NCBI GenBank assembly: GCA_027491735.1
Contig: JAOZGP010000036.1
Coordinates: 1-53,207 of the forward strand
DNA length: 53,207 nt
Source of the DNA: Thermoproteota archaeon
Lineage (GTDB): Archaea > Korarchaeota > Korarchaeia > Korarchaeales > Korarchaeaceae
Direction of reading: 5' to 3'
Under the pieces are notes generated by a model. That model did not search any database, was not told the DNA's origin, and worked only from the letters and a program-made list of their open reading frames with translations. Below, piece by piece: positions 1 through 53,207 of this stretch (the stretch's first letter is position 1; each line of letters opens with the position of its first letter). Position numbers and translations under genes: made by a program.

Positions 1-123
1 AAGCACTAACCCCGCCAGACACCGCGTCGACTCCACAACAAGGACGACCTGCTCAATCCTTGAGAGTTGGAGGCAGAGCTGCCTGAACGGAAGATCTTCA
101 CCCACAAACCTCCTGAAACTCAC
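1..123 (-). CDS. Partial unknown protein cut by the left edge
   Basis: A reading frame with no stop runs from a GTG whose last two bases overlap the TGA stop of the topoisomerase VI A gene (GTGA overlap) to the window edge. It encodes 41 residues beginning MSFRRFVGEDLPF. The overlap and shared strand suggest translational coupling at the end of the topoisomerase VI operon. The visible part is rich in hydrophobic and arginine residues, and I do not recognise the family. It could be a chance open frame, because only 123 bases are seen. Confidence 0.45.
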   Translation of the reverse strand, partial: MSFRRFVGEDLPFRQLCLQLSRIEQVVLVVESTRCLAGLVL

Positions 124-1244
124 GACGAATGGATCCCTATCCCTAAATGCTCGTCTAGTTTAATTCTCAAGTATTCAACATAAAGCTCTCTGAGCTCCTT
201 GGCTGAGGGGCTCATGGCCTTAAATATCTCCAACTCTGCCTTGAGTTTATTCTTCAGGAACCATTCATTCTCTCTCTGCCATATCTCTCCCTGCAGATTC
301 GGTAGAAACCTGTTGTCCTCAGCGGCCTTATAATCCATTGGAGTGAGAGGTTCTAGAGCGAATCTGTAATCCTTGAAGAACCCTACATCCACATCCTCGG
401 TCATTATCCCTATAAATTTGGCATCAGGAACCGCTAAACCGTCTATGTGCGCGGAGTTTATGCTGTTATAAATTACTGTGGCTGCTATCCTGAGAGACCA
501 TGGAGAGAGGTCCGTGAGAATAGCTATAGGCACTCCTTCATCAGAGAGCATCCTCAGAAACCTCCTCATGCTCCTGGATGCCTGCCCCTGTAATATGGCT
601 ATTCCTATCCTCTCGTCCTCCGGTATGTTGAGCTCTATCATGTTCTTTGCGGGCCCAACCTTCTCCACAGCTATCACGGCCTTAACACCGATCCTTTTGA
701 ACTCTATGTTCTCCGGCCTCGGTGGAACGGAATATCCCATTTCACCGACCTGATCTGCTCTAATTCTCCTCCCTGATCTGTCCACGAGTTCTATGTCTCC
801 ATAAATCCATCCTCTAGGGTCACTAGTTATGGAAAAAGCTTCCCTAGGCATGCTAAGTATGAGCTCCATTAGGACTATTCGAGCATCAGTCTCTCTCTGT
901 TCCCTCGGGAAGAGAGTTCCTTTGAACTTCTCTATCTTATGCATGTAGTAGAAATCCCTTTTTGTCATGGTGAGTCCATTTTCGAGGTGGTCCAGCGAGC
1001 GGCTGAATCCATAGAGAACACCGGCCAGGGTTCTAAGGCTCTTAACTCTGTCACCGATGATCTTGCTGAAGTTTTGAGGATTGAATATATAGCCCCTCTC
1101 CTCCAGAAACCTTATGTTTGTCTTGCTATTGGGAGGATAGAGAATCTTGGGAAAGTCCCCCTTCTCTATGTCCTCCCCAACCTTCTTGGCCAGTTCAACT
1201 ATCCTTTTCTTCACTTCCTCCTTCATCAACATCGACATCACCAC
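120..1244 (-). CDS. top6A: DNA topoisomerase VI subunit A (Spo11-like)
   Basis: This is the catalytic DNA-cleaving subunit of type IIB topoisomerase, which relaxes and decatenates DNA as an A2B2 tetramer with the neighbouring B subunit. The 5Y-CAP active-site region reads TKRDFYYMHK (about residues 94-103) and contains the candidate catalytic tyrosine. The Toprim fold begins at IAVEKVG, with the metal-binding Glu near 194. The second Toprim acidic motif, normally D-x-D followed by P-(Y/W), reads TDLSPWS (244-250), so the second Asp is replaced by Ser. The usual GKGYPD segment is also altered, to GQASRS. The length of 374 is normal. Translation may start at GTG 1244 or at ATG 1226; either overlaps the end of subunit B, so the genes are coupled. 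Confidence 0.93.
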   Translation of the reverse strand: MVMSMLMKEEVKKRIVELAKKVGEDIEKGDFPKILYPPNSKTNIRFLEERGYIFNPQNFSKIIGDRVKSLRTLAGVLYGFSRSLDHLENGLTMTKRDFYYMHKIEKFKGTLFPREQRETDARIVLMELILSMPREAFSITSDPRGWIYGDIELVDRSGRRIRADQVGEMGYSVPPRPENIEFKRIGVKAVIAVEKVGPAKNMIELNIPEDERIGIAILQGQASRSMRRFLRMLSDEGVPIAILTDLSPWSLRIAATVIYNSINSAHIDGLAVPDAKFIGIMTEDVDVGFFKDYRFALEPLTPMDYKAAEDNRFLPNLQGEIWQRENEWFLKNKLKAELEIFKAMSPSAKELRELYVEYLRIKLDEHLGIGIHSS

Positions 1245-2763
1245 TCATCACGTCCTTAAAAGCTCTTTCCAAAAGTATCTCCACAGAAGGGCGACTTCCA
1301 GTCAGCTCAGCTATGTTCTCTGCTATGATTTCGTAGAATTTCCTGAATAGAAAAGCTTTTTTGGCTATAAGGGCTCTTCTCCTCACCTTTGACAGATAAA
1401 GCTTCAGCTCTCTAGCACAGGCCCTGAATCCCGCCTCTACCTCATGAGCGACCTCTGGCACGTTTGCTATGAATTCCTTTCCGACGGTCTTAAACGGGAT
1501 CTTTGTGGAAGCTATGTGGAAGAACAGAGCGATAGGTTCCTCTTCCAAGGATTTTATTCCATACAGAGACCAGTTTATGTTCTTGACGACGTGATAAGAC
1601 ACATCACTTGCAGCATCATACAGGAGGGGTATCCTGTTTGCGAATCGATATAATTGAATTTCTCCTGTAGGTCTTATCCTCCCTCCATAAGCTATGGCCG
1701 TCTCAACTATGAAGGGATGTCCACCGTACACGGAAGGGGGTCGTTGGACAGCCCTGACGAAATCAGGTTGAAGCTCCTTTTTTATACCTTCCTCAAAGAG
1801 TCGCTCGCTTAGAGGAGATAGTACAGTGTAATCAGGAGCTATGAACCTGTCGTACGATCGGATGGCATAATATAGTGCCCTTATCTCCTCATCACCTAGC
1901 TTTCTCGGGTTGAGATTCTCCGGCAGCCTAGCTAACTTCAAGACCTCAGCAGCAGTCTTATCACCGACTCTCTGAAAGTTCGTCTTCAAAAATCCTTTCA
2001 GAGTATTTGCTCTGCTTCTTTGGAGTAATCTATGCAATAATTCGAGGTCAACTCCCTTTGGGTGGTAGAGTGCTTCCTTAGGCCTCGGGGGCATTTCATC
2101 AGTGGACCTAGGGAAGAAGTACAGGACGCCATCCGGATCCAGAAATATTATGTCGGCATACGGTGTTACTATAGCCGTCTGCCTGAGGTAGTCAACTATT
2201 TTCCTCCGGGCTTTTCCGTAGTCTCCCTCGAAGTAGCTTTCAACTACAGTAAATGGATTGTTCGCAGTTCCGAGGTTCTTCTTCTCTAAAACCACCGGCT
2301 CGTTCTTCTTTATATCTATCTTCATCATTACTTCAGTTATTGTAGATCTAGCTCGAGCGGATATCACTCTAAATGGTCTGTGAGTGGTTATTTGTCCGTA
2401 AAGAAGGGCCATTGTCCCCCCTAAACCGAAGGTCCCCCTGCTCTGTATTAGCCTGTACTTGGAACTGACAAATACTCTACCGAAGGCCTTCGGGATCTCC
2501 TCTGACCCTAGACCGACTCCGTTGTCTCTAACAATTATTCGATAGAGATTCCCTCCCGTCTTTCGGTCTCTGAGAAAGCTCAAAGATATCATTATCTTTG
2601 GGGGGACGTTCCTCTCTTCAGCAGCGTCCAGAGAGTTCTCCACCAACTCCCTTATAACCGTGTAGGTAGCCCTCACGGGATTGTCGAAACCAGCGAGAGA
2701 TCTGTTCCTGTAAAAGAAGTCCGCAGCACTTATCTCACTCAGCTTCGGTTCCAAAACGGACAT
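1195..2763 (-). CDS. top6B: DNA topoisomerase VI subunit B (GHKL ATPase)
   Basis: This is the ATP-binding subunit of topoisomerase VI; dimerisation of its GHKL domains closes the strand-passage gate. The Bergerat-fold motifs are in order: N-box ELVENSLDAAEE (39-50), DNGVGLG (80-86) and the GTFGLGG lid glycines (110-116). A transducer domain follows, and the tail is charged (VDEGGSEEKDS). The length of 522 is typical. The start ATG is directly preceded by a purine-rich GGTGGGAGG. The gene lies 24 bases after the KH-domain gene and overlaps the start of top6A, so all are likely one transcript. Confidence 0.96.
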   Translation of the reverse strand: MSVLEPKLSEISAADFFYRNRSLAGFDNPVRATYTVIRELVENSLDAAEERNVPPKIMISLSFLRDRKTGGNLYRIIVRDNGVGLGSEEIPKAFGRVFVSSKYRLIQSRGTFGLGGTMALLYGQITTHRPFRVISARARSTITEVMMKIDIKKNEPVVLEKKNLGTANNPFTVVESYFEGDYGKARRKIVDYLRQTAIVTPYADIIFLDPDGVLYFFPRSTDEMPPRPKEALYHPKGVDLELLHRLLQRSRANTLKGFLKTNFQRVGDKTAAEVLKLARLPENLNPRKLGDEEIRALYYAIRSYDRFIAPDYTVLSPLSERLFEEGIKKELQPDFVRAVQRPPSVYGGHPFIVETAIAYGGRIRPTGEIQLYRFANRIPLLYDAASDVSYHVVKNINWSLYGIKSLEEEPIALFFHIASTKIPFKTVGKEFIANVPEVAHEVEAGFRACARELKLYLSKVRRRALIAKKAFLFRKFYEIIAENIAELTGSRPSVEILLERAFKDVMSGDVDVDEGGSEEKDS

Positions 2764-2787
2764 CCTCCCACCTTCTCATCTGAGTAG

Positions 2788-3387
2788 TCAGTTAAATCTC
2801 TCCTCTCTAATCTCTTTATCTCGGCTTTCAGTCATTTTTTCCATGACTTCTATGGATTTCATCACTGAGAGCGCCTTTTCCATCTTTTTATATGCTGCTG
2901 AGTGACGAGCGCCTGTTATCAACGCCTCCACTGCTTCCTTAGCTGGAAGGACTCCATAGTGCTTTCCTATTATCGATACTGTATGTCCGTAGACCGAGAT
3001 GTTAGTACCTGTTCTCTCCTCTATATATCTCTTCGCCTTTCCTCTTTCTCCTATAACTCGTCCCCGTACTCTGATGAGCTGGTTCTTCCTACCTCCAACG
3101 TACTTTCTTAGATCCAAAACTTCCAAGACGTACTCATCATCAAAGAGCTTCTTAGCTATTTCAGGATTAAACCCCCTTCCTATGGCCCTGACCACTTGAA
3201 GCAGTTTCTGAGGCATGAGCGGGTCTCTTGGTTCATCATTAAATCTTACAGTAACCTCTCCTGTACCGCTGTCGATCTCTATCTTGGCTCCAGAGATTTC
3301 CTCAAGTTCTCGCCTGGTTCTGCCCCCCTTTCCTATCAGTGCACCTACTCTATCCTTGGGTATCTTCACCGTCAGCTCTCTCAACGT
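2788..3387 (-). CDS. KH-domain RNA-binding protein (archaeal Pno1/Dim2-like)
   Basis: It has two KH domains. The first carries GALIGKGG (GKGG near residues 19-22) and the second VIGERGKAKRYIEE, a divergent GxxG of the kind seen in Pno1/Dim2 (Krr1-related) proteins, which bind the 3' end of small-subunit rRNA during maturation. The neighbours RIO1 and aIF1A are the usual archaeal partners and support a ribosome-assembly role. I prefer the TTG start at 3387, because the GGTGATC just upstream matches the anti-Shine-Dalgarno sequence at the 3' end of the 16S gene in this window. A GTG at 3393 lies inside that motif. The start overlaps the RIO1 end. Confidence 0.9.
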   Translation of the reverse strand, partial: TLRELTVKIPKDRVGALIGKGGRTRRELEEISGAKIEIDSGTGEVTVRFNDEPRDPLMPQKLLQVVRAIGRGFNPEIAKKLFDDEYVLEVLDLRKYVGGRKNQLIRVRGRVIGERGKAKRYIEERTGTNISVYGHTVSIIGKHYGVLPAKEAVEALITGARHSAAYKKMEKALSVMKSIEVMEKMTESRDKEIREERFN

Positions 3388-4162
3388 GATCACCTTCTAA
3401 TATTCCATTAAGAACGAGATCTGGATCCAGACCGATGCCCCACCTCTTCCTGAAGAACCTGATTATAGTCGTGATGTCCCTCCTTAAATACTCTAGTGCT
3501 CTCGGATGAGCTGTCGTAACCGCCTGTGATACATCTATGATCCACGGCTTTGACCTCCAAAGGAGCACGTTGTACTCGCTGAGGTCTGAATGAACAAGCT
3601 CCGCTGACCTGTACCCTCGAGTGACATTGTCCAATATATCACGCAGGATGATCTCGGGGTCTATCCCCGGATCTCTCACTTCCTTAAGCTTGGGCGCAGG
3701 AAATCCCTCGTCCCCCACAAATTCCATGACCAGTATGTTTCCCGACCTGGCGTAGGGCTCAGGGACCCTTACTCCTGATTTTTTAAATCTCTGTAAATTT
3801 CTGAACTCCTTCTCAACCCAGAGATCCAAAAGCTTGCTCCTGCTCCTGAACCCGAACCTGAAATCTCCTGATATGTAGTCCAGATGTTTTCTAAAACTTG
3901 ACACAGATTTGTATATTTTTATAGCTACAGGTCCTCTATCTCCAACTCCGGAAAGGATCACGGCCTCCTTTCCCATGGACACAATCCACGTGAAGTCCTT
4001 TAGGATCCCTCTGTTAAACAGCTTGAGGAGGTTCCGAACAGTCCTGAAGTCGAAAACATATTGTTTTATTTTAAAAAAATCCCTGTCTTTAAATCGCTTT
4101 TTTTCCTTATCCATCAGAGAGTCCACGATCTCCTCCAGATCTTCCTTTCCCATCGTCCTCAT
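3350..4162 (-). CDS. rio1: RIO1-type serine/threonine protein kinase
   Basis: This atypical kinase/ATPase acts in late maturation of the small ribosomal subunit. Motifs seen include a P-loop-like SMGKEAVI (family STGKEA), catalytic loop HSDLSEYN (about 191-198) and metal-binding IDVSQAV (about 209-215). The IDxSQ form is characteristic of RIO kinases. The frame is open to 4219, but ATG 4162 overlaps the TGA of the aIF1A gene (ATGA), the typical coupled start, giving 270 residues. The order aIF1A-RIO1-KH is a well-known archaeal cluster, so function and context agree. Confidence 0.94.
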   Translation of the reverse strand: MRTMGKEDLEEIVDSLMDKEKKRFKDRDFFKIKQYVFDFRTVRNLLKLFNRGILKDFTWIVSMGKEAVILSGVGDRGPVAIKIYKSVSSFRKHLDYISGDFRFGFRSRSKLLDLWVEKEFRNLQRFKKSGVRVPEPYARSGNILVMEFVGDEGFPAPKLKEVRDPGIDPEIILRDILDNVTRGYRSAELVHSDLSEYNVLLWRSKPWIIDVSQAVTTAHPRALEYLRRDITTIIRFFRKRWGIGLDPDLVLNGILEGDHVERADGEDTQG

Positions 4163-4509
4163 CCTAGATCCTCCATAGTCGCCCAGGATTTGTCTAGATA
4201 TCCTCTCTCGATGAGCCACTGAACTTGAGCTCTGTTATACTTAACAACGATATCTCCCCTATCCCTCTTGAATGGCCAAATCGAAACCAGGACGATATCT
4301 CCATTCTTAAGCCAAGATCTTCTTCCTCTGAGCTTGCCTCTCACTCTACAAACCCTTATCACTCCGTCGGAACACTCAACCCTGAAATGTCCCTTGCCTA
4401 AAGGCTCCAAAATTCTACCGAAAACCTCCAAATCCTCTTCTACTGGAAGAAGATCGTTCATTTCTTCGTCGAGAGATGACTCAGGGGCTTTTTTCTTTCC
4501 CTTTGGCAA
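4159..4509 (-). CDS. eif1A: Translation initiation factor aIF1A
   Basis: This OB-fold factor occupies the ribosomal A site during start selection. Its 116 residues comprise a basic N-terminus (MPKGKKK), an acidic stretch, and the S1-like OB core with VECSDGVIRVCRVRGKLRGRR and NGDIVLVSIWPF, followed by the family's RGDIVVKY segment. The length is normal. It lies 13 bases after aIF2-beta and overlaps RIO1 by four bases, forming a translation/ribosome-assembly operon on the minus strand. Confidence 0.96.
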   Translation of the reverse strand: MPKGKKKAPESSLDEEMNDLLPVEEDLEVFGRILEPLGKGHFRVECSDGVIRVCRVRGKLRGRRSWLKNGDIVLVSIWPFKRDRGDIVVKYNRAQVQWLIERGYLDKSWATMEDLG

Positions 4510-4522
4510 GATACGACCTCCC

Positions 4523-4948
4523 TTAGATCTTCTTTATGGGGGACTCAGCCCCGCAGGCCAGACACTTCAGGACCCAAATGCGGCCCCTCTTCTCTATCTT
4601 GGTATCTGGCCTTTTACAGATCGGACATATGACATATAAATTTATGAATTTCTCTATCCTCGACCTCACAAGGGACGGCTTGACGAGCGTTGTAAATATG
4701 AGCTTTGAACCATCTGAAGTGAGAGTATATGGGCTTCCAACCTCCTTGGACAGAAATCTAGCTAAATCCTTTGGATCTCTATTTAAAATGGAAACAAGCT
4801 CCTTGAAGCTGACTATATGCGTCTGTCTCCCCTCCACCCTTATGATAGGCTCCGGTGGATGAAATCTCTCACCTGAAAGCCTGACAACATCCTTTAGCTG
4901 CTTATATGCGTTATCTAGCATAGCTAAATATTCTTCCTTGGTGCTCAA
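4523..4948 (-). CDS. eif2B: Translation initiation factor aIF2 subunit beta
   Basis: This is the beta subunit of aIF2, which brings initiator tRNA to the small subunit. Its 141 residues show the family core (ERFHPPEP, KFINLYVICPIC) and a C-terminal zinc ribbon with cysteines near 108, 111, 129 and 132. The start is TTG at 4948. Its ribosome binding site GGGAGG lies inside the 3' arm of a perfect 11-bp inverted repeat immediately upstream, so translation may be gated by RNA folding (see the separate entry). The alpha and gamma subunits are not in the window. Confidence 0.95.
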   Translation of the reverse strand: MSTKEEYLAMLDNAYKQLKDVVRLSGERFHPPEPIIRVEGRQTHIVSFKELVSILNRDPKDLARFLSKEVGSPYTLTSDGSKLIFTTLVKPSLVRSRIEKFINLYVICPICKRPDTKIEKRGRIWVLKCLACGAESPIKKI

Positions 4949-4951
4949 GGC

Positions 4952-4978
4952 GTTATCCTCCCTAAAAGGGAGGATAAC
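4952..4978 (-). promoter_or_regulatory. Perfect hairpin covering the aIF2-beta ribosome binding site
   Basis: On the minus strand, GTTATCCTCCC and GGGAGGATAAC form a perfect 11-bp stem around the loop TTTTA, ending four bases before the TTG start of aIF2-beta. The Shine-Dalgarno GGGAGG is the 3' arm and would be paired. This could be a translational switch (temperature, autoregulation) or an operator for a dimeric protein. A terminator for the OB-fold gene just upstream is possible but less likely, as archaeal terminators are mainly T-tracts. Confidence 0.6.
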
Positions 4979-4985
4979 TCCAAGG

Positions 4986-5477
4986 TTAATAAGTTTTATT
5001 TTTGTTCAACCTCTTCCCTTCCGAATTCCTTCCCTGGCCTATCATCATGGGAATTCTGCGGAGATCCAGAATTAGGAGCTCTAGAGATCTCAAAATTATT
5101 ACGTTTGGGTCCTTTATCCTTACGACAGTTATCGGCTGCAGATAAATCTCCTCTCTCCAAGAACGTGGCCTTCCTATGACGTCCAAGATTGCTCCTATAT
5201 GATAAACATCACCAGACTCCTTGTCCAGCAGCAGAGGTACTCCCTCACCAAAAGCACGGACGTCCACAGTTCCGGTACCATCAAATAAGCTAACTCTAGC
5301 AAAGTTCCTGTCCTGTGAGAGATAAGAGGAGACAACCACCCCCATGATTCGTAATCTCGTCGTGCTACACCATGGGAGTCTGAAGAACCTCATGTGGTCC
5401 AGCTCCAACGACTCGAAGTCTCCCTTCAGTATGTCGGATATTCGCACTATCTCTGCTGGGATGTACCTCAACGACAC
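4986..5477 (-). CDS. OB-fold nucleic-acid-binding protein
   Basis: This 163-residue protein has a central OB-type core: RLRIMGVVVSSYLSQ, then FARVSLFDGTGTVDVRAFGE, then VYHIGAILDVIGRPRSWREE, which matches the tRNA_anti/RPA-like OB pattern. The basic C-terminus (EGKRLNKNKTY) may contact nucleic acid. It is encoded 38 bases upstream of aIF2-beta on the same strand. It could be a single-strand DNA-binding RPA-type accessory protein or an RNA-binding factor; the sequence does not decide. Confidence 0.75.
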   Translation of the reverse strand: MSLRYIPAEIVRISDILKGDFESLELDHMRFFRLPWCSTTRLRIMGVVVSSYLSQDRNFARVSLFDGTGTVDVRAFGEGVPLLLDKESGDVYHIGAILDVIGRPRSWREEIYLQPITVVRIKDPNVIILRSLELLILDLRRIPMMIGQGRNSEGKRLNKNKTY

Positions 5478-5497
5478 GAGGACCTATGAGAGGAATC

Positions 5498-5507
5498 TTT
5501 ATTAATA
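5498..5507 (+). promoter_or_regulatory. TATA box for tRNA-Ile(UAU)
   Basis: TTTATTAATA lies about 20-29 bases before the first base of the tRNA, the expected archaeal TATA-to-start distance, so transcription should begin at or very near the mature 5' end. Confidence 0.6.
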
Positions 5508-5526
5508 CTCTTTCCCTCACTGGAGG

Positions 5527-5633
5527 GGGCCCGTGGCTCAGCCTGGATAGAGCGCCCGCCTTATATGGCGCCTCCCGTTACATAAAGCCAGAGGAAAAGC
5601 GGGAGGTCCGGGGTTCGAAGCCCCGCGGGCCCA
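5527..5633 (+). tRNA. tRNA-Ile(UAU) with a 32-nt intron
   Basis: The acceptor arms GGGCCCG/CGGGCCC, D-arm GCTC/GAGC and T-arm CGGGG/CCCCG are complete, and the body is nearly identical to tRNA-Ile(GAU) at 47773-47847. The anticodon stem CCCGC (5555-5559) pairs with GCGGG (5599-5603). The mature loop is CTTATAA, giving anticodon UAU (5562-5564). The intron between positions 37 and 38 is 5566-5597. Most archaea read AUA with an agmatidine-modified CAU tRNA; a true UAU tRNA has been noted in Nanoarchaeum and Korarchaeum. Confidence 0.93.
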
Positions 5634-5656
5634 CTCTTCTTTAAGGGGGAAGCCCT

Positions 5657-6694
5657 GTGAGACTGTGGATAGATGTAGTCAACTCACCACATGTTCGTCT
5701 CTTCAGGAGGCTTATCAGGAAACATAGAAGCGAAATAAGCTATCTATTCGTGACCTACAGAAGCTACGAGTCTCTTGAAAAGCTATCCAGAGATATGCTC
5801 TCGAGCATTACAGATGACTTGATCCCGGTCGGAGTCAGGGAGATCAATAAGAAAAAGAAGCTAGAGAGCTTTCTGGCTAGGGTAAAAGGACTGATAAGGA
5901 TCGCTTCCGGGAGGCATATCGATGTAGCTCTATCCAAAGCATCTCCCGATCTTGCTAGAACGGCATTTGGTCTAGGAACTCCAGTAGTAACAGTAAACGA
6001 TAATGAGCACAGTGTTCCGGTCATAAAGCTTACATTCCCCCTATCAAAGGCTGTTGTGGTTCCTAAGGTTTTCCCGGAGAACATAAAGGAGAGATTTTGT
6101 ACCGGAGCTGTGAAAGAGTTTCGATTTGACGGCCTGTGCGAGGTAGCTCACATAATGGACTTTCTGGAGGACTTTAAGGGAGTTCCCCATCCAGACGAGG
6201 ACTATCTGGTGGCTCGATCAGAACCCATCGGGGCATCCTATATGGGCAGGACAAGAGCGAGTAGGTTCGTCTATTTTCTGGAGGAGATAGTGGCTAAGAC
6301 AGGACTCAGGTTGTACTACTTTCCAAGACAGAACGATCCTTGGATTGCTCTCCTACGCAAGAAGTTCAAGGACCTCCGGATCCCAAGTGGTTCTGATGCT
6401 CTTCCCTTGCTTGCTGGTGCAAGAGCTTTCATCGGTGGTGGAGGGACAATGACTCGAGAGGCAGCGCTTTTGGGTACTCCAGCGATACATCTATACCCTG
6501 GTGACCGGTTAGCCGTTGATAAACTGCTGGAGGGTCAGGGGCTTGTAGTAGACCCTAAGAACGTAGATGAGGCGATGAAGTTTATGGAGATGAGAAACGA
6601 ACTGAGATCTAGAGCTAGAGAATTCTTATCTCGATGTCAAGATCCCACAGAGGTCATTTGGAGGGCTGTTGCCTGGACAGTAGAATCCTCCTGA
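5657..6694 (+). CDS. DUF354 family glycosyltransferase-like protein
   Basis: This 345-residue protein begins MRLWIDVVNSPHVRLF, the conserved N-terminus of DUF354, and has a GT-B-like C-terminal nucleotide-sugar site with IGGGGTMTREAALLGTPAIH (about 260-280), as in UDP-GlcNAc 2-epimerase and MurG-like folds. The GTG start follows a GGGGGA ribosome binding site. It probably acts on a surface or glycan precursor, consistent with the two GPT-family genes nearby. It converges on, and overlaps by about 40 bases, the small membrane protein gene. The substrate is unknown. Confidence 0.82.
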   Translation: MRLWIDVVNSPHVRLFRRLIRKHRSEISYLFVTYRSYESLEKLSRDMLSSITDDLIPVGVREINKKKKLESFLARVKGLIRIASGRHIDVALSKASPDLARTAFGLGTPVVTVNDNEHSVPVIKLTFPLSKAVVVPKVFPENIKERFCTGAVKEFRFDGLCEVAHIMDFLEDFKGVPHPDEDYLVARSEPIGASYMGRTRASRFVYFLEEIVAKTGLRLYYFPRQNDPWIALLRKKFKDLRIPSGSDALPLLAGARAFIGGGGTMTREAALLGTPAIHLYPGDRLAVDKLLEGQGLVVDPKNVDEAMKFMEMRNELRSRAREFLSRCQDPTEVIWRAVAWTVESS

Positions 6695-6911
6695 ACGCTG
6701 CTCTTGTTACGTAATACCATGCGACCAGCGAAAAGCCAAAGGCTATGAGGGATACAGCCACTCGGAGAGCTGCATACACCATCTCCAGGAGACCTCTTCC
6801 GTGAAAGCTTGTGTAGGGAAGGATCATGATCTTTATCAGGATCAAAGCCAGTAGAACAAGTCCCCATCCAGAAAAGACAAGGAAGATCCCTAGAGCGAGT
6901 CCTCTGTCCAT
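6654..6911 (-). CDS. Small two-helix membrane protein
   Basis: Its 85 residues form two strongly hydrophobic helices (about 5-32 and 44-68) around a short polar loop, with a basic C-terminus (RRILLSRQQPSK), predicting an inner-membrane protein with a cytoplasmic tail. It starts 19 bases after the GPT-family gene on the same strand and probably shares its transcript. The family is not recognised. It could be a subunit or chaperone for the transferase. Confidence 0.6.
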   Translation of the reverse strand: MDRGLALGIFLVFSGWGLVLLALILIKIMILPYTSFHGRGLLEMVYAALRVAVSLIAFGFSLVAWYYVTRAAFRRILLSRQQPSK

Positions 6912-6930
6912 ATGGACCGTCCACCCTTAC

Positions 6931-7917
6931 CTAGAGAAACGTGAGAAGTAGGGAGGCTATGCTCAGGATCCCTGAGATCAGGGTCAGCATCAGGAACTCC
7001 CTCACGATCTCGTACTCTCTTTTCGGCCTGTCAGATGTCAGGATAGCTATTATAGTCATAGGTGCCTCTTCATCAGGATTAGCTCTTATAAGATCCCCCT
7101 CCAACAGGGTAGGTCGTTTCTTCATCTCCCTCCTCTCTCTGAACCCTCCAGCGCTGTATATTATCATAAATCCTGTGATGAAGAACGGTAGCATTGAGAT
7201 CACCAGAAACATCTCCAAATTCGATGCTGCAGCAATGCCAGCTAAGAAGGCTCCCACGAACATCGAACCAACGTTACCGCCGAAAACCTTGGCTGGATAC
7301 TTGTTGTACCAATAATAGGGGAGAATAGAAGCAATAAACGCGGCCAAGACGGGGATCAGATGGTACTTCTTCGTCAAGATCAACCCAGGGACTAAACTGA
7401 GCGTCACAATAATGACGCTGGAAGGCATCATTCCGTTGAGGGCATCCGCCATGTTGGTGGCATTCATTATGACAGTGAAGAAGATCAGAATTAATGGCCA
7501 ATAGACGTAGTACATACGGGCGTGACCTACGAGTGGAAGGAGGGGACGAGGACTTAGACATCCCGAGATAATCAAGGGAAGCGCTGCCATAGGGGATATA
7601 AGTGGCTTCATTTTGCCTCCCAAATCCAAAACATCGTCGAGCAGACCTACTAATCCGCCCAGAGATGCGGTGGACATTAACGCTGAGAAGAGAATCGAAC
7701 TTTGAGGAAAAAGCACTACTAAGACACAGATAGATGATGTGAAAGCCATGAGGGGTCCTATCCCAACGCGTTCCGGAATCTCAGGTTTATCCTGTTTATG
7801 TACATCGATTCCAGTTATCCCAAGTTTTAAAAAGCGGTTTTTCAGTGTTCTAACGAGCAGAAAGGAGGTGATAAAAGCTAGAACTGTGGAAAACGCCGAT
7901 GCTACGAATAGAACCAC
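6931..7917 (-). CDS. GPT/MraY-family UDP-sugar:polyprenyl-phosphate transferase
   Basis: This is a polytopic membrane enzyme of the family that moves a sugar-1-phosphate from UDP-sugar to a lipid phosphate (eukaryotic Alg7, archaeal AglH). The aspartate pair LLDDVLDLGGKMK lies near 93-104. The Asn-rich catalytic loop reads NATNMADALNGM (152-163), followed by YPAKVFGGNVGSMFVGAFLAG. The loop is a little unusual (ADALNG rather than AGFNG). The GTG start has an AGGTGA site seven bases upstream. It likely starts N-glycan or glycolipid synthesis. It is divergent from a paralogue only 40 bases away. Confidence 0.88.
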   Translation of the reverse strand: MVLFVASAFSTVLAFITSFLLVRTLKNRFLKLGITGIDVHKQDKPEIPERVGIGPLMAFTSSICVLVVLFPQSSILFSALMSTASLGGLVGLLDDVLDLGGKMKPLISPMAALPLIISGCLSPRPLLPLVGHARMYYVYWPLILIFFTVIMNATNMADALNGMMPSSVIIVTLSLVPGLILTKKYHLIPVLAAFIASILPYYWYNKYPAKVFGGNVGSMFVGAFLAGIAAASNLEMFLVISMLPFFITGFMIIYSAGGFRERREMKKRPTLLEGDLIRANPDEEAPMTIIAILTSDRPKREYEIVREFLMLTLISGILSIASLLLTFL

Positions 7918-7957
7918 ATGAGTTCACCTTTTTAATATCACACTTGATCTGATAGAG

Positions 7958-8902
7958 ATGCCTCTGCTGATCATTATAACGATAATGGCTGCAGCGCCAG
8001 TGATTGCTCTAGCATTTGACGCTTTTTGGGTAAGGTTCTCCTATAAGAAGGATTCTCTTATGTCTCTTGATGTTCACAAGCCTGGTAATGTGCTCGCAGC
8101 TAGAACGGGTGGGCTTCCAAACTCCTTCACTCTCACAGCGTTGACTGTATCGCTGTATTCAATCTCCGGAAATCCCGACATCTGGTTTGTGGGGGTGACC
8201 TCACTAGTAGTTTCATTAATAGGGGTAATAGATGACTTCACATATCTGGGGAACTTGGAGAAAATACTGCTCGTGGGCTTTCCCTTTCTCATGCTGAGTG
8301 TAAGAGCCCATCCCGTCGATGCTCTCTTCCTCATGGTACCGACGGATTTATTCCCAATAGTTGCCTTTCTCCTTGGTACGTTCGCTGGAAACGCTACAAA
8401 CATCCTGGCTGGTTTCAATGGACTAGAAGTCGGGCTCTTCATCATAGCCTCATCCTCCCTGCTGCTCATCTCTGCCTTGATTGGGAACATCACGGCCTCC
8501 CTGCTGCTGCTCTTAGGGTTGCTTTGCTATGCTCCCTTGTTGATCTTCAATTGGTACCCCGCTAAAGCATTCCCGGGAAACGTATCTACCCTTCAGATGG
8601 GTGCTTTTCTAGCTTCTGTAGCCCTAATCTCACATGAGGAACTTTATCTCACCGTGATAATGTTTCCCTATCTGGCGGATTTTCTTCTGAAAGTCATAAG
8701 CTGGGGAAAAACCTCTCAAAAGGTGCCATCTAAGGTAGGAAGTGAGGGTCTATTGAATCCTCCTCCGAATCTATCCCTTCCTGCGTTAATCCTTCGCCTG
8801 AGAAGGATGAGTGAAAAGAGGCTAGTGATCTCGTTGTACTTCTTGGAGATCTTATTTTCGTTTTTAGCGGTCACTCTTTTCTTTGTACATCCTCCAACTT
8901 AA
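7958..8902 (+). CDS. Second GPT/MraY-family UDP-sugar:polyprenyl-phosphate transferase
   Basis: A 314-residue polytopic protein with the same family motifs as its divergent neighbour: VIDDFTYLGNLEK (91-102), the canonical archaeal loop NATNILAGFNGLE (145-157) and WYPAKAFPGNVSTLQMGAF. By motif fit it is the more typical Alg7/AglH-like member of the pair. It begins 40 bases from the paralogue, so the two share a promoter region. Its 3' end overlaps the convergent gcvPB by 39 bases. The lipid carrier and sugar are not determinable from sequence. Confidence 0.9.
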   Translation: MPLLIIITIMAAAPVIALAFDAFWVRFSYKKDSLMSLDVHKPGNVLAARTGGLPNSFTLTALTVSLYSISGNPDIWFVGVTSLVVSLIGVIDDFTYLGNLEKILLVGFPFLMLSVRAHPVDALFLMVPTDLFPIVAFLLGTFAGNATNILAGFNGLEVGLFIIASSSLLLISALIGNITASLLLLLGLLCYAPLLIFNWYPAKAFPGNVSTLQMGAFLASVALISHEELYLTVIMFPYLADFLLKVISWGKTSQKVPSKVGSEGLLNPPPNLSLPALILRLRRMSEKRLVISLYFLEILFSFLAVTLFFVHPPT

Positions 8903-10390
8903 AATGGGCCTTCGTGAAGCACTCACCTCGTTCAGTCTATCCACCGAAGTTTCGTGCGGCGCACTCAAAACCAGCGTCTTGTCAGTTCTAGCCTCCTCGA
9001 CGATGCACCTCATGGCCTCCACGAAGTTGTCCAGGTCGTAGGGACTTTCACACTCCGTAGGCTCTATCATCAGGGCTTCCTTGACTATCGGTGGGAAGTA
9101 CACCGTAGGCGCGTGAACGCCGTAGTCCAATAGCCTCTTGGCTACGTGTAGAGCTGAGACCCCATATTTATTTTTCAGCTCCTCTAAACTCACGACGAAC
9201 TCATGTTTGCAGGGTCTTTCCTTTCCAAACTTTAGCTTAATTCCCTCAATTTCCAAAAGCCTCTTCATAACGTAATTCGCATTGAGAACGGCTACTTCGG
9301 AGACCTCCCTGAGACCCTCTCCTCCAAGGATCTTCAGATAAGCCCACGCCTTGACGATCACTCCAAAGTTACCGTAGAACATTCTCACCCTTCCTATCGT
9401 CCTCTTGACGCTGTAATCCAGATAATATCCTCCCTCTGGCCTTTTGCGTACTACAGGAACTGGCAGATAATCCCTGAACTCGTCAACTACACCAACTGCT
9501 CCAGCCCCAGGGCCTCCACTCCCATGAGGGGCTGAGAAAGTTTTATGCAGATTTAGATGAGCGACATCTATCCTCATGTCGCTAAGGAGGACTCTCCCTA
9601 GAATCGCGTTGAGATTTGCTCCATCGTAGTAGACATATCCGCCAGCGCCGTGTACTATATCTGTAATTTCTAAGATATCCGTTTCAAAGAGACCTAGCGT
9701 GTTCGGGTTTGTTATCATCATGCCCGCCGTTTTCTCTCCCGCAGCTGCTCTCAAGGCATCGAGGTCTACAAGACCCTCCTCATTGGGCGGAATTCTGACG
9801 ACCTTAAAGCCAGCCATGGCAGCGCTGGCGAAATTGGATCCATGTGCCGACTCCGGTATCAGCACCTCATCCCTCCTCTCACCCAAGTCCCTTATTTTGG
9901 CTTTTATCATCAGAACACCTGTTAGCTCACCATGAGCTCCCGCCGCTGGCTGCAATGAGAAATGAGGAAGTCCAGTTATCTTAGAGAGCATCTCACCTAT
10001 CTCATAAATTATTTTAAGAGCGCCTTGAACGGTGTCCTCTGGCTGGTAGGGATGAATCCAAAGTACATGGGGATCCTTAGAGAGTCTTTCGTTTATCTTC
10101 GGGTTGTACTTCATTGTGCAGGATCCAAGCCAGTAGGGTCCACTATCCACTCCATAATTCATCTCCGCTAATCTAGAAAAGTGTCTGGAGACCTCAGATT
10201 CAGTTAAGCCTGGAAGATTGAGCTCTTTCCTGGTGTCAATCCTTGATAAGGCACTCTTGGCCTTACTGCGAATCTCCTCCTCAGTGTGAATTTTGTAGTA
10301 CCCCGGTCTTCCATTTGCCAACTCAAACACGGTGGGCTCAAGAACTCCCCCTTTATACGACCATCTAGCCTGTCGAAATCCCCTCATCAT
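8864..10390 (-). CDS. gcvPB: Glycine dehydrogenase (decarboxylating) subunit 2
   Basis: This is the PLP-binding half of the two-subunit P-protein of the glycine cleavage system, which decarboxylates glycine and passes aminomethyl to the lipoyl H-protein. The PLP lysine is in HLNLHKTFSAPHGSGGPG (Lys about 283). Earlier conserved segments include YGVDSGPYWLGSCTMKYNP and QPAAGAHGELTG. The length of 508 is typical. The start ATG overlaps the stop of gcvPA (10387-10390). The T, H and L proteins are not in this window. Confidence 0.96.
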   Translation of the reverse strand: MMRGFRQARWSYKGGVLEPTVFELANGRPGYYKIHTEEEIRSKAKSALSRIDTRKELNLPGLTESEVSRHFSRLAEMNYGVDSGPYWLGSCTMKYNPKINERLSKDPHVLWIHPYQPEDTVQGALKIIYEIGEMLSKITGLPHFSLQPAAGAHGELTGVLMIKAKIRDLGERRDEVLIPESAHGSNFASAAMAGFKVVRIPPNEEGLVDLDALRAAAGEKTAGMMITNPNTLGLFETDILEITDIVHGAGGYVYYDGANLNAILGRVLLSDMRIDVAHLNLHKTFSAPHGSGGPGAGAVGVVDEFRDYLPVPVVRKRPEGGYYLDYSVKRTIGRVRMFYGNFGVIVKAWAYLKILGGEGLREVSEVAVLNANYVMKRLLEIEGIKLKFGKERPCKHEFVVSLEELKNKYGVSALHVAKRLLDYGVHAPTVYFPPIVKEALMIEPTECESPYDLDNFVEAMRCIVEEARTDKTLVLSAPHETSVDRLNEVSASRRPILSWRMYKEKSDR

Positions 10391-11748
10391 GAAACCCCCC
10401 TCAAAGCATTAACCAACAGGTCTAAATCGTCTTTGTTGTGGATCTCTGTGGTACAAAACAGGGCTGAGTTCCCTAGCTCCTTGAACCTCCTTTCAAATCT
10501 GTTCAGGGGCAATCCGCCTATGATCCTCATGCGTCTGAGTTTTGAGTTCACAAGATCCCAGTCCAAAGGACTGCGCACCAAGAACTCCCTGAAGTGTACT
10601 TGATCGAAGATCGGGGACTCGAACTTATCCAGAGAATCTATTTCCTCGATCAGATATTGCGTGTTCCCTATGATTCTCATGCACACGTTTCTCAGCCCCT
10701 CAGCACCCATCAAGGAGAGGTAAACAGCCGCTCTTATCGCCATCAACGATTCGTTGGTTGTTATATTGGAGGTAGCTCTCTCCTGTCTTATGTGCTGCTC
10801 TCTCGTCTGGAGCGTCATTACATACCCTCTGACACCAGATCTGCTCCATGCCATGCCTATCAATCGACCAGGCATCTGCCTAACCAGACGAAGATCCCAC
10901 CTAGTAGCCATTATGCCCAAGGAAGGGCCCCCAAAGGAGGGATAGCCTCCTAGATGCTGTCCCTCTCCCACAGCTATGTCTGCTCCACACTCTCCTGGTG
11001 GCTTGAGTATGCCAAGGCTCAACGGATCCACTCCCATAACATACAAAGCGCCTTTAGAATGGGCTTTTTCACCAACGGCCTCGGCCTCCTCTTCAATCAC
11101 ACCAAAGAAGTTCGGATTCTCCAAGTATACCATAGCTGTGTCGCTGTTCGGATCTAGAGAATCTAAAAGAACAGTACCTCTACGCCTATCGAAACTGTAG
11201 GTTCGGATCCTGCCATCCGCCCCAAACAGGTAAGTCTTAAGAACTTCCATCCTTTCCGGGTGCATGTTCTCTGGAACCAGGATTTCTCTCCTTCTGGTCA
11301 CTCTCATGGCCATGAGGGCCGCTTCGGCCAAAGCAGTTGACCATTCGTAGTGAGAAGCGTTAACTACATCCATCTCCAAGAGCTCAGCCATGAGAGACTG
11401 GTATTCAAAAATCGCTTGGAGAGCCCCCTGGGAGATCTCCGTCTGATAAGGCGTGTATGAAGTGTAAAATTCCTGCTTAGATGAAATCTCATCGACCACG
11501 GCAGGTACATGGTGAAACCAGCACCCTCCTCCAAGAAAAAACTTCCATTCTCCTAAACAACAGTTTTCTGACATAATGCGCTTGAACGTTCTTTCTACCT
11601 CTATCTCGTCATGGGAGGGAAGATCCGGTGATTTACTTCTGATCAAAGATCGGGGAATGTCGGAAAATAATGGATCACTGTTCTCAAATCCTAAAAATCT
11701 CAACAATCTTCTCTTGATCGATATATATGAGTTCGGCACCCACCACAT
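10387..11748 (-). CDS. gcvPA: Glycine dehydrogenase (decarboxylating) subunit 1
   Basis: This is the partner subunit of the P-protein heterotetramer, with an aminotransferase fold but no PLP lysine. Conserved segments include LFSDIPRSL near the N-terminus, CWFHHVPAVVDEI, the segment around TSYTPYQTEISQGALQ, and VENPNFFGVIEEEAE in the middle. The frame is open to 11871, but homology begins at MWWVPNSYISIKRRLL, so ATG 11748 is chosen (453 residues). No ribosome binding site is visible. A TTTAAAA element about 30 bases upstream suggests leaderless transcription. Confidence 0.93.
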   Translation of the reverse strand: MWWVPNSYISIKRRLLRFLGFENSDPLFSDIPRSLIRSKSPDLPSHDEIEVERTFKRIMSENCCLGEWKFFLGGGCWFHHVPAVVDEISSKQEFYTSYTPYQTEISQGALQAIFEYQSLMAELLEMDVVNASHYEWSTALAEAALMAMRVTRRREILVPENMHPERMEVLKTYLFGADGRIRTYSFDRRRGTVLLDSLDPNSDTAMVYLENPNFFGVIEEEAEAVGEKAHSKGALYVMGVDPLSLGILKPPGECGADIAVGEGQHLGGYPSFGGPSLGIMATRWDLRLVRQMPGRLIGMAWSRSGVRGYVMTLQTREQHIRQERATSNITTNESLMAIRAAVYLSLMGAEGLRNVCMRIIGNTQYLIEEIDSLDKFESPIFDQVHFREFLVRSPLDWDLVNSKLRRMRIIGGLPLNRFERRFKELGNSALFCTTEIHNKDDLDLLVNALRGVS

Positions 11749-11916
11749 AGCGGTCGTCAGAACCAGTACGGGGAAAATTTTAAAGGAGGTCCTTGTGAAC
11801 CTCCAAGTTGAGCTTCTCGATGAAGTCAACGGCTGAACTTTACTGGACCAGAAGCACATCTCTTTGATCATAAACCATGTTCTTTCTAGAACTGTTGCCG
11901 CTCTTATATGTCAAGG

Positions 11917-11937
11917 AAAAGTTTTCAGAAAACTTTT
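11917..11937. repeat. Perfect inverted repeat AAAAGTTTT/AAAACTTTT
   Basis: AAAAGTTTT, a three-base spacer CAG, then AAAACTTTT make a perfect 9-bp stem in the divergent promoter region between gcvPA and the RHH-ftsZ2 operon. It could be an operator for a dimeric regulator or a transcript hairpin. Being AT-rich, it would be a weak RNA stem at high temperature, which favours the operator reading. Confidence 0.5.
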
Positions 11938-12119
11938 TCTGAAAGATCCAGCGGTTAACCCTCTAAGAGACCCATCTCCATCGTATTTTAACTCTCAATA
12001 GTTAAAAACACCTATATATAGAAATCAGTGGAAGTAGGAATCCCATAAATCCTCCCAGCAACTCACTCTGGTAACGGCGGAATCAAAAGGGATAAATACG
12101 CCTTCTGGGTCTCTTTTTT

Positions 12120-12139
12120 AAGAAACTTTAAGAAACTGG
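12120..12139. repeat. Tandem AAGAAACT repeat, 10-base period
   Basis: AAGAAACTTT is followed directly by AAGAAACTGG. Two identical octamers one helical turn apart sit just upstream of the RHH gene. RHH proteins commonly bind short repeats with this kind of spacing, so this is a candidate autoregulatory operator. That is inference. Confidence 0.45.
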
Positions 12140-12168
12140 GAATATTAATAAAAATGGAGGTGTTCGGT

Positions 12169-12354
12169 GTGGTGATCGTATCCCTGCACATCCCCTCCCA
12201 ACTTGCTGAGAAGCTTGACAGAGTGGTAAGGAAGGGAGGGTATACGAGTAAGAGTGAAGCTATAAGAGAAGCAATTCGTCTGCTGCTCAGGGAATATGAG
12301 AAAAATGTGGCTCTTTTACATGAGGAGGAGTTTACAGGGGAGGTGGCAAGATGA
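12169..12354 (+). CDS. Ribbon-helix-helix regulator upstream of ftsZ2 (CdrS-like)
   Basis: A small CopG/MetJ-type RHH DNA-binding protein: a beta strand (VSLHIP), then two helices containing LAEKLDRVVRKGGYTSKSEAIREAIR and an acidic/basic tail. The frame is open from ATG 12154, but GGAGGTG at 12156-12162 is a good ribosome binding site for GTG 12169 or 12172, which places the beta strand at the N-terminus as in the family. Its stop overlaps the ATG of ftsZ2 (ATGA), so the two are co-translated. In haloarchaea an RHH protein, CdrS, is encoded beside ftsZ2 and regulates division; the layout here suggests the same role. Confidence 0.87.
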   Translation: MVIVSLHIPSQLAEKLDRVVRKGGYTSKSEAIREAIRLLLREYEKNVALLHEEEFTGEVAR

Positions 12355-13613
12355 GTGGAGCATTTGACTTGTTGAGAGCCAAGAAGAACAAGGGAGAAGA
12401 ACTTCTCGATATTTTAAAGGGGATGTCCAATCAGGACAACGGTGGTGAGCATCATGATGAGGACGACGTGATAAGGAGCGATATATACTCCTCTGTGGAT
12501 GAGACAAGATATGACCTCTATCATCCAATTGACCTTGTGGACGATAGCGCTAACATAGTTATCGTTGGAGTGGGCGGTGCCGGATGCAATATGGTGAACA
12601 CCCTCCACGAACTGGGTGTTGTGGGGGCCAGACTCATAGCTGTAAACACCGATGAAAAACACCTCAAGAAAATACATGCTGATAAGAAGATCCTCATAGG
12701 GAAGTCCATAACTAAAGGCAACGGCGCTGGCGGCTCTCCTGAGCTAGGAAGAGCTTGTGCTGAGACCGACGCTTCCCTCATAGCTGAAGTTCTTGGAAAC
12801 AATCCAGAACTTGTGTTCATAGCTGCTGGAATGGGGGGAGGAACTGGAACCGGAGCGGCTCCTGTGATCGCAAAGATATCCAGCGACAAGGGAGCTAAGG
12901 TGATGGCCGTTGTCACCCTTCCGTTTAAGAACGAGGGGAGGCTTAAAATGAAGATAGCCAAGGACGGGATAAAGCATTTGAGGAAATACGCTCATTCTGT
13001 GGTCTTGATCTCCAACGAAAAGCTCCTAAACCTGGCTCGTGATAAGGACCTCAGGGAGGCCTTCAAAGTTGGAGACTGTACGCTGGCAATTATGGTCAAA
13101 GGAATAGCTGAGATCATAAACAAGAGGGCACTCATGAATGTCGATCTTCAAGATGTCAAGAACATCATGGCCTTTGGAGGAGTTTCGGCTGTTGGGGTGG
13201 GGGAGTCCAACGGTCCCAGGAACAGAGCTATAGAGGCCGTCAAGATGGCTCTCGAGAACCAGCTCATAGATGTCAATCCCGAAGGAGCTAGAGGGGCTCT
13301 GATAGTAGTGACCGGCGGGCCCAACATGAAGCTGGCGGAGATAGATGAGATAGCAAGATACGTCACGCAAAACATGGATCCTGATGCATTGATAAAGATA
13401 GGCGCCGATGTAGATGAGAACTTCGGCGATAAAATAAGGGTTATTCTTCTGCTCTCGGGGATAAGGTCTCAGTACATACTACCAGGAGAATCGGGACCAA
13501 GACCAAAGGAAGTTCTCTCAGCGACGCCTTTCTCACCTCCCATCTCCAGGTCAGACGACGCTCTCGAGATGGTAGAAGAAATTCTCGGAAGACCTTACGT
13601 CGTTAGGCTGTGA
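12351..13613 (+). CDS. ftsZ2: Cell division GTPase FtsZ (FtsZ2-type by context)
   Basis: This tubulin-fold GTPase polymerises into the division ring. Motifs: VGVGGAGCNMV (72-82), the signature GMGGGTGTGAAP (160-171), and the T7 synergy loop NVDLQD (263-268). A 65-residue, mostly charged N-terminal extension (GGEHHDEDDV) precedes the GTPase core. After the core, the tail ends LEMVEEILGRPYVVRL, a possible partner-binding peptide. Assignment as FtsZ2 rests on the upstream RHH gene and on the other copy having the ftsZ1-secE context; a tree would be needed to confirm. It is convergent with the NAD-kinase gene four bases away. Confidence 0.95.
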   Translation: MSGAFDLLRAKKNKGEELLDILKGMSNQDNGGEHHDEDDVIRSDIYSSVDETRYDLYHPIDLVDDSANIVIVGVGGAGCNMVNTLHELGVVGARLIAVNTDEKHLKKIHADKKILIGKSITKGNGAGGSPELGRACAETDASLIAEVLGNNPELVFIAAGMGGGTGTGAAPVIAKISSDKGAKVMAVVTLPFKNEGRLKMKIAKDGIKHLRKYAHSVVLISNEKLLNLARDKDLREAFKVGDCTLAIMVKGIAEIINKRALMNVDLQDVKNIMAFGGVSAVGVGESNGPRNRAIEAVKMALENQLIDVNPEGARGALIVVTGGPNMKLAEIDEIARYVTQNMDPDALIKIGADVDENFGDKIRVILLLSGIRSQYILPGESGPRPKEVLSATPFSPPISRSDDALEMVEEILGRPYVVRL

Positions 13614-13616
13614 TCT

Positions 13617-14732
13617 CTATCTGATCTTCATCATTTTTTCCTCTCTATAACCGACGAGCACTCTTATGTAATTCCTAAACCTGTTGTTCAGTTTTTCTCC
13701 TAGATCGACCCGCAACTCCTTGATTTCAGAGAGCTTTCTCGGAGTAGATACAACAATTAAGTCCTCGAGGGCGATCCTTTCCAGGACCTCAGGCCCTATC
13801 TGTTGATTACCACGCCCTAAAAGGAAACCTGATCCTCCTATAGGAGATAGCACGAGCTTAATCGGCAGCTTGTACTCGCTGACTATCTTAGTTAGGGTTT
13901 TACGGTCGACATCTCTACCCACAAGCCTCCCGTTGAGCAAAACGTCGACTCCTAGCAACGTCTTGTTGATTCCCAACTCTCTAGCAATGGCACTAACTGT
14001 CGTTCCGGGTCCAAGGATGTAAATTGTGTTCTCATCAAGGAACTCCTCCCTGAAGTACCTGGCTATGGCCTGCATATCATACTCCTCATCGCTCGAGGAA
14101 GGAGATTTAGATCCCTGAATCATGTTTTCCGAGGACAACACACGCATGACTCCGTAGAGCTTAACACTTAGAACTCCCTCCCTGTAAAGCCGCTCATCTA
14201 TATCCAGAACTTCTCCATAAGTTATCTGAGCCCGATCCTCCAAGAACTCCGTGATTATGTCCCCTGCCTCCTCCGGAGTACATGCGAACACTGAAGAGAA
14301 GATCTTAACTCCGCTTGGAACACCAAGCACAGGAAGAGAGTCTCTCACAACATCGTATATGTCCCTAGCTGTTCCATCCCCCCCAACAAAAACCAGGGCA
14401 TCAACAGATCTTTCCAAGAACTCGCGAACACAGGCCTTAGTGTCCTCCCTGGAGGTGTTCTCAGTAGTAGGAATCTCGAGCATCGAGATCTCTCCCCTGA
14501 AATCTCCAGCTCTCACCGATATCTCCCCCATAGCCCCGCGGGGGACTATCAGTATCAACTTCTCCTGATTTGATATTCTTCTCAACATATCCGATGCTCT
14601 AATTGGAGAGATGGGGGTCAGACCCCTTCTTTTAGCTTCCGCTCTTATAAGATCGACGTCGTCAGATCCTTTATAACCAAGAGGGCCTCCTATGCCTGCT
14701 ATTGGGTTTACTACAAGACCGACCTTCTTCAT
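13617..14732 (-). CDS. ATP-NAD kinase family protein
   Basis: This 371-residue protein has the diacylglycerol-kinase/NAD-kinase fold. It starts KKVGLVVNPIAGIGG and carries the phosphate-binding VFVGGDGTARD (115-125), the GGDG motif of NAD kinases. Archaeal members of this long subfamily are annotated ATP-NAD/AcoX kinases, but their substrate is often untested. The C-terminal third contains GGSGFLLGRGNQQIGPEVL, a conserved glycine-rich loop of the subfamily. It stands alone, convergent with ftsZ2. Confidence 0.88.
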   Translation of the reverse strand: MKKVGLVVNPIAGIGGPLGYKGSDDVDLIRAEAKRRGLTPISPIRASDMLRRISNQEKLILIVPRGAMGEISVRAGDFRGEISMLEIPTTENTSREDTKACVREFLERSVDALVFVGGDGTARDIYDVVRDSLPVLGVPSGVKIFSSVFACTPEEAGDIITEFLEDRAQITYGEVLDIDERLYREGVLSVKLYGVMRVLSSENMIQGSKSPSSSDEEYDMQAIARYFREEFLDENTIYILGPGTTVSAIARELGINKTLLGVDVLLNGRLVGRDVDRKTLTKIVSEYKLPIKLVLSPIGGSGFLLGRGNQQIGPEVLERIALEDLIVVSTPRKLSEIKELRVDLGEKLNNRFRNYIRVLVGYREEKMMKIR

Positions 14733-15278
14733 TTCTTGCTCAAGATAAAGGTCATCATCTAAATATACATGTGAGGTTCAGGGAGCTCTTTTCCTGCAAA
14801 GTGCTCATGGAAATCGGAAAAGACTCACAGGCTTGGTTTTTGAAGTCCATATCAATCCTTACAAAGTCTCAAACCTCTGCCCGGTATGTGAGAGTAAGCT
14901 AAGCTCGAGTGAGTGGAGGCTGCTAAAATAATGTAGATCTGGCTGCAGACGGGGGTGTAATTGATAGCTGGGTAGCTTGAGAAGTTTGAAATCTTTAAAG
15001 ATGGATGTGAGAATTTCATTTCCCCTGAAGACCATCCGATGAGTGGCTAGAAGGTCGGCTATGACGGCGCTTACAAACTCTACAAAAATTACGGCTAATT
15101 GGAATGGATGTAGATATCCGATGCTGGTTTCAGCCATCAGAACTTCCGTGCAGGGGGCGGCGCGAGTTGTTCGTGGCGGAAGAAGAAAGCGTTTATAGTT
15201 TTAGTAGACGAACAATTCATGAGAGAGGAGGTATCTGAGCAGATACCTCCAGCTTAGGAGATCGATTCGTCCAGTGAT
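14733..15278. other. Gene-poor region with a possible decayed transposase end
   Basis: About 550 bases lie between divergent genes. On the plus strand one frame (about 14830-14930) reads VHINPYKVSNLCPVCESKL and then hits a stop. It resembles the first half of the C-terminal zinc ribbon of TnpB-type transposases, but no second CxxC is in frame and later frames are broken. The minus-strand frame 14859-15137 resembles nothing known. The right end holds a TATA-like TTTATAG (about 15192) and a perfect palindrome (15227-15250). Confidence 0.4.
15227..15250 (+). repeat. Perfect 11-bp palindrome before the RadB-like gene
   Basis: GGAGGTATCTG, AG, CAGATACCTCC forms an uninterrupted inverted repeat about 30 bases before the GTG start, and just downstream of where transcription would begin from the TTTATAG element near 15192. 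It may be an operator, or a 5'-UTR hairpin containing a GGAGG sequence. It recalls the ribosome-binding-site hairpin at aIF2-beta. Confidence 0.55.
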
Positions 15279-15866
15279 GTGGGAGAGGTGCCCTTCTTGC
15301 GAGAAGATTGCTTGGATAGGCTTTTAGAAGCGATAACCTCAAAAACAACCCTACTGTATGGCTCAGAGTCCTCTGGCAAGACGAAGTTGGCTTCAATAAT
15401 CGCCAAACAGATCTCCTGCAGTGGAGGAAAGGTTATATACGCCTTCAACTCACTATTCAATAGAGAATCCTTCGTTTCTGCTTTACCTGAAAACTTCGAG
15501 AACATCCTGCTGGTGGGCTTCGAGAAGTTCTCCAGCGTTATCCCTTTACTCCTACGTGCAGCAGCATCCGGTTATGTCATGTTAATAGTAGATGAGGTGA
15601 CCTCATCTGAACGACAAAATTTATGTGAACTTTCTCTCCTGGTAGCGCTACTCTCGGAGGTTGTTCGGAGGTTCAACAGGAGTCTCCTAATAGTAACCGA
15701 TGAAAGTCCAGAAGGTGGCCCGATTTTCCATAAACTCTTTCTCAGGTATGTCGACGAAACTTTACACGTTCAGCGCTACGATGAAGAGCTTAAAATACAA
15801 CTCCCAGAAGAGGAACTCTCACTTCCCTTCAGAGACCTGCTTTCCGGAGAAGGGCGAATTGTTTAA
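15279..15866 (+). CDS. RadB-like minimal RecA-fold ATPase
   Basis: This 195-residue protein consists of a bare RecA core. Walker A is YGSESSGKT (27-35) and the Walker-B-like strand is YVMLIVDEV, but it lacks an N-terminal DNA-binding domain, as in RadB and other RadA paralogues. It is shorter than typical RadB (about 220). An in-frame stop just upstream fixes GTG 15279 as the most likely start. It precedes carS and radA on the same strand with short gaps, so a recombination-accessory role is plausible. A KaiC-like ATPase fragment is the alternative. Confidence 0.65.
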   Translation: MGEVPFLREDCLDRLLEAITSKTTLLYGSESSGKTKLASIIAKQISCSGGKVIYAFNSLFNRESFVSALPENFENILLVGFEKFSSVIPLLLRAAASGYVMLIVDEVTSSERQNLCELSLLVALLSEVVRRFNRSLLIVTDESPEGGPIFHKLFLRYVDETLHVQRYDEELKIQLPEEELSLPFRDLLSGEGRIV

Positions 15867-15914
15867 ACCTCTTACGAGGTCAGTTGACTCTAGCTCAAGG
15901 AGGGTCCTCCCTTG

Positions 15915-16376
15915 ATGGAGCTGATAGCTGAGTCCTTGTGGTACATACTGCCAGCTTACATGTCGAACATGGCACCAGTCCTCATGGGAGGAGGGTCGCC
16001 TGTAGACCTAGGTAAGCGGTGGATGGATGGTAGGAGGGTGCTAGGAGATCATAAGACTTGGAGAGGTTTCGCTTCCGGCATGGCCCTGGGAACTCTGACC
16101 GGAATCCTTCAAGGTGATCCAATAAGAGGATTTCTACTATCAGCTGGAGCTATGTGCGGAGATCTCCTGGGATCCTTCATAAAGAGAAGATTAGGACTTC
16201 CTCCGGGAAGAGATGCGCCTGTGCTGGATCATCTGGACTTTGTAGTGGTGGCTATGTTGTTTGATCTATTTCATGAGCATATGTCTCCTGGAATCCTCAT
16301 CTCTGTTCTGATGATGACTCCTCTCCTCTACGAACTGACAAATAGAATAGCAAAATTACTTGGCCTGAAGAGGTGA
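15915..16376 (+). CDS. carS: CDP-archaeol synthase
   Basis: This integral membrane CTP:archaeal-lipid cytidylyltransferase (former DUF46) activates unsaturated archaetidic acid for polar head-group attachment. Its 153 residues include several hydrophobic helices. Family motifs are NMAPVLMGGGSPVDLGK near the N-terminus, DHKTWRGFASG, CGDLLGSFIKRRLGLPPGRDAP and LDHLDF. ATG 15915 follows an AAGGAGGG ribosome binding site; a TTG three bases earlier is less likely. It sits between two RecA-family genes, six bases from radA. Confidence 0.93.
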   Translation: MELIAESLWYILPAYMSNMAPVLMGGGSPVDLGKRWMDGRRVLGDHKTWRGFASGMALGTLTGILQGDPIRGFLLSAGAMCGDLLGSFIKRRLGLPPGRDAPVLDHLDFVVVAMLFDLFHEHMSPGILISVLMMTPLLYELTNRIAKLLGLKR

Positions 16377-16382
16377 CTCCTG

Positions 16383-17297
16383 ATGGACAAGCTCATAAAG
16401 AGGCTCAGAGAGCTCGGCTTTTCCGAGGACGTCCTCATCAAGCTTGGAAGTATTAGGAAGGATGAACTGATGCACATGAACTCCAGAGAGCTGGCTGAGT
16501 TTCTCGGAGTGAAGCGAAGGGAGGCCCTTAGGATACTGGAAGTGATGTTCAAGATATATACACAGGAAATGTACCTCCCAGCCTCCTCTCTCAGCGGCAG
16601 GAGGAGGATCAGTCTGGGGGTAACTGCTCTGGACAGGATACTTGGAGGAGGGCTTCCCTTGGGATCCATTGTGGAGGTTTTTGGAGAGCCCGGAGTGGGA
16701 AAGACGCAATTTTGCTTTCATCTAACTGCTAGGAAGTTCGCTGCTCTTGGTTTTTCTAAAAAAGCGGCATATATAGATGCAGAAGGCTCTTTCTCTCCCA
16801 AAAGGTTGAGAGAGGTCTTGGAAGGAAACGGTGTCCATCCTGACGTGGCGATGAGGGAGATAACATTGATAAAACCTAAGTCCACTGCCATGTTATATGC
16901 CTCCCTGCTTGACTTATGGGACGAGTTCGAGAACTATGACCTTGTCTTGGTGGACTCCCTTCTGGCTCTTCCAAGATTGGAGTATCATGGGTTGGACATG
17001 CTGGCCGAAAGGCAGCAGATGCTTGCTAAGATCCTGAGACTTATGCTGAAAATCTCTGGAAAAGGAATCCTAGTTCTGTTCACTAATCAAACGATTGGGA
17101 AGATAACATCAAGTGAAGGAAAGGACGCCGCAGGAGGATTTATAGTGGGGCACGTTCCCGGGACAGTCCTTCAAATAAGGAAAGCAGCTGGAGGGGTGAG
17201 GGTGCTGAGGATCGTCGATTCTCCTGAGTTGCCTGAGGCTGAGGCTCTCTTTAAAATAGGGAGAAAGGGGCTCATTGGAGTTACTCGCCGATCTTAG
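16383..17297 (+). CDS. radA: RadA-type DNA recombinase
   Basis: A 304-residue RecA/Rad51-family strand-exchange ATPase. It has a 55-residue helix-hairpin-helix-like N-terminal domain, then a linker with YLPASSL resembling the FxxA polymerisation motif, then the core: GVTALDRILGGGLPLGSI, Walker A GEPGVGKT (101-108), YIDAEGSF and Walker B LVLVDSLLALPRLEY. It is a little shorter and more divergent than standard RadA, so it could be a paralogue, but no other candidate is in the window. The 3' end overlaps convergent uL10 by 17 bases. Confidence 0.85.
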   Translation: MDKLIKRLRELGFSEDVLIKLGSIRKDELMHMNSRELAEFLGVKRREALRILEVMFKIYTQEMYLPASSLSGRRRISLGVTALDRILGGGLPLGSIVEVFGEPGVGKTQFCFHLTARKFAALGFSKKAAYIDAEGSFSPKRLREVLEGNGVHPDVAMREITLIKPKSTAMLYASLLDLWDEFENYDLVLVDSLLALPRLEYHGLDMLAERQQMLAKILRLMLKISGKGILVLFTNQTIGKITSSEGKDAAGGFIVGHVPGTVLQIRKAAGGVRVLRIVDSPELPEAEALFKIGRKGLIGVTRRS

Positions 17298-18144
17298 AAG
17301 AGACTATTTCTGCTATTTTGACAACTCTTCTTATGATTTGTGGGAGCGTCTTCTCCGTTATCCATCCCACCTCGACGGCCAGGCAATTGGCGTTCTTAAC
17401 AGCTCTAGCCACTAAAATCGGAACAGTCTGCGAAGTGACCTCTCCCACCTCACAAGCCAGAGTTATCGCCTTAGCAGCAGCCTCAGAGATCTGTTCGAAG
17501 ATCTCCTCATCTGTTATGCCTAGAATGTCTGAGGAGTAAAGAATCCCTTCCTGATCCACGGCGGCGGATGTCCTCAAACCCACTTTCATGGGGCGGACGT
17601 CCAGCATCCTGAGTATGTCCGCTATATGTCTGGGGATCTTCTCTCCTCGCCTGAGGACTATCTGGGACTTTTCTATGGAAATCTTTCCACCTTTTATCTT
17701 TGTCTGGACTCCTAGTGCTCGGAGGTCGTTTAGTACAGGCCCAGGAGTTAGATCAGTAGGACCCTCAGGTATTTCTATATCCTCCTCCGCTATCTCTCCA
17801 GGTCTAGCGAATACTCGCGCTTCCTTCTCACGGAGAAGACGTGCTACTTCTAAGGGACTCTTACTTGAGCATATCAAGGCGGCGTTCTGCGGTATGTAGT
17901 CCACAAGTCTCTCTATGTTTTTTCTCTCAGAGTTCACCTCTTTGAAGGCCTTAGCTATCAATCGTCTCTTAGCCACATAGATCCTGGTGTGCGGTCTGAG
18001 GTCTGCCCTTATCTTCTGAAAAGCATCTCCTGGTATTCGGTAGAAATCAGCCAGCATGACAGTCGGGTACTTCCTAACCAGCTCCTTTATAGTCTCAAGG
18101 ATTCTTCTCTTCCTCTCCTTCTTGCTAATCTGTACCTGACTCAT
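17281..18144 (-). CDS. rplJ: Ribosomal protein uL10 (P0), without acidic tail
   Basis: This is the base of the ribosomal stalk. The N-terminal rRNA-binding domain (KELVRKYPTVMLADFYRIPG, LRPHTRIYVAKRRLI) and the helical spine for L12 dimers (EEIFEQISEAAAKAITLAC, VGEVTSQTVPILVARAVKNAN) are clear. The protein stops at residue 287, right after the spine (VVKIAEIVSSKIGE). The flexible acidic tail and conserved terminal peptide of most archaeal P0 proteins are missing, and no L12 gene follows. It lies one base after uL1 in the L11-L1-L10 operon. Confidence 0.94.
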   Translation of the reverse strand: MSQVQISKKERKRRILETIKELVRKYPTVMLADFYRIPGDAFQKIRADLRPHTRIYVAKRRLIAKAFKEVNSERKNIERLVDYIPQNAALICSSKSPLEVARLLREKEARVFARPGEIAEEDIEIPEGPTDLTPGPVLNDLRALGVQTKIKGGKISIEKSQIVLRRGEKIPRHIADILRMLDVRPMKVGLRTSAAVDQEGILYSSDILGITDEEIFEQISEAAAKAITLACEVGEVTSQTVPILVARAVKNANCLAVEVGWITEKTLPQIIRRVVKIAEIVSSKIGE

Positions 18145-18145
18145 T

Positions 18146-18808
18146 CTAGCTCACCGCTTTGACGTCTATCTTGCGGGCTGGTCCCATAGTCGTCTTTATG
18201 TAGACCTTGTCCACGTAGTGTATGTCTCCATACTTAGATCTCACTACGGACATCACCTTCCTGACGTTAGCCGCTATCTCCTCGGGGCTCATATCGACTG
18301 ATCCAATTTTGACGTGGAAGTAAGGCTGATCTCTCATCCTTATCCTCACAGATCTTCTGAGTCTTTCTATGAGATCAGGCAATCTGTCGAGGGCAGTTAC
18401 CGGGAGAGTTATTGGCATTTTATTTCTTGGGCCAAAGATGGGACCTATGACTCTAGCTATCTTTGGTAGGAGGTCTGCTTGGGCTATGAAGAAGTCGTAT
18501 TCGGCAGCAAGCTTCTTAAGGGCTTTTTTATCACCCGAGAGCTTTTTGATCTCCTCAGCATCCATGACCTTATCTGCCCCGACTTCCTTGGCTTTGAGAG
18601 CGAACTCCCCAGTTCCGAATACACAAACTTTCACTTTTTTGTTCTTAGGGGGATACTCCAATTCGACGACTTCGTTTATCTTCATATCGGGATTTCTCTT
18701 AAGATCGATTCCCTTAAGGACGACAGATAGGTCAACAGACTCACAAAATCTTCTCTTTGGACTTGTCTTTATCACCTCATCTATTTCAAGAACTAGAGAG
18801 TCAGTCAT
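18146..18808 (-). CDS. rplA: Ribosomal protein uL1
   Basis: A 220-residue L1-stalk protein that binds 23S rRNA near the E site and, in many archaea, its own mRNA. Family segments: TSPKRRFCESVDLSVVLKG, the GPIFGPRNKMP signature region (about 125-135), and MRDQPYFHVKIGSVDMSPEEI. The length is normal. It overlaps the end of uL11 by four bases and precedes uL10 by one base, the standard archaeal operon order. Confidence 0.97.
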   Translation of the reverse strand: MTDSLVLEIDEVIKTSPKRRFCESVDLSVVLKGIDLKRNPDMKINEVVELEYPPKNKKVKVCVFGTGEFALKAKEVGADKVMDAEEIKKLSGDKKALKKLAAEYDFFIAQADLLPKIARVIGPIFGPRNKMPITLPVTALDRLPDLIERLRRSVRIRMRDQPYFHVKIGSVDMSPEEIAANVRKVMSVVRSKYGDIHYVDKVYIKTTMGPARKIDVKAVS

Positions 18809-19287
18809 TTCTTTATCACCTCATCCCATAGACCTTCATCGATCTCCTTCTGAATATCCCTTGGATCCTTGCCCTCAACAGTTATTCCCATGCTCAAGGC
18901 TGTTCCTACCACCTGTTTCACTGCTTTCTTGAGATCGGATGTGTTCATCTCTCTTATCTTGATTCTAGCTACCTTGACAACCTTGTCCATGGTAATGTCT
19001 CCTATCTTTCCCTCTTTAGGATTACCAGATCCTTTGCTTAGACCGATCTCGCTGAGTAGGAGCATGGAGGTTGGGGGGACTCCAACTTCCACCCTGTAGC
19101 TTCTGGCCGCAGGGTCCACGAAGATCTTCACAGGAACCTTCATGCTGCTATATTCCTTTGTTTTATCGTTTATCTCCTTGACAACCTGTGCTATGTTGAG
19201 ACCGTATCCTCCAAGAGCTGGCCCGAGCGGAGGACCAGGGCTGGCGTTGCCGCCCTCAACAAGAACTTTTATGATCTTCTCAGGCAT
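18805..19287 (-). CDS. rplK: Ribosomal protein uL11
   Basis: A 160-residue protein of the GTPase-associated centre. The N-terminal domain has VLVEGGNASPGPPLGPALG with the typical proline/glycine helix, and the C-terminal RNA-binding domain includes GDITMDKVVKVARIK and VVGTALSMGITVEGKDP. It starts 11 bases after spt5, in the conserved SecE-Spt5-L11-L1-L10 series. Confidence 0.97.
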   Translation of the reverse strand: MPEKIIKVLVEGGNASPGPPLGPALGGYGLNIAQVVKEINDKTKEYSSMKVPVKIFVDPAARSYRVEVGVPPTSMLLLSEIGLSKGSGNPKEGKIGDITMDKVVKVARIKIREMNTSDLKKAVKQVVGTALSMGITVEGKDPRDIQKEIDEGLWDEVIKK

Positions 19288-19298
19288 GTAAATCCCCC

Positions 19299-19769
19299 TT
19301 AAGACTCCTCCGAATGCGATTCCACAACCTTAACGTACTCAACAGGCATCTTTATCTCCCAGGACTTACCAAACCCTACGAGATTGAGGATCAGCACGGT
19401 TCCCTTCTCGCTTTCAGTGATCGCAGCGACCTTGGCCTGATATCCCTTGAAGTTCCCCTTTATTATCCTTACCACGTCACCCACCTCTATGGATACCTTC
19501 TCCGGTTCCTTCATCAGGAGGTTCTCTATCTCCTGAAACGTCACTGGGTCTGCAGGCAGTAGCTTAGCTCTAGATATCCCTCTAACAAGCTTGCTGACAT
19601 CATATGATCTCGCAGACTCAGCGAAGATATATCCGCGCATCTTAGGAACGAACACCAGAGACATGACCTGAACCCCGCTTGACTCAGCTCTAGCCTTAAG
19701 GAATCTCATGATGTTAGCCTCTTGTCCGGAGGGAACTTTTATCGTAAAAAACAAGAAAGGTCTTTCCAT
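19299..19769 (-). CDS. spt5: Transcription elongation factor Spt5
   Basis: The archaeal NusG homologue of 156 residues. The N-terminal NGN domain (FFTIKVPSGQEANIMRFL ... RGYIFAESARSYDVSKLVRG) contacts the RNA polymerase clamp with Spt4, and the KOW domain (VEVGDVVRIIKGNFKGYQAK) couples to the ribosome. Spt4 is also in the window, at 51811. It is located between secE and rplK, as is usual. Confidence 0.96.
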   Translation of the reverse strand: MERPFLFFTIKVPSGQEANIMRFLKARAESSGVQVMSLVFVPKMRGYIFAESARSYDVSKLVRGISRAKLLPADPVTFQEIENLLMKEPEKVSIEVGDVVRIIKGNFKGYQAKVAAITESEKGTVLILNLVGFGKSWEIKMPVEYVKVVESHSEES

Positions 19770-19784
19770 CTCTCTCCACCGCTT

Positions 19785-19976
19785 TTACGGTGTGAAGGTT
19801 GCAGTCCCCGAGATCATCGCCCCTGCCAGCTGGAACAGGAAGCCTATCGCTCCAACGACCATGAAGCCTAAAAAGGTTACCTTAAACAAGAGCCATATCT
19901 CATCTGACGAAGGCTTAGCAGCCACCTTTAGAGTTCTTCTGACATTCTCAAGAAAGCTCTCAAGGTTCTTCTTCAT
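19785..19976 (-). CDS. secE: Preprotein translocase subunit SecE
   Basis: A 63-residue protein with an amphipathic cytoplasmic N-terminal helix (MKKNLESFLENVRRTLKVAAKPSSDE) and one transmembrane segment (FKVTFLGFMVVGAIGFLFQL). It clamps SecY as the gamma/Sss1 subunit of the translocon. Size, single helix and position between ftsZ1 and spt5 are standard for archaea. Confidence 0.93.
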   Translation of the reverse strand: MKKNLESFLENVRRTLKVAAKPSSDEIWLLFKVTFLGFMVVGAIGFLFQLAGAMISGTATFTP

Positions 19977-19987
19977 AAGGGTCCCCC

Positions 19988-21169
19988 CTATAGGCTGTCT
20001 AAACCCAGCTCCTCAGGTGGGATTCTTTCAGGAGGGGTTTCCCTTCTTAAAGGTTTCCTCGCACCAGGAGCGATGGCCTTCTTAGCAGCTTCTTCCTTCG
20101 GAAGTTCTCCCTTTATGACAGCCTCCACAGTCTTAGATCTGACGCCAACGACTGCTATCAGCACCTGAACTAATCCTTTAAGTGACTCATCTATCCTAGC
20201 ACCCCAGAGGACGTTAGCATCTTGATCCAGAGCTCCTACCACAGTTTCCACAACCTGCTCCATCTCCTCGAGAGAGAAGTCCGGCCCACATGTTATGTTT
20301 ATTATGGCTGCCTTGCCGCCCGATATGTCTACGTCCAGCAATGGGTTGCTGAGGGCATCCTCAACGGCTTCTATGGCCCTGTTATCGCTATCACTCTCAC
20401 CGAAGAGAAGCGCAGCTACCCCTCCTCCTTCGACCACAGCGCGGAAGTCGGCTAGATCAACGTTGATTAATCCAGGCTTTGTGATGAGCTCCACTATCCC
20501 CTTAACTGCGCGGGCCATAATCTCGTCGCATATCATGAAGGCCTGGTAGAGTGGGAGATCTCGAGCTATATCAAGTATTCTATCATTAGCAATTATTATT
20601 ATTGTGTCAGTTACTTTTATCAACCTCTCAAGCCCCTGATAGGCGAGCTCCCTCTTCCTTCTTCCTTCCACCGAGAAGGGCAGAGTAACTATGGAGATAA
20701 CTATCGCTCCCAGATGTTTAGCTATCTCAGCGATGACAGGTGCTGCACCAGTCCCAGTTCCTCCACCAAGGCCTGCCATGAGGAAGAGTATATCCGCTCC
20801 GGCGAGCACATCCTTTATGACATCAGCACTCTCTCTGGCAGCCTCTTCCCCTATTCTGGGGTCTCCTCCAGCACCAGTTCCTCCACATAGCTCAGGACCT
20901 AGCAGTATCTTTCTGTCAGCAGCGGTGATCAGCAAGTGTGCTGCATCCGTGTTGGCAGCTATGGTCTCAGCACCTCCTATCTTCAGAGCGTTAAGTCTGG
21001 TGATCGTGTTGCTGCCAGCTCCACCGACACCCATTATAACAATCCTAACTTTCCCTCTTTCCAGGATTTTCTGAATTTCTTGATCCTCAGGGGCAACTTT
21101 TTGAGGTACCTCATAATCCTCCATCTTGGAAGCGCGTGCTGAAACCCTGGCTATCATGGACTTCAACAA
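19988..21169 (-). CDS. ftsZ1: Cell division GTPase FtsZ (FtsZ1-type by context)
   Basis: The second FtsZ of the window, with the GTP-binding segment MGVGGAGSNTI (46-56) and signature GLGGGTGTGAAP (133-144), followed by the T7 loop NVDLADF. The C-terminal linker is short and proline/arginine-rich and ends PPEELGLDSL, a hydrophobic terminal peptide. It is directly upstream of secE-spt5, the classic ftsZ1 position in Euryarchaeota. The likely start is TTG 21169, with GGTGAT five bases upstream; ATG 21157 is the alternative. Its promoter appears to be the symmetrical TTTATATATAA shared with tRNA-Ala. Confidence 0.95.
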   Translation of the reverse strand: MLKSMIARVSARASKMEDYEVPQKVAPEDQEIQKILERGKVRIVIMGVGGAGSNTITRLNALKIGGAETIAANTDAAHLLITAADRKILLGPELCGGTGAGGDPRIGEEAARESADVIKDVLAGADILFLMAGLGGGTGTGAAPVIAEIAKHLGAIVISIVTLPFSVEGRRKRELAYQGLERLIKVTDTIIIIANDRILDIARDLPLYQAFMICDEIMARAVKGIVELITKPGLINVDLADFRAVVEGGGVAALLFGESDSDNRAIEAVEDALSNPLLDVDISGGKAAIINITCGPDFSLEEMEQVVETVVGALDQDANVLWGARIDESLKGLVQVLIAVVGVRSKTVEAVIKGELPKEEAAKKAIAPGARKPLRRETPPERIPPEELGLDSL

Positions 21170-21209
21170 TCATCACCTAGCAGGTTTCTCAACAGAGGCA
21201 TATCAACAA

Positions 21210-21220
21210 TTTATATATAA
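21210..21220. promoter_or_regulatory. Shared TATA element between ftsZ1 and tRNA-Ala(UGC)
   Basis: The near-palindromic TTTATATATAA lies 38 bases before the tRNA start and about 40 bases before the ftsZ1 start on the other strand, with no other TATA-like sequence nearby, so it may serve both directions. Confidence 0.5.
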
Positions 21221-21257
21221 ACTAATGGTAAAACCCTGTCGGCCCTCCATTAGCAAA

Positions 21258-21331
21258 GGGCCGGTGGCGCAGTTTGGTAGCGCGCCGCCCTTGCAAGGCG
21301 GAGGTCGGGGGTTCGAATCCCCCCCGGTCCA
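21258..21331 (+). tRNA. tRNA-Ala(UGC)
   Basis: Acceptor GGGCCGG/CCGGTCC, D-arm GCGC/GCGC, anticodon stem CCGCC/GGCGG with loop CTTGCAA (anticodon UGC), T-arm GGGGG-TTCGAAT-CCCCC, discriminator A. No intron. It is closely similar to the tRNA-Ala(CGC) at 47858-47931. Confidence 0.95.
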
Positions 21332-22170
21332 TGTTTATAACATTTTCGCTCCACGAGGTTTTCTAATGTTTCAAATCCTGCTCTGGGCTGTTTTCCTCGG
21401 TTAAACCGTTCTGAAGGCAGAATGACATTAAAGGTGGTCAATGATGTACTTGTAACCTCAGTCTGCTGATGATTCTAATCGTAAGTTTCTGTGATCCTGT
21501 GAAGTTCGCTCAAATCCACCTTAACCAGCCCTTCTCTTGGTGGAAAATGTCGAGGCTCATCAAGTTGCTGTCAATTCCAATTTTAATCCTTCCAGAAACT
21601 CAACCTCTTTTGAGAAGGTTAAATAAACGTCGTTCTCCCTGATTATCGGCTCGCAAACCTTCCAGCCTTAATCCTCTCGTGAAACCACTTTTTTTGGGGG
21701 GGAGTTGAGTTCAAGGTATTCTTCACGCGATCTAACAGGGCATAGACTGACGCCGGCATTGCATACCAGCAGAGTACAGGGATCCTCGGAATTTCTTGGT
21801 CAGGGATGAGGGTCTCAAGGTAGCTCAGCATTGCTGGGTGCGGCGATGCCCAAGAGTTACATCCCACGTGATGAGGTAGTTGGCTTTATTTCCCATCGTT
21901 GCGAAGCATGTACCGTCAAAAGGATCGAACCTGAGGGTTTGAAGTCTCTTCTGCACACTTTACAGGACTGCGCACTTTACAGGAGCGTAGAAGTAAGCGT
22001 TCATAACCTTGCTTTAACACTCCCATGTAGTGATGTCGAGTAGTTCCCAAATCCGACCTTTTATCTGATCCAGATAGCCTTGCCATCCTTGAAGGATTTC
22101 TAGGAGCACATTCCATTTTCCTTCTACTGTCCACAGGATCTGATGCGCGAGCTTGGGTGTAAGAGGTAGA
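21332..22170. other. Gene-poor region with broken reading frames
   Basis: About 840 bases without a recognisable gene. Short frames occur on both strands (for example minus 21643-21867, 21916-22134 and 22014-22253), overlap each other and hit frequent stops. They may be remnants of a decayed mobile element, but no transposase motif could be confirmed. Confidence 0.45.
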
Positions 22171-22179
22171 TTTAAATAC
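22171..22179 (+). promoter_or_regulatory. TATA box upstream of tRNA-His leader region
   Basis: TTTAAATAC matches the TATA element in front of initiator tRNA-Met (CTTTAAATAC at 33454). It lies about 170 bases before tRNA-His, so a start near 22200 would give a transcript with an RNA of about 145 bases ahead of the tRNA. Confidence 0.5.
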
Positions 22180-22281
22180 TTTCTAGGACAAGCAATCCTC
22201 CGCAGCCCGTGCTCTAACAAGGGAGTGGGTTCATGGAAGCCCAAAGGGCACATGAGCTCGGAGGCTCGGGCGAATCCTCAA

Positions 22282-22316
22282 CTCACAAGCTCCATGTCGA
22301 AGGCCTCATGCGCGGG
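22282..22316. repeat. Copy A of a two-copy 35-base intergenic motif
   Basis: This stretch begins CTCACAAG and ends CCTCATGCGCGGG. It matches 33366-33400 at 30 of 35 positions without gaps. Nine bases of it, with its right flank, form a perfect stem: GCTCCATGT (22289-22297) with ACATGGAGC (22332-22340). It lies 31 bases before tRNA-His. It may belong to a small structured RNA (about 22197-22346) or be a protein site; the function is unknown. Confidence 0.55.
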
Positions 22317-22346
22317 AGATCACCTCACCTAACATGGAGCAGCCGT

Positions 22347-22432
22347 GCCGGGGTGGGGTAGGGGTTAGCCCGGGGGCCTGTGGAGCGCTGCGTGGAAAGC
22401 CCTCGGCCCGGGTTCGAATCCCGGCCCCGGCC
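22347..22432 (+). tRNA. tRNA-His(GUG) with a 14-nt intron
   Basis: Acceptor GCCGGGG/CCCCGGC with discriminator C73, a tRNA-His hallmark. D-arm GGGT/GCCC, anticodon stem GGGGC/GCCCT, T-arm CCGGG-TTCGAAT-CCCGG. The mature loop is CTGTGGA with anticodon GUG, after removal of 22384-22397 between positions 37 and 38. No encoded G-1 is seen (the preceding base is T), so G-1 would be added after transcription or retained by another route. Confidence 0.9.
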
Positions 22433-22511
22433 TATTAAATCTAGATCTCCCTTTTCTGGACATAAAGGATACATTAGCATCCTAGGGGCCAAGGAACGGC
22501 TAGAAAAGATA

Positions 22512-22585
22512 TGCGGCCGCCGGGATTTGAACCCGGGTCTGGAGCGTGGCAGGCTCCCATCCTATCCAGGCTAGACTACGGCCGC
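22512..22585 (-). tRNA. tRNA-Gly(GCC)
   Basis: Read on the minus strand: acceptor GCGGCCG/CGGCCGC, anticodon stem GGAGC/GCTCC with loop CTGCCAC (anticodon GCC), T-loop TTCAAAT, discriminator A. No intron. It is convergent with tRNA-His. Confidence 0.95.
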
Positions 22586-22650
22586 TTTCGGAGGTCATCT
22601 CCACTCAAGAGAAATAAAAAGTTTACCGCCTCTTCCTCGCGAAGGTTTTC

Positions 22651-23256
22651 ATGAGAGGAACAATATCTTTGTTCCTTGTGGACGCCTCAATAAGGCTTTC
22701 CAGGAAGGATGGGCGCTCTCTGGAGGAGAGACCAGGTTCACCGTTTGGTAGACCGGACGTAGTTCATAGAACAATTTTATCGGTCACGGATAGCCCTCTC
22801 TTCAGAAGAGGAATAGTAGATCTTCACCTTCATACCAGAGATGGGAGAGTGTTCGCTTTTTCTAAGGAGATGAGGCCTCCTAGGATGTACAATCGCTTTA
22901 AGGGATTGTTTGCCCAGCTCCTCAGGAAGGGGTTCGTTGGTGGGGATAGAAGGCTCATCTGGGAGCTTGACTGTGAGCTGAGGGATGCGCTCTCAGGGTA
23001 TGATCTGGTAGTTCTGCTAGATGAGAGAGGAACTCGTCTTGATCCTCTCCATATCCTTAGGGAACTCCTTAGAGAGCTAAAAGTGGCCTTCCTTATAGGA
23101 TGTTTCTCACGGGGAAGTTTTTCCGAAGAGGTGAAGGAAGCAGCAGATCTGAGAATCTCCTTTAGTGACTTCTCGCTTTCAGCATCTACGACGGCTTGTA
23201 TGCTGCTGTCTTATATATATACTACATATTATTATGAGAGGGGCTACAATGCCTAG
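22651..23256 (+). CDS. nep1: rRNA pseudouridine N1-methyltransferase Nep1 (Emg1)
   Basis: This SPOUT-class methyltransferase modifies a small-subunit rRNA pseudouridine and assists 40S/30S assembly. Its 201 residues carry family motifs GRPDVVHRTILSVTDSPL (about 33-50), VDLHLHTRDGRVFAFSKEMR, PRMYNRFKGLFAQLL, and a C-terminal knot region with FLIGCFSRGSFSEEV. The ATG start is the first in frame. The stop overlaps the start of the Rnp4 gene, joining rRNA modification with tRNA 5' processing. Confidence 0.93.
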   Translation: MRGTISLFLVDASIRLSRKDGRSLEERPGSPFGRPDVVHRTILSVTDSPLFRRGIVDLHLHTRDGRVFAFSKEMRPPRMYNRFKGLFAQLLRKGFVGGDRRLIWELDCELRDALSGYDLVVLLDERGTRLDPLHILRELLRELKVAFLIGCFSRGSFSEEVKEAADLRISFSDFSLSASTTACMLLSYIYTTYYYERGYNA

Positions 23257-23608
23257 GAGAAAGAATCTCATGAAACAGAAGAGAATAGCCAAAGATAGGA
23301 TAATCCTCCTCCTTCGAATGGCCGACGACATCGTTAGGGAGGATCCACATCTGGCGGAAAGATATGGGGACATAGCGAGGAGGTTATCCCTCCGTACAAG
23401 AGTTAGACTTCCTGAGGAATACTCGTGGAGGTACTGCAAGCGCTGTAAGAAACTCATGTTCCCAGGAGTGAATGCAGTGATCAGGTCGAGATCTAGAAGA
23501 TATCCCCACATGGTCATAAAATGTCTGAGATGTGGTTATATAAATAGAAGACCCTACATCAGAGAAAAATCACTTAAAAAGAGCGTTCAGAAACCGTCCC
23601 GGTTGTGA
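23249..23608 (+). CDS. rnp4: RNase P protein component 4 (Rpr2/Rpp21-type)
   Basis: A 119-residue zinc-ribbon protein that works with Rnp1 on the specificity domain of RNase P RNA. The basic N-terminal helices (PRRKNLMKQKRIAKDRI) are followed by YCKRCKKLMFPG and MVIKCLRCGYINRRPYI, the two CxxC knuckles. The frame is open upstream, but ATG 23249 overlaps the Nep1 stop and places the conserved start correctly. The RNA partner is encoded at 33003-33296. Confidence 0.9.
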   Translation: MPRRKNLMKQKRIAKDRIILLLRMADDIVREDPHLAERYGDIARRLSLRTRVRLPEEYSWRYCKRCKKLMFPGVNAVIRSRSRRYPHMVIKCLRCGYINRRPYIREKSLKKSVQKPSRL

Positions 23609-23700
23609 GGGCTCTCAACCTTTATATAGCAGAAGCCCTTTAATCCCCAGGTATCTATCCTAATGGGGAAGAGGCTTCCGGATAAGGATGGTGAAGTAAA

Positions 23701-24153
23701 TTGGTCACGGCTAGAGATGTTAGAGCAGACATACTGATATCGGAAGTCAAAGAAGAGCTCAAAAAGATAGCATGTATAAAACCACCCGGGTGGATCTACT
23801 ACGTTAAAACCGGAGTGAGCAGGGAGAGGTCTCCAGATCAGGAGGACTGGTGGTATATAAGGGCCGCTAGTATACTTCGGACGCTCTATCTTCGTGGTGG
23901 GAAACCTGTTGGCGTAGAACGGCTTAGGACCAAATATGGAGGTAGAACAGGTAGGAGGGTGAGACCGGAGCACTTCAGAAAAGGCAGTGGACACATAATA
24001 AGGCTCATTCTCCAGCAACTCGAGGAAGCCGGATTAGTCACCAAGGTGGAAAAGAAGGGCAGGAAGATAACCCCTCAAGGAACCTCCTTCTTGGACAAAG
24101 TGGCCGCGAAGGTAGCGAAGCCCATGAAGCCGGGCAGGGTGAGGGTGCCTTGA
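23701..24153 (+). CDS. rps19e: Ribosomal protein eS19
   Basis: A 150-residue winged-helix small-subunit protein. Family segments: VRADILISEVKEELKKI, PPGWIYYVKTGVSRERSPDQEDWWYIRAASILR and RPEHFRKGSGHIIRLILQQLEEAGLV. The start is TTG 23701 after a GGTGA site. Its TGA overlaps the TTG start of the PDCD5-like gene. It is the first gene of a long eukaryote-type ribosomal cluster. Confidence 0.96.
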   Translation: MVTARDVRADILISEVKEELKKIACIKPPGWIYYVKTGVSRERSPDQEDWWYIRAASILRTLYLRGGKPVGVERLRTKYGGRTGRRVRPEHFRKGSGHIIRLILQQLEEAGLVTKVEKKGRKITPQGTSFLDKVAAKVAKPMKPGRVRVP

Positions 24154-24473
24154 GCGAGGACAGGGAACTTGCTAAGATTCAGGAAAGAATGCTAGCCGAG
24201 CTTCAGAGAAAGAAAGAAGCTGAGGAAGAAGCAGCTGCCTTAGAAAGGCAGCTTAATGCCATAGTCAAGCTAATCCTTTCATCGGAAGCCCTTCAGAGGT
24301 TGAAGAGAATAGAGTATGTAAGGCCCGAGCTTGCTAACAGAGTTAAGGTGCTGCTTTACCAGCTCTATGTGTCGGGAAAGCTGAGAAGAACTCTGTCAGA
24401 CGAGGAGTTTAAGAAGCTCCTCTCCAATCTAACCGAGAGCTCCCGTAGGGACTTCAACATAAGAGTGGTTTGA
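24150..24473 (+). CDS. PDCD5-like DNA-binding protein
   Basis: A 107-residue archaeal homologue of the PDCD5/TFAR19 family: a mostly helical, charged N-terminus (RMLAELQRKKEAEEEAAALERQ), then VKLILSSEALQRLKRIEYVRPELANRVKVLLYQLY, the family core. Archaeal members bind DNA, and some associate with chaperones or the ribosome; the role is not settled. The TTG start overlaps the eS19 stop, and eL39 follows 21 bases later. Confidence 0.92.
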   Translation: MSEDRELAKIQERMLAELQRKKEAEEEAAALERQLNAIVKLILSSEALQRLKRIEYVRPELANRVKVLLYQLYVSGKLRRTLSDEEFKKLLSNLTESSRRDFNIRVV

Positions 24474-24494
24474 TTCTGGAGGGAGGTGTTCACA

Positions 24495-24647
24495 ATGGCC
24501 AGGTATAGACCTCTTGCCAGCAAGCTGAGATATGCTCGAGCTATGAGGGAGAATCATAGAATACCTCTTTGGGTGTACCTAAGAACCAATCGTAAGGTTC
24601 GTTATAGGCCTCTCAGAAATTGGAGAAGATCCAGGCTTCAGTTGTGA
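24495..24647 (+). CDS. rpl39e: Ribosomal protein eL39
   Basis: A short, very basic 50-residue protein beginning MARYRPLASKLRYARAMREN and continuing with RIPLWVYLRTNRKVRYRPLR and NWRRSRLQL, matching the eL39 pattern (the K-P-L-A-K-K-L start, P-x-W-V, and the terminal W-R-R-S/T-K-L). It lines the peptide exit tunnel. ATG 24495 follows GGGAGGTG. It sits between PDCD5-like and eL31, the usual place. Confidence 0.95.
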   Translation: MARYRPLASKLRYARAMRENHRIPLWVYLRTNRKVRYRPLRNWRRSRLQL

Positions 24648-24659
24648 GGTGATGTTCAG

Positions 24660-24923
24660 ATGGAGAGGAAGTACACGCTTAACTTTGGTCAACTGGTCAG
24701 AAACCTATATCCACCCAAGAAGAGGGCTAAGGGCTATGTGAGGAGAATAGTGAAGTTTGTGGCGAGGCAACTCAAAGTAGACGAATCAAATGTGAAGATA
24801 CACCCTTCCCTTAACGAGCTCATATGGTCTCAGGGAGCGAATGGTATACCTCGCTCGATTTCCATACTGGTGGATTTCGATGAGGAGGAGAACGTTGCTG
24901 TGGTGAAGCCTCTACTTGAGTGA
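24660..24923 (+). CDS. rpl31e: Ribosomal protein eL31
   Basis: An 87-residue large-subunit protein near the tunnel exit. It starts with ERKYTLNFGQLVRNLYPPKKRAKGYVRRI and ends with IPRSISILVDFDEEENVAVV, both typical. It has a GAGGTGAT ribosome binding site 9 bases upstream. It is followed 20 bases later by aIF6. Confidence 0.96.
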   Translation: MERKYTLNFGQLVRNLYPPKKRAKGYVRRIVKFVARQLKVDESNVKIHPSLNELIWSQGANGIPRSISILVDFDEEENVAVVKPLLE

Positions 24924-24943
24924 AGGGAATTCGGTGTGTTTAA

Positions 24944-25606
24944 TTGCCGATAATAAGGACCTCCATAAAGAAGAGCCCGAATCTGGGGATATACCTCAAG
25001 CCGATCGGCAGATACTTGCTAGCACCTCCCACCATAAAAAGGTCTCTGGAAGAAGATCTCCACTCCACACTAGGTCTTGAGATATTCAAAGCTCAAGTGT
25101 ATGGAAGCGAGTTCTTGGGGGTCTTCTTAGCTGGGAACGACAATGCACTTCTGGTTCCGGGAATATCCAATATGAGAGAGGTATCCAAGCTGGAGGAAAT
25201 GAACCTGAGAATCGAAGTGTTGGACTCGAAGATAACTGCCTTGGGGAACGCGATATTGGCCAACGACTACGGGGCACTGGTACATCCCAAATTCACTGAT
25301 GAGGAGGTGGAGTTCATAAGGAAGGCCTTAGAGATACCAGTTGTCAGGGGAAAGATAGGAGGAATTCCGGTTGTGGGGTCTCTCTCGGTCGTGACGAACA
25401 GAGGCGGGCTTGTCTCACCTGCTGCCTCAGAGGAGGAGCTTCGCGGGATGAGAAAGCTCTTTGAGATAGACATCTACACGGGGACAGTGAACGACGGAAT
25501 CAAGTTCGTGAAGCTCGGACTTGTGGCCTGCGATCATGGCGTGGCGGTTGGCTCCCTGACAACTCCTCTCGAGCTCGATGTCATAATGGAAGCTTTTAAA
25601 GTCTAG
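24944..25606 (+). CDS. eif6: Translation initiation factor aIF6
   Basis: A 220-residue anti-association factor with five-fold pentein symmetry that keeps ribosomal subunits apart and aids large-subunit maturation. Repeated blocks include GNDNALLVPG, LGNAILANDYGALVHP, VVGSLSVVTNRGGLVSP and GLVACDHGVAVGSLTTP. The start is TTG. In many archaea an L20a/LX gene follows; here prefoldin alpha follows after only 35 bases, so LX is absent from this locus. Confidence 0.96.
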   Translation: MPIIRTSIKKSPNLGIYLKPIGRYLLAPPTIKRSLEEDLHSTLGLEIFKAQVYGSEFLGVFLAGNDNALLVPGISNMREVSKLEEMNLRIEVLDSKITALGNAILANDYGALVHPKFTDEEVEFIRKALEIPVVRGKIGGIPVVGSLSVVTNRGGLVSPAASEEELRGMRKLFEIDIYTGTVNDGIKFVKLGLVACDHGVAVGSLTTPLELDVIMEAFKV

Positions 25607-25641
25607 GAGGCCTTCTCCTCACAAGCAAGAAAGGTGATTTT

Positions 25642-26043
25642 ATGTCAAGTCAGCAGAACCTTGTGGCCTTAAGAAATACATACCAAGTCCTCCTGGAAGA
25701 AGTCAATAGGCTTACCTTGATCTATACAGACCTGAACAGGAGCATAGAGACCCTCGAAACTTTCAAGAAGCTTAAGGAGAGAGAAGGAACTACGCCCATC
25801 ATGGTTCCTGTGGGGAGCTTTCTCTCCATGATAATGAGTGGAATCAGAATGGACAAGGTCGCTGTCCAGGTGGGGGCTGGAATATACGTAGAGATGTCTC
25901 CTGAGGAAGCCCTTGAAGAACTGAAAAAAAGGCTTGAGGAGGTGAAGGATAACATCCTGAAGATGCAGGTGGAGCTTCGTCAGATAGAAGCTCAGCTGAT
26001 CTCAGCGGAGAGGGTCGGTGGTGCAAAGAAGGGCTCCTCTTAA
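25642..26043 (+). CDS. pfdA: Prefoldin subunit alpha
   Basis: A 133-residue coiled-coil chaperone subunit: two long helices (residues 5-45 and 92-125) flanking beta hairpins with PIMVPVGSFLSMIMSG and VAVQVGAGIYVEMSPEEAL. Alpha2beta4 prefoldin passes unfolded proteins to the thermosome. The beta subunit gene is at 38846. It is preceded by AAGGTGAT and overlaps the start of ftsY by 26 bases. Confidence 0.94.
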   Translation: MSSQQNLVALRNTYQVLLEEVNRLTLIYTDLNRSIETLETFKKLKEREGTTPIMVPVGSFLSMIMSGIRMDKVAVQVGAGIYVEMSPEEALEELKKRLEEVKDNILKMQVELRQIEAQLISAERVGGAKKGSS

Positions 26044-26923
26044 GCTCCTCCTCAAGAAGGTCGCTAGCAAGATAGGGGTGAAGGGCAGACTCTCTAGGTC
26101 GGATATAGAGGGCATATTTCTCGAGATAGAACTGGACCTTCTAGAAGGAGGTCTAGCTCTTGAGCTTGTGGACGACATAAAGAAACACATGATCTCCTAT
26201 CTGGTTGAGCGTGAATTCAGAGGGGATCCTGAAAGCTTCCTGAGGAATGAACTCAAGAACTTCCTTATTAAATCGATATCTGTCGGAGGACTAGATCTCA
26301 GGAAAATAATCGAAAGAGCTAAAGAGGAGAAAGAGATCTCCGTATTTCTTTTCTTCGGTTTTAACGGTGTCGGCAAATCCTTGAGTCTTGTCAAGACAGC
26401 TAAGGTCCTGATGGACCTCGGATACAAACCTCTGATAGCAGCAGCAGATACCTTCAGGTCGGCGGCGCTGGAACAGCTCGAAGGTTACGCTAAGGAGATC
26501 GCGGTCCCTCTGGTTAAGGGGGACAGAGGGGCTGATCCAGCGTCCGTCGTGTATAATGCCATATCCAAGGCGATATCCAAAGGTTTTGATGTGGTTTTAT
26601 CTGATACTGCCGGAAGAAGAGCCATGGACAGAAATTTAGCTGGGGAGCTCAGGAAAATAGCTAGGGTCTCAAATCCAGACCTCAAAGTTCTGGTTGTCGA
26701 TGGACTAGCTGGCTCAGACGTCATAAATCAGTGCAGGTCGTTCAACGAGATTGTTCCCGTGGATGCCCTCGTGGTGACGAAGGTGGACGCTGGCGGTTAC
26801 GTGGCTGCAGTTCAAGCGGTTTACTTCCTCAAAAAGCCGGTCCTCTTCCTCGGAGTAGGTACTTCTATAACGGATATAAAGCCCTTCTTCCCGGAAGAGG
26901 CAGTTAACTTTATTTTGGACTGA
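26018..26923 (+). CDS. ftsY: Signal recognition particle receptor FtsY
   Basis: An SRP-family GTPase of 301 residues with N and G domains and no acidic A domain. Motifs: GFNGVGKSLSLVKTA (G1), AADTFRSAALEQLEG, LSDTAGRRAMDRNL (G3), TKVDAGG (G4) and FLGVGTSITDIKPF. It docks SRP-bound ribosomes at the membrane. The GTG start lies inside the end of pfdA, as in many archaeal pfdA-ftsY pairs. Confidence 0.96.
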   Translation: MVQRRAPLKLLLKKVASKIGVKGRLSRSDIEGIFLEIELDLLEGGLALELVDDIKKHMISYLVEREFRGDPESFLRNELKNFLIKSISVGGLDLRKIIERAKEEKEISVFLFFGFNGVGKSLSLVKTAKVLMDLGYKPLIAAADTFRSAALEQLEGYAKEIAVPLVKGDRGADPASVVYNAISKAISKGFDVVLSDTAGRRAMDRNLAGELRKIARVSNPDLKVLVVDGLAGSDVINQCRSFNEIVPVDALVVTKVDAGGYVAAVQAVYFLKKPVLFLGVGTSITDIKPFFPEEAVNFILD

Positions 26924-26952
26924 AATTTAACCAGTTCTCTTGGTGATCTTTC

Positions 26953-27891
26953 GTGGGCCTCAGGGCGCTCAGGAGACTGAGGGGCCGCGATTATCTGACT
27001 CTGAAGGATGTGATGCCCGAAGAGTTCAGGGCCCTTGTGTTAAGGTCCTTGGACTACAAGAGGGGTTTAGTATCCGGCACTCCTCTTACCAGAAAATATG
27101 TAGCTGGGATCTTTGAGAAACCATCCACCAGGACCAGAGTCTCCTTTTCTGTAGCCGTCTCCTCGTTAGGAGGAACTTTCTTAAACCTTCCAAAGGAATC
27201 ACTCCAGATCTCTAGGGGAGAAACTCTGAAGGACACAGCTCTCGTGCTTAGCCGGTTTGTTGATGCCATAGCAGCGAGAGTCAAGAGTCACAATACCCTT
27301 ACGGAGTTGGCGAGCTGGGCTGACGTCCCGGTTATAAACCTACTCTCTGATAGATATCATCCTCTCCAAGCGTTAGCTGATGTGGTGACAATTGTGGAGA
27401 GCTTTGGAGGTAGAAAAGTTGATGTGGCATTCGTAGGAGACGGCTCAGCGAACACATGCGCTAGTTTGATGTTTGCATCGGTTCTTATGGGATATAACTT
27501 CAGAGTAGGAGCTCCTGAGAGCTACATGCCAAGAGAAGATGATCTTAAGTTCGCTAAGAGACTAGCTGAGCTTACTGGATCTGAGATAGACCTAACTGAG
27601 GATCCTAAGGAGGCAGTTAAGGATGTACATGTCATCTACACGGACACATGGTTCTCCATGGGCGTTTTAGATATAGATAAGAGAAAGGAAATCTTTCCAC
27701 CCTATCAGGTGAACTCTGAGCTTTTAAAAGCTGCATCTCCAGAGGCTATCGTCATGCACTGCCAGCCATGGTTTCTAGGCCAGGAAATAACTGAGGAGGT
27801 GGCCTATGGGCCCAGATCCAGGGCTTTTGATGAGGCTGAAAACAGGCTGCATACCTCAAAAGCGGTACTTGAGGCAATACTGGGAATTTAA
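26953..27891 (+). CDS. argF: Ornithine carbamoyltransferase-like protein
   Basis: A two-domain carbamoyltransferase of 312 residues. The carbamoyl-phosphate loop FEKPSTRTR (54-62) and HPLQALAD (136-143) are intact, as are the ornithine-side DTWFSMG (231-237) and ENRLHTSKAV. The catalytic HCLPAHRG loop reads HCQPWFLG (269-276): the Cys is kept, but Leu becomes Gln and the next positions differ. The substrate may therefore not be ornithine, although OTCase remains the best family call. No other arginine genes are nearby. The GTG start is 29 bases after ftsY. Confidence 0.82.
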   Translation: MGLRALRRLRGRDYLTLKDVMPEEFRALVLRSLDYKRGLVSGTPLTRKYVAGIFEKPSTRTRVSFSVAVSSLGGTFLNLPKESLQISRGETLKDTALVLSRFVDAIAARVKSHNTLTELASWADVPVINLLSDRYHPLQALADVVTIVESFGGRKVDVAFVGDGSANTCASLMFASVLMGYNFRVGAPESYMPREDDLKFAKRLAELTGSEIDLTEDPKEAVKDVHVIYTDTWFSMGVLDIDKRKEIFPPYQVNSELLKAASPEAIVMHCQPWFLGQEITEEVAYGPRSRAFDEAENRLHTSKAVLEAILGI

Positions 27892-27915
27892 AGGCTCACG
27901 ACCTTCCCACAAACG

Positions 27916-27925
27916 TTTATATATT
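27916..27925 (+). promoter_or_regulatory. TATA box of the rRNA operon
   Basis: TTTATATATT follows the end of the carbamoyltransferase gene. A start about 25 bases downstream (near 27950) would give a leader of about 205 bases before 16S. It is the only strong TATA element in the region. Confidence 0.65.
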
Positions 27926-27946
27926 GATGCCCGATAGTTATACCTT

Positions 27947-28027
27947 GCCGTGGTCACCGGCGCATCACCCTTGAAGTGAGGGTTGGTAATCCTGATCAAA
28001 ATGAGAGGGTGATGTTCCCACCACGGT
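27947..28027 (+). ncRNA. Structured 5' leader domain of the rRNA transcript
   Basis: Two nested perfect stems are visible: CCGTGGT (27948-27954) with ACCACGG (28020-28026), and CATCACCCT (27963-27971) with AGGGTGATG (28006-28014). They enclose a 34-base loop containing CCTGATC. It lies at the expected transcript start. It may be part of the pre-rRNA leader or a separate small RNA; C/D-like boxes are imperfect. Confidence 0.5.
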
Positions 28028-28052
28028 GACAGTCGTCCTCGTATTAGAATGT

Positions 28053-28097
28053 GAACATGAGGAAAACGCTCCGCCGAGGAGCGGACCCCTCATGTTC
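28053..28097 (+). ncRNA. Leader hairpin before the 16S processing stem
   Basis: GAACATGAGG (28053-28062) pairs perfectly with CCTCATGTTC (28088-28097), and inside it CGCTCC pairs with GGAGCG around GCCGA. This long hairpin directly precedes the 5' half of the 16S processing stem. Confidence 0.55.
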
Positions 28098-28099
28098 TA

Positions 28100-28131
28100 G
28101 AGAACCTAGGTACCCCCACGGTAAGGACAGC
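28100..28131 (+). other. 5' half of pre-16S bulge-helix-bulge processing stem
   Basis: GAGAACCTAGGTACCCCC, then ACGG, TAA and GGACAGC, pairs with 29685-29716. The two 3-base bulges (TAA here, AAA on the other strand) flank a perfect 4-bp helix ACGG/CCGT, the canonical archaeal splicing-endonuclease substrate for excising pre-16S rRNA. Confidence 0.88.
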
Positions 28132-28152
28132 GTAAGGCGGCCGTACTCTCAT

Positions 28153-29665
<1,513 letters not shown>

Positions 29666-29684
29666 AATTTAATTTTCATCAATT

Positions 29685-29716
29685 GCTGTCCCCGTAAAGG
29701 GGGTACCTAGGTTCTC
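29685..29716 (+). other. 3' half of pre-16S processing stem
   Basis: GCTGTCC, CCGT, AAA, GGGGGTACCTAGGTTCTC is complementary to 28100-28131 and completes the 3-4-3 bulge-helix-bulge. It lies 20 bases after the mature 16S end. Confidence 0.88.
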
Positions 29717-29809
29717 TCAGATCATGTACGTCCATGTCTTCTAAATGATCCTCCATAGAGGTTCTCTATGGGGGTGAGCGCTAGGGTCCCAAACAGGGAT
29801 CCTGATGAG

Positions 29810-29837
29810 CGCTTGATGACGGGCGCTAAAGGCCAGA
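29810..29837 (+). other. 5' half of pre-23S bulge-helix-bulge processing stem
   Basis: CGCTTGATGACGGG, CGCT, AAA, GGCCAGA pairs with 32897-32924. The central 4-bp helix CGCT/GGTG uses G-U pairs and is flanked by bulges AAA and ATT; the inner helix has one mismatch. The 16S-23S spacer (about 170 bases) contains no tRNA. Confidence 0.8.
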
Positions 29838-32800
29838 GTCCGGCCGTGGCTGCTACACCGCCTGGTGGATGGCTCGGCTCGGGCGCCGACGAAGGGGGTG
29901 GCAAGCTGCCATAAGCCTCGGGGAGCCGCACGCAGGCTTAGATCCGGGGATTCCCGAATGGGATCTCCTGCTGGGCACTTTTAGTTCCCAGCTCTCCCAA
30001 CAGGGAGAGGGAACCCCCCGAATTGAAGCATCTCAGTAGGGGGAGGAAGAGAAATCAAACGAGATGCCCTGAGTACCGGCGAGGGAAAGGGGCACAGTTC
30101 AAACTGAACCCTACCAGGCAACTGGTTAGGGGATGTGGTGTTTTGGGGTGGCCGCATCCCCCTTTCAGGGAAGCTGAAGTGGGCTGGAACGCCCCGCCAT
30201 AGAGGGTGAGAGCCCCGTAGGCGTAACCTGCAAGGGGGAAAGCCGCTTCCAGAGTACCGTGGGTTGGAATACCCGCGGGAAGTTGGGGGTCACCGACCTC
30301 CAAAACTAAACACGTCCCGAGACCGATAGCGAACTTAGTACCGTGAGGGAAAGCTGAAAAGTACCGTTGGCGCGGGGTGAAAAGAGCCTGAAACCAGGCG
30401 GTTATAGGAGTGGCGGCTCTTAAGGGATGATTCTTCCCTAAGGAAAGGGTGGTGACACCCAAGTACGAGGGAGGAGAACCGGAGTCGCCCCGTACGTCTT
30501 GAAACACGCGCCGGGGAGTTCACCAGCGTGGCGAGCTTAAGGGGTAATCCCTGCAGGCGTAGGGAAACCGAAGGCCTCGCAGCCAGCCTAAGGCTGGTGA
30601 GGGGGCTGCCTCTGAAAAGGGGGCTCTAGTCACGCTGGTGAGACCAGAAGCCGGGCGATCTACTCCTGGGCAGGGTGAAGCTGGGCCGCGAGCCCAGTGG
30701 AGGCCCGATAGAGATGGTGAGGTGCAAATCCCTCTCGTGACCTGGGAGTAGGGGCAAAAGACCAATCTAGCCCGGCAATAGCTGGTTCCCGCCGAAGCCT
30801 CCCGTAGGAGGACCCCCGTGGAGGGAGAGGGCGCGGTAGGGCAACGATTGGGTGGCAAGGGGGCTACGGTCCCCACCACCCTTTCGAACCCCGAATGCGC
30901 TCTCCTCGTAGAAGCGAGGAGCCGGGCGGCAGGGGGAAGCTCTGTCGCCGAGAGGGGAACAACCCAGACCGGGGTTAAGGCCCCCAAGTCCCGGTTAAGT
31001 GCCGAAATCAGAAGGGCGTCTCTCTCCTGAGACAGCGGGGAGGTAGGCTTAGAAGCAGCCATCCTTTAAAGAGTGCGTAACAGCTCACCCGCCGAGGAGG
31101 GAGGCCCTGAAAATATGTCGGGGCTGAAACCGGGCGCCGATACCCCGGTGGTGCGCCTGGATAGGCGCACTAGGTAGGCGGGCGCACACGCTGGGTAGAA
31201 GCCGGGGCGTGAGCTCTGGTGGACCGGCGTGTGTTGCGGATCCCGGCGGTAGTAGCAGCCAAGTGGGGTGAGAATCCCCATGGCCGAAAGCGCCAGGGTT
31301 CGCCGGCAATGCTTCGTCAGCCGGCGGTTAGCCGGTCCTAAGGCGGCGCGTAACTCGCTGCCGCCGAAAGGGAAGCCGGTTAATATTCCGGCGCCACCGG
31401 GGTAGGTGCGGCAACGCAAGCTCCACTCCTGACGCCTCGGGCTGGGCCGAGCAGGGGTGGACGTATGTCCACGACCTGTCCAAGCACTTAAAGCCGCGGA
31501 GTGCCGTAAAGGCGAGAAGCGGCTGAAGGTGTGATGGGGGGGTCCTTTAGGACCCTTCGGCTGATGCCTGGGGCCCATGAAAAGGGAGTGGAGAACGATC
31601 CTCGGTGACCGTACCGAGAACCGACACAGGTGCGCTGGCTGAGAAGGCCAAGGCCTGTCGGTCCTAACGCGGGAGAGGGAACTCGGCAAATTGGCCCCGT
31701 AACTTCGGGAGAAGGGGTGCCTGCGTTCCTGGGCTTAAGCCCGGGTCCGCAGGTCGCAGTGACAAAGGGTGCCCGACTGTTTAACAAAAACATAGTTCCC
31801 CGCAAGCCCGAAAGGGTGTGTACGGGGGATGAGGCCTGGCCAATGCCGGTACCTGAACCCCGGGTTCAACCGGGAGAAGGGCCGGTGAAAGCCGGGAGTA
31901 ACTCTGACTCTCTTAAGGTAGCCATATGCCTTGCCGAATAAAAATCGGCGTGCATGAATGGCTTAACGAGGTGCCCGCTGTCCCCTCCCGCGGGCCGGTG
32001 AACCCGCATCCCGGTGCACAGACCGGGACGCCCCAGTGGGGAGAGAAGACCCTGTGGAGCTTCACTGCAGCCTGGCCTTGGGATATACTCGTGGATGCAG
32101 AGCGTAGGCGGGAGCGATGTGGTAGCCCTCGAGGGGGCTACTGAAGCGTCAATGGAACACCGCCCTTCCGCGGGCGTATCCCTAACTGGGGGTTCCCAGG
32201 ACAGGGCTAGGTGGGCAGTTTGGCTGGGGTGGTACGCCCCTGCAAAGGTATCAGGGGCGCCCAAAGGCGGACTCAGGCGGGACGGAAACCCGCCGTAGAG
32301 GGCAAGGCCAAAAGTCCGCCTGACTGGATCCCTAAAAGCGTGGGATCCAGGGGTGAAAGCCGGGCCTAGCGAACACTCGCGCCCTCTCGGTGGGGGCCGG
32401 GTACGACAGAAAAGTTACCCCAGGGGTAACGGAGCCGTGGCGGGTGAGAGTCCCCATCGGCCCCGCCGCTTGCTTCCCCGACGTCGACACTGCCCATCCT
32501 GGGGGTGCAGCAGCCCCCAAGGGTAGGGATGCTCGCCCGTTAAAGGGGAACGTGAGTTGGGTTCAGAACGTCGCGAGCCAGTTCGGTTTCTACCTGCTGG
32601 GGCTGCGAGGCCGCCTGAGGGGAAGGGACCCTTAGTACGAAAGGAACGGGGTGCCGGGGCCTCTGGTGTACCGGTCGTCCGCAAGGGCGTCGCCGGGTAG
32701 CCACGCCCCAGGCCGATAAGGGCTGAAAGCATCTAAGCCCGAAGCGGCCCCCGAAAATAGGCGACCGTCTCCCTCTTAGGGGGTAAGGGCCCGGGTAGAA

Positions 32801-32895
32801 GACCCGGTTGATGGGGTGGGGGTGTAAGGCGGGAGGGGGTTTCCTCCGGACCGCCTCAGCCCACCACTCCCAATAGCCCGAACGTCGCGGTCGGA
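29838..32895 (+). rRNA. rrl: 23S ribosomal RNA
   Basis: It starts near GCCTGGTGGATGGCTCGGCTC, the usual archaeal 5' region. It contains conserved landmarks, including the GGCGCGTAACTCGC region (about 31347), CAGGGGTAACGGAGCC, CCATCGGCCCCGCCGCTTG in the peptidyl-transferase region, and the sarcin-ricin loop CTTAGTACGAAAGGAACGGG (about 32630-32650). It is about 3.05 kb, without an obvious intron or homing endonuclease. Ends are approximate and set by the flanking processing stems. No 5S gene follows. Confidence 0.96.
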
Positions 32896-32896
32896 T

Positions 32897-32924
32897 TCTG
32901 ACCGGTGATTCCCGTCATCAAGCG
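32897..32924 (+). other. 3' half of pre-23S processing stem
   Basis: TCTGACC, GGTG, ATT, CCCGTCATCAAGCG is complementary to 29810-29837 and closes the 23S precursor stem. Confidence 0.8.
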
Positions 32925-33002
32925 TCTGGATATAGCTCTCTCAGGATTCTCTTGATCTCAAACTCATGAGATCGTAATGTACTTTGTTCTTGGTCCCTTT
33001 CT

Positions 33003-33296
33003 CGAGAGGAGACCGGGTGGTTCGGCCTCTTGGGCTGAGGAAGGTCCGCCCACCTCCTCGGCAGGTCGTCTCCGTAAAGGGGATCTCCCGGAAGGGAGAC
33101 CTCTCCCAACAGAAACGACACGGCTGTGTGATTATGGCGATGATGCGCTCGAGCGTTGAGGACTCACATAGATCCGGTGAAACGGGGGAGAGGCGACTGG
33201 GTGCAAGCTCTCTCGCGATGGGAAGCCGGGGCGAGCGGGAGAGGGCGCGCAGTCAAATCTACCCTAGTACAGAAGGCGGACTATGGTCTCCTCTCG
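33003..33296 (+). ncRNA. rnpB: RNase P RNA
   Basis: The ends form a perfect 12-bp P1 stem, CGAGAGGAGACC (33003-33014) with GGTCTCCTCTCG (33285-33296). Conserved core elements occur in order: GAGGAAGGTCCGCC (CR-I), CAACAGAAACGAC (CR-II/III ACAGAAA), GGTGAAACGGGG, GGTGCAAGC, GGAAGCCGG and ACAGAAGGCGGACTATGG (CR-V). The length of 294 is typical for archaeal type A. It lies 79 bases after the 23S processing stem with no strong TATA box, so it may be co-transcribed with the rRNA operon. Confidence 0.93.
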
Positions 33297-33354
33297 TCCT
33301 TATGATAGGTCTTCATGACGTGAGGTCGGTAGAGTTAGAGTCGAGGACCATGAA

Positions 33355-33414
33355 GATCACCTAATCTCACAAGATCCACATCCAAGACCTCATGCGCGGG
33401 GTCGCTAGGTGATC
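33355..33414. repeat. Copy B of the two-copy intergenic motif, within a stem
   Basis: The 35-base core 33366-33400 matches 22282-22316 at 30 of 35 positions. Here it is enclosed by a perfect 9-bp stem, GATCACCTA (33355-33363) with TAGGTGATC (33406-33414). It lies between RNase P RNA and initiator tRNA-Met. It may be a small structured RNA or a protein-binding site. Confidence 0.55.
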
Positions 33415-33453
33415 GTATGGCGTGAATCGATCTCCGATCTCCTCACGAGCAAC

Positions 33454-33463
33454 CTTTAAATAC
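33454..33463 (+). promoter_or_regulatory. TATA box for initiator tRNA-Met
   Basis: CTTTAAATAC is 23-32 bases before the tRNA start, the expected distance. The same sequence precedes the tRNA-His leader. Confidence 0.6.
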
Positions 33464-33485
33464 ATAAACCTCAAGTATTCTTCTC

Positions 33486-33560
33486 AGCGGGGTGGGGCAG
33501 CCTGGTCAGCCCGCCGGGCTCATAACCCGGAGGTCGGTGGTTCAAATCCACCCCCCGCTA
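33486..33560 (+). tRNA. Initiator tRNA-Met(CAU)
   Basis: Acceptor AGCGGGG/CCCCGCT with an A1-U72 pair and an anticodon stem CCGGG/CCCGG containing the three G-C pairs that mark initiator tRNA; loop CTCATAA (anticodon CAU); T-arm GGTGG-TTCAAAT-CCACC; discriminator A. No intron. Confidence 0.95.
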
Positions 33561-34007
33561 TTTCTCCAAATTTTTAACGGATTTCTCATTTTTGTTCAAT
33601 ATTGTACTGAACTGAAAGATGAGATCCTCCGGGAACCCCGGGCGGCGTATCCCTATTCTCCAGAGACGAGCCGCTCAAGAGAACCAACGACCGTATGGCG
33701 AGTTCAGCAACGTGCTGAAGAACATCTGGTGAATTCGCAGTCAGCTCCCCTCCGCAGAATGGAGCTTACGGTTGACTCCGCTGAAATCAGTGCTAGCAGC
33801 CGTGCCTCTCTAAGTAGTCGTGCAGAGCCATCCCGATAGCTCCGAGAAGCTCCCCAGGCAATAGCGTAGTGCTGTCTTGGCAAGCTCTGAGAAACCTCTG
33901 AACTCCTCCTCTCTAACTCACGGAGATACCTGAAACCAGTTCCAAACCAGTTCTACATACAAGGATTTTGTGGTGTTTCACACCGGACTGGATCAGGTGA
34001 GCTAAAA
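33561..34007. other. Intergenic region with fragmentary frames
   Basis: About 450 bases between tRNA-Met and a secreted-protein gene. A minus-strand frame of about 60 codons ends just beside the tRNA but has no recognisable motif. It may be decayed sequence next to a tRNA, a common insertion target; nothing firmer can be said. Confidence 0.4.
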
Positions 34008-34669
34008 ATGAGAGGCGTGAGGTACCTCCTGGTGCTGGGTTGGTGATGGCGGGAGTGACCTGCGGCATGGCAGCAGCGACGGCAGCAAGTCACAACGGCA
34101 TGATTGCCAAGGTGATGGGCGGGCAGGTAGTAGAAGAGGTGCTGCTGAGCGGGGATATGAAAAGCGGACTGCTTACGGTGACAACCTCCGACGGGTCCGT
34201 TGTTGGGACCGTGAGCGTGAAATCCTCTGATGGAACTCCAGTTCTGAAGATCGGCAAGGTCGTTGAGAGCGGCAGGGAGATAACACTGTATACCGAACAT
34301 AAAACAATGCATGTGAAGAAAATCCATGATGTAGCTTTAACAGAAGAGCAGAAGGATAAAGCGATCAATATAGCGAGTGGAGATCCGAAGGTCCAGGAGT
34401 TGATCAAGGAAACAGGCGCAGACGTTAATGACCTCACCATTCTCTCAGTAGGTCCAACTTTTGTGGTCGACGAAGAAAGCAGTCAGGCGAAGGTGACGGG
34501 AGCAACCATCTGGGTGGCGTTGGGAGATAGGTGCTACCTCATGCAGGTGTCTTTCGAGAGCAGCAGTGTGACCAACATATATCCGGTGTCCTGTCCATCA
34601 GCGACTCCTTCAGGAGAGCATACAGCACACAGACGCGGATCTCCAACCTCCTTTTTCTTTTTTACGTAG
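34008..34669 (+). CDS. Secreted protein with PepSY-like C-terminus, frameshifted at N-terminus
   Basis: ATG 34008 follows AGGTGAG and starts MRGVRYLLVLG, a signal-peptide n-region and the beginning of an h-region, but the frame stops at 34044. The long frame from TTG 34040 continues with VMAGVTCGMAAATAAS, the missing rest of the signal peptide, and then a secreted domain. Adding one G to the GGG at 34037-34039 joins them. The C-terminal part (ALTEEQKDKAINIASGDPKV ... VTGATIWVALGDRCYLMQVS) resembles PepSY-like domains. It is paired with a membrane-bound regulator gene downstream. Sequencing error, real mutation or slippage are all possible. Confidence 0.65.
34652..34663 (+). terminator. T-tract at the end of the secreted-protein gene
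   Basis: TTTTTCTTTTTT overlaps the last codons. Archaeal termination needs mainly a T-tract, so partial termination before the next gene is possible. Confidence 0.4.
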
Positions 34670-34694
34670 CTAAACCCTAAACTGTGGTGAGAAA

Positions 34695-35187
34695 ATGAAA
34701 TCCAGCATGACGAAGAAGGATTTAGCCTGGGCATGTGTCCTCGTGATATCCACGTTCGTGCTGAGCTACAAACTACTCCCCCGTTCATCTGACAATCTCG
34801 GTAAACGGCGCGGCTATCTCGTCGGAGAAGCTACCGAAATTCTTCACATACACCGATGTCATGTTCATAGCGATCTCATCGGGATTTAGTGCTGCATATC
34901 TGATCCATCGCGCGGAAATCACCGAAAAATCGGCAGGGGAGGTGGTTCTGGGGGAAAGAAAGAGGAGGTGGGAGGAGATCGCAAAAACCCTGAAGGAGGA
35001 TGAAGCAAGAATATATCGGGCTGTGATTGAATTGGGTGGGATAATCAGACAAAGCGAGTTAGTTGAGAGGTTAGTTGAGAGGACGGGCTTGTCGGAGGCA
35101 AGCGTCAGCAGAGCTCTGGACCTGCTTGAAAGCAGGGGTTTGGTCGAGAGGAGGAGAGGGATGGGAAATATAGTGGTATTAAAATAA
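34695..35187 (+). pseudogene. Membrane-anchored winged-helix regulator, frameshifted
   Basis: The first frame encodes MKSSMTKKDLAWACVLVISTFVLSYKLLP (one membrane helix). The second frame supplies VHLTISVNGAAISSEKLPKF, then a second hydrophobic helix (DVMFIAISSGFSAAYLI), then a cytoplasmic MarR-like winged helix (IYRAVIELGGIIRQSELVER, SEASVSRALDLLESRGLVERR). The frames meet in CCCCC at 34783-34787; removing one C restores a 164-residue protein. The second half alone is open from ATG 34861. Topology suggests a sensor for the envelope protein encoded upstream. It is annotated as broken, though an assembly error is plausible. Confidence 0.65.
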
Positions 35188-35425
35188 TTGGGAATATCCA
35201 AAAGCTCAGGTGCTACCATGGAGAGGTGATCGCGTCGGGACGTTCGAACGATCGACCTGTCGGATCGGAGGTGCACGAGCCCCGGTGCGTAGGACATCCA
35301 GAGGTGGGGCATGAGCACGAGACCCATGGACACCGAAGTGAACTCCCTGCTCTAGTTCTGGAGAAAGCGGGAATAGTGGAGTATGGAGAAAGCTGCTTGA
35401 AAACCGACCTCTTAGCATCAGCCTT

Positions 35426-36307
35426 CTACAACGATGAAATTCTTTCCCTGGCCATTTCGACGTACTCCTTTCTAATCTCCACACCGATGAAATGCCTCCC
35501 CAATCTCTCAGCCACAACACAGGTGGTCCCCGATCCGACGAAAGGATCCAGAACGACATCCCCCCTGAAGGTGTAGAGCTGAATGCATCTATATGGTAGC
35601 TCCTCAGGAAACGGTGCTGGATGTCCTATCCTCCTAGCGGATTCGGGAGGAAACCTCCACACGCTCTTGGTAAATTCCAAGAACTCTTCCCTTGTTATGG
35701 TGCTCTTCTTTTCCCCTCCAGCCCTTCTGAAGTCTCCCTTGGACATGACTATTATGTACTCGTGCTGATCCCTCAACACAGGGTTGACGGCGGACATCCA
35801 ACTCCCCCAGGCCGTGGACGCCCCGCTTACAGCATCTCCCTTGTCCCAGATTATCTCACCTCTAAGCAGGAAGCCTATGTTCTCAAACAGCCTCATGAGA
35901 TGAGCGTGCAAGGGAATGTACGGTTTCCTTCCCAAATTGGACACGTTGAAGCAGACCCTGCCCCCCCACACCAGGATTCTGTAGACCTCCCCCATGACCT
36001 CCTTCACGAAATCCAGGTACTCCTCAAGTGTCATGTCCCTATCGTACTCCTTTCCCACGTTGTAGGGTGGCGAGGTCACCACAAGGTGAACGCAATTGTC
36101 CGGAAGCTCTCTCAGAATATAACGGGCATCTCCGAGCAGTATCCTATCCAAAAATTTTTGAGGTACCTGATTCTCCGTTAAATCGCCTGAAGGACATGCT
36201 CCTTTAAATCCCCTCAGGGTGTAAAGCTTTCTCGAGTAAAAAGCTCTGGAATCGTGAGATTCCCTTCCCCTGGAGCCGAAGCTGCTTGTCCTGGTGCGCC
36301 TCCCCAT
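35426..36307 (-). CDS. Solitary DNA methyltransferase (N4/N6 amino-MTase, beta-type order)
   Basis: This site-specific DNA methylase has the catalytic motif TSPPYN (about 82-87), typical of amino-methyltransferases and often of m4C enzymes, placed before the AdoMet-binding motif DPFVGSGTT (about 254-262). Between them are VFCFNVSN-like strands and a target-recognition region. The first about 50 residues (RRTRTSSFGSRGRESHDSR) are low-complexity and basic, so the true start may be downstream, near MPQK-like codons. No restriction endonuclease gene is adjacent, so it may be an orphan regulatory or epigenetic methylase. Confidence 0.88.
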   Translation of the reverse strand: MGRRTRTSSFGSRGRESHDSRAFYSRKLYTLRGFKGACPSGDLTENQVPQKFLDRILLGDARYILRELPDNCVHLVVTSPPYNVGKEYDRDMTLEEYLDFVKEVMGEVYRILVWGGRVCFNVSNLGRKPYIPLHAHLMRLFENIGFLLRGEIIWDKGDAVSGASTAWGSWMSAVNPVLRDQHEYIIVMSKGDFRRAGGEKKSTITREEFLEFTKSVWRFPPESARRIGHPAPFPEELPYRCIQLYTFRGDVVLDPFVGSGTTCVVAERLGRHFIGVEIRKEYVEMARERISSL

Positions 36308-36341
36308 TCAGCACCCCCGACTCCCAGAAAAAAGAGAAAAA

Positions 36342-38297
36342 TTATTTTCCAGTGAGCTTAGCTTTCCTCTTCTCTAAGAAGGCCTTCACCCCCTCCCTCG
36401 AGTCCTGTGTGCTGAAGATCAGCCCAAACAACGACGACTCGAGAGCGAAATCTTTTTCGCTTCTCAAAGCAGTTTTTATGGCTGCTAACGACAGGGAAGG
36501 CTTCTCGGCCAATTTAAGAGCGAGATCTACGGCTTTGTTCATGAGCTCCTCGTCAGGAACTACTTCATCCACCAGGCCCATCTCCCCAGCCTCCCTAGCA
36601 CCGATCAGATCTCCCGTCATCATCAGCCTGCAGGCCTTGCTCCTTCCCACGAGCTTGTGCAGCCTCTGAGTAGCCCCTCCACCGGGCATTATTCCGAGGT
36701 TCACCTCGGGCTGCCCGAGCTTGGCTGACTCACATGCTATCCTCACATCGGCTCCCAAAGCTATCTCCATGCCTCCTCCAAGGCAGTATCCATTTATGGC
36801 CACTATAACTGGTTTCAGCGAACTTTCCATCCTCTGAGCGACTCTTTGGAACCTCATGGAATACTTCATGGCGTCAAATGGGCTGAGCTTAAGGAGATCG
36901 GATACGTCGGCTCCGGCACAGAATGCCCTACCAGATCCGGTTATTATAATGACCCTAACCTTCTCGTCGTGATCCAACTCATCCAGAGCTCTCTCAAGCT
37001 CATCGAGAGTTTCCATGGTGACAGCATTGAGCTTCTCAGGCCTATTCATCCTCAGGATAGCGATACCTCTCTCATAGTCCTTATCCAGGGAGAGCGAGGT
37101 GTACCTGCTGATATAGTCGTAGAAACCCTGTCCGGCGACTTTCCCAACCTTGTTCTCCTTGAGCATTTTCATCAGGAGGCTCGCCGGGGCGAACTCCTTT
37201 GATCCAAGCCTCTCCTTCAACTCCATGAGGGAGGCGACCACCCTTCCAATTCCGAACTCATCGGCGTACTCGAAGATTCCCTTGGGATATCCAAGACCCA
37301 ACTTGACAGCTGTATCTATGTCCTCCTTCGATGCAACCTCCTCCATTAGCAAGCAGGCTGCTTCATTCACCCCAGGGGAGATTAGAAGGCACTCGTCAAC
37401 TGCTTGGGCTGCTTCAGGGTTGAGCTCAGGTTTGACGTACTTCCCAGGATCTGGGTACTTGTAAAATCCCTCTCCCTTCTTGACCCCGAGCTTCTTCCTC
37501 TGAAAGAGCTCCTCCATGAGTGGACATATGGATATATCCACTCCCCTTTCCTTCACAGCTTTAAGTATGTAGTAGAAGACGTCCACGCCGCTGTAGTCAG
37601 CAAGCTCGAAGATCCCCATGGGAAAGCCGAGTTTCAATACCACAGCGGAATCTACCTCATTTACGGAGTGAACTCCTTTGTGAACGAGCATGCAAGCGGT
37701 GTTCATGATTCTCACCAATATCCTGTTGACGATAAATCCGGGGACGTCCTTCCTCAGAACCACAGGCGTTTTGCCCAGCTTTTTGGCCAGCTCCGCTGCA
37801 GCCTCAACGACGTCTTCTGAGGTCTCCTTGCCTCGAACGATCTCAACCAGCTTCATCAACACTGGAGGATTGAAGAAGTGCATTCCTAGAAACCTCTCAG
37901 ATCTCCTCATGAAGGAGGCCAGCTCGGATATCGGGAGGCTGCTCGTGTTGGAAGCTATGATGGCATGCTTGGGAGCTGACATATCCGCTCTCTCCAGGAC
38001 AGCCTTCTTTACCTCCATCCTCTCGGGTACGGCCTCTATGACAAAGTCAGCGTCTTTACAAACTTCCTCAATACTCACCGAGGTTCTTATCCTGCTCATA
38101 ATAAAATCAGGGCTTTCGGAAATTCTACCCTTACTGTAGAGCTTGTTTATACTCCACGAGATTCTATCGAGGGCTTTCCTCAAGATCTCGTCGGAGATGT
38201 CTGAAATTGAAACCAAAAATCCGTTCATTGCAAAGAGCTCGGCAATACCGTGCCCCATGGTTCCGGCTCCGATAACTGCTACACGCCTTATCTCCAT
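36342..38297 (-). CDS. Fused 3-hydroxyacyl-CoA dehydrogenase / enoyl-CoA hydratase
   Basis: A 651-residue bifunctional enzyme of beta-oxidation type. The N-terminal NAD domain starts MEIRRVAVIGAGTMGHGIAE; substrate-domain segments are FLGMHFFNPPVLMKLVEI and GFIVNRILVRIMN, with a duplicated C-terminal dimer region. After about residue 390 comes a crotonase domain with the oxyanion-hole segments GRAFCAGADVSDL and LGGGMEIALGADVRIA. The order dehydrogenase-then-hydratase is the one known in archaea, including the 4-hydroxybutyrate cycles, as well as in fatty-acid metabolism. The frame is open to 38543, but ATG 38297 with GGGGG upstream is the family start. Confidence 0.93.
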   Translation of the reverse strand: MEIRRVAVIGAGTMGHGIAELFAMNGFLVSISDISDEILRKALDRISWSINKLYSKGRISESPDFIMSRIRTSVSIEEVCKDADFVIEAVPERMEVKKAVLERADMSAPKHAIIASNTSSLPISELASFMRRSERFLGMHFFNPPVLMKLVEIVRGKETSEDVVEAAAELAKKLGKTPVVLRKDVPGFIVNRILVRIMNTACMLVHKGVHSVNEVDSAVVLKLGFPMGIFELADYSGVDVFYYILKAVKERGVDISICPLMEELFQRKKLGVKKGEGFYKYPDPGKYVKPELNPEAAQAVDECLLISPGVNEAACLLMEEVASKEDIDTAVKLGLGYPKGIFEYADEFGIGRVVASLMELKERLGSKEFAPASLLMKMLKENKVGKVAGQGFYDYISRYTSLSLDKDYERGIAILRMNRPEKLNAVTMETLDELERALDELDHDEKVRVIIITGSGRAFCAGADVSDLLKLSPFDAMKYSMRFQRVAQRMESSLKPVIVAINGYCLGGGMEIALGADVRIACESAKLGQPEVNLGIMPGGGATQRLHKLVGRSKACRLMMTGDLIGAREAGEMGLVDEVVPDEELMNKAVDLALKLAEKPSLSLAAIKTALRSEKDFALESSLFGLIFSTQDSREGVKAFLEKRKAKLTGK

Positions 38298-38373
38298 GAG
38301 AACCCCCTTCTTCCTTCTAGCGGTTAACTTTAAACAATAGTCCTCGACATGCAAAGGTGTCTGGGTTGGGTCG

Positions 38374-38814
38374 ATGAAGCTCTTTCTCTTGGATGATGAT
38401 GCAGTAGTGTTCTCATGGGCTAGAAGAGGAGAATGTTCGTTGAAGATAAACGAGCTGGCTGTTCTTAACGGAGAGCTAGTGGCATCATACTTCCAAGCAG
38501 CTGTCCTCGCTGCCCGGGTGGTTAGAGCTTTTAAAAAAGGCAAAAATCTAGCTCAGACCCCTGAAATTGAGCTCCTGTGTGTGGTGCTTGGGGAGAGGAA
38601 CATAAGCAGGGTGATAAAGCTCAGACCTGCAAGCGATAAGATCTTGGCTGTTTTCCTTTTCTCCAATAGAAAGGAAGCAATCAGGAAGTTTGTGGATATC
38701 TGTAGGAAGAACAGGATCGTTCCGATAGATAAATGCTTTAGTTTTGGGCGCGAAGAGCGCACCAGGATCTATCATCATCTGGAGAAGACGGTCCTCTTAG
38801 AGCTGGACAGATAA
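38374..38814 (+). CDS. cgi121: KEOPS complex subunit Cgi121
   Basis: A 146-residue protein of the CGI121/TPRKB family, the tRNA-recruiting subunit of KEOPS, which makes t6A37. The typical core is NLAQTPEIELLCVVLGERNISRVIKLRP, with the ...A.ElLlyisG.RqI..A... pattern. Bud32, the kinase subunit, is encoded at 41616; Kae1 and Pcc1 are outside the window. It is divergent from the fused hydratase gene and 31 bases upstream of prefoldin beta. Confidence 0.82.
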   Translation: MKLFLLDDDAVVFSWARRGECSLKINELAVLNGELVASYFQAAVLAARVVRAFKKGKNLAQTPEIELLCVVLGERNISRVIKLRPASDKILAVFLFSNRKEAIRKFVDICRKNRIVPIDKCFSFGREERTRIYHHLEKTVLLELDR

Positions 38815-38845
38815 CCTTATTACCAGACAGACGCCTCTCGTTCTG

Positions 38846-39196
38846 ATGGACATGTCCGCTGCTAGTGAGGACTTCGTTACCCTCAAGTATAGAGAACTTC
38901 TTGAGAAGATCGAGAACGCAAGGATACAGCTCGCTACATTCACATCAGAGCTGAAAAGCATCGAGGATGCCATCAAAAGGATAGAAGATCTTCCGAATGA
39001 TGCCGTCCTCTACGAGAAAGCAGGTCATGTGTTCATCAGAAGGAGCAAGGAGGAGACCTTGCTCGATCTTAAAGCACAAAGAGAGGCCCTCACAGCCCTT
39101 TTAGAACAGGTTAAAGATCAAAGGAGAAAGGCAGAAATGGAACTTCGTCAACTGGTCGAGAACGTTAGATCCGGGTCTGTGTCTCAAGCGACCTGA
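38846..39196 (+). CDS. pfdB: Prefoldin subunit beta
   Basis: A 116-residue coiled-coil protein with two long helices (about 8-45 and 78-110) and a central hairpin DLPNDAVLYEKAGHVFIRRSKEE, the family fingerprint. It forms the four outer subunits of prefoldin with the alpha subunit encoded at 25642. The end overlaps the convergent RecJ-like gene by 32 bases. Confidence 0.94.
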   Translation: MDMSAASEDFVTLKYRELLEKIENARIQLATFTSELKSIEDAIKRIEDLPNDAVLYEKAGHVFIRRSKEETLLDLKAQREALTALLEQVKDQRRKAEMELRQLVENVRSGSVSQAT

Positions 39197-40562
39197 TCAG
39201 CTCTTCTAAGAACTCCTTCAATTTTTGAGCAGGTATCAGCGCACCAGCAGCATCAGCGTGCCCTCCACCCCTTCCTCCATATGCCTCTCCGAGCTTCTTC
39301 GCAACATCATTTAAGTTAACGCCAGAGGATATCGATGCGGCCTTCCTAATCGATATCTTCATCATCTCGTGATCTGTCTCGGCATACCCAATCACAAAAG
39401 CTACTCCCCTCGTGTTTCTGCTGAGAATAGATACAAGAGTTCCTATTATTGTGTCCTTCACGAATCCCTCCCCTTCGACCAGAAGAATGCTCCCTCTCCT
39501 TGAGATGAGCTCACCCTTCTCAAACCTGCCGAGATATCTCATGAGAGCACGTCTGTACTCTGATAAAAGGTCAAAGGCTCTATTGACGAATTCCCCTCTC
39601 ATCCCTTGAGCGACAAAAAGTCCTATATATGGGGCTCCAACCCTTCCACAGGCATTTAAGACTGTGGCGAAGCTTCTGAGATCTCGAAGTGGTGATCCTC
39701 TTTTCTCCCTTCTCAATAGGTAAATCCTGCCCAGGAGAGCCTTTGGATCTCCTCCCGCGGACGATATCCTCTCAATGAGTTTGTTCAGGAGGACTTTCTT
39801 CTTATCCTCAGATAAATCCTCCAAAGTAGTCCATTTATCTCCTTTCTTGACGGGTATGTCAAGGTCCTCGAGCAGCTTGACTGCAGCTAGACTGTTGCCC
39901 GTGATGCCGGGTATGGTGGGGTCCACGGTTCTCTCCAGAGCGGCGGCCAGTGGATACTCCGGACCTCCAAACAACCGTATATCCCTCCTGACCTCGACAA
40001 GTCCGGAGCTTACGGCCTCATTGAGTATGCTGCTATTCATTCCGACCAGATCTCCAGATCTATTTATCTGCATATCTCCCAGGGCTCCTACTAGAGGGAT
40101 GTGAGGAGGTACTCCATTGCACATCTCTCTAGCTAGAAGATAGCAGACCCCAGCTCCTGATAGATCCAGATCTCCGTTAAGGCCAAAGTCAAAGGGATTA
40201 AGGTGCAGAACTCCATCTCCTGGCCTACCGTTGGGCATGTGATGATCCAAAATAAGCACGGTTCTATTCTTAAAGGTGGATTTTATGTCCTCAATGTATC
40301 CGGATCCGAGGTCGGAGAATATATTGAGAGGATAATCATCATTCGAGAGCTCCTCAAGGAGAGTAAGGCTGAGATACTTCACGAAGGTGACGTGATGAGG
40401 TACTCCCAGTCTCCTCAAAGCAAGAGATAGCACTGCTCCTGAGCTCAGGCCGTCAGCGTCGATGTGGGTTACTACACGAACTGGGACGAGATCTCCTTTT
40501 CTCCATCTTTCAAGAAGAAATGACGAGATCTTTCTTGCTTCCTCAGCTATCTTAAGCCGCAT
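39165..40562 (-). CDS. DHH-family RecJ-like phosphoesterase/nuclease
   Basis: 465 residues with DHH-family motifs THIDADGLSSG (32-42), IFSDLGSG, the defining ILDHHMPNG (104-112), and the C-terminal DHHA1 motif GGRGGGHADAAGA. Archaeal RecJ homologues (GAN type) associate with the CMG helicase and degrade single strands. It follows and overlaps uS15 by 11 bases, a conserved archaeal pair. Confidence 0.93.
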   Translation of the reverse strand: MRLKIAEEARKISSFLLERWRKGDLVPVRVVTHIDADGLSSGAVLSLALRRLGVPHHVTFVKYLSLTLLEELSNDDYPLNIFSDLGSGYIEDIKSTFKNRTVLILDHHMPNGRPGDGVLHLNPFDFGLNGDLDLSGAGVCYLLAREMCNGVPPHIPLVGALGDMQINRSGDLVGMNSSILNEAVSSGLVEVRRDIRLFGGPEYPLAAALERTVDPTIPGITGNSLAAVKLLEDLDIPVKKGDKWTTLEDLSEDKKKVLLNKLIERISSAGGDPKALLGRIYLLRREKRGSPLRDLRSFATVLNACGRVGAPYIGLFVAQGMRGEFVNRAFDLLSEYRRALMRYLGRFEKGELISRRGSILLVEGEGFVKDTIIGTLVSILSRNTRGVAFVIGYAETDHEMMKISIRKAASISSGVNLNDVAKKLGEAYGGRGGGHADAAGALIPAQKLKEFLEELIRSLETQTRI

Positions 40563-41007
40563 ACAGCTCGGCGATCTCCGGAGTGTATTTCCAATTCTTC
40601 GGAAGCTTCCCGGTCCTCTTGTAATACTTAACGAGTCGGTGGATCTTAGCCTCTATGAGGCCGAGACCTCTCTTGGCAACTAGATCTTTTCTATGGAATT
40701 CTAGGTGTTTTCTTACCCTGTAGGCCCTCTTTATGAGGTTTTCTAGGTCTTCAGGAATTTCCGGTTTCAATCCATGCTTCTCAAGGATCCTAGTCACCTT
40801 TTCTCCGATCACCCTCTTGATGAGAGGAACTCCGTACTCGTCCCTGAGGATCATGCCTATCTCACTCGGTTTATGACCCTTCTTGGCCAACTTGACAACA
40901 AGCTCCTCTATTTCCTCACTGCTCAGAGGAACCCAACTTAGATCTACATGAGCGTGCGGTCTTTTAGAGGCGGATCTTCCTCTCTTTCTGCTGTGCATCC
41001 TGGCCAA
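40552..41007 (-). CDS. rps15: Ribosomal protein uS15
   Basis: 151 residues with the archaeal/eukaryotic N-terminal extension (MARMHSRKRGRSASKRPHAHVD) and the S15 core: VVKLAKKGHKPSEIGMILRD and HRKDLVAKRGLGLIEAKIHRLVKYYKR. It binds the central domain of 16S rRNA. It is in the Bud32-RdgB-S15-RecJ series on the minus strand. Confidence 0.97.
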   Translation of the reverse strand: MARMHSRKRGRSASKRPHAHVDLSWVPLSSEEIEELVVKLAKKGHKPSEIGMILRDEYGVPLIKRVIGEKVTRILEKHGLKPEIPEDLENLIKRAYRVRKHLEFHRKDLVAKRGLGLIEAKIHRLVKYYKRTGKLPKNWKYTPEIAELYAA

Positions 41008-41056
41008 ATCAACACCCTGCTTAGAGAGTTCTCCTCATCCATTAAAAATTGTTTCC

Positions 41057-41623
41057 TTAGTAGAACAAGCTTTCAATTATCGAAATAAGTTTTCCCACAG
41101 CTCTCCCCCTATGGGAGAACCTGTCTTTATGCTTCCCCAGCTCGCCGAAGGTAAGCCCGCCAGCTCCATGTGGCTGGAATATAGGATCAAAGCCCCATCC
41201 TTCTCCTCTCATGCTCTGGGGGATCGTTCCGTGAACCCTACCTTCTATCACAAAAATCCTTCTGGAGTCCGCAACGAATGCTATGGAGGAGACAAATTCG
41301 GCTGATCTGTCAACTTCATTGCTCATTAACCTCAGTATACCCTTGCAACCTATTTTCCTGAAGACATAAGAGGAGTAGGGTCCTGGAAATCCTCCGAGGC
41401 ATCTTATAAACAACCCTGAATCCTCCACGAAAAAAGGAGGATCAATGGCATTCTCTTTGATCAATGTATGGGCTGACTTAAGGACTATTTCTCTATTGGC
41501 ATCTCCTCTAGGCTCTTCATATCTTGCTCGAATCCATAAAACATTGATCTTCCTCTTTTTGAACATTCTCCTGATTTCTTCAAACTTGTGTTCATTACTT
41601 GTGACGAATCTAATATCAGCCAT
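41057..41623 (-). CDS. rdgB: XTP/dITP diphosphatase (RdgB/HAM1)
   Basis: A 188-residue house-cleaning pyrophosphatase that removes ITP/XTP and their deoxy forms. It has the N-terminal IRFVTSNEHKFEEIRRMF (SxNxxK motif), PPFFVEDSGLFIRCLGGFPGPYSSY, and the C-terminal GEGWGFDPIFQPHG followed by FSHRGRA. The length is normal. The start overlaps the end of Bud32 by eight bases. Confidence 0.96.
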   Translation of the reverse strand: MADIRFVTSNEHKFEEIRRMFKKRKINVLWIRARYEEPRGDANREIVLKSAHTLIKENAIDPPFFVEDSGLFIRCLGGFPGPYSSYVFRKIGCKGILRLMSNEVDRSAEFVSSIAFVADSRRIFVIEGRVHGTIPQSMRGEGWGFDPIFQPHGAGGLTFGELGKHKDRFSHRGRAVGKLISIIESLFY

Positions 41624-42227
41624 GGTATCGACCTCTCCTCCTCACCTGGTGGATTCTCTTCAGTACATGCTCAGCCTCATCTCCCATGATCGCTCTATAT
41701 CCTTTGATGAACGCTTTAAGAAAGAGTTCAGAATGATCTAAAGAGGATCTCACGGATCTCTCAAGAACCAGAAGATCGACGGCTCTCTCCTCAACAGAAG
41801 ACGAGAACTCCCCAAGGCCAAAATCCAAGATACAAAGCTTCCCCTCATAAACGATCACATTAGCTACGGTGAGATCGTTGTGTGATATACCAGCAAGATG
41901 TAATCGGCCTACGAGAATCCCCAACTCCTCTCCTAACCTTTCGTTTTCCTCAGGATTTCTCCTCAGGTAGTCATCCAATCTCTCACCAGGAACGTATTCC
42001 ATTACGATCTCATGATTTTTGACGTCAAACACGAAAGGCACTCTGACCCCTGCCTTTCTGGCGGCCACTATGAGCTTGACTTCTCTCCTAGTTCTTGCTC
42101 TCCTCAGCTTGTAATCGAGCTCACTGACTCTATATCTCTTCCTCACACGAACCTTCCTGATGACCTTCTCCCCAGAGATCTTGTCAAGGTAGACGAGGGC
42201 CTCAGCTCCCGAGGATAGGATCTTCAT
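41616..42227 (-). CDS. bud32: KEOPS kinase/ATPase Bud32
   Basis: A small 203-residue RIO-like kinase. It lacks a P-loop but has the SSGAEALVY N-terminus, the catalytic loop SHNDLTVANVIV (115-126), DFGLGEFS (135-142), and a C-terminal tail ending RRRGRYHG, the usual R-rich end. It stimulates Kae1 in t6A37 formation. It is encoded as a separate gene, not fused to Kae1. It lies four bases after the pcm gene. Confidence 0.95.
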   Translation of the reverse strand: MKILSSGAEALVYLDKISGEKVIRKVRVRKRYRVSELDYKLRRARTRREVKLIVAARKAGVRVPFVFDVKNHEIVMEYVPGERLDDYLRRNPEENERLGEELGILVGRLHLAGISHNDLTVANVIVYEGKLCILDFGLGEFSSSVEERAVDLLVLERSVRSSLDHSELFLKAFIKGYRAIMGDEAEHVLKRIHQVRRRGRYHG

Positions 42228-42231
42228 AGGA

Positions 42232-42891
42232 TCACCTGAAACCCCACTCCCCCCTCAATGGGACAAACGCCACGTCCGTTATGGCCTTCTCCATGATACG
42301 AGATCCTTTCTTCTCAATGAGAACGAGTTTCTGGGCGAAGAACGGGGTATCTCCAACTGGTATGACGATCTTTCCTCCATCCTCCAACATCTCCACCAAG
42401 GGTCTTGGGACTCTGGGGGCAGCAGCTGTGACGAGTATCCTCTCCGGCTTCCTCTTGAACTTTAACCCCTTGCTTCCATCGCAGGCTACAACGGAAACCC
42501 TATCATGATACCCGGCCCTTCTCAAATTCTCCCAGGCGAACTTAGCGAGAGGTTCCAGTATCTCAGAAGTTATGACCTTGCCTCCAGGGGAGATCATCTC
42601 TGCCACGGTAGCTGCATGGTAACCGCTCCCGCTTCCTACCTCAAAGACGAGCATGCCCTCTCTGAGATCCAAAAGCTCGTTCATCATGAACACCATGTGG
42701 GGCGCACTTATAGTCTGTCCGTGCCCTATAGGCAGGGGGGTGTCTCTATAAGCATACTTCCTCAGCTTTGGAGGAACAAATAACTCTCTTTTGACTAAAA
42801 GGGCAGCTCTTTTAGTCCTCTCACTTCTTAATATCCCTATGCTCTCCAGCCTCTTGACGAGCCCGATCCTCTCCTCCTCAAGTGACGGCAT
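42232..42891 (-). CDS. pcm: Protein-L-isoaspartate O-methyltransferase
   Basis: A 219-residue repair enzyme that methylates isoaspartyl residues with AdoMet. Family segments: RELFVPPKLRKYAYRDTPLPIGHGQTISAPHMV and the AdoMet motif VFEVGSGSGYHAATVAEM, then KIVIPVGDTPFFAQKLVLIEKK. The frame is open to 43080, but ATG 42891 starts the domain and avoids overlap with the divergent DUF371 gene. Such repair suits growth at high temperature. Confidence 0.94.
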   Translation of the reverse strand: MPSLEEERIGLVKRLESIGILRSERTKRAALLVKRELFVPPKLRKYAYRDTPLPIGHGQTISAPHMVFMMNELLDLREGMLVFEVGSGSGYHAATVAEMISPGGKVITSEILEPLAKFAWENLRRAGYHDRVSVVACDGSKGLKFKRKPERILVTAAAPRVPRPLVEMLEDGGKIVIPVGDTPFFAQKLVLIEKKGSRIMEKAITDVAFVPLRGEWGFR

Positions 42892-42919
42892 ATTTTTATC
42901 TACCTCTCCAGGAACTGGA

Positions 42920-43360
42920 ATGGATGTGTTCGTCATAAAGTTCAGGGGGCATCCCAACATATCGGCCAAGCACAAAACTACCCTCCAGATAACTAAGGAT
43001 GAACACATAACTAAGAGGGCTGATTGCGTGATAGGAGTCATGGCCTCCCATGCAGTTAAGGATCTTCCAGAATGGCTCAAGATCTATTTAAGGTCCGGGG
43101 GAGAGTTGATCCTGGAGATTGTGGTGACTGGAGAGGTCTTTAGAGTATCTGGTAGAGGATCGCCTGAGCTGAAGCTCAGCCATTCCACAGATATCGTGGT
43201 CAGGAAGTCGAGCTACGTAGATAGCAGAACCCTGATGATCAACGCAGATAAGTCGGCTGCAGACATACCTCACCGTCTGGTTAATCGTCTCAGGAAGATC
43301 GAGTGGTTCGAAGCGAGGCTTCTCCCAAAAAACCTTGTTTTATGGGATCAAAAGGCTTAA
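42920..43360 (+). CDS. DUF371 family protein
   Basis: 146 residues from ATG 42920 (MDVFVIKFRGHPNISAKHKT). The conserved block HPNISAKHKTTLQITKDEHITKRADCVIGV marks the archaeal DUF371 family, of unknown function. Only 28 bases separate it from the divergent pcm start. Its 3' end overlaps the convergent truD gene by 71 bases, an unusually long overlap. It is possibly a small enzyme or an RNA-related protein; nothing more can be said. Confidence 0.85.
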   Translation: MDVFVIKFRGHPNISAKHKTTLQITKDEHITKRADCVIGVMASHAVKDLPEWLKIYLRSGGELILEIVVTGEVFRVSGRGSPELKLSHSTDIVVRKSSYVDSRTLMINADKSAADIPHRLVNRLRKIEWFEARLLPKNLVLWDQKA

Positions 43361-44420
43361 TGATCTCTCTCAGGAAGGATGTGGCATAGGCTCCACTTCT
43401 AAGGTCAAATACTAGGATGGCGTCTCGGCTCATAGGCCTGATTCTCAGGTGGAAGGCTACCTCCAAAGCTCTCCTGAGGTCTCCTAGGGCCGAGGCCTCA
43501 GGAATCTCCTTTATAAGAAAGCTCTCTAACCCAATTCCTTCATCTCTGAGGAGCGAGTTGAGAAAATCTCTTGTCTGTTCGTGTTTGACCCTAGTATATG
43601 CTCCTGGGACAGGAAGCAGGAGAGCTCCCTCACAAGGATAAGAGCGCGTCCACCCATGTTGATCCAAGACAAAATCCCCCGGTTTCGGATCAAGAAGACT
43701 TTTTTCGATCCGAAAGGACAGTATCCTGTTGAACAGGTAGGATTGATAAGCCTGTACATATATCCTGAGTACTCTGGTTCCCAATTTTCTCAGTGCTCCT
43801 ATAGGATCGAGGGGATTCTTCATCAGGTGATCCCTTACCTTCACCTCAGGAAATCCTCCCTTAGCGGCTAGAGCCTCTGCCGCGCATCTAAACTCTCTTC
43901 TAAGAAGAAGTCTTCCTATGTCGTGATTCAACGGAGTTGATGAACCGAATCTCTGGTAAGAGAAGTAGTTCGGAAATGTCCTCAGGTCTTCAGAGGGTTC
44001 GATCTCAGAAGAAATCCCTCTAATCCTGACGATAAATCTATTTCCCCAGTTCAGTCCCGGACCCAGGTGATCCTCTCTGAAACCAACCATCCTGACTATC
44101 AACCTTCTGGGAACTCTGATCTCATTCCTCAATATTTTTCTTGCCGTAAAGAACTGAAAAGATATCGAGAACTTATCCTTCATCCCACAAAACTTGGTTC
44201 TACACCTAAGTAACTTCTCTATATGATTTTTAAGCGTTAAAAAATCCAGAGGGGCTAGTTTAGCGACGACGAAGAGAGGCACTCTCCCTTCATCTTCTCT
44301 ACCACAAATAAGACATTCTGTAGCCAGCTTTCCGTCCAATATCTCGTCTACTATGAAGTCGCTTGCTTTGGTCCTCAGAGCTCCACCAGTTCCGCTGTAT
44401 TTAGTCATGTACGAGGTCAT
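43290..44420 (-). CDS. truD: tRNA pseudouridine synthase TruD
   Basis: 376 residues of the TruD/Pus7 family, which makes pseudouridine in tRNA (position 13 in bacteria, 35 or others in eukaryotes and archaea). The catalytic Asp is in FCGMKDKFSISFQ (Asp 82). NYFSYQRFGS (151-160) and GSxxPLNHDIGR are present. It contains an inserted domain, as usual. It lies 34 bases after pth2 on the same strand, a common archaeal pair. Confidence 0.94.
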   Translation of the reverse strand: MTSYMTKYSGTGGALRTKASDFIVDEILDGKLATECLICGREDEGRVPLFVVAKLAPLDFLTLKNHIEKLLRCRTKFCGMKDKFSISFQFFTARKILRNEIRVPRRLIVRMVGFREDHLGPGLNWGNRFIVRIRGISSEIEPSEDLRTFPNYFSYQRFGSSTPLNHDIGRLLLRREFRCAAEALAAKGGFPEVKVRDHLMKNPLDPIGALRKLGTRVLRIYVQAYQSYLFNRILSFRIEKSLLDPKPGDFVLDQHGWTRSYPCEGALLLPVPGAYTRVKHEQTRDFLNSLLRDEGIGLESFLIKEIPEASALGDLRRALEVAFHLRIRPMSRDAILVFDLRSGAYATSFLREIIKPFDPIKQGFLGEASLRTTRSS

Positions 44421-44454
44421 TCCCAGTAAACAGTCAAGATTCGAGGGCAGAGGA

Positions 44455-44817
44455 TCACCTCAGGGTCTTGAGATGTCCTGTGATCTTGTCTATTTTCTTC
44501 GATTCCTCGGGACCTATCCCAACAGCCGTTTTAGTTCCCGGTGGTATCTCGGTGTATCCAGCGTCCACCACAAGTGCACAGGGAAGACCCGCTCTCCTAG
44601 CCTTTTCGTAGATGCTAATGAGCTCTCCCTCCGAGTTGACTTCCAGGACTATCTTCTTCCCTCCTTGTAGGAGCCAGGATCTCCATATATCATAGCACTT
44701 TTTCCTAGCCTCCTTCGCTGATAAACAGGCTGCGTGGGCAGCTTGCGCAGCTATCTTCCCCCTACTCATCCTTATGTCTGCCCTTATAACGAGCACCTGT
44801 TTAATGTCGGATCCCAC
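44455..44817 (-). CDS. pth2: Peptidyl-tRNA hydrolase Pth2
   Basis: A 120-residue archaeal/eukaryotic-type hydrolase that recycles peptidyl-tRNA. It has the N-terminal KQVLVIRADIRMSRGKIAAQAAHAA, with the conserved Lys and Gln-x-x-His region, and the C-terminal AGYTEIPPGTKTAVGIGPEE. The start is GTG. Confidence 0.96.
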   Translation of the reverse strand: MGSDIKQVLVIRADIRMSRGKIAAQAAHAACLSAKEARKKCYDIWRSWLLQGGKKIVLEVNSEGELISIYEKARRAGLPCALVVDAGYTEIPPGTKTAVGIGPEESKKIDKITGHLKTLR

Positions 44818-44878
44818 AGAAAAACTACTTCAGACAAACTTTTACTTTTAGCCCTTCCTTAGTAGGATTTAAGGGAAG

Positions 44879-45904
44879 ATGGGAGTCAAGCTTGGGGATC
44901 TAGTTGTAAGACATGAGATATCGCTCAAGGACTTATCGAGAAGAAAAGTCGCTGTGGATGCCTTCAATGCAATGCATCAATTCTTAGCTAAGATACGCCA
45001 ACCTGACGGCTCTCCTCTGAAGACTTCACGAGGAGAGATAACATCCGTTCACTCGGGTGTCCTTTACAGGACAGCCAATCTCCTGGAGAACGGGATAGTA
45101 CCTGTATACGTGTTCGATGGCGAACCTCCCACCTTCAAACAGGAAACCGTGGAAAAGAGGAGAGAGGTAAGAGAAGAAGCTAAAAGAAGGTGGGAGGAGG
45201 CTTTAAAAATCGGTGATCTGGAATCAGCTCAAAAATACGCTCAGGCAGCTCTCCTTCTGACCGACGAAATGATAGAAGATGCAAAAAAGATCCTTAGATA
45301 TATGGGTGTCCCGGTGGTCCAGGCTCCCTCAGAGGGAGAAGCTCAAGCGGCGTATATGGCCAGGGAAGGAGACGTCTGGGCAGCAGTCTCTCAAGACTAC
45401 GACTCTCTTCTGTTCGGATCTCCCAGACTTGTCAGAAACCTGACAATAACTGGAAAAAGAAAGCTTCCTGGTCGCAAGGTCTTCGTTGAGACTCCTCCGG
45501 AGCTCATCCTCCTGGACGAGGTACTCAGAAACAATGGAATAAAGAGAGAGCAGCTCGTGCTGATCGGAATCCTCATTGGAACGGATTACAATCCAGGAAT
45601 AAAAGGTATAGGCCCGAAAAGAGCTCTTGAAATAGTTAGGATGTTTAAAGATCCGGAAAGCGTGAAGAAAGTTGTTGGATGGTCTCAGGAGCTGGATATG
45701 ATGGAGATCTACGAGTTCTTCTTGAATCCTCCTGTCACGAACGAGTATTCAGTAGAGCTTTCCCCTCCTGACCCTGAAACCTTGATCAAGTTCATGGTGG
45801 ACGAACATGAATTCTCGGAGAGCAGGGTCAGGAGAGTTGTGGAGAAGATCGAGGCTGCATATCAGTCTCTGACAAGAAAAGGGCTTGAAGAATGGTTCTC
45901 CTAA
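44879..45904 (+). CDS. fen: Flap endonuclease FEN1
   Basis: A 341-residue structure-specific nuclease that removes 5' flaps during Okazaki-fragment processing and repair. Catalytic acids are in [40 protein letters not shown] and [10 protein letters not shown], then [19 protein letters not shown] (helix-hairpin-helix). The C-terminus RKGLEEWF resembles a PIP box for PCNA. The length is typical. It is divergent from pth2. Confidence 0.97.
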
Positions 45905-45937
45905 CGACTTCGAGGGATTCTAAAACTGAAATTATGG

Positions 45938-46189
45938 TTATTCCTCATCTGGAGCTATGTATCGGATTTTCTCCGTCAGCTCTATGGTCAGGGTGCCCTT
46001 TCTAGCTTCATAAACCATCGCCTTACCATTTATCTCCAATTTCATCAGTGCCCTCTCTATGTCCGCTATGGATACGGAGGGATCTCTTGACCTCAACAGC
46101 TCAAAGAGCTCCCTATCTGTCATAGCTCTTCCTTTCTCCCTTAACACCTTGTACACCATGTACCAAAAAGGAAAACGGGCCTTCTCCAA
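45938..46189 (-). CDS. Small winged-helix-like protein
   Basis: 83 residues with the predicted pattern helix-helix-turn-helix-wing: YMVYKVLREKG, TDRELFELLRSRD, VSIADIERALMKLEING, then the strands KAMVYEARKGTLTIELTEKI. It may bind nucleic acid, but the family is not recognised. It follows EF1-beta by ten bases and is probably co-transcribed with the translation genes upstream. Confidence 0.65.
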   Translation of the reverse strand: MEKARFPFWYMVYKVLREKGRAMTDRELFELLRSRDPSVSIADIERALMKLEINGKAMVYEARKGTLTIELTEKIRYIAPDEE

Positions 46190-46199
46190 ATTAGTCCCC

Positions 46200-46469
46200 T
46201 CAGACCCTGCTTATCCTCTCCAGCTCGAAGGAGCTTATTCCGTCAATGGATCTTAAGATGTTCTCCACGAGATCAGAGATGCTATCCTCTCCCTCTGGAG
46301 CGGTTATCAGTAGCTCGATCTCGACCAATCCGAAGGCCAGAGGTTTCTCTTTGGAGTCTTCTATTCTACCTTTTATCTCCTTAAGCCTCTCATTTATCTC
46401 GGAGAGAAGATCTGCTCTGTTCTTCTCCACATCAGGTATTATCCTATACAGAAGGGAGACCTTTCCCAT
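46200..46469 (-). CDS. ef1b: Translation elongation factor 1-beta
   Basis: 89 residues, the archaeal aEF1B with only the nucleotide-exchange domain: VSLLYRIIPDVEKNRADLLSE, then FGLVEIELLITAPEGEDSISDLVENI, then SFELERISRV. It exchanges GDP on EF1-alpha. It is preceded by the zinc-ribbon gene, its usual archaeal partner. Confidence 0.93.
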   Translation of the reverse strand: MGKVSLLYRIIPDVEKNRADLLSEINERLKEIKGRIEDSKEKPLAFGLVEIELLITAPEGEDSISDLVENILRSIDGISSFELERISRV

Positions 46470-46481
46470 ATGCTCGACACC

Positions 46482-46691
46482 TCATGGACCTCTGAAGCCA
46501 CAGTTCGGGCATATGTACTCATTGGAGTGCTTTCTACACATATTGCACCTCACTATAATGGTTTCTCCACAGTTTGGACATGAGAAAACGACAACACCTC
46601 TCTCGTAGGTCACCCTCCTACCACATGAGGTGCAGTAGAGCTCCTCATCCAGTTTTACAAGATCCATCTTCAGCGGTCTTCTCTCGGACAT
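46482..46691 (-). CDS. Small multi-zinc-ribbon protein linked to EF1-beta
   Basis: 69 residues from ATG 46691 (MSERRPLKMDLVKLDEE) with four CxxC knuckles: YCTSCGRR, FSCPNCGET, RCNMCRKH and YICPNCGF. This pattern matches the archaeal zinc-ribbon RNA-binding proteins encoded before EF1-beta. The function is not established. A GTG-like start at 46712 would overlap the upstream gene. Confidence 0.85.
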   Translation of the reverse strand: MSERRPLKMDLVKLDEELYCTSCGRRVTYERGVVVFSCPNCGETIIVRCNMCRKHSNEYICPNCGFRGP

Positions 46692-46708
46692 GTGATCAAC
46701 CCCCTTCT

Positions 46709-47740
46709 TCACTCACTACTAGGTCGAGTTCCCAAGGCTGATATAAACTTCTCCGTCAGACGGAGGGTGTAGGTTCTCCCCTTCCTCCTCCTCTCGACGA
46801 TCTTCTTATCTACCATCTCAGCTATTACCCTGCTGACCTTTGGTCTGGAGTATCCAGTTATCTCGGCCAGCTCTTCTTGGCTGATCTCTCCCTTCTCAAG
46901 GAGGATATCAACTATCCTCCTTTCATCCTCCGAGAAAAACTGTAAGAGGTCAAGGGTAGCTCTTCTAATAAGATCTCTTCTCTTGGAGATGTAATAAGCA
47001 GCAATGACTCCTAAAGCACAGCTCAATACTGAAACAACTATCAGATCGATGGGAGGAGCGAGGGAATTCTCTTGAGTTTTTATTTTCGGTAAGGTCATGT
47101 TTCCGACTGATATTCTAATTATGGAAGCTCTTTCAGATATGAGCGCCTTCAATGTGCTTTCCGTCTTAGGGCTAAGGCTGTTTCCTATGACGTAGATCTT
47201 CCTAACTCCATTAAGAACCTTGAGAAGCTCTGGCATCGTCTTTGGAAGAGTCCCATTCATTGTGTATATTATGGGAGAGGATGTTTCTATCGACTTCTCT
47301 AGGGCAGGTAGGTAGAGCTCCGGTTTTAATCCATCAACAAGAACTATGCCCTTGGCATCCTTCCAGTAATACGACGCCAGGTTTATAGAGGTCTCGGCCC
47401 TAGTAAGTCCTCCAACTCTCACACACCTGACTCCCATGCCTTCCAGTTCGCCTACAAAGTAGTCCGGAACAGCCATGGGGTCTCCAACTATAAGGACGGT
47501 GGTGTTTCTCTCGAACCTGGCAAGTCCTCCTATCAGGTTTAGAACTTCTCTATCATTTTTTCCTGGAAACAGCTGAACTACGAAGGATCCTATCTTGTGT
47601 GCATAGGCCATGGACACGGTCCAATCCGGGTAGATATCTCCCCTGACTATTATCACAGCAAATATTTGCTGAGCACTCAGTGGGAGGGCTGAGAAGATCA
47701 CCACAACTGAGATGAGAGCTAAGGCCATATGCAATCTCAT
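46709..47740 (-). CDS. Membrane one-component regulator with extracellular CWB2-like domain
   Basis: 343 residues with a signal peptide or anchor (MALALISVVVIFSALPLSAQ). An extracellular region of about 200 residues with repeats such as VRGDIYPDWTVSMAYAHKIG and IVGDPMAVPDYFVGELEGMG resembles cell-wall-binding repeat 2. A transmembrane helix (IDLIVVSVLSCALGVIAAYYI, about 228-248) follows, then a cytoplasmic winged helix (EERRIVDILLEKGEISQEELAEITGYS, SRVIAEMVDKKIVERR). The layout predicts a surface-sensing transcription regulator without a phosphorelay. It is upstream of the zinc-ribbon and EF1-beta genes. Confidence 0.8.
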   Translation of the reverse strand: MRLHMALALISVVVIFSALPLSAQQIFAVIIVRGDIYPDWTVSMAYAHKIGSFVVQLFPGKNDREVLNLIGGLARFERNTTVLIVGDPMAVPDYFVGELEGMGVRCVRVGGLTRAETSINLASYYWKDAKGIVLVDGLKPELYLPALEKSIETSSPIIYTMNGTLPKTMPELLKVLNGVRKIYVIGNSLSPKTESTLKALISERASIIRISVGNMTLPKIKTQENSLAPPIDLIVVSVLSCALGVIAAYYISKRRDLIRRATLDLLQFFSEDERRIVDILLEKGEISQEELAEITGYSRPKVSRVIAEMVDKKIVERRRKGRTYTLRLTEKFISALGTRPSSE

Positions 47741-47772
47741 GGGAACTCCCTGATGTCAGCTCAAATGTTGAA

Positions 47773-47847
47773 TGGGCCCGCGGGGCTTCGAACCCCGGAC
47801 CTCCCGGTTATCAGCCGGGCGCTCTATCCAGGCTGAGCCACGGGCCC
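47773..47847 (-). tRNA. tRNA-Ile(GAU)
   Basis: Read on the minus strand: acceptor GGGCCCG/CGGGCCC, anticodon stem CCCGG/CCGGG with loop CTGATAA (anticodon GAU), T-arm CGGGG-TTCGAAG-CCCCG, discriminator A. No intron. The body is almost identical to the intron-containing tRNA-Ile(UAU), so one probably arose from the other by duplication. Confidence 0.95.
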
Positions 47848-47857
47848 TGCTGCAAAG

Positions 47858-47931
47858 TGGACCGAGGGGGCTTCGAACCCCCGACCTCCGCCTTGCGAAG
47901 GCGGCGCGCTACCGGACTGCGCCACCGGCCC
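47858..47931 (-). tRNA. tRNA-Ala(CGC)
   Basis: Read on the minus strand: acceptor GGGCCGG with TCGGTCC (two G-U pairs), anticodon stem CCGCC/GGCGG with loop TTCGCAA (anticodon CGC), T-loop TTCGAAG, discriminator A. It is 10 bases upstream of tRNA-Ile(GAU) on the same strand, so they are likely co-transcribed. Confidence 0.94.
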
Positions 47932-47976
47932 AGATCGAGGATGAGATCTCGAAATAAAAAAGGTTTTCGTCGAACG

Positions 47977-49212
47977 TCACACCTCATAGCGTAACACAGC
48001 CACAACTCCACCGAAGGGCTTAAGCTGTTGTCCCCACTCATTCTTGGAGGATATTATGAGGATCTCGGCCCTGGTCTCCTTCGCTATCTCACTGAGGTAT
48101 TCAACAAGATCCCTCTCCTCTAGCTCGTAAGAGGTAGCTCCACACTGAGGACAGGTCCATCCCTCAGAGCGAAGTATCTCCACATCATCTTGGGATAGGT
48201 ACCGCTCTTCAGTGAAGCCACAGTTCATACACTTTATCCTGGTTGGATGTACCTCTAAATCGTCCAGAACAAGCACCTTCTCAACCACACCACTCCTAAG
48301 CTTCTCAACTACATCTTTAACTCCATAGGTAACTAGACCCGGTCTCTTAGACAAAGTCGAGAAAAAGCAATCTACCTCCTCCTTCTCCCTGAACAGTGAA
48401 GCCCTGCTGAGCAGATTCTCAGACTTTAATATGAGCTCCCTCACCCCTTGCTCTTCTGTGTAGGAGAGGGGAAGATTGCCTATGATCTTCTTCTTGAGCC
48501 TGTAATCTAAGTAGTCCCCTGAAGCGAAGAACTCCCTGGCATCTCCAGGTCCTCCTATTATTATGCCTTCTAGCTCATCAATTATCGGTAGAAAAACCTT
48601 ATCAGCCTCCTTCCCAACTTTGGTGAAGAAATGCTGCACTCTCTCCTCTCTTATCCTCTCAAACCTTCTCTGTGACTGTCCTCCTGCGCTGTGTTTAGGG
48701 GGTATATCAGAAGTAAGTTGGCTTTCTATCCTGTAGGAGGACCCTCTCAGGACTGCTAAAGTAGCGGATCCTCGATCCATCACTATCAGGCCGTAGGCCC
48801 TCTTCTCCTTGGCCATGTTCTCAAGAGGTTCTAAGTAAAACTCGTGATCACACACGTACTTGAACGAGGGGACGGGTTCAGGCGGCTCTATGACGTAGAT
48901 CTCTATTTTTTCTGTTCCCCTCTCTTGTCCTCTCGGTATGGCTCCACAGAAGATAGCCAGTCCGTGTACTGGAGTCCTCTTGTAGAGCTTTAACCTCTGA
49001 AGTATGCTTTCTATGGCACTCTGGACGTTCTTCCTCGTGAGCTTATCCTTTATGTTGCTGGCCTGATCGTACTCCTGTCTCAGGTACCTGGAGACATCAT
49101 ATATACTTCTTCCTGGAGGTATATAAAGGGAAATGAGCTCAGTTCCTCTTCCTCTCTTGCTTTTGAGCATCTTGATGAGCTTCTTGAAGCTATAGAGCTC
49201 TGTGGAACTCAA
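47977..49212 (-). CDS. prf1: Peptide chain release factor aRF1
   Basis: The 411-residue omnipotent release factor. The GGQ motif is intact (AGGQSQRRFERIREE, 177-179), as is YVCDHEF (119-125), which takes part in stop recognition. The codon-reading NIKS motif reads NIKD (53-56; aac ata aag gat in the DNA). The C-terminal domain has zinc knuckles (CMNCGF, CPQCGA), common in archaea. The two tRNA genes lie just downstream on the same strand. Confidence 0.96.
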   Translation of the reverse strand: MSSTELYSFKKLIKMLKSKRGRGTELISLYIPPGRSIYDVSRYLRQEYDQASNIKDKLTRKNVQSAIESILQRLKLYKRTPVHGLAIFCGAIPRGQERGTEKIEIYVIEPPEPVPSFKYVCDHEFYLEPLENMAKEKRAYGLIVMDRGSATLAVLRGSSYRIESQLTSDIPPKHSAGGQSQRRFERIREERVQHFFTKVGKEADKVFLPIIDELEGIIIGGPGDAREFFASGDYLDYRLKKKIIGNLPLSYTEEQGVRELILKSENLLSRASLFREKEEVDCFFSTLSKRPGLVTYGVKDVVEKLRSGVVEKVLVLDDLEVHPTRIKCMNCGFTEERYLSQDDVEILRSEGWTCPQCGATSYELEERDLVEYLSEIAKETRAEILIISSKNEWGQQLKPFGGVVAVLRYEV

Positions 49213-49321
49213 CTTGAGACACCTCTATAGTTCATTTATTGGAAAATTTTTCGTCATTTTCAATAGTTTCCAACGAACCTATTAAAAAGTTCTCCTCCCC
49301 CTCCATCTGTAAGATAGTTGC

Positions 49322-50542
49322 ATGATGTTGATCTGCTTCGAAGACCATTCCACAGAGACCTTGAGGCCGATATCCGAGCTCACACCGCTTTTAGATCTTG
49401 TAATAGGGGGATTCACTCAGCTGGAGAGAATACGGCTCAAAGTAGGCGAACCCCATCTGGTTCTAGTTAGGAAGATCCTCTCCCTCAAAGTCGAGGAGAG
49501 AGGGTTAAGGACTGAGGAGGTCCCTGACGAGCCTGCTCTTTTTGTGAACATGGCCATTAATCCCAAATCGCTTGGATCAACTCTTTCATTGAGAAAGGGG
49601 GAAGCCCTGATCTCAGACGGAAAGGTCGTGGCTGCTCTTCTGAGCGCCAGGAATGCCGAGGAGGTAATCTCCAACTACTCCCCTGAAAACATCACGAGAC
49701 TGATCCTCGAGAGATCATCTAGCAGGAGATCTATAGATAGGGGCGTTATTTCTTACCCTTGGGATGTTTGTCCCCTCGGCCTGGATTTACTCAAGGAGGA
49801 CTTAAGACACCTGGTGAGGTCAGGCTGGTACGATGAGCTCTCCAAAGGAGTTTACGTATCCAAAAGCTCTAAAATAGAGGATCATGTTGTGTTCGACTCT
49901 AGAGATGGTCCTGTAATCGTGGAAGGAGGACTTGAACCTTTCTCATATGTAAGAGGTCCTTGCTTCATTGGTAAGGGATCTATAATCTTCTCTGGAGCCA
50001 GGATAGAATGTTCGTATTTGGGAGGAGTTGTAAGGGCTGGTGGAGAGATATCCTGTTCGATTATGGCCCCATTTTCAAATAACAGGCATTTTGGATTCCT
50101 AGGGCACAGTTATGTTTCGAGCTGGGTGAACATCGGGGCGGGAACTGCAACCTCCAATCTGAAGAACACCTATGGCAACATAAGGAAGGTGGTCCAGGGG
50201 AGAAGGGTAGACACAGGGCTAAACAAGTTGGGATGCTTTATGGCACCACACTCCAAGCTCTCCATAGGGACTATGATCCTAGGGGGGGTCTTCATAGGTA
50301 CTGCATCTCACGTCATGGGATTCGTATTGGAGGACGTTCCACCTTTCACAATATACGCTCGAACTCTTGGATATAACCTAGTGGAGCTGGAGATTGACTC
50401 AGCTATTCGCACCTATCACAGGATGGCTAGGAGAAGGGGAGTTTCACCGAGTAGAGGAGAAGAAGAGGCGCTTAAGAAGTTCTTTGAGATCTCGATGGAG
50501 GAGAGATCTAATGTTAAGAAGGGAAGATTCAGGAGCACTTAA
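49322..50542 (+). CDS. GlmU-like protein (sugar-phosphate acyl/nucleotidyl-transferase)
   Basis: 406 residues. The N-terminal half (MMLICFEDHSTETLRPISELTPLLDLVIGG) resembles the divergent nucleotidyltransferase domain of the alternative GlmU family known mainly from Bacteroidetes. The C-terminal half is a left-handed beta-helix with hexapeptide repeats (PCFIGKGSIIFSGARIE, NNRHFGFLGHSYVSSWVNIGAGTATSNLKNTYG, IGTMILGGVFIGTASHV). It may make UDP-GlcNAc or a related sugar for the GPT enzymes. The nucleotide-binding loop is poorly conserved, so the activity is uncertain. Confidence 0.8.
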   Translation: MMLICFEDHSTETLRPISELTPLLDLVIGGFTQLERIRLKVGEPHLVLVRKILSLKVEERGLRTEEVPDEPALFVNMAINPKSLGSTLSLRKGEALISDGKVVAALLSARNAEEVISNYSPENITRLILERSSSRRSIDRGVISYPWDVCPLGLDLLKEDLRHLVRSGWYDELSKGVYVSKSSKIEDHVVFDSRDGPVIVEGGLEPFSYVRGPCFIGKGSIIFSGARIECSYLGGVVRAGGEISCSIMAPFSNNRHFGFLGHSYVSSWVNIGAGTATSNLKNTYGNIRKVVQGRRVDTGLNKLGCFMAPHSKLSIGTMILGGVFIGTASHVMGFVLEDVPPFTIYARTLGYNLVELEIDSAIRTYHRMARRRGVSPSRGEEEALKKFFEISMEERSNVKKGRFRST

Positions 50543-50547
50543 TGAAA

Positions 50548-50631
50548 AGCCGGGTGGGGGATTCGAACCCCCGGAAAGCGGGTCTCCACCTGATCTGCAG
50601 CCCGCCGCCTTAGCCTCTCGGCCAACCCGGC
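50548..50631 (-). tRNA. tRNA-Cys(GCA) with an 11-nt intron
   Basis: Read on the minus strand: acceptor GCCGGGT/ACCCGGC with discriminator U73, the tRNA-Cys identity base. Anticodon stem GCGGG/CCCGC; the mature loop is CTGCAGA (anticodon GCA) after removal of 50584-50594 (11 bases) between positions 37 and 38. T-arm GGGGG-TTCGAAT-CCCCC. A tRNA-Leu/Ser reading does not place U33 correctly. Confidence 0.88.
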
Positions 50632-50657
50632 ATGCCGTAAAATATATTGTGGGAAGA

Positions 50658-50667
50658 AATTTAAATT
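50658..50667. promoter_or_regulatory. Bidirectional TATA element between tRNA-Cys and tRNA-Arg
   Basis: The palindrome AATTTAAATT lies 20 bases before tRNA-Arg(CCU) and 26 bases before tRNA-Cys on the other strand, fitting archaeal spacing for both divergent tRNAs. Confidence 0.5.
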
Positions 50668-50687
50668 CTCTCTGCACACTCCAGTAT

Positions 50688-50763
50688 GGGCCCGTAGCTC
50701 AGCATGGATTAGAGCGGCGGCCTCCTAAGCCGTAGGTCGCGGGTTCGAGTCCCGCCGGGCCCG
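50688..50763 (+). tRNA. tRNA-Arg(CCU)
   Basis: Acceptor GGGCCCG/CGGGCCC, D-arm GCTC/GAGC, anticodon stem GCGGC/GCCGT with loop CTCCTAA (anticodon CCU), T-arm GCGGG-TTCGAGT-CCCGC, discriminator G. No intron. The 3' half is identical to tRNA-Arg(CCG) at 52560 except for the discriminator. Confidence 0.95.
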
Positions 50764-50792
50764 CTTTTCGTTTAGACTTATCAGGTGTTCTT

Positions 50793-51188
50793 TTGAGGAA
50801 GAAGGTCTTGTTAGACACGTCAATAATAGCATGTTCTTTAAAAAAGGAGGTAAAAATCTCTCTTTCGGAGATCTCTCAGCTGGTCGGTTATAATCCCAAG
50901 TTTGTGGTCCTGGAAGAATGTGTGAAGGAGCTTCAGAAACTCTGCAAAAAGGAGCCAGTAATAAACTTCCTATCCAAACTGGGAGTTGAAATAATTCAAT
51001 CAGAGAGAAAGCATGCTACAGCTGACGAAGCAATCTTGGATTTTGCCAGAAGTGAGAGGGTTATAGTCGCCACCTTAGACAGGAAGCTGAAGAACAGGCT
51101 GCTCGAGATGAGGGTACCGGTTATATATTTAAGGGCAGGCAAGAAGCTCGTGCTGGATGACCCCTCGCATCTGGATCTTTCCTTCTGA
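50793..51188 (+). CDS. PIN-domain nuclease (VapC9/FCF1-like)
   Basis: 131 residues with the PIN-fold acidic residues: VLLDTSIIACSLK (first Asp), VVLEECVKELQKL (Glu), TADEAILDFA and VATLDRKLKNRLLE (Asp pair). It belongs to the archaeal single-domain type that normally precedes rpoE1, and not to a toxin-antitoxin pair; no antitoxin gene is adjacent. A role in rRNA maturation has been proposed for relatives. The TTG/GTG-type start lies 29 bases after tRNA-Arg. Confidence 0.87.
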   Translation: MRKKVLLDTSIIACSLKKEVKISLSEISQLVGYNPKFVVLEECVKELQKLCKKEPVINFLSKLGVEIIQSERKHATADEAILDFARSERVIVATLDRKLKNRLLEMRVPVIYLRAGKKLVLDDPSHLDLSF

Positions 51189-51203
51189 ACGAGGTGTTTA
51201 CAG

Positions 51204-51806
51204 ATGTTTTACATGGTTGAGCTAGAGGATATCGGAATTATTCGTCCTAACGAACTCAGGAGTGGCAATCTGAAACAGCTTCTAGCAGATAAGTTCAGAA
51301 GCAAATATGTAGGGAGATATCTCAGTGAGATAGGATTAATTCTTGACGTTCTTGAGATAACAGACTATGGTCTCGGTAAATCTATAATAGGGAGCCCCTG
51401 CATATACCTAAAGGTGAGATTTAAGGCACTGACATACCTCCCCAAGGTAAATGAGTTGGTAGAGGGCGAGATAAGAGGCGTCAGTGAGTACGGGGTGACG
51501 ATCAACATAGGACCCATAGATGGTTTCATCCACATATCCCAGCTGGGAGATGACGTCTTCGTTCAGAGGGTCGCTGGTTTTCTTTACGGCAAGAAAACTA
51601 GGGTTTCGTTCAGAAGAGGAGACTGGGTTAGGGCTAGAGTAACCGCTGTTACAAAGCCTGATTTTGTGGCTGCAGCGAGAGGAGAACCAATAGTGAGGGT
51701 CTCCTTGACATGTAAGCAACCTGGTTTAGGAAAAATAGAAAAAGAAGATGAGGGAAAAGAGGAAGAGAAGGAGAAGAAGGAGAATAAGGGCGGCGGGAAG
51801 GGTTGA
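51204..51806 (+). CDS. rpo7: RNA polymerase subunit Rpo7 (RpoE')
   Basis: 200 residues: the tip domain (MVELEDIGIIRPNELRSG) and the S1/OB domain (LVEGEIRGVSEYGVTINIGPIDGFIHISQL), the usual stalk subunit that binds emerging RNA with Rpo4. A long charged C-terminal tail (EKEDEGKEEEKEKKENKGG) follows, possibly an interaction tail. It is followed after four bases by Spt4. Confidence 0.96.
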   Translation: MFYMVELEDIGIIRPNELRSGNLKQLLADKFRSKYVGRYLSEIGLILDVLEITDYGLGKSIIGSPCIYLKVRFKALTYLPKVNELVEGEIRGVSEYGVTINIGPIDGFIHISQLGDDVFVQRVAGFLYGKKTRVSFRRGDWVRARVTAVTKPDFVAAARGEPIVRVSLTCKQPGLGKIEKEDEGKEEEKEKKENKGGGKG

Positions 51807-51810
51807 CGGA

Positions 51811-52002
51811 ATGCCTAAGTTCAGGGCATGTAGGCAGTGTAAAGCTTTAACAGATGGTGATATATGTCCGATCTGCGGATCTAAGGATCTGACAGTCCAC
51901 TGGGAGGGCATAGTGGTCATAATAGATCCAATAAGATCTCAGGTGGCCGAGTACCTTGGGATAAAGAGAGCCGGAATGTACGCTCTCCGAGTTCTGGGGT
52001 GA
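51811..52002 (+). CDS. spt4: Transcription elongation factor Spt4
   Basis: 63 residues: MPKFRACRQCKALTDGDICPICGSKDLTVHWEG, a four-cysteine zinc ribbon, then VVIIDPIRSQVAEYLGIKRAG. It pairs with the Spt5 encoded at 19299. The frame is open upstream to 51748, but those codons overlap the Rpo7 tail; ATG 51811 is the family start. The position in the rpo7-spt4-S24e-S27ae cluster is standard. Confidence 0.95.
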   Translation: MPKFRACRQCKALTDGDICPICGSKDLTVHWEGIVVIIDPIRSQVAEYLGIKRAGMYALRVLG

Positions 52003-52055
52003 ATAATGTTAAATAGTCAGAAGGTTTCCTTCTCATCACAGGAGGGTGAACCAAG

Positions 52056-52370
52056 ATGAGCATTGAGCTCCTCTCCATGGAGAAAAGGGAGAACAAGCTG
52101 CTCAATAGAATAGAGCTGATAGCAGAGCTCAGGTTTGGTTCTGGGACCCCCACAAGGAAGGAGATAAGATCGCTTATAGCCTCTCTCCTTAAGAAGCCTG
52201 AAGGCTTGGTTTTTGTCAGGAAAATCTCGACGAAGTATGGTAGGAGAGAGGCAGTCATCAAGGTTAACGTGTATAACAACAGAGATGAAGCCCTCCAGAT
52301 GGAGCCTGAGCATATAATCAGGAGAAATGAGGGAGGAAGCGGAAAGATCGAGGGTGAGAAAAATGGTTAA
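52056..52370 (+). CDS. rps24e: Ribosomal protein eS24
   Basis: 104 residues with the family core: MEKRENKLLNRIELIAELRFGSGTPTRKEI and GLVFVRKISTKYGRREAVIKVNVYNNRDEAL. The start ATG follows AGGAGGGTGAA. Its stop overlaps the start of eS31 by eight bases. Confidence 0.96.
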   Translation: MSIELLSMEKRENKLLNRIELIAELRFGSGTPTRKEIRSLIASLLKKPEGLVFVRKISTKYGRREAVIKVNVYNNRDEALQMEPEHIIRRNEGGSGKIEGEKNG

Positions 52371-52524
52371 GCATGTAACTTCTAAAGTATGGAAGTTCTA
52401 CAAAATAGAAGAAAATAAGCTCATCTCCCTCAAGAAGAAATGCCCGAGGTGTGGGTCCTTTATGGGGGAGCACAAGGATCGGTATCACTGCGGGAAATGT
52501 GGTTTTACAGTCTTCAAAAAGTAG
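52363..52524 (+). CDS. rps27ae: Ribosomal protein eS31 (S27ae)
   Basis: 53 residues: MVKHVTSKVWKFYKIEENKL, then CPRCGSFMGEHKDRYHCGKCGFTVF, a CxxC...CxxC zinc ribbon as in archaeal S27ae, which lacks the ubiquitin fusion of eukaryotes. ATG 52363 is preceded by GGGTGA; a GTG-like frame opening at 52327 overlaps eS24. In many archaea Kae1 follows here; instead a tRNA and an integrase follow. Confidence 0.94.
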   Translation: MVKHVTSKVWKFYKIEENKLISLKKKCPRCGSFMGEHKDRYHCGKCGFTVFKK

Positions 52525-52559
52525 TCTAAGCAAATGATCCTCTTTTTACAATGTTTTTC

Positions 52560-52635
52560 GGGCCCGTAGCTCAGCAAGGACTAGAGCGGCGGCTTCCGGA
52601 GCCGTAGGTCGCGGGTTCGAGTCCCGCCGGGCCCA
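52560..52635 (+). tRNA. tRNA-Arg(CCG), likely integration site
   Basis: Acceptor GGGCCCG/CGGGCCC, anticodon stem GCGGC/GCCGT with loop TTCCGGA (anticodon CCG), T-arm GCGGG-TTCGAGT-CCCGC, discriminator A. No intron. An integrase gene starts 64 bases after its 3' end and the base composition drops there, the typical picture of an element inserted at a tRNA 3' end. Confidence 0.95.
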
Positions 52636-52656
52636 CTAAATTTTTTAAGTGAATCC

Positions 52657-52667
52657 TTTATATATAA
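52657..52667 (+). promoter_or_regulatory. TATA box for the integrase gene
   Basis: TTTATATATAA ends 32 bases before the TTG start. Transcription would begin near 52690, giving a very short leader. Confidence 0.5.
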
Positions 52668-52699
52668 GCTAAGCTTTTCCTATTTTTAGTGAGAACAGA

Positions 52700-53207
52700 T
52701 TGAAAAGCAAGTATGCTTATCTGCTAAATGACGAGGATATTAAACGTTGGTTTGATAATTTAGCTGCTAAATCGGTTATTACAGCCACAGTTTATCTTAG
52801 GACTTTAGGATATTTCTGCGAATTAAATAACACTACTCCTAAGGAATTGCTTAAGGTGGCTGAGACCAAGGCTTTTAGGGACGGCTTCCTCGATTTCGTT
52901 AGGGAGCTAGAGAAGAAGGGTAAGGCAGGATCATATATAGCTAGGTTTAAGAAAGTTTTACGTTCCTGGTTTTCTTTTAATGGGTTGGATGTTAAGCTTA
53001 AGGTTAACATTGCTAAGGAGTATGAGACGCCTACTATAGCTGATGAGAGGGTTCCAAGTAAAGCTGAGTTGGATAAGATAATTAGGATGGCTACACCTAG
53101 AGCTAGAGTTGCTATAGCTTTGATGGCTTTCAGCGGTTTGAGACCACAGAGTTTGGGAAACTATATGGGTACAGATGGCATTAGATTAGGGGATTTAGTT
53201 GAAGCCG
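52700..53207 (+). CDS. Tyrosine recombinase/integrase, partial
   Basis: 169 residues from TTG 52700 to the edge, with no stop. The N-terminal part is an all-helical core-binding domain (DIKRWFDNLAAKSVITATVYLRTLGYFCELN, SYIARFKKVLRSWFSFNGL). The catalytic domain begins VPSKAELDKIIRMATPRARVAIALMAFSGLRPQSLGNYMG, with the first catalytic Arg in GLRPQ. It resembles archaeal pNOB8-type integrases, whose gene is not split by att. The start is inferred from a stop upstream in frame. Confidence 0.85.
   Translation, partial: MKSKYAYLLNDEDIKRWFDNLAAKSVITATVYLRTLGYFCELNNTTPKELLKVAETKAFRDGFLDFVRELEKKGKAGSYIARFKKVLRSWFSFNGLDVKLKVNIAKEYETPTIADERVPSKAELDKIIRMATPRARVAIALMAFSGLRPQSLGNYMGTDGIRLGDLVEA

Follow-up and report, generated by a model that had tools for sequence, protein, structure and literature searches.

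A candidate operator at the cdrS-ftsZ2 promoter of a korarchaeal genome

The rRNA genes (16S and 23S) and the RNase P RNA of the stretch of DNA analysed here (53,207 nucleotides, hereafter the window) show it to be archaeal. It is contig 31 of a genome of 1.36 Mb (88% complete), and the archaeon carrying it, almost certainly a member of Korarchaeia, is probably heat-loving. The locus under study consists of ftsZ2, a small gene coding for an RHH protein located immediately 5' of it on the same strand, and the divergent neighbour gcvPA (Table 1), a layout that was also found in the relatives examined (e.g. the G009 locus). The longest frame of the RHH gene begins at an ATG (12154-12354, 66 aa), and GTG 12169 is the start that fits both the Shine-Dalgarno sequence GGAGGTG and the N-termini of the relatives, giving a protein of 61 aa. 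Its TGA stop codon (12352-12354) overlaps the ATG of ftsZ2 (12351) and the product matches Pfam RHH_1 (E=4e-11); the 61-residue RHH protein overlapping the ftsZ2 start, described in the initial annotation of this DNA, is real. The other FtsZ gene of the window, ftsZ1, adjoins a cluster that reads as secE, spt5 and the L11/L1/L10 genes (names from sequence reading). One extra tubulin-family gene is present in the same genome (G000:C28:26269-26784), and several FtsZ-like genes in tandem arrays, besides ftsZ1 and ftsZ2, were seen in G009 (G009:C1:900636-906136, L153) and also in G005, G010, G011, G022 and G008.

Table 1. Coordinates of the genes and of the observed or predicted sites in the window.
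Feature	Position	Strand	Basis or remark
gcvPA, divergent neighbour	10387..11871	-	NF001696, 533 bits
Inverted repeat of the initial annotation, probably part of the gcvPA promoter	11917..11937		stops 8 nt short of minus-strand TATAAG (11908-11903)
Proposed operator TTTAACT-N6-AGTTAAA, perfect arms reaching 11986-12007	11987..12006		conserved position, weight-matrix rank, genome uniqueness
TATA box TATATATA of the cdrS-ftsZ2 promoter, BRE at 12007-12012	12013..12020	+	sequence and conserved spacing
Tandem AAGAAACT of the initial annotation, in the predicted 5' untranslated region	12120..12137	+	not conserved
Shine-Dalgarno GGAGGTG preceding the GTG start of the RHH gene	12156..12162	+	direct reading
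cdrS-like RHH regulator gene	12169..12354	+	61 aa, GTG start, stop overlapping ftsZ2 ATG
ftsZ2, 420 aa	12351..13613	+	TIGR00065, 331 bits, above cut-off
ftsZ1, second FtsZ	19988..21169	-	TIGR00065, 377 bits; upstream region without operator copy

In haloarchaea, CdrS controls division and ftsZ2 (PMC7439475; Liao 2021, PMC8406309), and our locus resembles theirs: CdrS too is small (61 aa in H. volcanii), consists of a single RHH domain and has its gene immediately 5' of ftsZ2. In the broad archaeal sense of a CdrS-FtsZ2 module, the 61-aa protein is the small single-domain RHH protein that such a module includes. The profile comparison with CdrS that had been suggested for it gave a divided answer. 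The haloarchaeal CdrS equivalog NF058555 is the top NCBIfam match, with 34.6 bits, but this is below the haloarchaeal cut-off of 100 and leaves the protein outside the family as defined there; in Thermococcus-like and methanogen-like archaea, too, the RHH proteins linked to FtsZ2 fall below it. Within its own genome the protein is the best NF058555 match (4.7e-8, against 5.0e-4 for the runner-up), and in the alignment it is ~30% identical to CdrS proteins from haloarchaea. The AlphaFold model (mean pLDDT 85) has a ribbon at residues 2-8 and helices at 10-23 and 28-55.

In a different reading of these data, the RHH gene codes for an orphan antitoxin or a NikR-like protein and lies beside ftsZ2 by chance. 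Both fold and sequence resemble the NikR and ParD/VapB domains. The best PDB sequence match is 2bj1 (E 1.5e-6), which shares the RHH domain of NikR, and in the profile search the NikR model scores within ~1 bit of the CdrS model. The RHH tree, built on 60 columns, left the korarchaeal and euryarchaeal RHH proteins ungrouped, and their union in one clade was not rejected (AU p = 0.12); profile and tree do not clearly set the protein apart from NikR-like proteins. Nevertheless, with 61 aa, of which only residues 7-50 match the NikR models, in their N-terminal portion, it lacks the C-terminal nickel-binding domain, and its genomic setting is not that of NikR. A place among unrelated antitoxins, named in the initial annotation as the outcome that would undo its proposal, does not fit either, because no toxin gene adjoins the RHH gene (its neighbours are ftsZ2 and gcvPA, whereas a type II ParD/VapB antitoxin has an adjacent toxin gene) and because the linkage to ftsZ2 holds in every family member that was read, and extends to two other archaeal groups. 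A chance neighbour of this kind thus appears extremely improbable. Another small archaeal RHH protein, aCcr1 of Sulfolobales, is a repressor controlling the division gene cdvA (PMC7617429). Against its family, NF053762, our protein scores 28.9 bits (cut-off 60) and falls outside; aCcr1 acts in ESCRT-type division, and our RHH gene sits beside ftsZ2.

The linked FtsZ is FtsZ2 and not FtsZ1, as in the haloarchaeal module. In the FtsZ tree, FtsZ1 split from all the CdrS-linked FtsZ (support 99/95), and the FtsZ2 of the window grouped with other CdrS-linked korarchaeal FtsZ2 (100/99). The RHH gene was found directly before ftsZ2 in every family genome whose ftsZ2 locus was read. Genera g2 (L148, L149) and g3 (L023, L025) keep the pair with much diverged RHH proteins. 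The same order appears in the Thermococcus-like family (immediately 5' of ftsZ2 in 21/21 genomes) and in the haloarchaeal, methanogen-like and Archaeoglobus-like genomes with a complete locus (these group names were inferred from sequence). The claim that an RHH regulator is coupled here to ftsZ2, in the arrangement of haloarchaeal CdrS and far from haloarchaea, is supported, and the linked FtsZ falls in the FtsZ2 part of the tree. The arrangement itself is not new, because its wide spread has already been published: cdrS-ftsZ2 occurs in all archaeal clades but DPANN, and Korarchaeota were among those searched (Darnell 2020, PMC7439475). Two loci deserve separate mention. A contig labelled Proteobacteria (L200, JAJPHT010000022.1) codes for an archaeal-type FtsZ2 beside a CdrS-like protein and is probably a mis-binned MAG contig, and in L199 (reverse strand, frame 4168-4530) two RHH domains lie within a single open frame.

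Two repeats upstream of the RHH gene had been proposed in the initial annotation as its operators, a perfect 9-bp inverted repeat and a tandem AAGAAACT at one-turn spacing. Both are present. The inverted repeat reads AAAAGTTTTC-A-GAAAACTTTT and its arms are slightly longer than described, 10 bp, while the AAGAAACT copies start at 12120 and 12130, 10 bp apart, and a third lies at 23447 of the window. RHH operators built as tandem repeats at one-turn spacing are known, which counts in favour of the AAGAAACT pair. However, neither repeat is kept in the relatives. The AAGAAACT pair, whose conservation upstream of ftsZ2 had been offered as a check, is missing in all 19 relatives examined, and it sits past the likely promoter, some 75-95 nt 3' of where transcription is predicted to start. 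The inverted repeat lies against the TATA box of gcvPA and points to that gene; it is notable rather than exceptional, since the 53-kb window has five places with perfect arms of at least 10 bp and a spacer of at most 12 bp. Both candidates were rejected, and a role of either as RHH operator looks very unlikely. The initial annotation is therefore partly supported, right on the module and wrong on the operators. It had named a lack of conservation of the repeats, together with a lack of binding, as refuting its proposal; its own repeats are not conserved, but a second perfect palindrome that it omitted, lying between them (11986-12007), is.

This palindrome ends (at 12006, taking TTTAACT-N6-AGTTAAA as the site) exactly 6 nt ahead of the TATA box, from which transcription of cdrS-ftsZ2 would start near 12040-12045. 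In genus g4 the matching sequence, TGTnACT-N6-AGTnACA, is found at exactly the same 6-nt distance ahead of the TATA box in 15/16 relatives, with a weaker third half-box a further 13 bp upstream. The genome-wide scans, done by pattern search, retrieved the strict g4 form ~once per relative genome, almost always at the cdrS-ftsZ2 promoter, and gave a single match to WTWAACT-N6-AGTTWAW in the 1.36-Mb genome of the window. A weight matrix derived from the relatives' sites only ranked 11987-12006 first of the ~106,000 strand positions in the window. Among the 372 TATA words of the window, that of cdrS-ftsZ2 is the only one preceded by such a site at a distance of 6 nt, and in the control loci none was (0/1222 TATA words). 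As for a wider regulon, no site was found upstream of 23 ftsZ1 orthologues or in 24 sepF loci. The conservation has its limits within the family, as genera g2, g3 and g5 are without the palindrome at the cdrS-ftsZ2 promoter, G017 has it only as a shifted variant, and G002, the other genome of the window's GTDB genus with this locus, has an I-S-H RHH protein (see below) but no such palindrome.

Comparable sites, with other sequences, were found at the cdrS promoter of other archaea. In the haloarchaea GTAAGAC-N4/5-GTCTTAC occurs exactly once per genome in 6/6 genomes (G093, G086, G078, G058, G068 and G048; L158-L163), at the cdrS promoter only, and it is a candidate CdrL (or CdrS) operator. At this promoter TGTCnGACA boxes are present in the methanogen-like and Archaeoglobus-like genomes, mostly 3' of the TATA box and in many cases separated by 11 or 22 bp, and the GTCnGAC pair is nearly unique in their genomes. 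In most members of the Thermococcus-like family, where the promoter region only was scanned, paired ATATTA/TAATAT boxes precede a conserved BRE/TATA by ~28 bp. No such cdrS-promoter sequence came up in term searches of PMC7439475 and PMC8406309. The DNA-facing positions 3-5-7 of the RHH ribbon are R/K-S/T-R in Halobacteriota, V/I-S-H in g4 and the window, and I-S-Q in the Thermococcus-like family, and they differ in step with the operator sequence across lineages. The window and the haloarchaea share a palindromic, genome-unique site at this promoter but differ in its sequence, in its location (upstream of the TATA box here, downstream in haloarchaea) and in the ribbon (I-S-H here, R-T-R there); moreover, no CdrL is known here.

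The single occurrence of the palindrome in this genome and its presence in relatives suggest that the RHH protein controls its own operon. Our preferred interpretation, with a probability of about 0.62, is that a CdrS-type RHH protein and FtsZ2 form an operon which the RHH protein would autoregulate through the predicted operator TTTAACT-N6-AGTTAAA. Both proteins would be made from one message, with overlapping stop and start codons. An RHH dimer or tetramer would bind the site, which directly adjoins the BRE/TATA of the RHH gene's own promoter, and once bound might either block the loading of TFB/TBP, i.e. negative feedback (slightly preferred), or aid it. The cdrS product would in this way set the level of its own operon, hence the dosage of FtsZ2, and might have an effect on division timing. 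The circuit looks dedicated because this genome has no second copy of the palindrome. The absence of the palindrome from G002 and from g2, g3 and g5, its shifted form in G017, and the poor separation of the RHH protein from NikR-like proteins by profile and tree count against this interpretation.

The binder of this unique site may, however, be another protein, because the ChIP of H. volcanii CdrS omits the cdrS promoter and CdrL binds it in H. salinarum. The palindrome would then be read by another transcription factor, an analogue of CdrL, and the RHH protein would be a wider regulator of division and metabolism acting elsewhere in the genome, as in Haloferax. CdrL of H. salinarum binds solely upstream of cdrS-ftsZ2 (PMC7439475), none of the 18 CdrS ChIP sites of H. 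volcanii is its own cdrS promoter (PMC8406309), and the haloarchaeal palindrome, also unique per genome, fits CdrL better than CdrS. On the other side, CdrL is reported as confined to Halobacteria (PMC7439475), the further RHH genes present in the genome of the window are not linked to the cdrS-ftsZ2 locus, and the operators vary together with the ribbon residues of CdrS. On balance we consider a second binder rather unlikely, and autoregulation by the RHH protein remains the interpretation that we favour. Its extension to the other groups is more tentative, and we put it somewhat short of even odds: a dedicated operator at the cdrS-ftsZ2 promoter of Korarchaeia, Halobacteriota and the Thermococcus-like family (near-unique where tested), changed together with the ribbon of the linked RHH protein, might reflect a self-contained switch of FtsZ2 dosage, autoregulated and retained from an early ancestor of archaea, with its DNA code rewritten in each lineage.

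These sites bear on the question of how the quantity of FtsZ2 and its timing are set in archaea that divide by FtsZ. With the pairing of the two genes already known across archaea, the new elements are the candidate operator and the fact that it is nearly unique in the genome. The window extends the known cases to a lineage distant from haloarchaea and separates one credible operator candidate from two look-alikes. A named site of 20 bp, present once per genome at the promoter of a division operon, is amenable to a direct binding and mutation test, and its haloarchaeal counterpart, GTAAGAC-N4/5-GTCTTAC, is already accessible to mutation in Haloferax volcanii or Halobacterium salinarum.

The gcvPA-cdrS intergenic region also contains other sequences. 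The motif [CG]AGT[GT]GAAA, absent from this region in the window, is kept in that of most relatives, ~270-400 bp before cdrS (L005, L008-L013, L015-L021, L023). In genus g2 the gap carries an inverted repeat, TGAAACTTTC-N4-GAAAGTTTCA, near 1334 in L148 and near 1320 in L149, the left arm of which is incompletely kept between the two species.
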